DNA of 40,473 nt, from positions 1 to 40,473 of the forward strand of contig CANQLT010000012.1 of the NCBI GenBank assembly GCA_947624775.1. The letters are read 5' to 3'. A program made the translations under genes and the position numbers. Positions 1 through 40,473 of this stretch are shown here, piece after piece. Under the pieces are notes generated by a model. The model saw only the letters and a list, made by a program, of their open reading frames with translations, was not told the DNA's origin and did not search any database. The number at the start of each line of letters is the position of its first letter. Within the stretch, counting starts at the first letter, position 1. Source of the stretch: an uncultured Monoglobus sp. (GTDB lineage: Bacteria > Bacillota > Clostridia > Monoglobales > Monoglobaceae).

Positions 1-460
1 CGATCGGGAGCTGCTTCAGCGCTCCGCCGTAGCCGCCCATCGGGTGGCCCTTGAAGTGGGACAGCACCAGCATCGAGTCGTAGTTCGTGATGTTCTTGCC
101 CACAAGATTTTCTTTGAGGACCTTGCCGTTTTGAACCTTTAGACTGAGGTCGGGTCCCTCGGCGTCCATCAGGTCGACAGTGAAATACTTTGACCAGCCG
201 TGCTCCTCGATGAGCTTTATATGCTTATCGGTATAGTTGCGCTCGCCGTCGTAGGCAGTGTTGCACTCAACTACCGTGCCGTCTACATACTCTATCATCG
301 GGCGCAGGAACTCGGGGCGCAGATAGTTTTGGTTACCTTTCTCGCCCGAATGGAGCTTGACCGCCACCTTTCCGGGCAGCTCGCGATTTAAGACCTTGAA
401 CATCTCGATCACAGCCTCGGGCGTTATTTTTTCTGTGAAATAAACTTTTGATTTTTGCAT
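1..460 (-). CDS. DUF362 domain-containing protein, N-terminal part (runs off window)
   Basis: The reading frame opens with ATG at 460 on the minus strand, preceded by a GAGGTG ribosome binding site, and stays open to base 1, so only the first 153 residues are seen. The N-terminus begins MQKSKVYFTEKITPEA and contains VAVKLHSGEKGNQNYLRP, then a patch with VECNTAYDGERN and a later SHFKGHPMGGYGG. These resemble the DUF362 family, iron-sulfur-associated proteins that often carry a ferredoxin domain further along. No cysteine cluster is visible in the part present, so the ferredoxin domain, if any, lies outside the window. The gene sits just downstream of thrS with a 16-base gap and may be co-transcribed. 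Function is unknown. Confidence 0.75.
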   Translation of the reverse strand, partial: MQKSKVYFTEKITPEAVIEMFKVLNRELPGKVAVKLHSGEKGNQNYLRPEFLRPMIEYVDGTVVECNTAYDGERNYTDKHIKLIEEHGWSKYFTVDLMDAEGPDLSLKVQNGKVLKENLVGKNITNYDSMLVLSHFKGHPMGGYGGALKQLPI

Positions 461-476
461 ATTTATCACCTCAATA

Positions 477-2222
477 TTAGTCTTTGGCTTTTGAGGCTAT
501 TTTATCCAGGATAAGCGCCATGAAGTCACTCATGGGCATTGAGCCGATGTCGCCGTTCTTTCTGTCGCGGACCGAAACAGCCTTTTCTTCCTGCTCCTTC
601 TCTCCCACGACCAGAATATACGGCACACGCTCCAAACGCGCCTCTCTGATCTTGTAGCCTATTTTCTCTTTTCTGGTGTCGAGCTCGTTTCTGATACCGT
701 ACTTGTCAAGCTCCGCCTTTACGCTCTCGGCGTATTCCATATACTTGTCGGAAATGGGCAGGACCTTTACCTGTACCGGAGCCAGCCATGTGGGGAACGC
801 GCCCGCGTATTTTTCGATAAGCAGCGCCAGCGTTCTCTCATAGCAGCCGATCGATGTCCTGTGGATTATATAGGGGTTCTTCTTGGTGCCGTCCTTGTCC
901 ACATATTCCATACCGAACTTCTCGGCCAGCATCTGGTCTATCTGGATCGTGATAAGTGTGTCTTCCTTGCCAAAAACGTTCTTTATCTGAATGTCCAGCT
1001 TCGGGCCGTAGAACGCCGCCTCGCCTATTCCGATAACATAGGGGATCTTGAGGTCGTCCAGAATGTTCTTCATAACCCCCTGCGCCTCGTCCCACTGTTC
1101 GGGAGTGCCGATGTATTTTTCGCGGTCGCTTGGATCCCATTGCGAGAATCTGTATGAAACGTCCTCATCAAGGCCCAGGGTCTCAAGCATGAAGTTACAC
1201 AGCTCCAGGCAGCCCTTGAACTCGTCCTCAAGCTGTTCGGGAGTGCACATCAGGTGTCCCTCTGAGATCGTGAACTGGCGCACTCTGATAAGGCCGTGCA
1301 TCTCACCCGACGACTCGTTTCTGAACAATGTTGACGTCTCATTGAGGCGCATGGGCAAATCGCGGTACGAGCGGCCGCGGTTCAAAAACGCCTGATACTG
1401 GAACGGGCAGGTCATGGGTCGCAGCGCGTAAACCTCTTTGTCCTTTTCCTCGTCGCCCAGAACGAACATACCCTCTTTGTAGTGGTCCCAATGTCCTGAG
1501 ATCTTATAAAGGTCGCTCTTTGCCATTAGCGGAGTTTTTGTCAGCTGCCATCCGCGTTTCTGCTCCTCGTCCTCCACGAATCTTTGCAGAAGCTGGATAA
1601 CCCTCGCGCCCTTGGGCAGCATTATCGGCAGTCCCTGGCCGATATAATCGACGGTCGTGAACAGCTCAAGCTCGCGGCCAAGCTTGTTGTGGTCACGCTT
1701 TCTGGCTTCCTCCATCTGTTCAAGGTACTCGTTGAGCTCGGTTTTGTTTTTAAACGCCGTGCCGTAGATGCGCTGCAGCATCTTGTTCTTCTCGTCGCCG
1801 CGCCAGTACGCGCCCGTGGCGCTCAGCAGCTTTACGGCCTTCACCTTTCCGGTGTAGTTCACGTGCGGACCCGCGCACAGGTCTGTAAACTCGCCCTGCT
1901 TGTAGAACGAGATCGTCTCGCCCTCGGGCAGGTCGTTGATAAGCTCGATCTTGTAGGGCTCATCCTTCATCAGTTCGAGCGCCTCGTCGCGGGGCAGCTC
2001 GAAACGCTCGATCTTGAGGTTCTCTTTGGCGATCTTTTTCATCTCGGCCTCGATCTTTTCAAGATCGTCGTTTGTGAATGTGTGCTCGGTGTCGAAGTCA
2101 TAGTAAAATCCGTTGTCGATGGCGGGGCCTATCGCCAGCTTGACGTCCGGCCACAGGCGCTTTATCGCCTGCGCCATCACGTGCGACGCCGAGTGTCTTA
2201 ATGTTTGCAGTTGTTCATCCAT
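477..2222 (-). CDS. thrS: Threonine--tRNA ligase, form without the TGS domain
   Basis: Charges tRNA-Thr with threonine in the cytoplasm. The 581-residue protein has the editing-domain motif H10-xxx-H14 (RHSASHVMAQ) with the matching CAGPH near residue 117. The class II catalytic core has FRNESSG..HGLIRVRQF (motif 2) and GCYERTLALLIEKYAG (motif 3). The zinc ligands are visible as the Cys of MTCPF, the His of SEGHL and the His of IIHRTS. A C-terminal anticodon-binding domain follows (VQVKVLPIS onward). The usual N-terminal TGS domain of about 60 residues is missing: the protein starts at the editing domain, where full-length enzymes of about 640 residues are well inside. A GAAAGGAT site precedes the ATG. 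Expression is controlled by the T-box leader immediately upstream. Confidence 0.97.
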   Translation of the reverse strand: MDEQLQTLRHSASHVMAQAIKRLWPDVKLAIGPAIDNGFYYDFDTEHTFTNDDLEKIEAEMKKIAKENLKIERFELPRDEALELMKDEPYKIELINDLPEGETISFYKQGEFTDLCAGPHVNYTGKVKAVKLLSATGAYWRGDEKNKMLQRIYGTAFKNKTELNEYLEQMEEARKRDHNKLGRELELFTTVDYIGQGLPIMLPKGARVIQLLQRFVEDEEQKRGWQLTKTPLMAKSDLYKISGHWDHYKEGMFVLGDEEKDKEVYALRPMTCPFQYQAFLNRGRSYRDLPMRLNETSTLFRNESSGEMHGLIRVRQFTISEGHLMCTPEQLEDEFKGCLELCNFMLETLGLDEDVSYRFSQWDPSDREKYIGTPEQWDEAQGVMKNILDDLKIPYVIGIGEAAFYGPKLDIQIKNVFGKEDTLITIQIDQMLAEKFGMEYVDKDGTKKNPYIIHRTSIGCYERTLALLIEKYAGAFPTWLAPVQVKVLPISDKYMEYAESVKAELDKYGIRNELDTRKEKIGYKIREARLERVPYILVVGEKEQEEKAVSVRDRKNGDIGSMPMSDFMALILDKIASKAKD

Positions 2223-2250
2223 TTTTAAAGATCCTTTCGTTTATTTTATT

Positions 2251-2512
2251 TAAAAAGCAAAAACGCCCTAAAGCGCGGAAATATCCGAGCCTTAGGGGTG
2301 CATAATTTTACGCACGGTTCCACCCTAATTACAGCTTTCGCTGTCTCTTATTATGTCCTTGTCGCGGACGGACGGCAACGCTTAATCGAATAATCTTTCA
2401 GCGCGCAGCTCCCGAGTGGTGTTCACACGCCGTCCGCACAGAAACGCTCTCAGCCCGCGGCGCTTCCTCTCTTTGAGCTTTTACGGTGTGCTACTGTCTC
2501 GTTCATCGCTCT
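2251..2512 (-). promoter_or_regulatory. T-box riboswitch leader of thrS (tRNA-Thr sensing)
   Basis: On the minus strand the leader has the T-box sequence AGGGTGGAACCG (complement of 2315-2326), which binds the uncharged tRNA acceptor end. Upstream is a specifier-loop context GTGAACACC whose last triplet, ACC (complement of 2418-2420), is a threonine codon and so matches the downstream gene. After the T-box comes an intrinsic terminator: arms CCCTAAGG and CCTTTAGGG-like pairing across 2266-2297, followed by T-rich sequence down to about 2251. Known mechanism: uncharged tRNA-Thr stabilises the antiterminator, so thrS is read through under threonine starvation. Both left and right limits are approximate. 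Confidence 0.93.
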
Positions 2513-2518
2513 TTTAGA

Positions 2519-2547
2519 ATAATAACACGGTTTTTTGGTTTTGTCAA
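2519..2547 (-). promoter_or_regulatory. Sigma-A promoter of the thrS T-box transcript
   Basis: TTGACA (complement of 2542-2547) and TATTAT (complement of 2519-2524) are separated by 17 bases. The predicted start lies just upstream of the T-box stem I. Confidence 0.8.
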
Positions 2548-2613
2548 TATATTTTTTATTTCTAATTAACCGCCAGCTTTAGGCCTTTTTTGAATCGGCT
2601 TGTGTATTTTACG

Positions 2614-2895
2614 TTAAGTTTCATCCTCTAATATCTCCCTGAACATCAGATTAACATCGCTGTATGCCTTAACGCTCGGATCGCGGCTGATTTTTTTTGC
2701 CTCGGCCATTGCCTCCAGCACTTCGTCTTTATACTCGGGATACTTTACCTCAAACGGGAGGCCCCTCTGCAAAACCACCTGACGCAGGAACATATTCACC
2801 GCGTCGGACAGATTCAGCCCGAGGCCCTCGAGCAGCTCAATGGCGATCTTTTTTGTGTTTTCCTCAACGCGTATCTGAGTCGGTGTTGTAGCCAT
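2614..2895 (-). CDS. RelB/DinJ-family antitoxin-like protein (orphan)
   Basis: A 93-residue protein whose N-terminal half has the RelB/DinJ layout: a ribbon segment TPTQIRVEENTKKIAIELLEG followed by GLNLSDAVNMFLRQVV and the RGLPFEV signature. It would bind DNA as a dimer and neutralise a RelE/YafQ-type RNase. The second half is a charged helical region (KDEVLEAMAEAKKIS). The ATG follows AAAGGGG with good spacing. A perfect-consensus promoter lies directly upstream. No toxin gene is found: downstream (2222-2613) is only the thrS promoter and T-box, and upstream (2970) is an unrelated membrane-protein gene. It may be a solitary antitoxin or a regulator left after toxin loss. Confidence 0.82.
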   Translation of the reverse strand: MATTPTQIRVEENTKKIAIELLEGLGLNLSDAVNMFLRQVVLQRGLPFEVKYPEYKDEVLEAMAEAKKISRDPSVKAYSDVNLMFREILEDET

Positions 2896-2927
2896 AATAA
2901 AACCCCTTTCGTTGTTTCGCTATGCCT

Positions 2928-2956
2928 ATTATACTACATACAGTTTACGTTGTCAA
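2928..2956 (-). promoter_or_regulatory. Consensus sigma-A promoter of the RelB-like gene
   Basis: TTGACA (complement of 2951-2956), 17-base spacer, TATAAT (complement of 2928-2933). Both hexamers match consensus exactly. The start codon is about 33 bases downstream of the -10. Confidence 0.85.
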
Positions 2957-2969
2957 TACAAAAATTAAA

Positions 2970-3443
2970 TTATGCTCCCACAATTGCGCAGGCGATTATT
3001 GAGAAAACTACGCCTAAAACAGCGCCGGCGGCTACCTGAAGCGGAGTGTGCCCCAGAATTTCTTTGAGCTTTTCGTCGCTCAGGAACGGATTTTTGCTCT
3101 CCCAAGCTTCCTCCCAGGCCTCGATGATTATATTGATTATCTTGGCGTGCTCGCCCGCGGCGCGGCGCACTCCAGACGCGTCGTACATAACGATAAGCGC
3201 CATAGCACAGCAGACCACAAACAGCGGCGAATCGAACCCCTCATAGATGCCGACGCAGGCGGCAAGGCTGGAGACGATCGTCGAGTGCGACGAGGGCATT
3301 CCGCCGGGGCCGAAAAATCTGCCCCAATCTATGCGCCGCGTTCTGCATATCTCGATTAGGCCTTTCAGAAGGCATGACGTCAGCCACGCGAAAAGCACGA
3401 TAAAAAATATTTGGTTGTCAAGAAATTCGTGTATTACTCTCAT
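2970..3443 (-). CDS. Divergent PAP2 / DUF212 family membrane protein
   Basis: A 157-residue integral membrane protein. The motif GGMPSSHS (around residues 47-54) is the hallmark of DUF212/YuiD proteins, a divergent acid phosphatase/vanadium-peroxidase-related group. YDASGVRRAAGEHA and a conserved GHTPLQVAAGAVLG near the C-terminus also fit. Hydrophobic segments lie at about 10-30, 55-70, 75-90 and 135-155. The substrate is unknown; a phospholipid or polyprenyl phosphate would fit its position 18 bases after ispA, but that is inference. ATG follows GAGGCG. It is the last gene of the asp23-nusB-xseAB-ispA run. Confidence 0.9.
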   Translation of the reverse strand: MRVIHEFLDNQIFFIVLFAWLTSCLLKGLIEICRTRRIDWGRFFGPGGMPSSHSTIVSSLAACVGIYEGFDSPLFVVCCAMALIVMYDASGVRRAAGEHAKIINIIIEAWEEAWESKNPFLSDEKLKEILGHTPLQVAAGAVLGVVFSIIACAIVGA

Positions 3444-3461
3444 ATATTTACGCCTCGTCAG

Positions 3462-4385
3462 CTAATTGTCCCTGGAAACCAGCCGCCGCGCCAATTCTTT
3501 GAGAAAAGCGGCTTGTTCGCCGAAAATATTGAGCGCCTCGACAGCCGAGCGGGTATACTCGCTTTGCCGCTTTTCCGCGCCGTCAATGCCCAGCAGCGTG
3601 ACAAACGTGGTTTTGCCCTCCTGCTCGTCGCTCCCTATCGGCTTTCCCAAAACTGCCTCGTTTCCCGTAACATCAAGAATATCGTCCTGTATCTGAAACG
3701 CCAAGCCCAAATTCCGCGCGAAACAGCCGACCGCCGAATATTCGGCGGAATCCTCCGATACGCCCGATACGGCGGCTCCCATAAGCGCCGCCGCCTCTAT
3801 CATGGCTCCGGTCTTTTTTTCATGCATCCTGAGCAGCAGCTCCTCGGGCACATCGGGCTTGTTTTCGCTCATAAGGTCGATAACCTGACCGCCTATCATT
3901 CCGTTTGCGCCAGACGCCGCGGACAGCAGCCTAATCAGCCGCAGCGCGGTCTTTTCGCTTATCGACTTAAATTCCGACATGTCGGACAGAATTTCAAAGG
4001 CACGGTTCAAAAGCCCGTCGCCCGCCAAAAGCGCTATATTCTCAGGGAAAACCTTGTGGCAGGTGGGCTTACCGCGCCTTAAATCGTCGTTGTCCATGCA
4101 GGGCAGGTCGTCGTGTATCAGCGAGTATGTGTGAACGCACTCAAGAGCGCAGCCCGCCGTCAACGCGTCGTCGGCGTCTCCGCCGAGCATAGCCGCCGCC
4201 GCGACAGTCAAAACGGGCCGAAGGCGCTTGCCTCCCGCCAGCAGACTGTATCTCATCGCCTCATACACTGCCGCCTCCGGCGCGTCGGGCACCGCCGCGA
4301 TACTTTCAAGCTTTTCGTTCACCGCACTGACAATACTTTTTAAAGTATTGTCAAAATCATTTAAATTGTTTGAAACGCGCAGCAT
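3462..4385 (-). CDS. ispA: Polyprenyl (farnesyl/geranyl) diphosphate synthase
   Basis: Makes short-chain isoprenyl diphosphates (C10-C15) for undecaprenyl phosphate and quinone synthesis. The first aspartate-rich motif is DDLPCMDND and the second is QIQDDILD; GGKRLRP near the N-terminus binds isopentenyl diphosphate. The start chosen is the ATG at 4385, which begins one base after the xseB stop and gives 307 residues. An ATG at 4394 and a TTG at 4418 in the same frame would overlap xseB and have no better ribosome site, so the exact start is uncertain. The gene is in the conserved xseA-xseB-ispA order, but dxs, which follows ispA in B. subtilis, is absent here. Confidence 0.95.
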   Translation of the reverse strand: MLRVSNNLNDFDNTLKSIVSAVNEKLESIAAVPDAPEAAVYEAMRYSLLAGGKRLRPVLTVAAAAMLGGDADDALTAGCALECVHTYSLIHDDLPCMDNDDLRRGKPTCHKVFPENIALLAGDGLLNRAFEILSDMSEFKSISEKTALRLIRLLSAASGANGMIGGQVIDLMSENKPDVPEELLLRMHEKKTGAMIEAAALMGAAVSGVSEDSAEYSAVGCFARNLGLAFQIQDDILDVTGNEAVLGKPIGSDEQEGKTTFVTLLGIDGAEKRQSEYTRSAVEALNIFGEQAAFLKELARRLVSRDN

Positions 4386-4386
4386 A

Positions 4387-4626
4387 CTACTCATCGGTGA
4401 CGGCGAAAGGCTGCTCAACTATCTCGCCCGTTTCTCTGTTTTTCATAAGTATGTTTATTTTCTGCTCGGCCGAATCAAGCGCGTTCGTGCACTGCTTGGT
4501 AAGCTCAATGCCGCGCTCGAACAGCTCCAGCATTTGGTCGAGAGTTATATCTCCGCCATCAAGCGTCTTTACGACGCTCTCCAGCTCTTTTAAATTTTTT
4601 TCAAATAAATCTTTTGTGTTATCCAT
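4387..4626 (-). CDS. xseB: Exodeoxyribonuclease VII small subunit
   Basis: A 79-residue subunit of ExoVII, which degrades single-stranded DNA with XseA. The typical features are FEKNLKELESVVKTLDGGDITLDQMLELFERGIELTKQC, a two-helix hairpin with the LE..V..L..G...L...L..FE.G..L pattern. The ATG at 4626 is preceded by GAGGAG and overlaps the xseA stop by 8 bases, which suggests translational coupling. An upstream in-frame TTG (4638) would use the ribosome site itself as coding sequence and is not preferred. Confidence 0.95.
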   Translation of the reverse strand: MDNTKDLFEKNLKELESVVKTLDGGDITLDQMLELFERGIELTKQCTNALDSAEQKINILMKNRETGEIVEQPFAVTDE

Positions 4627-5842
4627 GATTCTCCTCAAATTCTATGTTATCGACCGTGGCGCGGGCGGTTCCGTCGCTGAGCGTCACGCTGATCTTATCG
4701 CCTTTGTTTAATCTCTTCACGCTTTTAACGACCGCTCCGCTCTCGTCTTTTGTCAGAGAAAATCCGCGGCTCAGAGCTCCCAGAGGGCTCAGCGCATCGA
4801 GCTTTGAGGCCGTGACCGCTAAACTGCGCCGCTTGTCGCCCATGATGTTTTTGTACGCGCCCTCCATGGTCTTGCTCAAAGAGTCCAGATATATGCGGCT
4901 GCTGTCGATCGTCGCCATGGGGTTTTTGAGCGCCGCGCTCTCGGCGCTGACCCTGAGCTGCAGCCTGCCACGCTCCACTATTCGGTTCGCACAGGAATAA
5001 AGACGCGCATACACGTTGTTGAACTTTTCGCGGAGCTCGGTCTGTGACGGAACGACAAGCTCAGCCGCGGCGCTCGGTGTGGGCGCCCTGAGATCAGCGA
5101 CAAAATCCGCTATCGTGAAATCTATCTCGTGCCCCACCGCCGAAACGACGGGAATATGACTGTTATATATGGCGCGCGCCACGATCTCCTCGTTGAACGA
5201 CCACAGGTCCTCGATCGAGCCTCCTCCTCTGCCGACTATCAGCACGTCGACCGAGTCGGACGCGTTAAAATATTCTATCGCTTCGACTATGCTGCGCGCC
5301 GAATCTTTACCCTGCACCAGCACAGGGTAGAGCACCACGTCGGAATACGAAAAACGGCGGGTCAGAACGTTCATTATATCCTTTATCGCCGCTCCCGTGG
5401 GCGCAGTAACAACGCCTATCCGCTTGGGATACTTTGGCAGCGGCTTTTTATGGCTCGGCGAAAAAAGACCTTCCTCGTCCAGCTTTTTCTTGAGTTTCTC
5501 AAACGCGATGTGGAGGGCGCCTATTCCGTCCTGCTCCATATGCTCTATGTATAATTGATACTGACCGTCGCGCTCATACACTCCGATCCTGCCGCGAGCT
5601 ATCACCTTCATGCCGTTGGCGGGCCTGAAACCGAGCCTTGCAGCCGCGCTTCTGAACATAACGGCGCGCATGACGCCGCTCTCGTCTTTCAGTGACAAGT
5701 ACAAATGGCCCGAAGAGTGAGCCTTGAAGTTTGAGATCTCACCCTTTACAAGTATGTTTTTTAAAATATCGTCCCGTCCCAGCACCTGCTTGATATACAG
5801 ATTGACCTGGGTCACGGTCATAGGTTCGCGCTTATAATTCAT
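4619..5842 (-). CDS. xseA: Exodeoxyribonuclease VII large subunit
   Basis: Catalytic subunit of ExoVII. An N-terminal OB-fold (TVTQVNLYIKQVLGRDDILKNILVKGEISNFKAHSSGHLY split over residues about 8-47) is followed by the nuclease core with VVTAPTGAAIKDI, GRGGGSIEDLWSFNEE and SAVGHEIDFTIADFVADLRAPTPSAAAE, all hallmark XseA motifs. A coiled-coil region and a C-terminal segment (LSRGFSLTKDESG) follow. The ATG at 5842 has AGGGG about 10 bases upstream and gives 407 residues. A GTG at 5866, three bases past the nusB stop, is the alternative. Confidence 0.97.
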   Translation of the reverse strand: MNYKREPMTVTQVNLYIKQVLGRDDILKNILVKGEISNFKAHSSGHLYLSLKDESGVMRAVMFRSAAARLGFRPANGMKVIARGRIGVYERDGQYQLYIEHMEQDGIGALHIAFEKLKKKLDEEGLFSPSHKKPLPKYPKRIGVVTAPTGAAIKDIMNVLTRRFSYSDVVLYPVLVQGKDSARSIVEAIEYFNASDSVDVLIVGRGGGSIEDLWSFNEEIVARAIYNSHIPVVSAVGHEIDFTIADFVADLRAPTPSAAAELVVPSQTELREKFNNVYARLYSCANRIVERGRLQLRVSAESAALKNPMATIDSSRIYLDSLSKTMEGAYKNIMGDKRRSLAVTASKLDALSPLGALSRGFSLTKDESGAVVKSVKRLNKGDKISVTLSDGTARATVDNIEFEENHG

Positions 5843-5869
5843 TTGTGACTTTCCCCTGTTTTCCACCGT

Positions 5870-6256
5870 CTATTTCATATTGCCGAGTATTCCGTTGACA
5901 AAATCCACCGTCTCGGGACCTCCGAACTTTTTTGTCAGATTGACCGCCTCGTTTGCCGCCACGGGATTCGGAATATCATCGCAGAACAGCAGCTCATATG
6001 CCCCAAGGCGCAGCGCCGCCAGACTGACGGCGTTTATACGGTCAACGCTCCAGCCTTTGGCATATTCCGATATTTTTTTGTCTATTGCCTCAATGTTTTC
6101 AACAGTTCCGCGCACGGCGCCCTCGATATATTTTTTCTGGTTCTCGGGGTCGTTCACCTCAAAGAATTCGGCCAAGATATCCTCGATGTCGTCAGGGCGG
6201 AATTTGTACTGAAAAATCATTGTGAACGCGTGTTCTCTCGCTTTTCTTCTGTCCAT
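5870..6256 (-). CDS. nusB: Transcription antitermination factor NusB
   Basis: A 128-residue, all-helical RNA-binding protein that joins the boxA antitermination complex on rRNA transcripts. Diagnostic segments are RRKAREHAFTMIFQ at the N-terminus and, near the C-terminus, LRLGAYELLFCDDIPNPVAANEAVNLTKKFGG...FVNGILG. The ATG at 6256 is chosen; a TTG at 6268 is closer to an AAGGCGG and cannot be excluded. It lies 24 bases after the asp23-like gene and directly before xseA. folD, present at this point in B. subtilis, is missing. Confidence 0.96.
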   Translation of the reverse strand: MDRRKAREHAFTMIFQYKFRPDDIEDILAEFFEVNDPENQKKYIEGAVRGTVENIEAIDKKISEYAKGWSVDRINAVSLAALRLGAYELLFCDDIPNPVAANEAVNLTKKFGGPETVDFVNGILGNMK

Positions 6257-6280
6257 ATTTTTTGTCAAATCCGCCTTGCT

Positions 6281-6949
6281 CTATTCGGCCTCCGGCTCTT
6301 CGGCGGGTTCCTCGGGCTCGGTGATCTCCATAACAATGTCCTGAGTTTCCTCGGCTGCGTCGTCGACAATATCTTCGGCGATATCCTCGGCTTTATCAGC
6401 CGCGTCTTTGGCTTTGCTTATCAGCTCCTCAACCTTTTCTTCGGCTTTCTCGGCGATCTCCTCCGCCTTTTCGGCGATTATCTCCACCGCCTCTTCCGCC
6501 GTTTCCTTGATCTGAGCTGCGGGCTCGCTGTCCGTTTCGCTCTTTACGGGCTTTGCGGGAATTTTGCCCGCATCACTCTTAGGCACGTTGACACCCTCGA
6601 CGCTGACGTTGACCGCGACAACGTTAAGACCGGTCATAGCCTCGACCTCGCTCTTTACCTTTTCCTGAATCTCCCACGCAACGTCTGGGATCTTCGCGCC
6701 GTACTCAACGATGATCGAGAGATTGAGGGTCACGTCCTTGTCGTTTACGCTCACCTTGACGCCCTTTGACATATTCTTTTTGCCAAGCAGCTCGGCTATG
6801 CCGCCCGACATGGAACTCACCATGCCCGACACGCCCTTGACGCTGCCCGCCGCGAGAGACGCCACGATCGAAACAACGTCGTTGGAGATGTTGACGCTGC
6901 CGTTCTTCCGGGCCTCCTGCTCTTTTACGGTCTTGTTTTCCTCTGCCAT
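6281..6949 (-). CDS. Asp23/Gls24 family envelope stress protein with acidic coiled-coil tail
   Basis: The first ~125 residues are an Asp23/Gls24 (DUF322) domain: VNISNDVVSIVASLAAGSVKGVSGM, later VKVSVNDKDVTLNLSIIVEYG and IQEKVKSEVEAMTGLNVVAVNVSVEGV. The position matches B. subtilis yqhY, between the spoIIIA/acc genes and nusB. Unlike the usual ~135-residue YqhY, the protein continues for about 95 residues of Ala/Glu/Lys-rich heptad-like sequence (AEKAEEIAEKAEEKVEELIS) ending in a very acidic EEPAEEPEAE, probably a long helix. ATG follows AGGAGG. YqhY has been linked to acetyl-CoA carboxylase control in B. subtilis; accBC are not in this window. Confidence 0.92.
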   Translation of the reverse strand: MAEENKTVKEQEARKNGSVNISNDVVSIVASLAAGSVKGVSGMVSSMSGGIAELLGKKNMSKGVKVSVNDKDVTLNLSIIVEYGAKIPDVAWEIQEKVKSEVEAMTGLNVVAVNVSVEGVNVPKSDAGKIPAKPVKSETDSEPAAQIKETAEEAVEIIAEKAEEIAEKAEEKVEELISKAKDAADKAEDIAEDIVDDAAEETQDIVMEITEPEEPAEEPEAE

Positions 6950-7000
6950 AATAAAACCTCCTGTGCAACTAAATTCAATTTATTGCCGTTATTTTCTTAA

Positions 7001-7029
7001 ATTATATCATAACAAATTTAAGATTACAA
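7001..7029 (-). promoter_or_regulatory. Probable sigma-A promoter of asp23-nusB-xseAB-ispA
   Basis: TTGTAA (complement of 7024-7029), 17-base spacer, TATAAT (complement of 7001-7006). It lies in the AT-rich 133-base gap between spoIIIAH and the asp23-like gene, so the housekeeping genes can be expressed apart from the sporulation operon. Confidence 0.65.
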
Positions 7030-7082
7030 TAAATATTTTGAATTTAATTATTATTTTTATTACTTCGCAGATCCGCCGCTCA

Positions 7083-7787
7083 TTACTCGGCGCTTATCTT
7101 TATTTTTGACGCCGCGGCTCCGGTCTCGGCGATTATGATATCCTTGATCTGAGCCACCGACGCGCTGTCCGTTTTGCCGCCCTTCACTATCACCGACACT
7201 CCGCTGTCGGTGACCTGCGCGAAGCAGTCGTCAAAGCCCTTGGATTTCACGTTAGTCTCAATGGCGTTCTCCTGCTCGGAGTACTCAGTCAGTCTGAGCA
7301 CGCTGTCCTCCGCCTCTTTTTTTGCGCTCTCCGAAGCGTCCGAGTTGGCGGCGATCTCCTTCCAGCGGTCCATGGTCTCGCCTCTGAGCCTGTCTCTGTC
7401 CTGTCTGGCTTTTATTATCACGCTTCCCGAATCGCTCTTGTTACTGTCGTTTTCGCCGCTCTGTTCGGCTCCGTCTGTGTTATTATTCTCGTCGTTATTG
7501 TTATTATTGTCATCGCTCTTTTCTTTGTCGTCATCATCTTTGTCTTTCGACCAAAATGTTTCGGCGTCCTCGTTTTTTGCCTCCTCCGCGGGAGACGCTG
7601 ATTCGGGCCCCGCGGTGCTTGACACGCTGACCGCCTCGTTTTCGATGTTGCCCAACGTCCAGCGATAGTATCCAGCCGCCAGGACCAGAGCCACCAGTCC
7701 CACCACAAGCAGCTGTCTGCCGCCCCGCAGACGGGCCTTGCCCTCGCCGCCGCTCTTGTTTGTTTTTTTGCTTTTTTTGGAATTCAT
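7083..7787 (-). CDS. spoIIIAH: Stage III sporulation protein AH
   Basis: Mother-cell membrane protein that pairs with forespore SpoIIQ across the intermembrane space in the feeding-tube complex. The 234-residue protein has a Lys/Arg-rich cytoplasmic start, one membrane segment (LLVVGLVALVLAAGYYRW, about 27-44) and a C-terminal YscJ/FliF-like domain: RDRLRGETMDRWKEIAANSDAS, then LTEYSEQENAIETNVKSKGF, GVSVIVKGGKTDSASVAQIKDII. Between them is a low-complexity Asp/Asn/Lys linker of about 40 residues (DDDDKEKSDDNNNNNDENNN), longer and more repetitive than usual. ATG follows AAAGGAGA. It is the last gene of the spoIIIA operon. Confidence 0.93.
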   Translation of the reverse strand: MNSKKSKKTNKSGGEGKARLRGGRQLLVVGLVALVLAAGYYRWTLGNIENEAVSVSSTAGPESASPAEEAKNEDAETFWSKDKDDDDKEKSDDNNNNNDENNNTDGAEQSGENDSNKSDSGSVIIKARQDRDRLRGETMDRWKEIAANSDASESAKKEAEDSVLRLTEYSEQENAIETNVKSKGFDDCFAQVTDSGVSVIVKGGKTDSASVAQIKDIIIAETGAAASKIKISAE

Positions 7788-7816
7788 AGATTCAGTCTCC
7801 TTTATTTATGTATTTT

Positions 7817-8416
7817 TTAATATGTGACTTTGATCCTGTTGGCCGACAGGCCGTACAACGCCTTCACAGCCTCGTATATTTCGTTCCTGACCCTTTCGTC
7901 CGAAGCGCCCTCCGCAACAACGACCACGCCTATCGGATAGGGCAGCTTTTCGCGCACCACATAAGGCTCGCTGCCGCTGCCGAGGCCTCCCGAGGCTCCG
8001 GCGGGCTTTGACTCCCCCGTGCTGCTCTCCTTTTTGCCGCTTTCGCTCTCGCTGATCTCGCTGCTGGTTTTGCTGTCCTTTGCCAGCACCTTCTCGTTGG
8101 TGCTGTCGATATATATACGCACGCTGACCTCGCCCGCGCCGCTGATCTTGCTCAGTATATCCCGAAGCTCCCTCTCTGTTTTTATCACGTACTCGTCCTC
8201 GGACATAAAATCCGTAGCGGCATTCGGCTCTATCTTTTTGCCGCCGTCACCGCTCGCGCCGGGCTTTATAAAAACGAGCGTGAGCGCCGCCGCGGCGATC
8301 GCCAGTATCACAAGCGGGTTTACCCGATTTTTGTCGTCGCTGCCGCGGCTCCCGAATTTTTGAAAAAAATCCGTTATTCTCCGCGCAAACGTTTGTTTGT
8401 TATTCTGTTTCTCCAT
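7817..8416 (-). CDS. spoIIIAG: Stage III sporulation protein AG
   Basis: Ring-forming component of the SpoIIIA-SpoIIQ channel between mother cell and forespore. The 199-residue protein has a single membrane segment at about 31-49 (VILAIAAAALTLVFIKPG). A conserved region follows with ELRDILSKISGAGEVSVRIYIDST and, near the end, LPYPIGVVVVAEGASDERVRNEIYEAVKALYGLSANRIKV, both typical of SpoIIIAG. A Ser/Glu/Gly-rich insert separates them. The start overlaps spoIIIAF by 17 bases and has GGGAGCAC upstream. Confidence 0.94.
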   Translation of the reverse strand: MEKQNNKQTFARRITDFFQKFGSRGSDDKNRVNPLVILAIAAAALTLVFIKPGASGDGGKKIEPNAATDFMSEDEYVIKTERELRDILSKISGAGEVSVRIYIDSTNEKVLAKDSKTSSEISESESGKKESSTGESKPAGASGGLGSGSEPYVVREKLPYPIGVVVVAEGASDERVRNEIYEAVKALYGLSANRIKVTY

Positions 8417-8936
8417 TTTGTGCTCCCGCGCCGCGCTCCTTAACCGTTATTTTGCCGCTTGGCAATCCTGTCAATTCCGACGCCGCCGCTTTTATCGCCG
8501 CGCTCTTTGAGGCGTCCGCGGCATATATCTCGATCGTCATTCCCTCAAGACTGCCGAACACCGAGTCGGATATCTCGGCCTCGACGCTCGTCGGAACCGC
8601 TCCGCACTCGCGCTCAATGCCCGACGCAACGCTGCTCTCCAGGCTGTCCTTATAAATTTTTATAATGTCGTTTTTCTGCTTTTCCTCTATTTCGGCCGCC
8701 TCGCGCTCGGTCCGCTCCTCCGCCGCGGAAAACGAGGCGGCGTACTCGTCCGCGCTCTCCCCGAGACCGCCGCTTATCAGCGCGACTACGGGCTTTGTCA
8801 GCGTGAGCAAAAGCACCATGCCCAGTATAAGGCGGATATATTTTCTGTATGAGTCGGACGGCAGCACGGTCTCGGCAAGAGTGCCGAACACCACTGTCGC
8901 CGCTACCGAGTACGACCACTGTCTTAAACTCTCCAT
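8400..8936 (-). CDS. spoIIIAF: Stage III sporulation protein AF
   Basis: A 178-residue membrane protein of the SpoIIIA complex. The N-terminus carries two hydrophobic segments (SVAATVVFGTLAETVLPS and LILGMVLLLTLTKPVVALI) with the YIRLILGM..L signature seen in SpoIIIAF. The rest is a soluble domain beginning with a charged helix (EERTEREAAEIEEKQKN) and ending near ELTGLPSGKITVKE. ATG follows AGGAG, 16 bases after spoIIIAE. Confidence 0.92.
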   Translation of the reverse strand: MESLRQWSYSVAATVVFGTLAETVLPSDSYRKYIRLILGMVLLLTLTKPVVALISGGLGESADEYAASFSAAEERTEREAAEIEEKQKNDIIKIYKDSLESSVASGIERECGAVPTSVEAEISDSVFGSLEGMTIEIYAADASKSAAIKAAASELTGLPSGKITVKERGAGAQNGETE

Positions 8937-8952
8937 AGCTTTTCTCCTAAAG

Positions 8953-10116
8953 CTAAACCGAAATATTTATCATAACGGTCAGCATTATGATAAACATAAT
9001 TGACACGGCCGCCAGCATCGAAAACACGGCGGCGATCCCGTCCGCCATCACGCTCAGACATTCGGTGACGCTTTTTTCGCTGATCGGTTCGCACAGAGCG
9101 GCCGCCAGACGAAATACTATCAGCGCCGAAACAATCTCCAGCACCGGCGTCAGCGCGATGAAAAACACGACGATTATCCCCAAAACGCCCAGAGCGTTTT
9201 TTATCACCGCTCCGCATCTCATAACTGTCTCGACCGAGTCAGACAAAATTCCGCCCACAAGCGGTATCAGATTCGACGAGGCGAACTTGGTGAGCTTGAG
9301 CGTCAGCGCGTCGGCGCCCGAGGCAGCAATGCCGCGGAGCCCTGAAAACGCCGTGAATATCATCAAAATCACGCTGAGGCCGTATTTTACGGCGCCGTTT
9401 ATAAACTCGACCAGACGCGCGGTCTTGAGCCCCTCGGACATGGAGTTCACCGTGCCCAGCCCCACCCCTATCATGACGAGCGGAACAAAGACCGAGCGGA
9501 TAAGGCTCACCGCGATCTCTATAATTGCCAGCAGCGTCGGCTCAAGGGCCGCGGCGCTGACCGCGGCTCCGCTCGACAGCAGCGCCGTCATCATAACGGG
9601 AACGGCGCAGCGCATGAAAACGGCCAGATTTTCGATCGCGGACGACGCGCTCACAAGACAGCCGTAAAACACCGACGCGGCCATCGACGCCACCGCGATA
9701 AAGCAGACATACGACGCCGCCTTAAACGCCGCTCCGCGCTCAAAATCGCTGACCGAGTTTGCCAGAAAGGCGCTGAGAACAGCCGCCGCCAGAACTCCTG
9801 CCATGTTTTTTGCCGCGGACAAAACCTTTCCGGTCAGTGCCCGAAAAAGCTCGCGCGCCAGCGATCTCATGTCAAACGGAACATCTCCTGCCGCTATCCT
9901 TGACAGCAGCTCGCCTATCGAAAATCCGTCCGCATACGGCGTCACCGCTTCGAATATCACTCCTCCCGCGCCCTCGTCGATCTGCTCTCCGTATATCCCG
10001 AGATATTCGTCAACAAGGTCTTGAGGCGCGGACGGTTCCTCGGCGTGCGCCGCGCCGCAGAAGATCATGACCGCCGCCGCGAGTATTATCGCTGTTTTGA
10101 TTTTATGACTCAGCAT
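8953..10116 (-). CDS. spoIIIAE: Stage III sporulation protein AE
   Basis: Polytopic membrane protein of the SpoIIIA channel, 388 residues, close to the usual ~400. It begins with a cleavable-looking signal peptide (KTAIILAAAVMIFCGAAHAEE). A soluble N-terminal part includes PYADGFSIGELLSRIAAGD, followed by about seven hydrophobic segments. Conserved pieces include LALEPTLL-like AALEPTLLAIIEIAVSLI, GLGTVNSMSEGLKTARLVEFING and LIPLVGGILSDSVETV. The ATG at 10116 is chosen because the open frame upstream of it overlaps spoIIIAD and encodes a highly charged non-conserved peptide. It begins six bases past the spoIIIAD stop. Confidence 0.95.
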   Translation of the reverse strand: MLSHKIKTAIILAAAVMIFCGAAHAEEPSAPQDLVDEYLGIYGEQIDEGAGGVIFEAVTPYADGFSIGELLSRIAAGDVPFDMRSLARELFRALTGKVLSAAKNMAGVLAAAVLSAFLANSVSDFERGAAFKAASYVCFIAVASMAASVFYGCLVSASSAIENLAVFMRCAVPVMMTALLSSGAAVSAAALEPTLLAIIEIAVSLIRSVFVPLVMIGVGLGTVNSMSEGLKTARLVEFINGAVKYGLSVILMIFTAFSGLRGIAASGADALTLKLTKFASSNLIPLVGGILSDSVETVMRCGAVIKNALGVLGIIVVFFIALTPVLEIVSALIVFRLAAALCEPISEKSVTECLSVMADGIAAVFSMLAAVSIMFIIMLTVMINISV

Positions 10117-10121
10117 TTTTC

Positions 10122-10514
10122 TCACTTGTACATTATTATCTCCCTCACAAGATCGAGCAGGCGTTTTATTATCGGCACCGACATGGCGAGGATTATCAGT
10201 TTGCCGCCCAGCTCGATCTTTGTCGCGATCGCGTTTTCGCCCGCGTCCTTGCACAGCTCCGCCGAAAACGATGCCAGATATGACACGCCTATGATTTTTA
10301 TTATGACTGTCATATACGCGCCGTTTATTCCCGCCGCGGCTGAAAGGTCGCTCAGTTCCCCGACGATACCGCCGAGATAGGGCATCACCCCGAGCAGCAC
10401 GATGATCGATACCGCGATAGGTATCATCATCGAAAGCTCGGGCTTTGAGCGCCTTATCAAAATCGAGATCACGCCTCCCGCAAGCCCGATACCCACGATC
10501 TTCGCTATCTCCAT
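10122..10514 (-). CDS. spoIIIAD: Stage III sporulation protein AD
   Basis: A 130-residue membrane protein with four hydrophobic segments, matching the usual ~133 residues. MEIAKIVGIGLAGGVISILIRRSKPELSMMIPI at the start (split here as MEIAKIVGIGLAGG and RRSKPE) and GKLIILAMSVPIIKRLLDL at the end are typical. The ATG at 10514 begins two bases after the spoIIIAC stop; the open frame continues upstream through spoIIIAC but that part is an out-of-frame shadow. It acts with SpoIIIAC in the channel's membrane platform. Confidence 0.94.
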   Translation of the reverse strand: MEIAKIVGIGLAGGVISILIRRSKPELSMMIPIAVSIIVLLGVMPYLGGIVGELSDLSAAAGINGAYMTVIIKIIGVSYLASFSAELCKDAGENAIATKIELGGKLIILAMSVPIIKRLLDLVREIIMYK

Positions 10515-10516
10515 GA

Positions 10517-10714
10517 CTACAGCCCGAATATATCCTGTATCATGATGAACAGATTGCTTATCTCGCGTATCACCATGAGCAGCACTACGATAAGCCCCGC
10601 GATCGTCGTCATCATAGCCTGATCGTCGCGTCCGGCGCGGCACAGCAGCATGTTGAGCACAGCCACAAGTATGCCGATCGCCGCCACCCTGAAAATCAAG
10701 TCAACGCCCGTCAT
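10517..10714 (-). CDS. spoIIIAC: Stage III sporulation protein AC
   Basis: A 65-residue two-helix membrane protein (usual length about 66-68). MTGVDLIFRVAAIGILVAVL and ITTIAG-like MMTTIAGLIVVLLMVI with a short RAGRDDQA turn are typical. ATG follows a very strong GGAGGGG site. It pairs with SpoIIIAD. Confidence 0.93.
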   Translation of the reverse strand: MTGVDLIFRVAAIGILVAVLNMLLCRAGRDDQAMMTTIAGLIVVLLMVIREISNLFIMIQDIFGL

Positions 10715-10735
10715 TTTATCCCCTCCGTTTTTATG

Positions 10736-11257
10736 TCAAAGCAAAAGCACCGTTATCAGTATGCCGCAGGCGAAGCCCAGACCGCGGTACAGTTTGCCGC
10801 TTTCGGCCTTTTTGAGCCGCGCCTTTTCTTCCTCGATGCGAAGCTTTTCTCGGGCCGCCCTGATATTGTCCCTCTCCCTCTCTCGGTCACCGCGGCTGAG
10901 GCTCGAGGCAAAGGCCGATATTATATCAAGCGCGTCCGCGCTCACGCAGAGCCGCTTTTTGTTGCTTTCTATCGCCATGCGCCACACCTCGCTCATATCG
11001 CCGCCGCCGAGAGCTTCAACCCCTCGCGCGGCACCCAAGAAAATATCTTTAACAACTCCGCTCTGCGGCTTTGAGGCAAAGTACAGCGCCTCGCTGAGAA
11101 CCGAATTGTTGACCGTCATCTCGATTTCCAAAAGTCCGAGCGCGTCGGAAAATCCGCGCGTCTGCCTTATTCTGGCGTCCAGCGCGGAGGCCGCCGACAT
11201 GCCCGCGAATCCGCAGCCCAATATGATGACCGCGGCGCAGATCAGCTTTACCGTCAT
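10736..11257 (-). CDS. spoIIIAB: Stage III sporulation protein AB
   Basis: A 173-residue membrane protein with an N-terminal hydrophobic segment (LICAAVIILGCGFAGMSAA) and a C-terminal one (LYRGLGFACGILITVLLL). The helical middle is related to type II/IV secretion GspF-like platform proteins and contains LGLLEIEMTVNNSVLSEAL, which matches the SpoIIIAB pattern. The ATGA overlap with the spoIIIAA stop (4 bases) suggests coupled translation. Confidence 0.92.
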   Translation of the reverse strand: MTVKLICAAVIILGCGFAGMSAASALDARIRQTRGFSDALGLLEIEMTVNNSVLSEALYFASKPQSGVVKDIFLGAARGVEALGGGDMSEVWRMAIESNKKRLCVSADALDIISAFASSLSRGDRERERDNIRAAREKLRIEEEKARLKKAESGKLYRGLGFACGILITVLLL

Positions 11258-12168
11258 ACCGCCCGCCTGACTTCCGCGTCGAGCCTGCCTCCGGTTCTGC
11301 CTTTGATCAAGATCAGCAAATCGAACACACGATTTTCAAACAGCGGCCTGAAAACCGACATTCGGCTCAATTCGTCAAACGAGCCGCCGTGGACTGAGGC
11401 GATCACCGCGGCGCCGCTGCCCTTTGCCAGACAAACGGCGCGGGCCTCACTTTCGGTCACGATTTCGTCCGTGATTATTACCTGCGGCGACATGGTGCGT
11501 ATAAGAATTTCAACGCCGCAGCCTTTTGGCGCGTACTCCACCACATCGGTATTCGCGCCTATATCATTGGACGGCGCGCCGCGGAACATTGCGGCGATCT
11601 CGCCGCGGTCGTCGGATATGCCGACTTTGAAGCCTGTGTTTGATATGATCCGCGCCGCGTCGCGCAGGAAAGTGGTCTTTCCCAGACCGGGCGGCGCTAT
11701 GACAAGCGCGCTTTTTACTCTTCTTCCCTGCACGATGCCGCCGATATAAGGCGCTGCGCAGCCGATTATCTCGCGGGCTACCCTGATATTTATTGAGTTT
11801 ATGTCTCTGAAGCTTTCAGCGTTCCCGTCACGCCCTAACACAGCGCGGCCCGTGAAGCCCGCGCGGTGGCCGCCCCTGAGGGTAACGAATCCCCGACGTA
11901 TCTCGTCGGCGTAGGCGTAGGGCGAATTTTCGCACAAGGCGCGGAAAACCGCGGTCACAGCCGCTTTGCTCACGGTCAAGCCCTCAGGCGGAGCCGTGCT
12001 GAGCTCGCCCGCGGGCGTCACAAAACGCACATGCCCGTCATACACCGACAGCGGCCTCTCGCTGCGCAGCCGTATTTCCTCGGCCTTAACGCCGCCAAGG
12101 GCTTGCTCCAGCGCCCGACGCAGGTTTCCCTGCGGGATAAATTTAAAAATTCCGTCATATTCTCCCAT
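11254..12168 (-). CDS. spoIIIAA: Stage III sporulation protein AA (secretion-type ATPase)
   Basis: Cytoplasmic ATPase that powers the SpoIIIA-SpoIIQ channel. Walker A is APPGLGKTT (about residues 158-166), Walker B is IITDE (231-235), and RGGHRAGFTGRAV plus RDINSINIRVAREI are family signatures. The ATG at 12168 gives 304 residues, the usual size. The frame is open to 12246, but that extension runs past the likely sigma-E -10 box and is not conserved-looking. GGTG lies 8 bases before the ATG, a weak ribosome site. First gene of the eight-gene spoIIIA operon. Confidence 0.95.
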   Translation of the reverse strand: MGEYDGIFKFIPQGNLRRALEQALGGVKAEEIRLRSERPLSVYDGHVRFVTPAGELSTAPPEGLTVSKAAVTAVFRALCENSPYAYADEIRRGFVTLRGGHRAGFTGRAVLGRDGNAESFRDINSINIRVAREIIGCAAPYIGGIVQGRRVKSALVIAPPGLGKTTFLRDAARIISNTGFKVGISDDRGEIAAMFRGAPSNDIGANTDVVEYAPKGCGVEILIRTMSPQVIITDEIVTESEARAVCLAKGSGAAVIASVHGGSFDELSRMSVFRPLFENRVFDLLILIKGRTGGRLDAEVRRAV

Positions 12169-12214
12169 TGTTATCACCGCTATGCTTTCAAGCTCTGATC
12201 GGCTTGTTTTTAGT

Positions 12215-12222
12215 ATTGTATG
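12215..12222 (-). promoter_or_regulatory. Possible sigma-E -10 element of the spoIIIA operon
   Basis: CATACAAT (complement of 12215-12222) fits the B. subtilis sigma-E -10 consensus CATACA-T and lies 46 bases before the spoIIIAA ATG. No good -35 is seen at the normal distance, so this is tentative. spoIIIA operons are known to be sigma-E controlled. Confidence 0.35.
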
Positions 12223-12267
12223 AGGCTTTGTCCGAAAGTAGAACATGCCGCGCCGTTAATTTTGATA

Positions 12268-12295
12268 TTGACATATCGCGAAACAGTGGTATAAT
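12268..12295 (+). promoter_or_regulatory. Sigma-A promoter of the DUF2238-like gene
   Basis: TTGACA (12268-12273), 16-base spacer, TATAAT (12290-12295), followed by a GGGGG ribosome site and ATG at 12331. Confidence 0.8.
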
Positions 12296-12330
12296 ATTTA
12301 ATTGGAATATTATTTAACGGGGGCTTTAAA

Positions 12331-13215
12331 ATGAACGCGAATCATTTAAATGACGCCGAAAAAAAGAAAAAAAGCGATAAGCGCAAAATTATCCATGTTG
12401 TTCTGAGTGTGCTTGTTATTTTGGTTATGATCAGGCAGTTTTTCATGGGCAACTACTCAAATGTCTTTACCTGCATTCTGACGATTTTGCTTTTCACTAT
12501 CCCGACCTTTGTGGATCATCGGCTCAATATAAAAATGCCGATACTGCTTGAGGTGATAATACTGTTCTTCATCTTCGCCGCCGAGATCATGGGCGAGATA
12601 CAGAGCTTTTACACCATAATTCCGCTGTGGGACACGATCCTGCACACGATAAACGGATTCATTATGGCCGCGATAGGCTTTGCCATGATCGACATACTCA
12701 ATCAGTCGCCCAGGATACATATCACCATGTCGCCGTGGTTCGTCGCGTTTGTGACGTTCTGCTTCTCTATGACGATCGGTGTGCTGTGGGAGTTCTTTGA
12801 ATACGGCATGGATCAGATCTTTCTGACCGATATGCAGAAGGACTGGATGGTCCACGACATTGCCTCGGTGCTGCTCAACCCCAGCGGTCTCAACGACCCA
12901 ATAACCATAAAAGACGTGACGCGCACCGTTATCTCGGGCACCATAGACGGCATTCCGCGCGACTGGGTGATCGACGGCGCGTATCTCGACGTGGGGCTCA
13001 TTGACACAATGAAAGATTTGATCGTCAATTGCATCGGCGCTATTGTGTTCTCGATATTCGGATTTCTTTACATAAAGACCCGCGGCAAGGGCAGGCTGGT
13101 GACAAGCCTGATACCCAAGCTCAAGACCCGCGAGGAAATAATGGAAACGCAGCTAATGCTCAATTCAAAAAAGAAAAAGAACGGAAAAAATAAAAAAGTT
13201 TCAAAAAAGTCTTGA
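12331..13215 (+). CDS. DUF2238 / YjdF-like polytopic membrane protein
   Basis: A 294-residue protein with a Lys-rich cytoplasmic start and about six hydrophobic segments. WDTILHTINGFIMAAIGFAMIDILNQ (shown here in part: WDTILHTINGF) and GVLWEFFEYGMD are the signature segments of the DUF2238/YjdF family. GLIDTMKDLIVNCIGAIVF near the end adds the usual conserved Asp. The C-terminus is a Lys/Asn-rich tail (KKKKNGKNKKVSKKS). Function is unknown. It is a single-gene unit on the plus strand; its stop codon lies inside the -35 box of the tRNA-Gly promoter. Confidence 0.85.
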   Translation: MNANHLNDAEKKKKSDKRKIIHVVLSVLVILVMIRQFFMGNYSNVFTCILTILLFTIPTFVDHRLNIKMPILLEVIILFFIFAAEIMGEIQSFYTIIPLWDTILHTINGFIMAAIGFAMIDILNQSPRIHITMSPWFVAFVTFCFSMTIGVLWEFFEYGMDQIFLTDMQKDWMVHDIASVLLNPSGLNDPITIKDVTRTVISGTIDGIPRDWVIDGAYLDVGLIDTMKDLIVNCIGAIVFSIFGFLYIKTRGKGRLVTSLIPKLKTREEIMETQLMLNSKKKKNGKNKKVSKKS

Positions 13216-13240
13216 CAAATAAATTTTTATTTGCTATAAT
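13212..13240 (+). promoter_or_regulatory. Perfect-consensus sigma-A promoter of tRNA-Gly
   Basis: TTGACA (13212-13217), 17-base spacer, TATAAT (13235-13240). The TGA stop of the preceding gene is the TGA inside TTGACA. Confidence 0.9.
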
Positions 13241-13267
13241 TATTAAGCGTTCGAAGATAACGCTTAT

Positions 13268-13342
13268 GCGGGAGTGGCTCAGTGGTAGAGCGTCACCTTG
13301 CCAAGGTGAACGTCGCGAGTTCGAATCTCGTCTTCCGCTCCA
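13268..13342 (+). tRNA. tRNA-Gly (anticodon GCC)
   Basis: A 75-base cloverleaf with encoded CCA: acceptor GCGGGAG/CTTCCGC, D arm GCTC-AGTGGTA-GAGC, anticodon stem TCACC/GGTGA around loop TTGCCAA (anticodon GCC), and T arm GCGAG-TTCGAAT-CTCGT, with one wobble in each of the acceptor and T stems. Confidence 0.98.
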
Positions 13343-13344
13343 GA

Positions 13345-13377
13345 AAAAGCACCGGATATCCGGTGCTTTTCTTTTTT
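13345..13377. terminator. Bidirectional terminator between tRNA-Gly and queF
   Basis: A perfect 26-base palindrome (arms AAAAGCACCGGAT and ATCCGGTGCTTTT, 13345-13370) followed by CTTTTTT. It ends the tRNA transcript on plus, and its A-rich left side serves queF on minus, whose stop is at 13379. Confidence 0.9.
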
Positions 13378-13378
13378 A

Positions 13379-13843
13379 TTAATCAGCGGGACGGGAGGTT
13401 AGGCGGTCAAAGGCGACCTGCTCCCACTTTGTGCCGGGCCTGCCGTAGTTGGCATACGGATGTATAGATATGCCGCCGCGGGGCGTGAACCGCCCGAACA
13501 CCTCGATATACTTGGGCTCCATCAGCTTTATCAGATCCTTCATTATCGTGTTCACGCAGTCCTCGTGAAAATCGCCGTGGTTCCTGAAACTGAACAGATA
13601 CAGTTTCAGCGACTTGCTCTCGACCATTTTGACATCGGGCACGTATGATATGATTATCTCGGCGAAGTCGGGCTGGCCGGTTATCGGGCAGAGCGACGTG
13701 AACTCGGGACAGTCGAAGCGCACCCAATAGTCGTTTTCCTTGTGCTTGTTTTCAAATGTCTCAAGCACCTCGGGCGCGTAGTCTGATTTATATTCGGTGT
13801 TTTTGTTTCCCAAAAGGGTCAGATTTTCGTTTTTTCTGTTCAT
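13379..13843 (-). CDS. queF: NADPH-dependent preQ0 reductase
   Basis: Reduces the nitrile of 7-cyano-7-deazaguanine (preQ0) to the amine preQ1 for queuosine in tRNA. The 154-residue protein is the short, unimodular QueF type. The catalytic Cys is in [12 protein letters not shown] (C52), with Asp in the same motif, and the QueF motif [21 protein letters not shown] follows ([10 protein letters not shown] visible near residue 75). A GAGG site precedes ATG. It is the last gene of queD-queE-folE-queC-queF. Confidence 0.97.
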
Positions 13844-13860
13844 ATAAATTCCTCTTTCTT

Positions 13861-14547
13861 TTAGTCAATGTCAAGGCCGTTGGCCTCAAACGCAGCTTTT
13901 CGGTCGCGACAGGTGCCGCACACGCCGCAGGGCTTATCTCCGCCCTCGTAGCAGCTCCATGTCATCTCATAGGGCACACCGAGCTTTACTCCTATCGCCA
14001 CGACCTCGCTCTTTGTGATGCCCACAAACGGCGCGCGGATGCCGACCTGATGCCCCGTGCCCTCGTATATGGCGGCGTTAATAGCGGAATTAAAAGCCTC
14101 GCTGCAGTCGGGATAGGCGTTTCCGGCCGCGTCGTCGCTGTGGGCGCCGTAAAATATTTCGTCCGCGCCGAGGCTCACCGCGTACGCCGCGGCGGCCGAC
14201 AGAAAAAGCCCGTTGCGGAACGGCACATAAGTTGATACAGGCGCGCCGCCCGTTTTGCTCACTTGCTCGCCGTAGCTCTCTTTTGGGATCTCGGCATCGG
14301 GATTTTTGCTCAGCAGCGAGCAGTCGCTGAATTTGAACATATCGGTCAGATCAAGCTCGAGCCGTCTCACGCCGTAATGAGCTGCGATATTTTTCGCCGC
14401 TTCGATCTCTTTAGCGTGCTTTTGGCCGTAATATATCGAGAGGGCGGTCACGTTTTGCGCGCCGAATTCGTCCGCGGCCATCGCTAGGGCGGTTGCGCTG
14501 TCCACTCCGCCGCTCAACAGCACCAATGCTTTTTTTGAGTTTTTCAT
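13861..14547 (-). CDS. queC: 7-cyano-7-deazaguanine synthase
   Basis: Converts 7-carboxy-7-deazaguanine to preQ0 with ATP and ammonia. The PP-loop ATP site is [12 protein letters not shown] near the N-terminus, and the zinc site is four cysteines in [15 protein letters not shown] near the C-terminus. The ATG at 14547 follows GGGGTG at good distance, starting 5 bases past the folE stop; a GTG at 14556 is the less likely alternative. 228 residues, normal size. Confidence 0.97.
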
Positions 14548-14552
14548 TTTTG

Positions 14553-15128
14553 TCACCCCATCACTCTTTCCGCAAGTTTCTCGTCGGTCTCAAACCTGCC
14601 GCGCAGCGTCCTTGTGCGCGTTTTGGCCGACGGCTTTGATATTCCTCTCGCTGTCATGCAGCTGTGGCTCGCCTCAATTATTACGGCCACATCGGGGCTT
14701 TCGGTTATCTTTTGGATTATCTCGGCTATGTCGGCTCCCAAGCGCTCCTGAATCTGGAGACGCTTCGCCGCCATGTCGGCGATCCTTGCGATCTTGCTGA
14801 GACCTATGACCTTGCCCCGCGGTATATACGCAACCGACGCTGTCATGTTGTACATCAGCGCCATGTGATGCTCGCAATAGCTGAAAATCTCTATATCCTT
14901 GACGATCACCATATCATTTGAACTTTGATATGAATCGGGATCGTCCTCAAAGGTCTTGTTGAACATTTCGGCTATCTCGTCGTTTGTGTAGTTCATGCCC
15001 TCAAAGACCTCGGAGTACATTTTCGCCACCCGTTTGGGGGTGTCTCTCAGGCCCTCGCGCTCGGGATCGTCGCCCAGAGCCTCCAAAATTCCCCGCACAT
15101 GCTTTTCTATCGCTTTTTCGTCTATCAT
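14553..15128 (-). CDS. folE: GTP cyclohydrolase I
   Basis: Turns GTP into dihydroneopterin triphosphate, the shared precursor of folate and queuosine. The zinc site is Y-C85-E-H87-H88 ([11 protein letters not shown]) with a second Cys in [24 protein letters not shown] is the family N-terminal motif. The ATG at 15128 shares one base with the queE stop (TAATGA) and has AGGAGAGG upstream, giving 191 residues. Its position inside the que operon suggests it mainly feeds QueD, though it could also serve folate synthesis; no other folate genes are in view. Confidence 0.97.
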
Positions 15129-15814
15129 TACACACCTCTCCTGTCGGGCTCCCAAATCACTTTGTGGAGCTGTATCTGCAAATTTACTCGGTTAAGCTTA
15201 TGCCTTATCATAAAATCGACTATATCTTTGGGGTCTATAGCGCCGAACACCGGGCTTATATACACCCCGCAACGCTCGGTCAGATCGTATTTTTTGATGA
15301 TCTCCAGCGCGCGGCCGAGATCTTCCTCGGAGCCCGCCACAAACTTTACGCAGTCGCCGCGATTGAGCAGATCAAAATTGCTCAAAACCATTTTGCCCTC
15401 CATGCCGCTTGTGGGCAGCTTGTAGTCCATGGTGAAACAGTCGGGCCTTGTTCCGCATTTAATAAACTCATCAAGCGGCACCGCGCCGTTTGTCTCGACC
15501 TCAACGCTCTTTCCGGCTGAGTTAAGCCTCGCCATAAGGCCGCCGATCCCGCTCCGCAGCAGCGGCTCGCCCCCTGTCAGAGTGACGTTTGTTATGCCCA
15601 TACCTTCGATATATTTCAGAATATCGTCCGTCGTCAGCTCCTCCGCGGGCGCGTCTGCGGAATTTGCCCACCCGGTGTCGCAGTAGAAGCAGCGCAGATT
15701 GCAGCCGCGGAACCTTATAAACACCGCGGTCTGCCCGGCACGCCTGCCCTCGCCGTTTATACTGACGAATTTTTCGCACACCGGGAATATTATATTATTC
15801 GCTGTATTCCGCAT
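15128..15814 (-). CDS. queE: 7-carboxy-7-deazaguanine synthase (radical SAM)
   Basis: Radical SAM enzyme that contracts the QueD product to 7-carboxy-7-deazaguanine. The 4Fe-4S motif is C38-NLR-C42-FY-C45. [18 protein letters not shown] before it and [10 protein letters not shown] after it (SAM-binding GGE) are family features. At 228 residues it has the normal core. The start overlaps queD by 20 bases and has GGAGG upstream. Confidence 0.96.
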
Positions 15815-16214
15815 AGGTGTCCTCCGATTCGTATACGCGGACCTTACTTGGCTTGATGCCGTCCGCGCTCAGTTCGTCGTATATGTATTTGGCAAAGTTT
15901 TCGGCCGTTGGTCTGAACGGCAAGACAGCGGCAGCAAAACCCTCGTGCTTGAGGGCGGCCGCCGTTTCAGGCAGCAAAGTTCCGTCCTCGGCGATCAGCT
16001 TGTGGTCGAGGCAGTCGGCGATTTTTTTAAGCCTCGGCTTTATGCCGCCGAAATCCATTACCATTCCGCGGCTCTCACCAACGGGAATGAGCTCCTCCGC
16101 GCTGACATACGCGCGGACCTTCCAGCGGTGGCCGTGGATATTGGCGCATTTGCCGCCGTGCCCTTTGAGAAAGTGCGCCGCGTCGAAATGAGCCTCGCAT
16201 GAAATAGTGTACAT
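15795..16214 (-). CDS. queD: 6-carboxy-5,6,7,8-tetrahydropterin synthase
   Basis: Converts dihydroneopterin triphosphate to 6-carboxytetrahydropterin. Zinc ligands are H14 (FDAAH), H27 and H29 (NIHGH), and the catalytic Cys is C23 (GGKCANIHGH). The later LDHKLI motif and the terminal [12 protein letters not shown] supply the remaining active-site residues. ATG follows AGGAG. First gene of the que operon; only 32 bases separate it from the upstream lipoprotein gene and no preQ1 riboswitch fits there. Confidence 0.97.
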   Translation of the reverse strand: MYTISCEAHFDAAHFLKGHGGKCANIHGHRWKVRAYVSAEELIPVGESRGMVMDFGGIKPRLKKIADCLDHKLIAEDGTLLPETAAALKHEGFAAAVLPFRPTAENFAKYIYDELSADGIKPSKVRVYESEDTYAEYSE

Positions 16215-16246
16215 AATATTTCTCCTGTAATATTAAAATTTGTCAA

Positions 16247-17890
16247 TCATTTTGAGATTGTGAGTTTGTAGTCTTTGCGGTCGGAATCAGCACTGTAATG
16301 CGTTTCTGAATAGGCCACGTTATAGCCGAGCTTTTCGAGATCACGCGCCTTGGTGTACCATATCTCCTCGGAAAATGGGTTCGCCTTAAACAGAGTTCCG
16401 TCTGTCTTTATGAATTCCCCGTTCCGCTCGATAAACGCGCATCCCGTGTTCTCATCCCAGACCACGTTCTCGCCGAGGCGTTCGGCTGTGACTCTCAGCG
16501 GAACATATATACTGCCGTTTTCGTCGGAGAGCATTCTTATTCCCGGCCCGCTTTCCATGCCGAAATCGGAATAAGATATCGGATACGACATGCCCGAAGC
16601 GCGCTTTTCCGACGCGAACGCCATAGCGAATCTTGTTGTGGTAAAATTCGCTCCCGGTATCTGCGCGTCTATGTTATCGCCGCTTTCGGAATAGCCTTTT
16701 TGTTCAAACTCGATCGCGGCCACAGGGTCCAGCTCGTTATATAACGCCTTATACTCCTCGTAAGAAATAACGTTTTCGGGCAGCGTTTTCTCAACAGCCG
16801 CGGGCGTAATATTTTCAGTAAACGACTCTGTCGCGTAGGGTGCGTCGTAACTGTTCTTTAAAAAGCTGTGCTCGTACATTTCGCGGCTGTCGGATTTTTG
16901 AATATACGAATAATCCCGCACGGTCTCGTAGGTGTTTGTGTATGTCCCGTCGATAAACGCGGTCGTGAGCGTTTCGCTGTTTTTGCTATCAAGCGGCTCG
17001 ACTTTCTCTCGCGCACCGGTCTCGCGGATATGCTCGATAAACTCATCGCGGCTCAGCTTTCTGAGATTTTTAGCCATAAAATCAAACTCACTGCTCAGCT
17101 CAAAATCAAGTCCCAGACTTTCGGCGTATTTAGCGTAGGCCGAGTACGCGTGCTCCGCATTGTCCGCCATATACTTATCCAATCTGTCGGTCACGGTTCT
17201 GCTTGTCCTGCTATCGACCGTGACGGAGTATCCGTTTTCGGTCTTTTCCACAATGCCCGAGTCAAATCCGCTCAGGCTGTCATAAAGATAATCGCGCTGC
17301 GCGGCGTCGGCAAACGGCCTTATTCCTTTGTTTGAGTTTATGCCGAGAGGCGCGTAATCCGCGAAGATGTTCCGAACCTCGTCGGTATACCCGAAAATGG
17401 CGCTTTCGCCCGAAAAGTCGTCTCCTACCTCCACGAAACAATCGTTTCCGAGCCGCTCCCTCAGCGCCGCGTAAATCGGATCAAGCGCGCCCGCGGGGCC
17501 GTCCTCAGACGTAAATTTCATATCATTGATGTACGCCATAGTATCAAGGCTCAGATATTTCTTTCTGCCCGAACCATAGATCTCCATAGGCGCCTTGAGC
17601 TCCGTTCCGTATTCGGTGCCGCGCAGTATGTAGTGATAATACGAATCACCGGGGTCCGACATATTCACGTGTTTTTCAAACTCGGTGTCAAAATAATCGG
17701 AATCCATAGATGGCACAAACTCGCCCGACTCGCTTAAATTCGAATTGTTCGCTCTGTAGGTTCCGTTTGCGGCATATTGCTCAATAGAATGCGAATCATA
17801 TATCATGCCTGTCATTCCGATCTCGTTCTCGCTGCAGCCACAAAGCAAAAGCGTGAAGCATGCCGCGGCCAAAACCAATACCTTCTTCAT
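16247..17890 (-). CDS. Large lipoprotein with copper-amine-oxidase-N-like C-terminal domain
   Basis: A 547-residue protein with a lipoprotein signal: MKKVLVLAAACFTLLLCGC with lipobox LLLCGC or LCGCS. The bulk (about residues 25-430) is not recognised; it is acidic, Tyr-rich and has no membrane segments. Near the C-terminus, GSIYVPLRVTAERLGENVVW followed by CAFIERNGEFIKTDG matches the copper amine oxidase N-terminal-like (stalk) domain found in many Clostridia surface proteins. It has its own promoter and is immediately upstream of queD, so que expression could partly be read-through; a functional link is not implied. Confidence 0.75.
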   Translation of the reverse strand: MKKVLVLAAACFTLLLCGCSENEIGMTGMIYDSHSIEQYAANGTYRANNSNLSESGEFVPSMDSDYFDTEFEKHVNMSDPGDSYYHYILRGTEYGTELKAPMEIYGSGRKKYLSLDTMAYINDMKFTSEDGPAGALDPIYAALRERLGNDCFVEVGDDFSGESAIFGYTDEVRNIFADYAPLGINSNKGIRPFADAAQRDYLYDSLSGFDSGIVEKTENGYSVTVDSRTSRTVTDRLDKYMADNAEHAYSAYAKYAESLGLDFELSSEFDFMAKNLRKLSRDEFIEHIRETGAREKVEPLDSKNSETLTTAFIDGTYTNTYETVRDYSYIQKSDSREMYEHSFLKNSYDAPYATESFTENITPAAVEKTLPENVISYEEYKALYNELDPVAAIEFEQKGYSESGDNIDAQIPGANFTTTRFAMAFASEKRASGMSYPISYSDFGMESGPGIRMLSDENGSIYVPLRVTAERLGENVVWDENTGCAFIERNGEFIKTDGTLFKANPFSEEIWYTKARDLEKLGYNVAYSETHYSADSDRKDYKLTISK

Positions 17891-17937
17891 AATAACATTC
17901 CCCCTAAGATAGTGTCGGTTATATACTGACTTTTTTA

Positions 17938-17966
17938 ATTATAACACATAACCCGGCGGATTACAA
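17938..17966 (-). promoter_or_regulatory. Sigma-A promoter of the lipoprotein gene (and possibly que operon)
   Basis: TTGTAA (complement of 17961-17966), 17-base spacer, TATAAT (complement of 17938-17943). Confidence 0.7.
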
Positions 17967-17979
17967 TAGCTTATAAAGC

Positions 17980-18003
17980 AAAAAAGCCCCGAAGGGCTTT
18001 TTT
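17980..18003. terminator. Terminator downstream of the aquaporin gene
   Basis: AAAAAAGCCC-cgaa-GGGCTTTTTT, a short strong palindrome with A/T tracts on both sides. It lies 11 bases past the aquaporin stop on the minus strand. Confidence 0.9.
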
Positions 18004-18013
18004 GAAAAACAAA

Positions 18014-18721
18014 TTATTTCTCGGAGGCAAGCGCCTTATAAACAACAGCGGCAAGGATCGCGCCTATGATCGGAGCGACGATAAACAGCCATACCTGAGC
18101 CATCGGCTGCGACTCACCCGCGAACAGCATAACCAGAGCGGGACCGAAGCTTCGAGCCGGGTTCACCGATGTTCCTGTGAAGGGAATTCCGAGTATGTGG
18201 ACCAGAGTCAGCGTGAGGCCTATAACCAGTCCTGTCACGGCGGTGTTCTCGGTCTTGCTTGTGACGCCGATTATCGCGATAACAAACACAAACGTGAGCA
18301 CTACCTCAACCAAAAATGCCTGTCCCATATTGGCGCCTATCGCGCTGGCCTCGCCGTATCCGTTTTGGCCGAGACCGTTCGCCGTGGTGCCGAGCATCGC
18401 CATGAGGATCAAAGCTCCAACGATGCCGCCCAAAAACTGAGCCACGAGATATCCGATATAATCGTTGACCGTCATCTTACCCGATACCAGCATACCGGTC
18501 GAGACCGCCGGATTGATGTGGCAGCCCGATATGTTGCCTATCGAGTACGCCATAGCAACGATAACCAAACCGAATGCGAACGCGATTAGCAGCGTAGTCA
18601 GAGCCAGCGCGCTTCCGGTGAGTCCCAGCTCGCCGACTAAGGTGTTAGCCGCGACCGCGCTTCCGCAGCCGAAAATAACCAATACCGCGGTGCCGATAAA
18701 TTCTGCAATGTACTTTTTCAT
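18014..18721 (-). CDS. Aquaporin (MIP family channel)
   Basis: A 235-residue channel with six transmembrane segments and the two NPA half-helices, GCHINPAVS and SVNPARSFGPALV. The Arg directly after the second NPA and the SFGPAL context point to an AqpZ-type water channel rather than a GlpF-type glycerol facilitator (which normally has Asp after the second NPAR). The ATG at 18721 follows AAGGGG by 9 bases; a TTG at 18730 is the alternative. Monocistronic with its own promoter and terminator. Confidence 0.93.
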   Translation of the reverse strand: MKKYIAEFIGTAVLVIFGCGSAVAANTLVGELGLTGSALALTTLLIAFAFGLVIVAMAYSIGNISGCHINPAVSTGMLVSGKMTVNDYIGYLVAQFLGGIVGALILMAMLGTTANGLGQNGYGEASAIGANMGQAFLVEVVLTFVFVIAIIGVTSKTENTAVTGLVIGLTLTLVHILGIPFTGTSVNPARSFGPALVMLFAGESQPMAQVWLFIVAPIIGAILAAVVYKALASEK

Positions 18722-18764
18722 AAAATTCAACCCCTTAATAAAAATTAATTATAAATTTTATAAT

Positions 18765-18793
18765 ATTATATCATATTTCCGATATAATAGCAA
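18765..18793 (-). promoter_or_regulatory. Probable sigma-A promoter of the aquaporin gene
   Basis: TTGCTA (complement of 18788-18793), 17-base spacer, TATAAT (complement of 18765-18770), in an AT-rich stretch. Confidence 0.55.
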
Positions 18794-18843
18794 TAAAACG
18801 GTAGTTGTTCTTCCTTACAAAAAAGTTACAGTAATATCACAAT

Positions 18844-19860
18844 TTATTCACCGGGGTACAAGAAGGCTTTTTCGCTTTCATGTTTCTTTTCCCTGCCCAT
18901 CAGATTTTTGAGCGCTTCGGCCGCTGGCAGGTTTTCAAACAGCACTTTGTACGCCTCGTTCACGATAGGCATTTCGATCCCGTATTTTTCCGAAAGCTCT
19001 TTGGCGGCGCGGCAGGTGCGCACGCCCTCGACCACCATCCTGACCTCGTCCTTCGCCTGTTCGGCGGTTTTGCCCTGTCCGATAAGTATTCCCGCCCTGC
19101 GGTTGCGGGAGTGCATACTGGTGCAGGTGACGATCAGGTCGCCCAGACCCGAAAGGCCGTTAAAGGTCTCCTCCTTGGCGCCCATCGCAACGCCCAAACG
19201 CGACATCTCCACAAGTCCGCGCGTCATCAGGGCAGCCTTGGTGTTGTCGCCAAGACCCATTCCGTCGGTAATGCCCGCGCACAGCGCGATAACGTTTTTG
19301 AGCGAGCCTCCAAGCTCCACTCCTAAAACGTCAGGATTGGTGTATATCCTGAAATTAGGGTTCATGAACTCGTCCTGCACATAGCGTGCGATCTTTTCGT
19401 CCGCGCACGCCACGACGTTGGTCGTCGGTATTCCGCGCGAAACCTCCTCGGCGTGGCTCGGGCCCGACATGACCGCGATCACGCAGTTGGGGACCTCCTC
19501 TTTTATGACCTGCGACAATGTGCAGTAGGTTCCCTCCTCGATGCCCTTTGAGATATTTACCACAAGCTGACCGTCGCTTATATACGGCGCCATGGCTTTC
19601 GCGGTGGAACGAACACCGTGGGACGGAGTAGCCATAACGACTATGTCGGCGCCTTTCGCGCTGCTTATGTCGTTGGTAAATGCAACGCTGTCCGGAAACC
19701 TGACGCCCGGCAGGAACGGCTTGTTCTCGCGGTATTTTTTTAGATCGTTGCACTCACTCTCAAGATACGACCAGACTGTTACGTTATGCCCGTTCTCGGC
19801 GAGCATTATGGCGACCGCGCTTCCCCAGCCGCCACTACCTATAACGCTTATTTTTGACAT
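18844..19860 (-). CDS. gpsA: Glycerol-3-phosphate dehydrogenase [NAD(P)+]
   Basis: Makes sn-glycerol 3-phosphate from dihydroxyacetone phosphate for phospholipid synthesis. The Rossmann motif VIGSGGWGSA is at residues 5-14. MSGPSHAEEV and GGSLKNVIALCAGI carry the substrate and catalytic Lys; GLSGLGDLIVTC and SRNRRAG are further family motifs. At 338 residues it is the usual size. ATG follows AGGAGTG. It works directly upstream of PlsY in the pathway, and the two genes are adjacent (28-base gap). Confidence 0.97.
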   Translation of the reverse strand: MSKISVIGSGGWGSAVAIMLAENGHNVTVWSYLESECNDLKKYRENKPFLPGVRFPDSVAFTNDISSAKGADIVVMATPSHGVRSTAKAMAPYISDGQLVVNISKGIEEGTYCTLSQVIKEEVPNCVIAVMSGPSHAEEVSRGIPTTNVVACADEKIARYVQDEFMNPNFRIYTNPDVLGVELGGSLKNVIALCAGITDGMGLGDNTKAALMTRGLVEMSRLGVAMGAKEETFNGLSGLGDLIVTCTSMHSRNRRAGILIGQGKTAEQAKDEVRMVVEGVRTCRAAKELSEKYGIEMPIVNEAYKVLFENLPAAEALKNLMGREKKHESEKAFLYPGE

Positions 19861-19888
19861 ATTATTTCACTCCTACTCGGTATAGAAT

Positions 19889-20527
19889 TTATCTCTTGCT
19901 TCCCAGTTTGTTTTCGGTGCCGTTTAGAAGGCGCTTTATATTGGCGCGGTGGCGAATCACTATCAGCACGCCCATGATTATTATGCAAATCATACCGACC
20001 GGCTTTATGTTGCCTGTCACAAAATCCTTTATTATCTTGATTATAACAAACATCACGCTGCCCAAGACAGAGCCGAGGGACACATACCTCGTCGCCACCA
20101 TGATCGCAAGCGACACTATCATGACGATAAGTCCGATCTTCCAGTCGAGAGTCATCACAACGCCCAGCGATGTGGCGACGCCCTTGCCGCCCTTAAAGCC
20201 GAAATAAATCGGGAAATTGTGCCCCAGCACTGCGCACAGGCCCGCGATATACGGCAGGCAAATATTTTCAAGCTCGGCGCCGCCCGCGCGGCTCACGAAA
20301 ATCTTTGCCAGAACCACGCACGCAACTCCCTTTAAAACGTCAAGTATCAGGGTGGCGGCCGCCGGCGCTTTGCCGAGAGTGCGCAGCATATTTGTGGCTC
20401 CGGCATTGCCCGAGCCGCTTTTTCTGATATCCTCGCCGGAGATAATTCTTGAAAGTATGATCGAAAAATTGACCGAGCCGATCAGATACGACAAAACTCC
20501 GGCGATAACCGCTGTCAAAACCGTCAT
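19889..20527 (-). CDS. plsY: Acyl-phosphate:glycerol-3-phosphate acyltransferase
   Basis: Membrane enzyme that acylates glycerol 3-phosphate from acyl phosphate, the first step of phospholipid synthesis. Three cytoplasmic motifs are visible: GSGNAGATNMLRTLGK, GFKGGKGVATSLGV and IRHRANIKRLLNGTENK. At least five hydrophobic segments; 212 residues. The ATG directly abuts the der stop codon, consistent with coupled translation. Confidence 0.97.
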   Translation of the reverse strand: MTVLTAVIAGVLSYLIGSVNFSIILSRIISGEDIRKSGSGNAGATNMLRTLGKAPAAATLILDVLKGVACVVLAKIFVSRAGGAELENICLPYIAGLCAVLGHNFPIYFGFKGGKGVATSLGVVMTLDWKIGLIVMIVSLAIMVATRYVSLGSVLGSVMFVIIKIIKDFVTGNIKPVGMICIIIMGVLIVIRHRANIKRLLNGTENKLGSKR

Positions 20528-21850
20528 TTACTTTTTCTCCCCTTTTTCTCGAATTATAAACTTTATCGGCGTGCCTTCAAATCCGAAGCGCGCTCTGAAC
20601 TGGTTCTCGATATATCTGACGTATGAGTAATGCGCCAGCTTTCCGCTGTTGACAAACAACACAAATGTGGGCGGCTTTGTTCCCGCCTGTGTGGCGTAGT
20701 ATATCTTGAGCCTGCGGCCCTTGTCGCTGGGCGGCTGCACCGCCGCCACAGCCTCGTTCAGCACATCGTTCAGAACGCCTGTTGAAATGCGCTTTGAATT
20801 CTGCTCCACCGCCGCGTCCATAACATCAAACAAATCGTTCACGCGGAGACCGGTCTTTGCGGAGATAAACACCGACGGCGCGTACATCATGAAGTTAAAG
20901 CCCTCTTTGACTTTGTTCTTAAAGTTGCGCATGGTGTTGGTCTCTTTTTCGATCAGGTCCCATTTGTTCACCACGATAACCGACGCTTTGCCGGCCTCGT
21001 GGACATAACCCGCGATCTTGGTGTCCTGCTCGGTTATTCCCTCGGCGGCGTCAACCATTATAAGGCACACGTCGGCGCGGTCGACCGCGTTTAAGGCGCG
21101 GGTCACGCTGTAGCGCTCGACATTCTCGTTGATCTTACCCCGCTTGCGCATACCCGCGGTGTCGATCAGCATATACTTTTTGCCGTTTCGCTCATACAGT
21201 GTGTCGATGGCGTCTCGGGTGGTTCCCGCTATATCGCTGACTATCACGCGCTCCTCGCCCAATATCTTATTCACGAGCGACGATTTGCCCGCGTTGGGCT
21301 TGCCGACGATCGCCACGTGAATAATGTCGCTCTCGTCCTCTATCTCCGCGTCCTCGGGAAAATACTTCACTATCTCATCGAGCAGATCGCCGAGCCCCAA
21401 CCCGTGGACCGAAGATATGGGCCACGGATCACCCAAGCCGAGGTTATAAAACTCGTATATCTCCATGGGCGGCTCGCCGGGGCTATCCACCTTGTTTGCG
21501 GCCAGAACCACGGGTTTGCCGCTCTTTTGCAGCATGGCGGCAACATCGCTGTCGGCGGCCGTCACGCCGTCGCGCACATTGACGATAAGCACTATAACGT
21601 CCGCCATGTCAATGGCGAGCTCCGCCTGTGCGCGCATCTGACTTAATATAACATCATCGGTGCCCGGCTCGATTCCGCCGGTGTCGATCATTGTAAATTC
21701 GCGGCCGCACCACTCGGCGTCCACGTAGATCCTGTCACGCGTCACGCCCGGAGTGTCCTCTATTATTGAGATCCGTTTTCCGGCGACCTTGTTAAAAAAT
21801 GTGGATTTGCCCACATTGGGCCGCCCCACAACGGCGACTGTCGGTTTCAT
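20528..21850 (-). CDS. der: Ribosome-associated GTPase Der (EngA)
   Basis: Double-GTPase needed for 50S subunit assembly. First G domain: GRPNVGKST (G1), DTPGVTRDR, DTGGIEPG, ANKVD. Second: GKPNAGKSS, IAGTTRDAID, DTAGMRKRGKI, VNKWDLIEK. The C-terminal KH-like domain (KIYYATQAGTKPPTFVLFVN) completes it. 440 residues, normal. AAGGAGG precedes ATG. First gene of der-plsY-gpsA. Confidence 0.98.
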   Translation of the reverse strand: MKPTVAVVGRPNVGKSTFFNKVAGKRISIIEDTPGVTRDRIYVDAEWCGREFTMIDTGGIEPGTDDVILSQMRAQAELAIDMADVIVLIVNVRDGVTAADSDVAAMLQKSGKPVVLAANKVDSPGEPPMEIYEFYNLGLGDPWPISSVHGLGLGDLLDEIVKYFPEDAEIEDESDIIHVAIVGKPNAGKSSLVNKILGEERVIVSDIAGTTRDAIDTLYERNGKKYMLIDTAGMRKRGKINENVERYSVTRALNAVDRADVCLIMVDAAEGITEQDTKIAGYVHEAGKASVIVVNKWDLIEKETNTMRNFKNKVKEGFNFMMYAPSVFISAKTGLRVNDLFDVMDAAVEQNSKRISTGVLNDVLNEAVAAVQPPSDKGRRLKIYYATQAGTKPPTFVLFVNSGKLAHYSYVRYIENQFRARFGFEGTPIKFIIREKGEKK

Positions 21851-21877
21851 AAGCTTTCCTCCTTGACACTGATTTTT

Positions 21878-21906
21878 ATTCTATCATATAATCAACACAA
21901 TTTCAA
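21878..21906 (-). promoter_or_regulatory. Sigma-A promoter of der-plsY-gpsA
   Basis: TTGAAA (complement of 21901-21906), 17-base spacer, TAGAAT (complement of 21878-21883). Confidence 0.65.
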
Positions 21907-21915
21907 GGCGTAAAA

Positions 21916-21940
21916 CAAAAAACGCCGCGGAGTTCGCGGC
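21916..21940 (-). terminator. Terminator of yceD-rpmF
   Basis: Minus strand GCCGCG-aactc-CGCGGC (21924-21940) followed by GTTTTTTG. It lies 16 bases past the rpmF stop and just upstream of the der promoter. Confidence 0.88.
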
Positions 21941-21955
21941 GCCGTTTCACGAGTG

Positions 21956-22135
21956 TTAGTCCTCCACAGCGATAACCTCTCTGCCCTTGTATGAACCGCA
22001 GGCTTTGCAGGCTCTGTGAGGGAGCTTCAGCTCTCCGCACTGGGGGCATGCCACCAGACCGGGAACCGCCAGCTTCCAGTTTGCTCTTCTCTTATCTCTT
22101 CTCGCTTTTGATGTCTTTCTCTTTGGAACTGCCAT
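21956..22135 (-). CDS. rpmF: 50S ribosomal protein L32
   Basis: A 59-residue ribosomal protein: [20 protein letters not shown] at the start, then a zinc site of four cysteines (CPQCGE and CKACGSY) and the end GREVIAVED. This is the Cys-containing, zinc-binding form of L32. ATG is preceded by AAGAGGTG. It follows yceD, the common bacterial arrangement. Confidence 0.97.
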
Positions 22136-22224
22136 TTACTTTACACCTCTTTTCAAATTATATGGAACAGCCTAAAGGCTTTATTTTATACGTATTTGTT
22201 TTTTCGGGACGCCGAGGTCGTCTC

Positions 22225-22734
22225 CTACTCGATGTCCAGACTGTCGAGTATATCGAATCTGGGGTCGGTCGGGCGTGTGTCGCACCTGCACGGACCGTCG
22301 TTAAGATTAGCTCCGCACTCGGGGCACAGACCCTTGCAGTCCTCGCGGCACAAATGCTTACCCGGCAGACTGACGACAAGACCGCTGTACACATGTTCAT
22401 CAAGATCTATACTGTCGCCCGAGAATCCTATTATATCGGGATTCTCATTTTCCTCGCCACGCTCAAACCTCTCGGTCTCCTTGAAGCTCTCGATTATGTC
22501 GAATTCCGCGGGGGTCTCATATTCCTCGGCACATCTGTCGCAGGTCATGCGCAGCATCGCTGTGCCCTTGGCGTCAAGCTCGATCGTGCCGCCGAAGTTG
22601 CGTATTGCGCCTTTTACTTTTATCGGAGCGATGATCTCAAAATCGTCTCCATCGCGGCCTTTTAAATCGATCTCGCAATCAATGGGGATACTTTTTCCCT
22701 CGTAGTTCTTGATCGACGCTATGTTAATGTCCAT
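22225..22734 (-). CDS. DUF177 / YceD family protein
   Basis: A 169-residue protein of the YceD family, usually encoded next to rpmF and in plants needed for 23S rRNA processing. It has the conserved RMTCDRCAEEYETPAEFD segment and a C-terminal Cys cluster (LCREDCKGLCPECGANLNDG, CRCD) ending in DPRFDILDSL, the standard YceD tail. The ATG at 22734 follows AGGAG; the longer open frame begins upstream of the promoter and is not real. Confidence 0.93.
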   Translation of the reverse strand: MDINIASIKNYEGKSIPIDCEIDLKGRDGDDFEIIAPIKVKGAIRNFGGTIELDAKGTAMLRMTCDRCAEEYETPAEFDIIESFKETERFERGEENENPDIIGFSGDSIDLDEHVYSGLVVSLPGKHLCREDCKGLCPECGANLNDGPCRCDTRPTDPRFDILDSLDIE

Positions 22735-22779
22735 TTTGCTCTCCTGTTTAAACCGCGCGTACGCGGAATCCATGCAACT

Positions 22780-22824
22780 AAACAGACAGCGATTATTATA
22801 CATCAATCGCAGTCTGTTTGTCAA
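22780..22824 (-). promoter_or_regulatory. yceD-rpmF promoter with flanking dyad operator
   Basis: TTGACA (complement of 22819-22824), 18-base spacer, TATAAT (complement of 22795-22800). Two 15-base arms, AAACAGACAGCGATT (22780-22794) and AATCGCAGTCTGTTT (22805-22819), are inverted repeats with one mismatch and enclose the -10 box and part of the spacer. This looks like a repressor site or a start-region hairpin; the regulator is unknown. Confidence 0.75.
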
Positions 22825-22857
22825 CATATTTTTGAAAATTTCTTTAAATTTTTTAAA

Positions 22858-23070
22858 TTACGCCTCTTTTGACTTGAGATAGCTGTTGATCTTGTCAACA
22901 AGCTCGTCACAGTTTACGCCATGAACCGCGCACGCCTGCTCGATGCTCTCACCGCTTGACGAAGGGCAGCCGAGGCAGTGCATGCCTATCTCGAAAAAGA
23001 ATTCCGCGGTGCCGGGATCAAGCTGCAGCGCTTCCATGATAATCGTATCTTTTGTTACCTGTTTTGCCAT
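22858..23070 (-). CDS. DUF1858 domain-containing protein
   Basis: A 70-residue protein with the DUF1858 pattern: VTKDTIIMEALQLDPGTAEFF, then GMHCLGCPSSSGESIEQACAVHG. The CxxC (C-L-G-C) fits the redox-disulfide or metal-binding form of this family, sometimes found with hybrid cluster proteins. Target unknown. Strong GGAGG-type ribosome site and its own promoter; single-gene unit. Confidence 0.9.
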   Translation of the reverse strand: MAKQVTKDTIIMEALQLDPGTAEFFFEIGMHCLGCPSSSGESIEQACAVHGVNCDELVDKINSYLKSKEA

Positions 23071-23102
23071 AATATATTCCTCCTTTAGTTTATCTCTATA
23101 AT

Positions 23103-23130
23103 ATTATAACCTATTTTTCCGAAAAATCAA
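23103..23130 (-). promoter_or_regulatory. Promoter of the DUF1858 gene
   Basis: TTGATT (complement of 23125-23130), 16-base spacer, TATAAT (complement of 23103-23108). Confidence 0.65.
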
Positions 23131-23145
23131 GGGGTTTCGAAAAAA

Positions 23146-23706
23146 TTATTCAACCACTTCGGCTGACGCTCTGTCCCACATCTCGTGGGCTATGTCGGAA
23201 GCCTGCTCATACTGCTCGGCCATGCCGGTAAGCTGCGATAAATCTCCGCCTTCCGCCGCCTGAACTTTCGGTTCGAGACCCTCAAAAATCTTTTGTATCG
23301 TGGCGACGACCGCCTCAAGGTCCTTGTGTGCTTCGGCTTTATCCTCGGGGCACAGCATTTCAGCGGCACTCAGCTCGTTGAACCAATGCTCGCAGCGCTC
23401 ATTGTACTTGTCATAGGTCTCTTTCCACTGCGCGAAGTTGTCGGCGTTAAGATCGCCCACGCCCTTCAGCACCGTGTCCATATCGCCGTTTACAAACTCT
23501 CCGAACTCATTTGTGAACGACTCGGCGTAGTTCGAATATTTTGACGTCAGCTCGTTAGGCAGCGAGTTGTTCTGAGCCGGAGCCTGCGTCGCTTTGGACT
23601 GCTCGGCCGTCTTTTGCGCGCCATCACCCGAGCCGCCGCAGGCCGTTAGCGACAGGCAGATCACCACCGCGGTCGCCGCGAGAGCAATTAATTTTTTAAA
23701 TTTCAT
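23146..23706 (-). CDS. Predicted lipoprotein, unknown function
   Basis: A 186-residue protein with a clear lipoprotein signal (KKLIALAATAVVICLSLTAC, lipobox LTAC) followed by a Gly/Ser/Gln-rich linker and a largely helical acidic domain with several Trp (QWKETYDKYNERCEHWFNEL). No family recognised. Its start overlaps the end of the acyltransferase gene by 11 bases, so it is probably the last gene of that operon. Confidence 0.75.
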   Translation of the reverse strand: MKFKKLIALAATAVVICLSLTACGGSGDGAQKTAEQSKATQAPAQNNSLPNELTSKYSNYAESFTNEFGEFVNGDMDTVLKGVGDLNADNFAQWKETYDKYNERCEHWFNELSAAEMLCPEDKAEAHKDLEAVVATIQKIFEGLEPKVQAAEGGDLSQLTGMAEQYEQASDIAHEMWDRASAEVVE

Positions 23707-24805
23707 AGTTATCAGAACCTTTCTTGTTTTTGATTCGCTCGTATAATTTTTTAATCAGTTTTATTATCTGTTTTATCAGCAGTTTTATAAAATACCAAAG
23801 CAGCCAGAATATTATCGGAACAAGATACGCCGCGGCGGTTATTTTGCCGAAACGCTCCGTGACGTTTGTTGTGCCCATCTCGGTGATAAGATAGTCATTG
23901 AGCCACAGCACCACCAGACAGTGCGACAGGTATATGTTGTAGCACTGCTCGTCAAGTGCGCGCGTGAGCCATGTGATCTTTTTGCGGTTCCCCGCAAGCA
24001 GCGACGTCAGCATAAAGAAAAATAATATCGCCGCCGTGCAGTAAACGATATGTATTTCCTCCATCCACGGGGCAACAACGTTGTAGGTCTTATACGCCAG
24101 AAAAATATCCAGCGCCGCTGACAGCAGGAATAAAATCGTTATCAACAGCTTTTTGCTCATGACCGCCTTTTTGAAGGCGGCGTAATTCATGCCGACATAG
24201 CAGCCCAGGACCCAGTAGAACAGATATTTTGTGAAGATCACATCGTCCCACTCGAACACATAATTCGGAAAAACCGCGCCAAGCATGTTGCTCAGATTAA
24301 AACCGAACACGACCGAAATAAGTATCGAGCAAATAATGCCCGCGGCTGTATCGGTTCGGCGCAGCACATACATCCAGAGCGGCATGAGCAGATAGAACTG
24401 GACTATGATTATCACGAAATAAAAATGCCCTACCAAATCACCGTGTACCCAATAGCGGATCAGCTTGTCCCACGAAAAGTCGAAATAGTGATGGTTCACA
24501 AAAAACATCATGTATATAACGACCCACAGCATGTACGGCAGGACCACGCGGATAATGCGACCCTTGTAGAACTTAAAATAATTCATCCGCCTGTCGGTCA
24601 AAAAGAACTTGACGCCGCTCATGAATATGAACGCGGGCACCACAAAGGTGCTGAACCGCCACGGCACAAACACAATGTTAAACGCCGCGTCGGCTTTTGT
24701 AGTCCCGCCGATGAGCACCGAAGCGCAGTGAATAAATATAACCAGCAGGGCGCAGATTATATTCATGTATGACAATTCAATTTTCGGCGTTCGTTTGGCT
24801 ATCAT
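23696..24805 (-). CDS. Membrane-bound acyltransferase 3 family protein
   Basis: A 369-residue protein with about ten hydrophobic segments. The N-terminal catalytic motif LLVIFIHCASV (His of the family's R/xxH site), then FVVPAFIFMSGVKFF and YKGRIIRVVLPYMLW, are typical of acyltransferase family 3, which O-acetylates surface sugars or other exported molecules. The C-terminus is Lys-rich. Substrate unknown. It is 23 bases after the thioesterase gene; the ribosome site is weak. Confidence 0.9.
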   Translation of the reverse strand: MIAKRTPKIELSYMNIICALLVIFIHCASVLIGGTTKADAAFNIVFVPWRFSTFVVPAFIFMSGVKFFLTDRRMNYFKFYKGRIIRVVLPYMLWVVIYMMFFVNHHYFDFSWDKLIRYWVHGDLVGHFYFVIIIVQFYLLMPLWMYVLRRTDTAAGIICSILISVVFGFNLSNMLGAVFPNYVFEWDDVIFTKYLFYWVLGCYVGMNYAAFKKAVMSKKLLITILFLLSAALDIFLAYKTYNVVAPWMEEIHIVYCTAAILFFFMLTSLLAGNRKKITWLTRALDEQCYNIYLSHCLVVLWLNDYLITEMGTTNVTERFGKITAAAYLVPIIFWLLWYFIKLLIKQIIKLIKKLYERIKNKKGSDNYEI

Positions 24806-24828
24806 TTGATCTCATCCCACAAGTTTAT

Positions 24829-25308
24829 TTATCCGGCGTTGATCCTGCGCCTCTCGTTTCTGAGCTGCTGGCGCCTCTCGCCCAGCTCCCATTCCATACG
24901 CTGTTCCTCGTCCTCGAGGATAAGTCGCGGGACCCTCACGGGCTTCTCGTTTTCGTCAAGCGCCACCAGGACCAGATACGCCTTGTTGATAGTGCGTTTC
25001 TCGCCCTCGTAGTCCTCTACCATGGTGCGCACGCAAACCTCCATAGATGTGTTGCCAACCCATGTCACCTGTCCCGCGAGGACAAGCGTGTCGTTGGGAT
25101 AGGCGGGCGCGCGGAAGCAGAGCGTGTCGACCATCGCCGTGGTAACGTTGTGTCCGCTGTGGCGGCGCGCCACGATACCCGCAACAACGTCGATCCACTC
25201 CATCAAGCGGCCGCCAAACAGTCTGCCGTAGCCGTTTAAGTCCTGCGAGGTTATCATCTGCACCTGCTCAGTGTACGAATGGGACACCGGTCTGGATTTT
25301 TCCGCCAA
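24829..25308 (-). CDS. Hotdog-fold acyl-CoA thioesterase (YkhA type)
   Basis: A 159-residue hotdog enzyme of the BFIT/BACH/YkhA group. LNGYGRLFGGRLMEWIDVVAGIVARRH contains the N..G..FGG..M.W.D catalytic and fold signature. TAMVDTLCFRAPAYPNDTL and NKAYLVLVALDENEKPVRVP complete the domain. It would hydrolyse medium or long acyl-CoAs. The start is probably the TTG at 25308, which has GGGAG at proper distance; the GTG at 25317 has its ribosome site too close. A Glu/Arg-rich tail follows the domain. Confidence 0.9.
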   Translation of the reverse strand: MAEKSRPVSHSYTEQVQMITSQDLNGYGRLFGGRLMEWIDVVAGIVARRHSGHNVTTAMVDTLCFRAPAYPNDTLVLAGQVTWVGNTSMEVCVRTMVEDYEGEKRTINKAYLVLVALDENEKPVRVPRLILEDEEQRMEWELGERRQQLRNERRRINAG

Positions 25309-25333
25309 TATTCTCACTCCCTTTTTGATATTT

Positions 25334-26611
25334 TTATTCTACGGCCGCGTTAAGCGCGTTTTCAATATCCTCGATAATGTCGTCCGCGTCCTCTATTCCT
25401 ACCGAGAAGCGGATAAGGTCAGGCGTAACGCCCGCGGCTTTAAGCTCCTCGTCGTTCATCTGGCGGTGGGTATGGCTGGCAGGGTGCAGCACCGAGGTGC
25501 GCGCGTCCGCCACATGAGTAACTATAGCCGCCAGTTTGAGGCTGTCCATAAACTTGACGGCGTTCTCTCTGCCGCCCTTGACGCCGAACGAGATAACTCC
25601 GCATGAGCCGCTTTGCATATATTTTTGCGCCAGCTCGTAATACTTGTCGCCCTCAAGGCCTGAAAAGCTCACCCACGAAACCTTGTCGTTTTTGCTCAGA
25701 TACTCGGCGATCTTTTGGGCGTTCTCACAATGCTTGCGCATGCGCAGCGCCAATGTTTCAAGGCCGAGATTGAGCAGGAACGAGTTGTGCGGCGAGGGTA
25801 TCGAGCCAAGGTCGCGCATGAGCGTGGCAGTTGCTTTTGTTATATAAGCCGCCTTGCCGAATCTCTCAGTGTACACAACCCCGTGATACGACTCATCGGG
25901 AGTGGTGAGACCGGGGAACTTGTCGCTGTGGGCTTCCCAATCGAAATTTCCGCTGTCAACTATGGCGCCTCCCACCGAAGTGGCGTGGCCGTCCATATAT
26001 TTTGTGGTGGAATGGACCACGATATCGGCTCCCCACTCTATGGGGCGGCAGTTTATCGGCGTGGCGAAGGTGTTGTCAACGATCAGCGGAACTCCGTGGT
26101 CGTGGGCGACCTTCGCGAATTTTTCTATATCGAGCACGACAAGTGCGGGATTCGCGATCGTCTCGCCGAACAGCGCCTTTGTGTTGGGTCTGAACGCCGC
26201 GGCTATCTCCTCGGCGGAAGCGTCGGGGTCAACGAAGGTAACGTCGATACCCAGCTTTTTCATCGTGACCGAAAACAGGTTGTAGGTTCCGCCGTATATG
26301 CTGGTGGAGCAAACAAAGTGATCCCCCGCCTCACATATATTGAATATCGAGTAAAAGCAGGCCGACTGTCCCGATGATGTGAGCATTCCCGCGACGCCGC
26401 CCTCAAGGTCGGCGATCTTGGCCGCCACCGCGTCGTTGGTGGGGTTGGCAAGACGCGTGTAGAAATATCCGTCCTCCTCAAGGTCGAACAGGCGTCCCAT
26501 ATGCTCGGTCGAATCATACTTGAATGTGGTGCTTTGATAAATTGGCAGGATCCTCGCCTCGCCGTTTTTGGGCGTGTAGCCCGACTGGATACATTTTGTG
26601 TCTATTCTCAT
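25334..26611 (-). CDS. metY: O-acetylhomoserine aminocarboxypropyltransferase (homocysteine synthase)
   Basis: PLP enzyme that makes homocysteine from O-acetylhomoserine and sulfide (direct sulfhydrylation). The Cys/Met-metabolism family motifs are TRLANPTNDAVAAKIADLEGG-like (FYTRLANPTNDA), VVHSTTKYMDGHATSVGG with the PLP Lys, and LRFSVG-like IRFSVGIEDADDIIEDI at the end. 425 residues, typical of MetY rather than the shorter MetB/MetC. It lies 28 bases after proA and 25 before the thioesterase, so the genes likely share a transcript. No SAM riboswitch or S-box is seen in front. Confidence 0.93.
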   Translation of the reverse strand: MRIDTKCIQSGYTPKNGEARILPIYQSTTFKYDSTEHMGRLFDLEEDGYFYTRLANPTNDAVAAKIADLEGGVAGMLTSSGQSACFYSIFNICEAGDHFVCSTSIYGGTYNLFSVTMKKLGIDVTFVDPDASAEEIAAAFRPNTKALFGETIANPALVVLDIEKFAKVAHDHGVPLIVDNTFATPINCRPIEWGADIVVHSTTKYMDGHATSVGGAIVDSGNFDWEAHSDKFPGLTTPDESYHGVVYTERFGKAAYITKATATLMRDLGSIPSPHNSFLLNLGLETLALRMRKHCENAQKIAEYLSKNDKVSWVSFSGLEGDKYYELAQKYMQSGSCGVISFGVKGGRENAVKFMDSLKLAAIVTHVADARTSVLHPASHTHRQMNDEELKAAGVTPDLIRFSVGIEDADDIIEDIENALNAAVE

Positions 26612-26639
26612 AACAATTCTCCTATATATAAATTAATTT

Positions 26640-27884
26640 TTATCTTATTTGTCCGCTGCCCTCGATAATATACTTGGTCGAAGTAAGCTCCCTGAGTCCC
26701 ATGGGACCGCGGGCATGAGTCTTTTGGGTGCTGATGCCGATCTCGGCTCCGAACCCGAACTCAAATCCGTCGGTAAATCTGGTCGAGGCGTTGACATAGA
26801 CCGCCGCCGCGTCTACCTCGTCGAGAAATTTCTGCGCGTTCTGGTAGCTGCTCGTGACGATCGCCTCGGAATGGCCGCTGTTGTACTTGTTGATATGGGC
26901 TATCGCCTCGTCTACACTTCCGACCACCTTTACCCCGATCTTAAGTTCAAGATACTCGGTGTACCAGTCATCTTCCGTCGCAGCCTCGGCCTCGGACCAA
27001 AGGGCGCGGCACCGCTCGTCGCCGACTATCTCAACTCCGCGCTCGGAAAGCTCTTTAAGCATACTTGGCAGGAACTCCGCCGCTATCTTCTCGTGGACCA
27101 GCAGCTTTTCCTCGGCGTTGCACACCGACGGGCGCTGGGTCTTTGCGTTTATAACTATATTTTTCGCCATGTCAAGGTCGGCGCTCTCATCGACGTACAC
27201 ATGACAGTTTCCGGTTCCGGTCTCGATGGCGGGCACCGTGGCGTTTTCCACAACCGCCTTTATAAGTCCCGCTCCGCCTCTGGGTATTATCACGTCCAGA
27301 TACTCGTTGAGCCGCATCAGCGCGGTCGAGCTTTCGCGTGTTGTGTTCTCGACCAGATTTATCGAGCCCTCGGGCAGACCCGCCGCGTATCCGGCCTCCT
27401 GCATTACCTTAACTATCGCCATGTTGGAGCTAAAGGCCTCCTTGCCGCCGCGGAGTATCACCGCGTTGCCCGACTTGACACACAGGCCCGCCGCGTCGGC
27501 AGTCACGTTGGGACGCGCCTCGTATATTATTCCGATAACGCCAAGCGGCACGCGCACTTTGGTTATTTTGAGGCCGTTGGGCCGCTTCACACGGGAGACC
27601 GCCTCACCTATCGGGTCGGGCAGCGCGGCTATCTGGCGCAGCCCCTCGGCGATCCCCGATATCCTGTCGGCGTTCAGCATAAGCCTGTCAATAAGACCCT
27701 CTCTGAGACCGCTCTCTCGACCCGCCTCTATATCCTTTTTGTTTTCGCCTATGATATATTCCGCCGAATTTTCAAGGGCGTCCGCCATACTAAGCAGCGC
27801 CTTGTCCTTGACGGAAGTCGAAAGCACGGCCAGCTTCCGCGCCGCGGCCTTTGCCAGCTTTCCCTTTTCGTTTAATTCACGCAT
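26640..27884 (-). CDS. proA: Gamma-glutamyl phosphate reductase
   Basis: Reduces gamma-glutamyl phosphate to glutamate semialdehyde in proline synthesis. The catalytic Cys is in TQRPSVCNAEEKLLVH. VPLGVIGIIYEARPNVTADAAGLC, GNAVILRGGKEA and IPRGGAGLI are family motifs. The ATG at 27884 follows GAGGTGAG and gives 414 residues, the usual size. Unusually, proB is not adjacent; the next gene is metY. Confidence 0.97.
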   Translation of the reverse strand: MRELNEKGKLAKAAARKLAVLSTSVKDKALLSMADALENSAEYIIGENKKDIEAGRESGLREGLIDRLMLNADRISGIAEGLRQIAALPDPIGEAVSRVKRPNGLKITKVRVPLGVIGIIYEARPNVTADAAGLCVKSGNAVILRGGKEAFSSNMAIVKVMQEAGYAAGLPEGSINLVENTTRESSTALMRLNEYLDVIIPRGGAGLIKAVVENATVPAIETGTGNCHVYVDESADLDMAKNIVINAKTQRPSVCNAEEKLLVHEKIAAEFLPSMLKELSERGVEIVGDERCRALWSEAEAATEDDWYTEYLELKIGVKVVGSVDEAIAHINKYNSGHSEAIVTSSYQNAQKFLDEVDAAAVYVNASTRFTDGFEFGFGAEIGISTQKTHARGPMGLRELTSTKYIIEGSGQIR

Positions 27885-27918
27885 GATTCTCACCTCATAC
27901 AAATTTTTTCATATCTTA

Positions 27919-27950
27919 TTGATTATATCACAGTTTTATGGTATAATCAA
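27919..27950. promoter_or_regulatory. Face-to-face overlapping promoters of proA (minus) and tatD (plus)
   Basis: Plus: TTGATT (27919-27924), 17-base spacer, TATAAT (27942-27947). Minus: TTGATT (complement of 27945-27950), 17-base spacer, TATAAT (complement of 27922-27927). Each -35 overlaps the other's -10, so the two cannot be occupied at once. Confidence 0.8.
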
Positions 27951-28002
27951 GAAAAATTTACGGTAATCAACAATTACTCAAGGCGAAAGCGAGAAAAATA
28001 CC

Positions 28003-28770
28003 ATGAAACTGTTTGACACCCACGCTCATCTTGACGATAGGCAGTTCGACGCCGACCGCGAGGCGGTCATCGAAAAAATCAAAAACAGCGGCGTGGCCCA
28101 CGTGATCGAAGTCGGCTCGGACGTGAAAAGCTCCGAGACAGCGGTCAGGATCGCGAACGGCCACAACTTTATATACTGCGCCGCGGGCATACATCCCGAG
28201 GCGGCGGACGACGTTTCGGACGCGGACTTTGAAAGGATAAAGGAGCTGGCTCTCAAAAACCCTAAAGTCAAAGCCATAGGCGAGATCGGCATCGACTACC
28301 ACTACGACGACTGCGCGCCAAGAGAAAAGCAGACCGCCTGCTTTGAGAGGCAGCTGGACTTGGCAGCGGAGCTGGGGCTGCCCGCTATCATACACGACAG
28401 GGAATCAAAGGGCGACGTGCTGAAAATATTAAAAGAAAAGAGGGTGTCAAACGCGGTCATGCACTGCTTTTCGGGCAGCGCCGAGACCGCCAAGGTACTG
28501 GTAAAAATGGGACTGATGATCTCATTTACCGGAGTTATCACGTTTAAAAACGCCAGAAAGGCCGTTGAGGCGCTGAAAGTGATACCGCTCGACCGCCTTA
28601 TGATCGAAACCGACAGCCCCTACATGGCTCCCGAGCCCCACCGGGGCAGGCGCAACGACAGCTCTTATGTACGGCACGTCGCCGAAAAAATGGCCGAGAT
28701 CAAAGGCGTGAGCTTTGAAAAGCTCTGCGACATAACCTACGAAAACGCGATGAGGTTTTTTAATATATAA
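28003..28770 (+). CDS. tatD: TatD family metal-dependent DNase
   Basis: A 255-residue TIM-barrel hydrolase. Metal ligands are in FDTHAHLDDRQF, GEIGIDYHYD, IIHDRES (His), MHCFSG and METDSPYM-like IETDSPYMAPEPHRG. The family includes 3'-5' exonucleases. The ribosome site is weak. The next gene, exonuclease III, is 18 bases downstream, so this is a small DNA-repair operon. Confidence 0.95.
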   Translation: MKLFDTHAHLDDRQFDADREAVIEKIKNSGVAHVIEVGSDVKSSETAVRIANGHNFIYCAAGIHPEAADDVSDADFERIKELALKNPKVKAIGEIGIDYHYDDCAPREKQTACFERQLDLAAELGLPAIIHDRESKGDVLKILKEKRVSNAVMHCFSGSAETAKVLVKMGLMISFTGVITFKNARKAVEALKVIPLDRLMIETDSPYMAPEPHRGRRNDSSYVRHVAEKMAEIKGVSFEKLCDITYENAMRFFNI

Positions 28771-28788
28771 AGTAAAGGAAAAAACATT

Positions 28789-29550
28789 ATGAAAAAATTT
28801 ATATCATGGAACGTGAACGGTCTGCGCGCCTGCGTTCAAAAAGGATTCTGCGAATACTTCAAAGAGGCAGACGCCGACGTTTTCTGCATCCAGGAAACCA
28901 AGCTGCAAAAAGGTCAGATCGACCTTTCGGAAATGCTCGACGGATATCATGACTTTTGGAATTGCGCCGAGAAAAAGGGATATTCCGGCGTCGCCATGTT
29001 CACCAAGGACGAGCCGATATCGGTGGCGTACGGCATGGGTATCCCCGAGCATGACACCGAGGGTAGGCTGATCACAGCCGAATTTGAGGACTATTACCTT
29101 ATCACCTGCTACACGCCCAACTCGCAAAACGAGCTAAGACGGCTGGATTATCGTATCGAGTGGGAAAAGGCGCTGCGCGGATACATCGCGGGTCTTGAGC
29201 AAAAAAAGCCCGTCATAATTTGCGGCGACCTCAATGTGGCGCATAATGAGATCGACCTCAAAAACCCGAAAACCAACCGCAGGAACGCGGGCTTTACCGA
29301 CGAGGAGCGCGCCGAGATGACGAATCTTCTCGGCATGGGCTACATCGACACCTACAGGCGCTTTTATCCCGACGCCGAGGGCGAGTATTCATGGTGGTCG
29401 TATCGCTTCCGCGCCAGAGAAAAGAACGCCGGATGGCGCATCGACTATTTTATCGCGTCGGATAAATTGAAGGACCGCCTGAGATCAGCCGCCATTCATC
29501 AGGAAATATTTGGCTCCGACCACTGCCCGGTGGAGCTTGTTATAGAATAA
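28789..29550 (+). CDS. xth: Exodeoxyribonuclease III (AP endonuclease)
   Basis: Cuts DNA at abasic sites and degrades duplex DNA 3'-5'. The motifs are SWNVNGLRAC, IQETKLQKGQ (metal Glu), ICGDLNVAHNEIDL (catalytic Asp and Asn), WWSYRFRAREKNAGWRIDYF and the terminal SDHCPV (catalytic His). 253 residues, typical. AAAGGA precedes ATG. Confidence 0.97.
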   Translation: MKKFISWNVNGLRACVQKGFCEYFKEADADVFCIQETKLQKGQIDLSEMLDGYHDFWNCAEKKGYSGVAMFTKDEPISVAYGMGIPEHDTEGRLITAEFEDYYLITCYTPNSQNELRRLDYRIEWEKALRGYIAGLEQKKPVIICGDLNVAHNEIDLKNPKTNRRNAGFTDEERAEMTNLLGMGYIDTYRRFYPDAEGEYSWWSYRFRAREKNAGWRIDYFIASDKLKDRLRSAAIHQEIFGSDHCPVELVIE

Positions 29551-29606
29551 AATCATCTCGTTTCCGCGCGTGTATAAATTCGGATTTTCAGTCAATACTT
29601 CCTTTG

Positions 29607-29775
29607 TAATCACTGATTAAATAACGCCTGCGGCTTGGTACATCGCTTGCTTGCGATAATTCCGTCATATCGCCCAAAAGCTCCTTGCCATACACAAAGT
29701 ATGCCGCGTCGCTTTTGAACAATCTGACGAAATTCCTGCCGGCGCAATCGACGCACCATATTTAATCAGCGCTTA
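29607..29775. mobile_element. MITE-like long imperfect palindrome
   Basis: The gap 29551-29803 has no gene. It holds a 169-base element with inverted ends TAATCACTGATTAAAT (29607-29622) and ATTTAATCAGCGCTTA (29760-29775), 14 of 16 matching. The inner halves also pair over most of their length, for example TTGGTACATCGCTTGC on the left against the complement ATGGTGCGTCGATTGC on the right, and AATTCCGTCATATCG against AATTTCGTCAGATTG. The centre is near GCCATAC-acaaa-GTATGCC. It could fold into one long hairpin. No transposase is encoded. It ends 28 bases before the spoIIR ATG. Confidence 0.75.
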
Positions 29776-29803
29776 CTTATAAACTTATATTTGGAGGTAA
29801 AAT

Positions 29804-30421
29804 ATGCCGAAGATCAATTACATGCGGCTCATAGGCGTAATTCTCGCGGCGGCGCTCGCCGCGGTGATATATCTGAGCTTTGTTGGCAGAGAGACCGAGG
29901 ACATACAATCAAGCGTGCTGAGGCTGCACATTGTAGCGAACAGTGACTCTGAAGCGGATCAGGCGCTGAAGCTCAAGGTCAGAGACGAGATAATCGAGCG
30001 CTGCGGATTTTTGTTCCGCGACTGTCACACTCTTGAGGAATCCGAGCGCGTGGCAAACAACAATCTCGGCTTTATAAAATATGTGGCGCGGGACGTTATT
30101 CGGGGCGAGGGATTTGACTACGACGTGAGCTGCGGAGTTGAGCGGCGCGCGTTTCCGACCAAGCGCTACGAGCAGCCGTTCGGCGCGGTGTCGCTGCCAC
30201 GGGGCGAGTATTCGGCGTTAAACGTGGGGATAGGCGAGGCGGCGGGCGCCAACTGGTGGTGCGTCATGTATCCGCCGCTGTGCTTTGTGGACGGAGTGAC
30301 CGCCGCGGAGGCCGACCAAAAGCTGCGCGACAGCCTGACCGACTCGGAATATGAACTGATAACAGGCAGCACGCCCGAAATAAAAATCAAATTCAAAATA
30401 GCCGAGCTTCTCGGAAAATAG
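29804..30421 (+). CDS. spoIIR: Stage II sporulation protein R
   Basis: Forespore-made secreted signal that triggers SpoIIGA to cleave pro-sigma-E in the mother cell. One N-terminal membrane/signal segment (LIGVILAAALAAVIYLSF) is followed by LRLHIVANSDSEADQALKLKVRD and by LPRGEYSALNVGIGEAAGANWWCVMYPPLCFVDG, both SpoIIR hallmarks (motif centre GANWWCVMYPPLCF). 205 residues, normal. A strong TTGGAGG ribosome site lies between the MITE-like element and the ATG, so the native sigma-F promoter must lie within or beyond that element. Confidence 0.95.
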   Translation: MPKINYMRLIGVILAAALAAVIYLSFVGRETEDIQSSVLRLHIVANSDSEADQALKLKVRDEIIERCGFLFRDCHTLEESERVANNNLGFIKYVARDVIRGEGFDYDVSCGVERRAFPTKRYEQPFGAVSLPRGEYSALNVGIGEAAGANWWCVMYPPLCFVDGVTAAEADQKLRDSLTDSEYELITGSTPEIKIKFKIAELLGK

Positions 30422-30426
30422 CAATA

Positions 30427-30455
30427 TTGACATTACTTTGCGCCCGGTTTATAAT
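30427..30455 (+). promoter_or_regulatory. Perfect-consensus sigma-A promoter of the 130-residue unknown gene
   Basis: TTGACA (30427-30432), 17-base spacer, TATAAT (30450-30455). Confidence 0.88.
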
Positions 30456-30479
30456 ATTGTCATAAAAGGGGAATTTATT

Positions 30480-30872
30480 ATGGATATTATAAAATACTAC
30501 GGCACCGATTCGGAAAAACGCGAATTTATAAATCACGACAGCGAGCCGCTGATGGCAGTGATCGCCCATGACGGCTCATGCGCGGCGGTGTCGTTGCTTG
30601 ACGAGGGCGGCGAGCACCACATACTTCTGGCAAACGCCATGAACAGACACGACATCGACAAATTTTTCAGAATTATTTTTGACAACGAGGGCTGCGACTG
30701 GACATTTGTGTGCCCGCCGGATTACAAAAACATTTCCGACAAAGAGCGGCGGATTAACCGTTTCTTTACAAACGGAGTCGATATAATCACCGAGTTTTTA
30801 AAAACCGTCGATTACGATGTGCCGATAGAGATCCCCCGCCGCTACCGCCGGCATATTGATTATTTGAAATAA
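30480..30872 (+). CDS. Hypothetical protein (130 residues)
   Basis: Not recognised. The ATG at 30480 follows AAGGGG and a consensus promoter; the frame upstream of it includes the promoter and is not translated. The protein is soluble and acidic, begins MDIIKYYGTDSEKREFINHD, has a hydrophobic strand-like segment (PLMAVIAHDGSCAAVSLLDEGGEHHILLA in part) and a C-terminal basic end (IPRRYRRHIDYLK). No signal peptide, membrane segment or known catalytic motif is seen. Confidence 0.8.
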   Translation: MDIIKYYGTDSEKREFINHDSEPLMAVIAHDGSCAAVSLLDEGGEHHILLANAMNRHDIDKFFRIIFDNEGCDWTFVCPPDYKNISDKERRINRFFTNGVDIITEFLKTVDYDVPIEIPRRYRRHIDYLK

Positions 30873-30898
30873 ACAAGGCTGTTCTTCTCTCAATAATA

Positions 30899-30926
30899 TT
30901 GACAAAACAGTGAAAGGTGGTATAAT
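30899..30926 (+). promoter_or_regulatory. Sigma-A promoter of the JAMM-motif cassette
   Basis: TTGACA (30899-30904), 16-base spacer, TATAAT (30921-30926). It shows that any start before about 30933 is not used. Confidence 0.82.
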
Positions 30927-30948
30927 AAATACAGAGGGAAGAAAAATA

Positions 30949-31411
30949 ATGAGTATTAAAAATATTGACAGCCCAATTGAGCAACGTAACTCAGGAAAAG
31001 GAAATCCTAACGCCATACTACATATCGGACGCCCTTTAAATAATCGGCAAAAGAAATTACTTGAACGATTACCGAGGTTTGATAGTGTCACGATTGTAAG
31101 AAAAAAATCGGTAAGCATGAGTGATCTGGCTGCGATTACCGCTGAGACAGGTGATGAGTTTGCAATGTTTACCAAAGGCGGCGAACGGCTTATTATAAGA
31201 GGCAACAGTAATTCGGTAAACGTAGATATTAACAGAGCAAAAGAATTAAGTGAACAAGGCTATAAATGGAGCGGGCATACACATCCGGGTATTGTTGCGG
31301 ATTTTGCTACTCCATCGCAGGGTGATAAAGACATACTAAAATTGTTTAAGCAAAAAAACGAGTGTCATATATAATTCTACCGGTTATTTTAGAACGTTTG
31401 ACAAGGAGTGA
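30949..31411 (+). pseudogene. JAMM/JAB-motif protein broken by a +1 frameshift
   Basis: As read, the ATG at 30949 (after GAGGGA) gives 141 residues ending at 31374. Inside is a JAMM-like metal motif: E70, then H110-T-H112-P, ten residues, S123-xx-D126 (GYKWSGHTHPG and TPSQGDKDIL). The reading ends abruptly at KQKNECHI. If one A is removed from the seven-A run at 31352-31358, the frame continues as KQKTSVIYNSTGYFRTFDKE and stops at 31411, five bases before the next ATG and with its last codons forming that gene's AAGGAG site. That continuation looks like genuine protein, so one base is probably extra, by mutation or sequencing error. The N-terminus SPIEQRNSGKGNPNAIL suggests a piece split off from a phage head or polymorphic-toxin tail; this is from memory and not checked. 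Confidence 0.65.
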
Positions 31412-31416
31412 TTAAT

Positions 31417-31683
31417 ATGTGTAAATTATTTGATATATGGACACCGCAGATCAAAACATATTGTAATAACCATAATTTGAGTTTTGAAAAGGCTCAAAGT
31501 ATGTCGCAGTGTTGGGGGAAAAATGATGTTATCTTGCAATATTATGATAAAAATCGTTCATATGAAAATCGAGGATTAATTGATGATATACCTATGCCGA
31601 TTGTTTTGAAAATTACAAAAACGAAGAACGGTTTAATGTTCGAGCAAACCGAACACACGCAAAAATATCTTGCAGTAAATTAA
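31417..31683 (+). CDS. Small partner protein of the JAMM cassette, possible immunity protein
   Basis: An 88-residue soluble protein starting MCKLFDIWTPQIKTYCNNHN, not recognised. ATG at 31417 is eight bases after AAGGAG, and the site overlaps the end of the frame-restored upstream gene, so the two look translationally coupled. A GTG nine bases earlier would sit inside the ribosome site. AT-rich with codon use unlike the core genes around it. Small size and position directly after a toxin-like or peptidase-like domain fit an immunity or substrate gene, but this is inference. Confidence 0.7.
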   Translation: MCKLFDIWTPQIKTYCNNHNLSFEKAQSMSQCWGKNDVILQYYDKNRSYENRGLIDDIPMPIVLKITKTKNGLMFEQTEHTQKYLAVN

Positions 31684-31818
31684 TACAAAAATTATCAAAA
31701 TATAAATTAGTTATTCGAGGTGGTAAATTTCGTAGCGACCACACGCCGACGGTACGACAAGGGCGAATGCCCCGAGAGATGCAGGAGACGGCTACGCCTG
31801 CCGAATAATGATTTTAAA

Positions 31819-31847
31819 CCGCTTTGAGAAATCAAAGCGGTTTTTTT
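31819..31847 (+). terminator. Terminator of the JAMM cassette
   Basis: CCGCTTTGA-gaaa-TCAAAGCGG followed by seven T. The 31684-31962 gap also contains a GC-richer stretch (31730-31805) with no recognised feature and a second hairpin listed separately. Confidence 0.93.
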
Positions 31848-31920
31848 ATATGATACAAAAAATATATATGATACAAATATAGCCGTGCGCCTTTCGGGTG
31901 CTTTTATTGTGCAAAAAATC

Positions 31921-31951
31921 GGCTCCCCATCCCAAAAAGGGATAGGGAGCC
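31921..31951. terminator. Terminator of the WG-repeat gene (bidirectional shape)
   Basis: Arms GGCTCCCCATCCC and GGGATAGGGAGCC with loop AAAAA and A/T tracts on both sides, 12 bases past the stop at 31963. Confidence 0.88.
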
Positions 31952-31962
31952 TTTTGTTTATA

Positions 31963-34107
31963 TCAATTGAAGAAGTAAGCCTCTGTGCCGAACGTGGTGG
32001 AGACTGTGTCGTCGCCGCCGAAAGAAATAACGTTGGCGTCGCCGAAGGCTTCCGGGTCATACTGATAATATCTGCCCTCGTCGTTATAGCATTTGAGGAC
32101 CGCGAAGGTCGCGCGGCGCGGGACCGGCTCGCAGGCGCTGTGGCTTTCGTTTACATATCCGTATCCGCCGAAAGCGTCATCGCCGTATCTGTAACGCTCT
32201 TCCGTCCCGGAAAAATTGATCGCTTTAAGCAGGATCTCGTATTCCTCACTATAGTCTATGACCCCGTCAGGGTCAAAGTTCCCATTGTCGTTTCCGCTTA
32301 TTAAACCGCGGTTCTTTGCCTCGTATATGACGCCGTTGGCCCAATGTCCCTCGGTGTCGGGGAATGCGGCGGGGGCGCCGTCGTCTATCTGCCAGCCGTC
32401 TATCCTTGAAAGCAGCGCCAAAAACTCGGCGCGGGTGGTGGGCTCGTCCGTCCTGAGTTCCTCGGGAGTTTTGCCCGTGACGTAGTTATTGTCAACGAAC
32501 CACTGCGCGAAATCGTCGAGCGTCGGCTCGCCGACGTACGGTGAAATGTCTATCGGACGCGGATCGTCAGCGAGCTTCGCGCTATAGTACCGCGGTTCGC
32601 TTCCGCCCGTAATAAGCCTCAGAACGCCGTCGGACTCAAGGCGTATATCGTCGAAGATCGGGGGCAGAAGCCAGTCGCCGCTCTCGTTCATCAGGCCGAC
32701 GCAATAATCCATATCGCTGCAGCTTACGCCGCCCACCGTGTAGTAAAGGGTTTCTCCGACCTTAATAATGTTCGGGTAAACATCGCCTTTAAAGCCGCCG
32801 ATCTCCTTCACGGAACCGTCGTCAAGCAGGAAGTATGTCTTGCAGTCCTTTTGGCCTATCGGGTACTCGGCGTAGTCAAACTGAGGCTCATACACGATAT
32901 TTCCCCGGCGGTCGGCAAAACCGATCTTGCCGTTTTGGGAAATTTTTATCAGGCTGTCGGCAGGGCCGAAACCGCCCTGCGCGTCATAACCGCTCAAAAC
33001 AAGGTTTCCGTCCGCGCCGAAATAATAAGCGCGTGCAATGCCGTTTTCATCGCGCTGCCGATCTATGACGCGGATAAGCGTGGGCAGGTCTTTTGAATAT
33101 CTCATCGGAAGCTCCGATCCGTAAAAATAGTACGTGTCATAGGCCTTCATTAAGATCGGGTCGATGTATTTATCACCGTCGCTCAGAACCGTGCGTCCGC
33201 TGTTATCGCAGATCTCGAATGACTGCTCGATCTCGCCGTTTTCTTTGACGGTATCGCTGCTGAACACAAACAAGCCGTCGGCGTAATCCGAAATATCGGA
33301 CGCCTCTTTTTCAAACAGCTTTTCGCCGCTTTCGGAATATATCTCGATATACCCGTCGTCGCGGGTCACGGAAAAGTATTTTCCATCAATAACCGAAGGC
33401 TCATACTCCGAGAGAGGCATTATCTCGCGGCCCGTTTTGTCAATCACCGTGTAGCCGTAGTCGCGGCCGACAACGATGTAATCTCCCGCCGCACAGCTCT
33501 GGGCGTAGTCGTATACGGGTTTTACTATCTCGGTACCGGAAAGGTCGGCGAATCCTATCTTGTCGTCGTCTGTCATAAAGCGGATCTTGTCGTAGTCGAT
33601 CACGACCTCCTTATAGTCGCAAGGCATGATCAGACTGCCGCTTAAAATATCCAAGCAGCCCCATTTGCCGCCATTCTTGACCGCGACGATCGGCTTGCTT
33701 GCGAGGGCTTCGACCTTCTCGGCGTCGTCCTCGCCCAAAATATACATGAATCTGTCAAACGACGTGGTTTCGCGGAAGCTGACCGAGTTGTATTTTCGGG
33801 TGAGCTCGATCTCGCTGGCCGAGAACGAGTTTACGCTTCGGCCCCCGAAGTAGTTTCTTCCGAAGTTTACGTCGTCCCATACAGGCTCGGCGACAACATC
33901 ACTTCCGTATTTGACGCCGTACTTGCCGTTTTCCGCCAAATACGGAGAGTAATCGATATATACGTTCTCGTCGCGCTGAACGATATCGGTCAGATTGGGC
34001 AGGTTCGATACGTCAAATGCGGTATCTTCGGCGTAAGCCGCGGGCATAGCCGTCAGCATCGCCGCCGCGGCCACCGCCGCGATCGTTTGTTTTAATTTGT
34101 TTTTCAT
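31963..34107 (-). CDS. Secreted WG-repeat protein with SLH-type C-terminal domain
   Basis: A 714-residue exported protein. Signal peptide MKNKLKQTIAAVAAAAMLTA with cleavage near AYA-ED. The middle is a series of WG (KWG/KIGF) repeats: NGKYGVKYGSDVVAEPVWDDV, NGGKWGCLDILSGSLIMPCDY, DKIGFADLSGTEIVKPVYDYA, NGKIGFADRRGNIVYEPQFDYA and VGLMNESGDWLLPPIFDDI (each about 20-25 residues). Near the C-terminus, TTRAEFLALLSRIDGW, FPDTEGHWANGVIYEAKNRG and GNDNGNFDPDGVI form an S-layer-homology-like region that may anchor it to the wall. ATG at 34107 has AAAGGA nine bases upstream; the ATG at 34116 is too close. It follows the small secreted protein by 16 bases. Confidence 0.88.
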   Translation of the reverse strand: MKNKLKQTIAAVAAAAMLTAMPAAYAEDTAFDVSNLPNLTDIVQRDENVYIDYSPYLAENGKYGVKYGSDVVAEPVWDDVNFGRNYFGGRSVNSFSASEIELTRKYNSVSFRETTSFDRFMYILGEDDAEKVEALASKPIVAVKNGGKWGCLDILSGSLIMPCDYKEVVIDYDKIRFMTDDDKIGFADLSGTEIVKPVYDYAQSCAAGDYIVVGRDYGYTVIDKTGREIMPLSEYEPSVIDGKYFSVTRDDGYIEIYSESGEKLFEKEASDISDYADGLFVFSSDTVKENGEIEQSFEICDNSGRTVLSDGDKYIDPILMKAYDTYYFYGSELPMRYSKDLPTLIRVIDRQRDENGIARAYYFGADGNLVLSGYDAQGGFGPADSLIKISQNGKIGFADRRGNIVYEPQFDYAEYPIGQKDCKTYFLLDDGSVKEIGGFKGDVYPNIIKVGETLYYTVGGVSCSDMDYCVGLMNESGDWLLPPIFDDIRLESDGVLRLITGGSEPRYYSAKLADDPRPIDISPYVGEPTLDDFAQWFVDNNYVTGKTPEELRTDEPTTRAEFLALLSRIDGWQIDDGAPAAFPDTEGHWANGVIYEAKNRGLISGNDNGNFDPDGVIDYSEEYEILLKAINFSGTEERYRYGDDAFGGYGYVNESHSACEPVPRRATFAVLKCYNDEGRYYQYDPEAFGDANVISFGGDDTVSTTFGTEAYFFN

Positions 34108-34125
34108 AATAATCATCCTTTCGTT
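34028..34125 (-). repeat. Copy 1 of a 98-base duplicated gene start
   Basis: Matches 34461-34558 at 95 of 98 positions with no gap. It covers the ribosome site, start codon and whole signal peptide of the WG-repeat gene. Confidence 0.95.
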
Positions 34126-34540
34126 AGTAACAAAGCGCCTTGCCGTTTGATGTTGAGGTTAGGGTAATCAGATAGCTCTCGCCGGGGGACAGGCCGTGGA
34201 TCGAGTATTCGGTGAACGTCCTGGGTTTGGCGTATATCGTCCCGATATTCTCGCGCGTGGACGCGGGGCATATCCCGATCTTTATCATGTCGGATGTGTC
34301 GGACGTGAAATACAGCGAAATTCTGCCGTTTTCGTCAGCCGTTTTGCCCAGCGAGGTCTCGCCGTTTGTCAAAGCGGCGGTTTGCGCCTCGGGGTGCGCG
34401 TTTGTCATATAAGTCCAGTTTGTGCCGGGTTTCAGGCGGTTCGCCGAAATTCCGGCGCCGTCGGCGTAAGCCGCGGGCATTGCCGCCAGCATCGCCGCCG
34501 CGGCCATCGCCGCGATCGTTTGTTTTAATTTGTTTTTCAT
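34124..34540 (-). CDS. Small secreted protein with the BlaR1-like receptor's ectodomain
   Basis: A 138-residue exported protein: signal peptide MKNKLKQTIAAMAAAAMLAA (cleavage near AYA-DG), then one domain of about 110 residues. That domain aligns along its length with the last 106 residues of the BlaR1-like protein encoded upstream: shared NRL-x-PGT, GET, SDM, KPRTF-xx-Y, GLS and the terminal KAL-x-Y. No known family is recognised. The ATG at 34540 has AAAGGA nine bases before it. The gene is co-directional with blaR1, about 360 bases away, and 16 bases before the WG-repeat gene. A secreted free copy of a receptor ectodomain suggests a ligand-binding or competing role; inference only. Confidence 0.8.
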   Translation of the reverse strand: MKNKLKQTIAAMAAAAMLAAMPAAYADGAGISANRLKPGTNWTYMTNAHPEAQTAALTNGETSLGKTADENGRISLYFTSDTSDMIKIGICPASTRENIGTIYAKPRTFTEYSIHGLSPGESYLITLTSTSNGKALCY

Positions 34541-34558
34541 AATAATCATCCTTTCGTT
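34461..34558 (-). repeat. Copy 2 of the 98-base duplicated gene start
   Basis: Start region and signal peptide of the small secreted protein; three mismatches to 34028-34125. Confidence 0.95.
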
Positions 34559-34597
34559 TTGTGATTTGGGTTTGCAAAAAATGTTGCCTCATGTCAG

Positions 34598-34815
34598 CCT
34601 CGCCCTCCGAGGAGGGAGAGGTGGCTGTGGCCGGAGCCGCGCAGCGGGTTCGAGGCACTATCGTATTCCGCGCGCACAAATAAACGATGCCACAAATCAT
34701 TAACGTGAGCGGACATGAGCCGCAGGCGACGGAGAGGGAGGCAAACCAATACTTTGAAATTACTCCCTCTCAGTCTGCTTCGCAGACAGCTCTCCCCCTT
34801 AAAAGGAGGCGAGCC
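34598..34815. repeat. Intergenic GC-rich palindromic repeat cluster
   Basis: The 358-base gap 34541-34898 has no gene. It holds small hairpins: CCCTCC-ga-GGAGGG (34603-34616), GTCTGC-ttc-GCAGAC (34773-34787), and a wider inverted pair AGAGGGAG (about 34733-34740) with CTCCCTCT (34762-34769). The style is that of dispersed intergenic repeats in gut Clostridia; whether it recurs elsewhere cannot be seen here. Confidence 0.5.
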
Positions 34816-34898
34816 AAACTTGGAGCGTGGGGATATGCGAAGGTTTTACGCCGAATTATTCCCGCGTATTCGCTATTCGCTAATTCCTAATCCCTACG

Positions 34899-36560
34899 TT
34901 AGTAGATCAGCGCCTTGGTCGGGGCGGCGGCGGTGATCTCGAGGCGGCAGATGTCGCTCAGCCCCGACACCGTGTAGGAGGCGAATGTCCTGGGTTTTAG
35001 AAACAGCCTTCCGAGCGCGGTCCCGCCCTCGCTCACTTCAACGGTCACCATATCGGAGCTTTCGGAGCTCAGATAAACGCTGACCTCGCCGCTTGTCGGC
35101 TCCTTTTCGGCGGCCCGCGTTTCACCCGAGTTGACAAAAATCTCATCGGGCGTCTTTCCGTCCGCTTCCGCCTCGGCTCTGACGTCGTCGTAATCCGTGC
35201 CGGGCATCAGTCGGTTCGACTTGACCGAAACATTCGCGCCGTCGCCTCTTGAATACAGAACCGTTTCCGTTTCACTCCCGTTGTTTGTCGCCGAATCGGG
35301 CTGCGGCGCGCTGTTTCCGTCGTTTGAGGAATATATCCCCGCGTCTCTGATTATGACCGTTGACGGGGTTTGCGCGGATATATTCGAATCACTATCAGGC
35401 ACGGTTTTGCCGCGGTCATCGAAAGCGGCGGCGTCAGTCCGCGAAACTTCGGCCGCGGTGTTTCCCTCTGATTTAGCGGAGTTTTCAAGGCCGATATCTT
35501 CCGTGGGACGCGCGTCCGCAATGTCGGCGGAGCCGTTCGCTTTTTTGGAGCTCGGGCTGAATCGGTGCTCAGACACTATCGATTGATACAGCTCGCTGCT
35601 CTCGGGTCGGATCGGCTCGGGAAGCTTGGCGTTTGTCAGGCAGGTGCAGCCGATAAGGATAACAGCCGCCGAGCAAAGAACTCTGCATATCACCGCGGGC
35701 TTTTTGAACGCGGCCACGCTTTTGATCCTGCTCTTTATGCCGCGCTTTTCGCCCGACATACCAACCGCCGCGGAAGCGAATGTCGAAAATTTCGCGGCTG
35801 TGTTTATGATCGTCATTCCGTATCCTATTCGCTCGTCGTTTTTCATATAGCCCATCGCTTTGGCGTCGGCCGCCATTTCCATTTCCTGCCGAGCCTTATG
35901 CTCAAACAGATACACGAGCGGATCGAACCAGTACACAGCCCGCACGATCGAAAGCAGATATCCCGACAAAATGTCTCGCCGCTTCACATGACAGCACTCG
36001 TGGAGAATTATATGGCGCAGCTCCTCGAGCGGCATCTCGGCGGCGTCTTTGCCGAGCAGCAGTTTCGGCCGAAAATAGCCGAATACCGCGGGAGTCTCGA
36101 TCTCGCTCTGCATGATCGGAACGATCTTTTTCTTTATCCTCAGCCTTTTCGCGCAGGCGCTCAGCTCGGCTTCAAAAATCGGGTCGTCGTATTTTTTAAG
36201 CCGTGATATCCCGCGGCGCATCACGGACCGCGCTATGATCCCGCGGAGGATCAGCAGAGCCGCGACCGTCAGCCATATTATTCCGAGTATTAAAAGCATG
36301 TCGGTTCCGCCCGAAAGCGGTATTGACTTGACTGCCGAAACGCTCTCGGCCCGACGCGGCAGCAGGTTGAACAAGCTGAACCTTGTTTCGGGCGCAAGCG
36401 GAACCAAGAATCTGACCGCGGCGATGAGCCACAGGGCGAATCGGAAACCCGCCGGGACCTGCTTTTTGAGCAGCAGATTCAAGAGATACACGATCACGCC
36501 GAGTATGGTGCCGTAGAGCGCGGCGGTCAGGCAGAAGCTGAACAACAGTTTTACAGCCAT
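34899..36560 (-). CDS. BlaR1/MecR1-like M56 metallopeptidase receptor with a non-PBP ectodomain
   Basis: Membrane sensor-protease of 553 residues. Three hydrophobic segments (about 5-31, 41-57, 86-110) precede a cytoplasmic zinc protease loop with H187-E-C-C-H191 and the downstream EMEMAADAKAMGY supplying the third ligand. A further membrane segment lies at about 285-305 (VICRVLCSAAVILIGCTCL). In classical BlaR1 a penicillin-binding domain follows; here there is instead a Ser/Asp/Glu-rich linker (about 310-447) and a roughly 106-residue C-terminal domain shared with the small secreted protein downstream. No SxxK/SxN/KTG penicillin-binding set is seen. It follows blaI by 12 bases with a strong AAGGAGG site. 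By family, signal binding outside would trigger cleavage of the BlaI-type repressor. Confidence 0.9.
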   Translation of the reverse strand: MAVKLLFSFCLTAALYGTILGVIVYLLNLLLKKQVPAGFRFALWLIAAVRFLVPLAPETRFSLFNLLPRRAESVSAVKSIPLSGGTDMLLILGIIWLTVAALLILRGIIARSVMRRGISRLKKYDDPIFEAELSACAKRLRIKKKIVPIMQSEIETPAVFGYFRPKLLLGKDAAEMPLEELRHIILHECCHVKRRDILSGYLLSIVRAVYWFDPLVYLFEHKARQEMEMAADAKAMGYMKNDERIGYGMTIINTAAKFSTFASAAVGMSGEKRGIKSRIKSVAAFKKPAVICRVLCSAAVILIGCTCLTNAKLPEPIRPESSELYQSIVSEHRFSPSSKKANGSADIADARPTEDIGLENSAKSEGNTAAEVSRTDAAAFDDRGKTVPDSDSNISAQTPSTVIIRDAGIYSSNDGNSAPQPDSATNNGSETETVLYSRGDGANVSVKSNRLMPGTDYDDVRAEAEADGKTPDEIFVNSGETRAAEKEPTSGEVSVYLSSESSDMVTVEVSEGGTALGRLFLKPRTFASYTVSGLSDICRLEITAAAPTKALIY

Positions 36561-36572
36561 AGTTCCTCCTTT

Positions 36573-36959
36573 TTAGCCGTCGTTTGATTTGAGCATGTTT
36601 TTAAGCTCCTCGATGTCGTCTTTGGTAAGGTCGTTCTTTTGGATAAATCCGGCCATCATCCTGTTGACCGAACCGCCAAACATTCGCTTTACGAAAGACT
36701 CCGCCTCGTGATACTTGTACTCATCCTCTCCGACGGCCGCGGTGTAGATATTGGAATGAAGATTGATCTTCTCGGCCGTGATCGCGCCCTTGGCGTTCAG
36801 ACGCTTGATCAAGGTGTGAATGGTTTTGGGCTTCCACTCGCTGACCTTCGACACCTCGGCAACGATCTCGGCGCTCGTCATTGAGCCGTTTCTCCACAGC
36901 ACATTCATGACCTCGAGCTCAGAGGCCGAAATCTGCGGAATTTTTTCGGGGGTTTTCAT
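36573..36959 (-). CDS. BlaI/MecI family transcriptional repressor
   Basis: A 128-residue winged-helix repressor: PQISASELEVMNVLWRNGSMTSAEIV (ISASELEVMNVLW is the family N-terminal motif), then SEWKPKTIHTLIKRLNAKGAI (recognition helix region) and a dimerisation tail with FIQKNDLTKDDIEELKNML. The ATG at 36959 is nine bases after AGGAGG; the longer frame runs through the operator and promoter and is rejected. It is paired with the M56 receptor and probably represses its own operon through the palindrome upstream. Confidence 0.93.
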   Translation of the reverse strand: MKTPEKIPQISASELEVMNVLWRNGSMTSAEIVAEVSKVSEWKPKTIHTLIKRLNAKGAITAEKINLHSNIYTAAVGEDEYKYHEAESFVKRMFGGSVNRMMAGFIQKNDLTKDDIEELKNMLKSNDG

Positions 36960-36979
36960 AATTTTCATCCTCCTGTTCA

Positions 36980-37007
36980 AATTCAGACTACTTAAGTACT
37001 CTGAATT
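36980..37007. promoter_or_regulatory. Operator palindrome of the BlaI-type repressor
   Basis: A 28-base near-perfect palindrome: AATTCAGA, C, TACTTAAGTA, C, TCTGAATT (one central-flank C-C mismatch pair only). It begins two bases past the -10 box and covers the transcription start, the position expected for autorepression. The core resembles the TACA-TGTA style of BlaI/MecI operators. Confidence 0.82.
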
Positions 37008-37008
37008 T

Positions 37009-37037
37009 ATCTTACACCTGTACGAGGGATTTGTCAA
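37009..37037 (-). promoter_or_regulatory. Sigma-A promoter of the blaI-blaR1-like operon
   Basis: TTGACA (complement of 37032-37037), 17-base spacer, TAAGAT (complement of 37009-37014). Confidence 0.8.
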
Positions 37038-37133
37038 GAGTTTTTTTGAAATTTTTGAAAATTTTTTAGATATGCTTTTTGGGCCGAGGAGTGTCTCGGT
37101 GAAATACCTATTTCGGCCTTTTTCGAAACCGCA

Positions 37134-37165
37134 TAAAAAAATAGAGCGGTGATCTTCCGCTCTAT
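37134..37165 (-). terminator. Terminator overlapping the stop of the 136-residue membrane gene
   Basis: ATAGAGCGG-aagatca-CCGCTCTAT on the minus strand (37141-37165) followed by TTTTTTT. The TAG stop codon lies inside the first arm. Confidence 0.9.
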
Positions 37166-37572
37166 GCTATTACGTTTATTAATGTCAGGATAAAGACTAT
37201 CGCAAGAGCCGCCGCGTAGAGCTTGGCTTCTTTGCGGATCGTTTTCAGATTCGGGTCGCCCAGATAATCGGTATTGAACATACTCTGAAGGCCGATGTAT
37301 ACGGGACGCTTAGGCTGCTTGGTACCGGTTATCAGCACGTTGTAGAATCGGTCATAAAGGTCGGGGTGATGCTCTTTTATATACGCGTCGCTCTTTTTAG
37401 CAATTTTCATGTACGCGATAACCATTACAATAAGCGACAGGAAGAAATATATCCCCCTGAACCAGCCCGCCAGATACTGCGCCTCAAGATTTCCTTTAAA
37501 CGTTGAATACACAACATATATCACGCCGCAAATTATCAGATAAATATATAAGTTCGATTTGTATCTGTTCAT
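37162..37572 (-). CDS. Hypothetical membrane protein (136 residues)
   Basis: Not recognised. Three hydrophobic segments: LYIYLIICGVIYVVYS (about 8-23), FFLSLIVMVIAYM (about 43-55) and LYAAALAIVFILTLINVI (about 118-135). A polar central loop contains HHPDLYDRFYNVLITGTKQPKRP. ATG follows GGGAGCG. Own promoter and terminator, so a single-gene unit. Confidence 0.8.
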   Translation of the reverse strand: MNRYKSNLYIYLIICGVIYVVYSTFKGNLEAQYLAGWFRGIYFFLSLIVMVIAYMKIAKKSDAYIKEHHPDLYDRFYNVLITGTKQPKRPVYIGLQSMFNTDYLGDPNLKTIRKEAKLYAAALAIVFILTLINVIA

Positions 37573-37600
37573 GTTATCGCTCCCAAATTATATTTCTTTT

Positions 37601-37629
37601 ATTTTAGCACGAAAGTCGGCGCTTGTCAA
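37601..37629 (-). promoter_or_regulatory. Sigma-A promoter of the 136-residue membrane gene
   Basis: TTGACA (complement of 37624-37629), 17-base spacer, TAAAAT (complement of 37601-37606). Confidence 0.75.
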
Positions 37630-37719
37630 CAGTTTGTGACACTCAGAGGCACTCGTCCGAGATTACAATATAAGAGGATACCACAGAAAAAATAATCAAT
37701 TTCAGAAAGGAGACAAACC

Positions 37720-39387
37720 ATGGCATTATGGTATGACTCAAAAAAGCGCGAATACGCCTCGGACGGCAAAAACGGCTGGTTCAAAAAATACTGCGATACG
37801 CTCGTGGCTGACCTTAACGAATTATTTGAGGCGCACTTTAAGGGTCTTTCAAACCGCCACAACGCGCGCGACGTGGACTATGACGAAAATATGACCGTCA
37901 GAGACAAGCTGGACGATATCGACAGCGATATAAGCGAAGCGGTGGAAGACCTGCAAAACAAGATCACTGCTGAGGCCTCGGAGCGAAAAATCGAGGACGC
38001 AAAGCTCGGCGTCAGAATCGACGCGGAGGCTGTGGCGAGACAAAAGGGCGATAAGGACATGATGGATGCCCTTCGCAGTGAATCCGAAGATCTGAACAAC
38101 CGAATTGATGAGGAGGCGCTCGACAGAAGGAACGCTGACACAGCTCTCGGACAAAGAATAGACGCGGAGGTCGAGGAGCTTAAGGAAAAGCTTAGAGGAA
38201 CGATGCCGGATCCGATTTACGTCAATGAAACCGAGCTTGATGACACATTTGAGCCCGGCTTTTACAGAAGCCTCATTAATAAACTCAAACCCGACTTCGG
38301 AGATGTGGACACGAATTGGACAGTGGCCGTGAGCAACAGCTCATATACCAACGATATAGGGGACACTTACTACACAATCACACAGGCCGCGATAGGCGAC
38401 GATGGGACGATCAAGGCTTACAGGAACGCATGTGCGCAATGCGAGAACGCGTCACAGGTTTTGAATTTCCAAGACTTTGGCAAATGGACGCTCATTACAT
38501 TAGACATCGCCGATATAGAAGGACTTCATGAGAAATTGACAGAGATTGGCAACAAAGCCAATCGCAAGGGCAGCTGGACAAATCCGTTTGTTGTGAGTGA
38601 CCCGAAAACCGATCTATCAACTTTGACAACTCCCGGAATATACTATTTTGATTTTGACGATGTTGTTTTTGCGATAACGGAGCCTCACGATTTCGGCTGC
38701 TACACCAAAGGTTATATGCAGGTCGCCGGACTTTGGAATGATCAAAATTCCGAAAATGTTGTCGGCCAAATACTTTATGTTAGCGATGAAGGTCAATTTT
38801 TTTCATGCACAAGAGAGGTCGGCTCAAACGGCATCGCTCAAAACTGGAGAATATCGGCGTGGGTGACAGACATAAACAATCCCGATCTTGAGAGGCGTGT
38901 AAAGGCCCTCGAAAACGCTGAAGGTACATGGGCTAAACCGTATGTCGTTTCGCATTCGGAAACACGCTTGTCAACTTTGAAAAGCCCCGGCGTATATCAT
39001 TTTGAGTTTAGCGGTTCCGCTGAACTTAAAGGCCGCGGATTCTACCAAGGAGGCTATATGGAAGTAGCGCCTGTTTGGGGAGATAACGTCAAGCATTTGA
39101 TTTGGTTCCAAAAAATATATACCGGCTATGAAGGCGCGGTATATACATACACACGCACAATACAGGGAGAGGGTGTGGAAGATAACGATTTCGGCTGGAG
39201 ACTGGTTGAAACATCGTCAGCTAATGCGTATGCCGCAAGCAAAGAAGATCAATATTTGCCGTCTTTGGAAAAACGTGTTGCCGCCCTCGAAAACACAATT
39301 AAGTCTCTGACCGGAGGAAGCGATACCGGAATAACAACGGCAACTGACACTGAGGCCGATGCTGTGCTTGATAAATATTTTTCATAA
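37720..39387 (+). CDS. Coiled-coil protein with internal repeats, tail-fibre- or spore-surface-like
   Basis: A 555-residue protein with no signal peptide or membrane segment. N-terminal domain (1-55, MALWYDSKKREYASDGKNGW), then a long coiled coil (about 58-158) built from repeated units such as AEASERKIEDAKLGVRIDAE and DEEALDRRNADTALGQRIDAE. Next come two related modules starting at residues 284 (GSWTNPFVVSDPKTDLSTL) and 402 (GTWAKPYVVSHSETRLSTL), each with a following PG-[IV]-Y-[YH]-F motif and a GY-MxVA strand; a weaker third begins near 163 (PIYVNETELDDTFEPGFY). A second coiled coil closes the protein (LEKRVAALENTI). AAAGGAG precedes ATG. The collagen-like gene follows after 12 bases, so both probably assemble together. 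Phage tail fibre is the main alternative to a spore-surface protein. Confidence 0.75.
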   Translation: MALWYDSKKREYASDGKNGWFKKYCDTLVADLNELFEAHFKGLSNRHNARDVDYDENMTVRDKLDDIDSDISEAVEDLQNKITAEASERKIEDAKLGVRIDAEAVARQKGDKDMMDALRSESEDLNNRIDEEALDRRNADTALGQRIDAEVEELKEKLRGTMPDPIYVNETELDDTFEPGFYRSLINKLKPDFGDVDTNWTVAVSNSSYTNDIGDTYYTITQAAIGDDGTIKAYRNACAQCENASQVLNFQDFGKWTLITLDIADIEGLHEKLTEIGNKANRKGSWTNPFVVSDPKTDLSTLTTPGIYYFDFDDVVFAITEPHDFGCYTKGYMQVAGLWNDQNSENVVGQILYVSDEGQFFSCTREVGSNGIAQNWRISAWVTDINNPDLERRVKALENAEGTWAKPYVVSHSETRLSTLKSPGVYHFEFSGSAELKGRGFYQGGYMEVAPVWGDNVKHLIWFQKIYTGYEGAVYTYTRTIQGEGVEDNDFGWRLVETSSANAYAASKEDQYLPSLEKRVAALENTIKSLTGGSDTGITTATDTEADAVLDKYFS

Positions 39388-39399
39388 CGGAGGATCAAA

Positions 39400-40473
39400 A
39401 TGGCAGATATTTCTAAAGCTTTAAAACTTATTACGCTGGATCTGTACGAAAAACTGTCAAGCAGAATATCCGACAGAATTAAAAATATCGAACTCATGCC
39501 CGGTCCCAAAGGCGATGCCGGCCCTCAAGGTCCTGTCGGAGCTACGGGCGCAAAGGGAAATACCGGGGACCGAGGCCCGCAGGGATATACTTTTACCCCT
39601 AAGGTAGACGCAAGCGGTAATCTTTCTTGGACAAATAACGGAGAATTGGATAATCCCGCGACTGTGAACATCAAGGGGCCACAAGGCGAGAGAGGCCCAC
39701 AAGGACTTCAAGGTGTGACAGGTCCGCAGGGGTCGGTCGGAACGACAGGCGCGGCGGGCGCAAAAGGAGACACCGGCGCGGCTGCGGGATTCGGGACCGT
39801 TACCGCTAAAATGGGAAATACATTAACAGGTACTCCGACAGTCAGCGTCTCAACGTCGGGCAGCGATACCGCAAAAAACTTTGAATTTACGTTTACGAAC
39901 CTTAAGGGCGCCACGGGTGCGCAAGGTGCAACAGGACCGCAGGGAGCTACGGGCGCAAAGGGAAATACCGGGGACCGAGGCCCGCAGGGATATACTTTTA
40001 CCCCTAAGGTAGACGCAAGCGGCAATTTGTCTTGGACAAACAACGGAGGACTGAGCAATCCTTCGACCGTAAACATAAAGGGCCCAACCGGAGCGCAAGG
40101 TCCGGCAGGTCCGCAAGGCCCGACCGGTCCTACAGGTCCGCAGGGTCCCGCCGGCAGCAACGCTACCGTGACTGTTGATTCTTTGCTTAACGCAAGCTCC
40201 TCGAATCCTGTACAGAACAAGGTTATAAACGCAGAACTTGACAACAAGCTACCGCGTTCGGGTGCAGCTATAGACGGTAACTTTAGGTTAAACGCTTCCA
40301 ACGGCTCGATAGCATTGGAATCAGAAAAAACTATTAATATTACTTCTAATGGCGGCGAGATTATTCTCAACTCGGATCAAGGTATACGGGGTAATCATTC
40401 CGGCAAAAAAATAGTCCGCGCCGCCGCCACACTGGTAGTCGGCACAACAGAATCGGGGCACACATATTCCGAC
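39400..40473 (+). CDS. Collagen-like repeat protein, tail-fibre-like (truncated by window end)
   Basis: Starts at ATG 39400 after CGGAGG and stays open to the end of the window (358 residues seen). A short helical N-terminus (MADISKALKLITLDLYEKLS) is followed by three or more Gly-X-Y stretches beginning at G35 (GPKGDAGPQGPVGATGAKG). They alternate with a short module GYTFTPKVDASGNLSWTNNG that occurs twice. After the last collagen stretch comes TVDSLLNASSSNPVQNKVIN, a pattern common in Firmicute phage tail fibres and their relatives. No signal peptide, as in phage fibres and in mother-cell-made BclA-type spore proteins. It likely trimerises through the Gly-X-Y parts. Confidence 0.85.
   Translation, partial: MADISKALKLITLDLYEKLSSRISDRIKNIELMPGPKGDAGPQGPVGATGAKGNTGDRGPQGYTFTPKVDASGNLSWTNNGELDNPATVNIKGPQGERGPQGLQGVTGPQGSVGTTGAAGAKGDTGAAAGFGTVTAKMGNTLTGTPTVSVSTSGSDTAKNFEFTFTNLKGATGAQGATGPQGATGAKGNTGDRGPQGYTFTPKVDASGNLSWTNNGGLSNPSTVNIKGPTGAQGPAGPQGPTGPTGPQGPAGSNATVTVDSLLNASSSNPVQNKVINAELDNKLPRSGAAIDGNFRLNASNGSIALESEKTINITSNGGEIILNSDQGIRGNHSGKKIVRAAATLVVGTTESGHTYSD
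39541..39617 (+). repeat. 77-base exact direct repeat, copy 1
   Basis: Identical to 39946-40022; encodes part of a collagen stretch plus the GYTFTPKVDAS module. High nucleotide identity implies recent duplication or gene conversion. Confidence 0.95.
39946..40022 (+). repeat. 77-base exact direct repeat, copy 2
   Basis: Identical to 39541-39617, 405 bases downstream and in the same frame. Confidence 0.95.

What the first reader, a model, noticed from the sequence alone, without database searches (positions are those of the whole stretch)
34124..36560. BlaR1-like receptor whose sensor domain is replaced by a small domain also made as a free secreted protein
The M56 protease receptor (HECCH) has no penicillin-binding domain. 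Its last ~106 residues align with the whole mature part of a secreted 138-residue protein encoded just downstream (NRL-x-PGT, GET, SDM, KPRTF-xx-Y, GLS, KAL-x-Y shared in order). A membrane receptor and a soluble copy of its ectodomain in one locus suggest a decoy, co-receptor or homotypic ligand, and a signal other than beta-lactams.
Basis: partly seen in the sequence, partly recalled or inferred. Interest (0 to 1): 0.8.

Follow-up and report, generated by a model that had tools for sequence, protein, structure and literature searches.

The report
Receptor with a secreted sensor-domain copy
A gut bacterium carries a BlaR1-type signalling protease whose outer, antibiotic-sensing part is replaced by a small unnamed domain, and the same operon also makes that domain as a free secreted protein, probably as a soluble modulator of an envelope-sensing switch.

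Summary
The last 114 residues of an M56/BlaR1-type receptor (34899-36560, minus strand) are homologous to the whole mature part of the secreted protein encoded next to it (34124-34549): BLASTP E 6e-16, profile E below 1e-30. It is not a PBP fragment. AlphaFold2 gives a confident small beta-sandwich (pLDDT 91.7), nearest to GOLD-type folds, with no Pfam family. The genome is a Monoglobus relative. Receptor and free copy co-occur in 7 of 7 Monoglobus genomes that have this receptor type (adjacent in 6; contigs break in the 7th). The free copy is under purifying selection and is sister to the receptor's own domain: an old duplication. Promoter, BlaI-type operator and terminator suggest one BlaI-autoregulated operon: BlaI, receptor, free domain, WG-repeat/SLH protein. 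Elsewhere in the class the domain is the C-terminal end of M56 receptors, followed by an SLH surface-protein gene (19/19 outside the genus; about 9 of 22 tail-less receptors), and was never seen free. So the ancestral signal is probably an envelope cue, and the free copy a Monoglobus-specific add-on: a co-induced soluble competitor or partner of the receptor. Binding is untested; decoy, homotypic ligand and surface effector remain open.

The parts
37009..37037 (-). sigma-70-type promoter TTGACA-17-TAAGAT of the operon
   Evidence: 10 of 12 consensus positions; same element upstream of BlaI in the other Monoglobus A-type loci
37013..37022 (.). BlaI-type operator dyad TACAGGTGTA between -35 and -10
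   Evidence: only TACANNTGTA in the 40 kb window (0.15 expected); exact or with one mismatch at the same place in the A-type operons of the genus
36573..36959 (-). BlaI/MecI-family repressor (likely ATG at 36959 behind AGGAGG; the listed TTG start at 37037 lies in the promoter)
   Evidence: PF03965 E 7.7e-32; start from reading the sequence
34899..36560 (-). M56/BlaR1-type membrane receptor protease, 553 aa
   Evidence: PF05569 E 2.2e-50; model matches S. aureus BlaR1 cryo-EM, Foldseek E 1.3e-9
35718..36536 (-). M56 transmembrane/gluzincin part with HECCH (residues 187-191), E228, D232, R278
   Evidence: these residues invariant in 26 receptors; Pfam stretch
35268..35624 (-). disordered extracellular linker, residues about 313-431
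   Evidence: pLDDT under 50 for 314-398 and 405-430; dN/dS 0.32-0.44 between close genomes
34902..35243 (-). C-terminal ectodomain of the receptor (residues 440-553), homologous to the free protein
   Evidence: same strand order in the receptor model
34556..34895 (.). high-copy interspersed repeat between receptor and free gene
   Evidence: 60 matches in the own genome; only 16 nt between the two genes in G006
34124..34549 (-). free secreted copy of the ectodomain, 141 aa; signal peptide about residues 1-29
   Evidence: dN/dS 0.08-0.25 between close genomes
31963..34116 (-). secreted WG-repeat protein with one SLH domain (SLH at 32245-32364)
   Evidence: PF14903 2.2e-11, PF00395 7.4e-11; its start region is 92% identical to that of the free gene over 111 nt
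31921..31951 (-). terminator-like hairpin at the end of the operon
   Evidence: 13-bp stem and T tract

Best explanation
The four minus-strand genes form one BlaI-autoregulated operon that monitors the cell envelope. The M56 receptor spans the membrane, holds a small beta-sandwich on a long disordered stalk outside the cell, and, when that domain is occupied, cleaves the BlaI repressor as S. aureus BlaR1 does, releasing the operon. The free protein is a soluble paralogue of that sensor domain, duplicated long ago from the receptor's own tail and put behind a signal peptide. Because it is co-transcribed with the receptor it rises when the operon is on, and most likely binds the same extracellular cue (an envelope glycan, or a surface or SLH protein) in competition with the receptor, giving feedback. 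Shown by sequence: homology, predicted fold, operon signals, conservation, co-occurrence. Inferred from BlaR1: protease activity and BlaI cleavage. Inferred only: identity of the cue, and competition rather than cooperation.
For: Homology and fold. Catalytic residues invariant in 26 receptors and BlaR1 fold. BlaI next door with an operator on the promoter, one strong terminator at the end, no other TACANNTGTA in the window. Free copy found in 7 of 7 genomes with this receptor type and in none without. Purifying selection on the free copy, dN/dS 0.08-0.25. Tree: free copies are one clade (94/92), sister to the neighbouring receptors' tails (99/97), not to the paralogous receptors. Envelope link: the next gene encodes an SLH protein in 19 of 19 tail-bearing loci outside the genus, against about 9 of 22 tail-less M56 loci (a conservative 9 of 20 gives Fisher p 1.5e-4); some receptors carry LCP or M23 cell-wall domains between protease and tail.
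Against: No binding, expression or phenotype data. Two genomes of the genus (G002, G005) and the other genera run the tail receptor without a free copy. The six named relatives with the system are metagenome assemblies. A buffer protein of unknown abundance need not affect signalling. A 340-nt repeat lies between receptor and free gene in this genome, so continuous transcription is an inference from promoter and terminator scans.
Confidence: 0.38

Rival explanations
1. Homotypic ligand or co-receptor: the free domain docks directly on the receptor's ectodomain and switches the protease on or off, reporting its own concentration or secretion state.
For: The free copy is derived from the partner receptor's own domain and never separated from that receptor type. 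One receptor in another genus carries two tail domains in tandem (L047), and split receptors encode two ectodomain subunits side by side, so paired ectodomains recur. The closest folds include GOLD and endospore-appendage domains, some of which self-assemble (general knowledge).
Against: Most tail receptors have no free partner. Fold similarity is middling (Z 9 and 7) and shows no function. Seven genomes are too few to test co-evolution.
Confidence: 0.27
2. Output, not regulator: the free domain is a surface or wall-binding effector that acts with the WG/SLH protein encoded next, and the receptor uses a cousin of it as its probe, as RsgI anti-sigma factors carry carbohydrate-binding modules like those of the enzymes they control.
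For: Free gene and WG/SLH gene share signal peptide and ribosome-binding region (111 nt, 92%) and lie 7 nt apart; SLH genes follow the receptor throughout the class. The RsgI module precedent rests on general knowledge; abstracts of PMC4711584 and PMC12203970 describe SigI/RsgI as substrate-sensing.
Against: No wall-binding motif found in the free protein; the shared signal peptide may only reflect gene origin.
Confidence: 0.25
3. Relic of a duplication without function, or an assembly artefact.
For: A repeat sits beside the gene, and the receptor tail has diverged far from the free copy.
Against: Intact in seven genomes, dN/dS 0.08-0.25, 42 invariant positions among seven diverged copies.
Confidence: 0.04

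Closest known systems
Staphylococcus aureus BlaR1/BlaI (PMC9834060)
   Same: BlaI repressor, M56 gluzincin receptor with a similar membrane part and catalytic residues, C-terminal sensor outside; operator on the promoter
   Different: The PBP-type sensor is replaced by a 114-residue beta-sandwich on a disordered stalk; a free secreted copy of the sensor and an SLH protein are in the operon; no beta-lactamase or PBP gene in the operon
Mycobacterium tuberculosis BlaR1 homologue (noted in PMC9834060)
   Same: M56 receptor without the penicillin sensor
   Different: Described as lacking an equivalent sensor domain; here a different conserved domain takes its place
Clostridium thermocellum BlaI_1845 operon (PMC8457756)
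   Same: Self-regulated operon of BlaI, BlaR1 and two hypothetical proteins
   Different: That paper assumes a beta-lactam response; no free sensor copy is described, and its receptor was not compared here
RsgI/SigI biomass sensors of C. thermocellum (PMC4711584)
   Same: Works alike: ectodomain related to a secreted module, proteolytic signalling across the membrane
   Different: Unrelated proteins (anti-sigma factor, not M56/BlaI)
GOLD-domain and endospore-appendage (Ena) beta-sandwich folds
   Same: Overall arrangement of strands (VIA-align Z 9.0 to ACBD3 GOLD, 7.0 to the Bacillus endospore appendage subunit 7a02)
   Different: 6-10% sequence identity, no Pfam match at the curated cut-off

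Membership tests
BlaR1/MecR1 beta-lactam receptors | M56 membrane metalloprotease with HExxH and downstream Glu | tested here: met
   PF05569 E 2.2e-50; H187, E188, H191, E228 invariant in 26 receptors; structural match to BlaR1
BlaR1/MecR1 beta-lactam receptors | C-terminal penicillin-binding (PBP-fold) sensor | tested here: not met
   No PBP family match in Pfam or NCBIfam; ectodomain modelled as a 113-residue beta-sandwich
BlaR1/MecR1 beta-lactam receptors | adjacent BlaI/MecI repressor and operator | tested here: met
   PF03965 E 7.7e-32; TACAGGTGTA on the promoter; binding itself not tested
BlaR1/MecR1 beta-lactam receptors | cleavage of BlaI on induction | not testable with these tools
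   needs protein biochemistry
Fibronectin type III domains | Pfam fn3 above the curated cut-off | tested here: not met
   free protein 13.7 bits against a cut-off of 25; best member E 0.0012; mainly the Y-x-GL-P-x-x-Y stretch aligns with PDB fn3 chains
GOLD domains | shared fold by structural comparison | tested here: inconclusive
   best VIA-align hits, Z 9.0, rmsd 3.0, 103 aligned, but middling Z is common
Endospore appendage (Ena) subunits | Pfam Enas/DUF3992 match and jelly-roll fold | tested here: inconclusive
   Z 7.0 to 7a02; Enas at best E 0.021 in 3 of 27 members, not significant

The most novel reading that the evidence does not exclude
A BlaR1-type receptor is controlled in trans by a secreted duplicate of its own sensor domain (homotypic ligand or decoy), a soluble modulator of an M56/BlaI system, and the domain defines an unrecognised class of M56 receptors that watch the SLH-decorated cell envelope instead of beta-lactams.
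Probability: 0.4. Interest if true: 0.75.

Novelty: new variant of a known kind. Interest (0 to 1): 0.55.

Why it matters
M56/BlaR1-like receptors occurred in 18 of 19 gut-type Clostridia genomes searched here (the list was chosen partly for carrying them), and what those without a penicillin sensor perceive is not described in the papers read here. This work gives one such group a defined ectodomain, a strict genomic partner (an SLH surface protein), and a natural soluble copy of the sensor that can be purified and used as a probe to fish out the ligand. It also warns against annotating these genes as beta-lactam resistance regulators.

Tried and rejected
PBP-fragment reading: rejected. Plain fn3 domain: the PDB profile hits (E 7.5e-6) cover mainly the loop motif, and curated Pfam cut-offs are missed. 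Endospore-appendage subunit: only weak signals, kept as a fold resemblance. Phylum-wide search outside the class: 2 weak hits in long ORFs, judged chance. The idea that the free copy is the family's basic ligand: rejected because most receptors lack it. The idea that SLH coupling is unique to tail receptors: rejected, since some tail-less M56 genes have it too, though less often. A recent origin of the free copy from the window's receptor: rejected by the tree. Ongoing gene conversion between the two signal peptides within each genome: not supported, since copies between close genomes are more alike than the two genes within one. Literature: no paper found on this ectodomain.

Full report
Observation. 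The receptor (34899-36560, minus) and the secreted protein (34124-34549, minus) are real ORFs. BLASTP aligns free residues 30-141 with receptor residues 440-553 at 32% identity, E 6e-16. In a search of the whole genome the free protein finds its own gene, a second receptor on contig C8 and the window receptor (E 4e-15 and 1.4e-12). Profile scores are far stronger. The resemblance is not chance and does not vanish in profile comparison.

Identity of the parts. The receptor matches Peptidase_M56 (2.2e-50) and nothing else in Pfam; the first gene of the operon is a BlaI-type repressor (7.7e-32), and the gene downstream of the free copy encodes a secreted WG-repeat protein with one SLH domain. NCBIfam's BlaR1 model matches only the protease part. 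AlphaFold2 on 26 receptors gives BlaR1-like transmembrane helices and protease, a disordered stalk at about 314-430 and an ordered tail; Foldseek's first six hits are S. aureus BlaR1, E down to 1.3e-9. H187, E188, H191, E228, D232 and R278 are invariant, so the protease is likely active.

The domain. A 27-row alignment gives a confident model of the free protein (pLDDT 91.7, pTM 0.84): nine strands and one helix. The receptor tail has the same order of elements. The last residue of the chain is Tyr in all 27 rows of alignment A1, free or receptor-borne; in the wider set A3 a few end otherwise. No Pfam family passes its cut-off. Structural second look: GOLD domains Z 9.0, endospore appendage subunit Z 7.0, which shows a common type of beta-sandwich and no function.

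Operon. A 10/12 promoter TTGACA-17-TAAGAT at 37037-37009 carries TACAGGTGTA, the only such dyad in the window. The A-type operons of the genus have the same promoter with zero or one mismatch in the dyad. A strong terminator-like hairpin follows the WG/SLH gene at 31951-31921. A high-copy repeat (60 matches in this genome) lies between receptor and free gene; in G006 only 16 nt separate them. One BlaI-autoregulated transcript is the simplest reading, not shown.

Distribution. Named relatives are mostly uncultured Monoglobus MAGs of the isolate series 'Lapin' (the name suggests rabbit gut). Of 12 genomes of the genus, seven have the window-type receptor and all seven have the free copy; adjacency is direct in six, and in G004 both genes lie at contig ends. 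Eight genomes have a paralogous operon (BlaI, receptor with the tail, WG protein) without a free copy. The single-contig genome G009 has neither. In a sample of 391 genomes of the class 26 have a match; outside Monoglobus the M56 loci checked carry it at the receptor's C-terminus, and a wider phylum sample shows only two weak hits. Weak hits on long non-M56 proteins (L092, L094) look like general beta-sandwich similarity.

Neighbours. In 19 of 19 tail-bearing loci outside the genus the next gene encodes an SLH protein (Pfam). As a control I took tail-less M56 genes from the same genomes: about 9 of 22 have one nearby downstream by a home-made SLH profile. The two groups were scored with different profiles, so the difference (Fisher p 1.5e-4 on a conservative 9 of 20) is indicative. 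Some tail receptors carry LCP, or M23 plus Cu-amine-oxidase-N domains, between protease and tail, again pointing to the cell wall.

Evolution. Free copies form one clade (94/92), sister to the tails of the neighbouring receptors (99/97), with the receptor tails on the longer branch (1.09 against 0.52; long branches call for caution). Between close genomes dN/dS is 0.08-0.25 for the free copy, 0.13-0.27 for the receptor tail, 0.32-0.44 for the stalk. The free copy therefore most likely arose once in Monoglobus, before these species split, and is kept by selection.

Mechanism. Established knowledge of BlaR1 (PMC9834060): the receptor cleaves BlaI directly, and autocleavage in the loop 271-289 is spontaneous. 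By analogy the M56 protein here senses with its tail and relieves BlaI. Since the tail works in receptors that have no free partner, the ancestral cue is something else, most likely in the envelope. The free copy shares the tail's ancestry and is probably co-transcribed, so competition for that cue (feedback decoy) is the first guess at 0.38, direct docking on the tail 0.27, surface effector 0.25. None is shown.

A side finding bears on this. In several genomes the M56 protein is split: the protease ends near residue 280 and one or two separate membrane proteins carry the last helix and an ectodomain (L078, L134, L137, L147, L148). Aligned to BlaR1 the break falls near residue 270, at the edge of the autocleavage loop. 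In L078 one such separate subunit carries the tail domain. Ectodomains encoded apart from the protease thus occur elsewhere in the class.

Noticed in passing
L078, L134, L137, L147, L148 (M56 loci of other Clostridia): Split BlaR1-type receptors: the protease gene stops at about residue 280, near the position of BlaR1's autocleavage loop, and one or two tandem genes encode the last transmembrane helix plus ectodomain. The two products of BlaR1 autocleavage seem to be encoded separately.
   Followed up: partly
L047:1564-4497 and L083:1535-3808; L081:4984-7545: M56 receptors with an extracellular LytR-CpsA-Psr domain, or with Cu-amine-oxidase-N plus M23 peptidase, inserted between protease and tail domain.
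   Followed up: partly
34556-34895: Intergenic stretch made of a high-copy interspersed repeat (60 matches in this genome).
   Followed up: partly
34448-34558 and 34015-34125: Start regions of the free-domain gene and the WG/SLH gene (ribosome-binding site and signal peptide) are 92% identical over 111 nt, so one gene probably borrowed its signal peptide from the other.
   Followed up: partly
L043:2274-6343 (contig C8): Paralogous operon BlaI, receptor with the tail, WG protein, but no free copy; in eight Monoglobus genomes.
   Followed up: partly
37720-40473: Coiled-coil protein followed by a collagen-like G-x-y repeat protein running off the window, on the plus strand; looks like phage tail or surface fibre genes.
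   Followed up: no
window 31963-34116 and L043:4346-6343: The WG proteins end in an aromatic C-terminus (YFFN or YYFF) in most of the genomes read.
   Followed up: no
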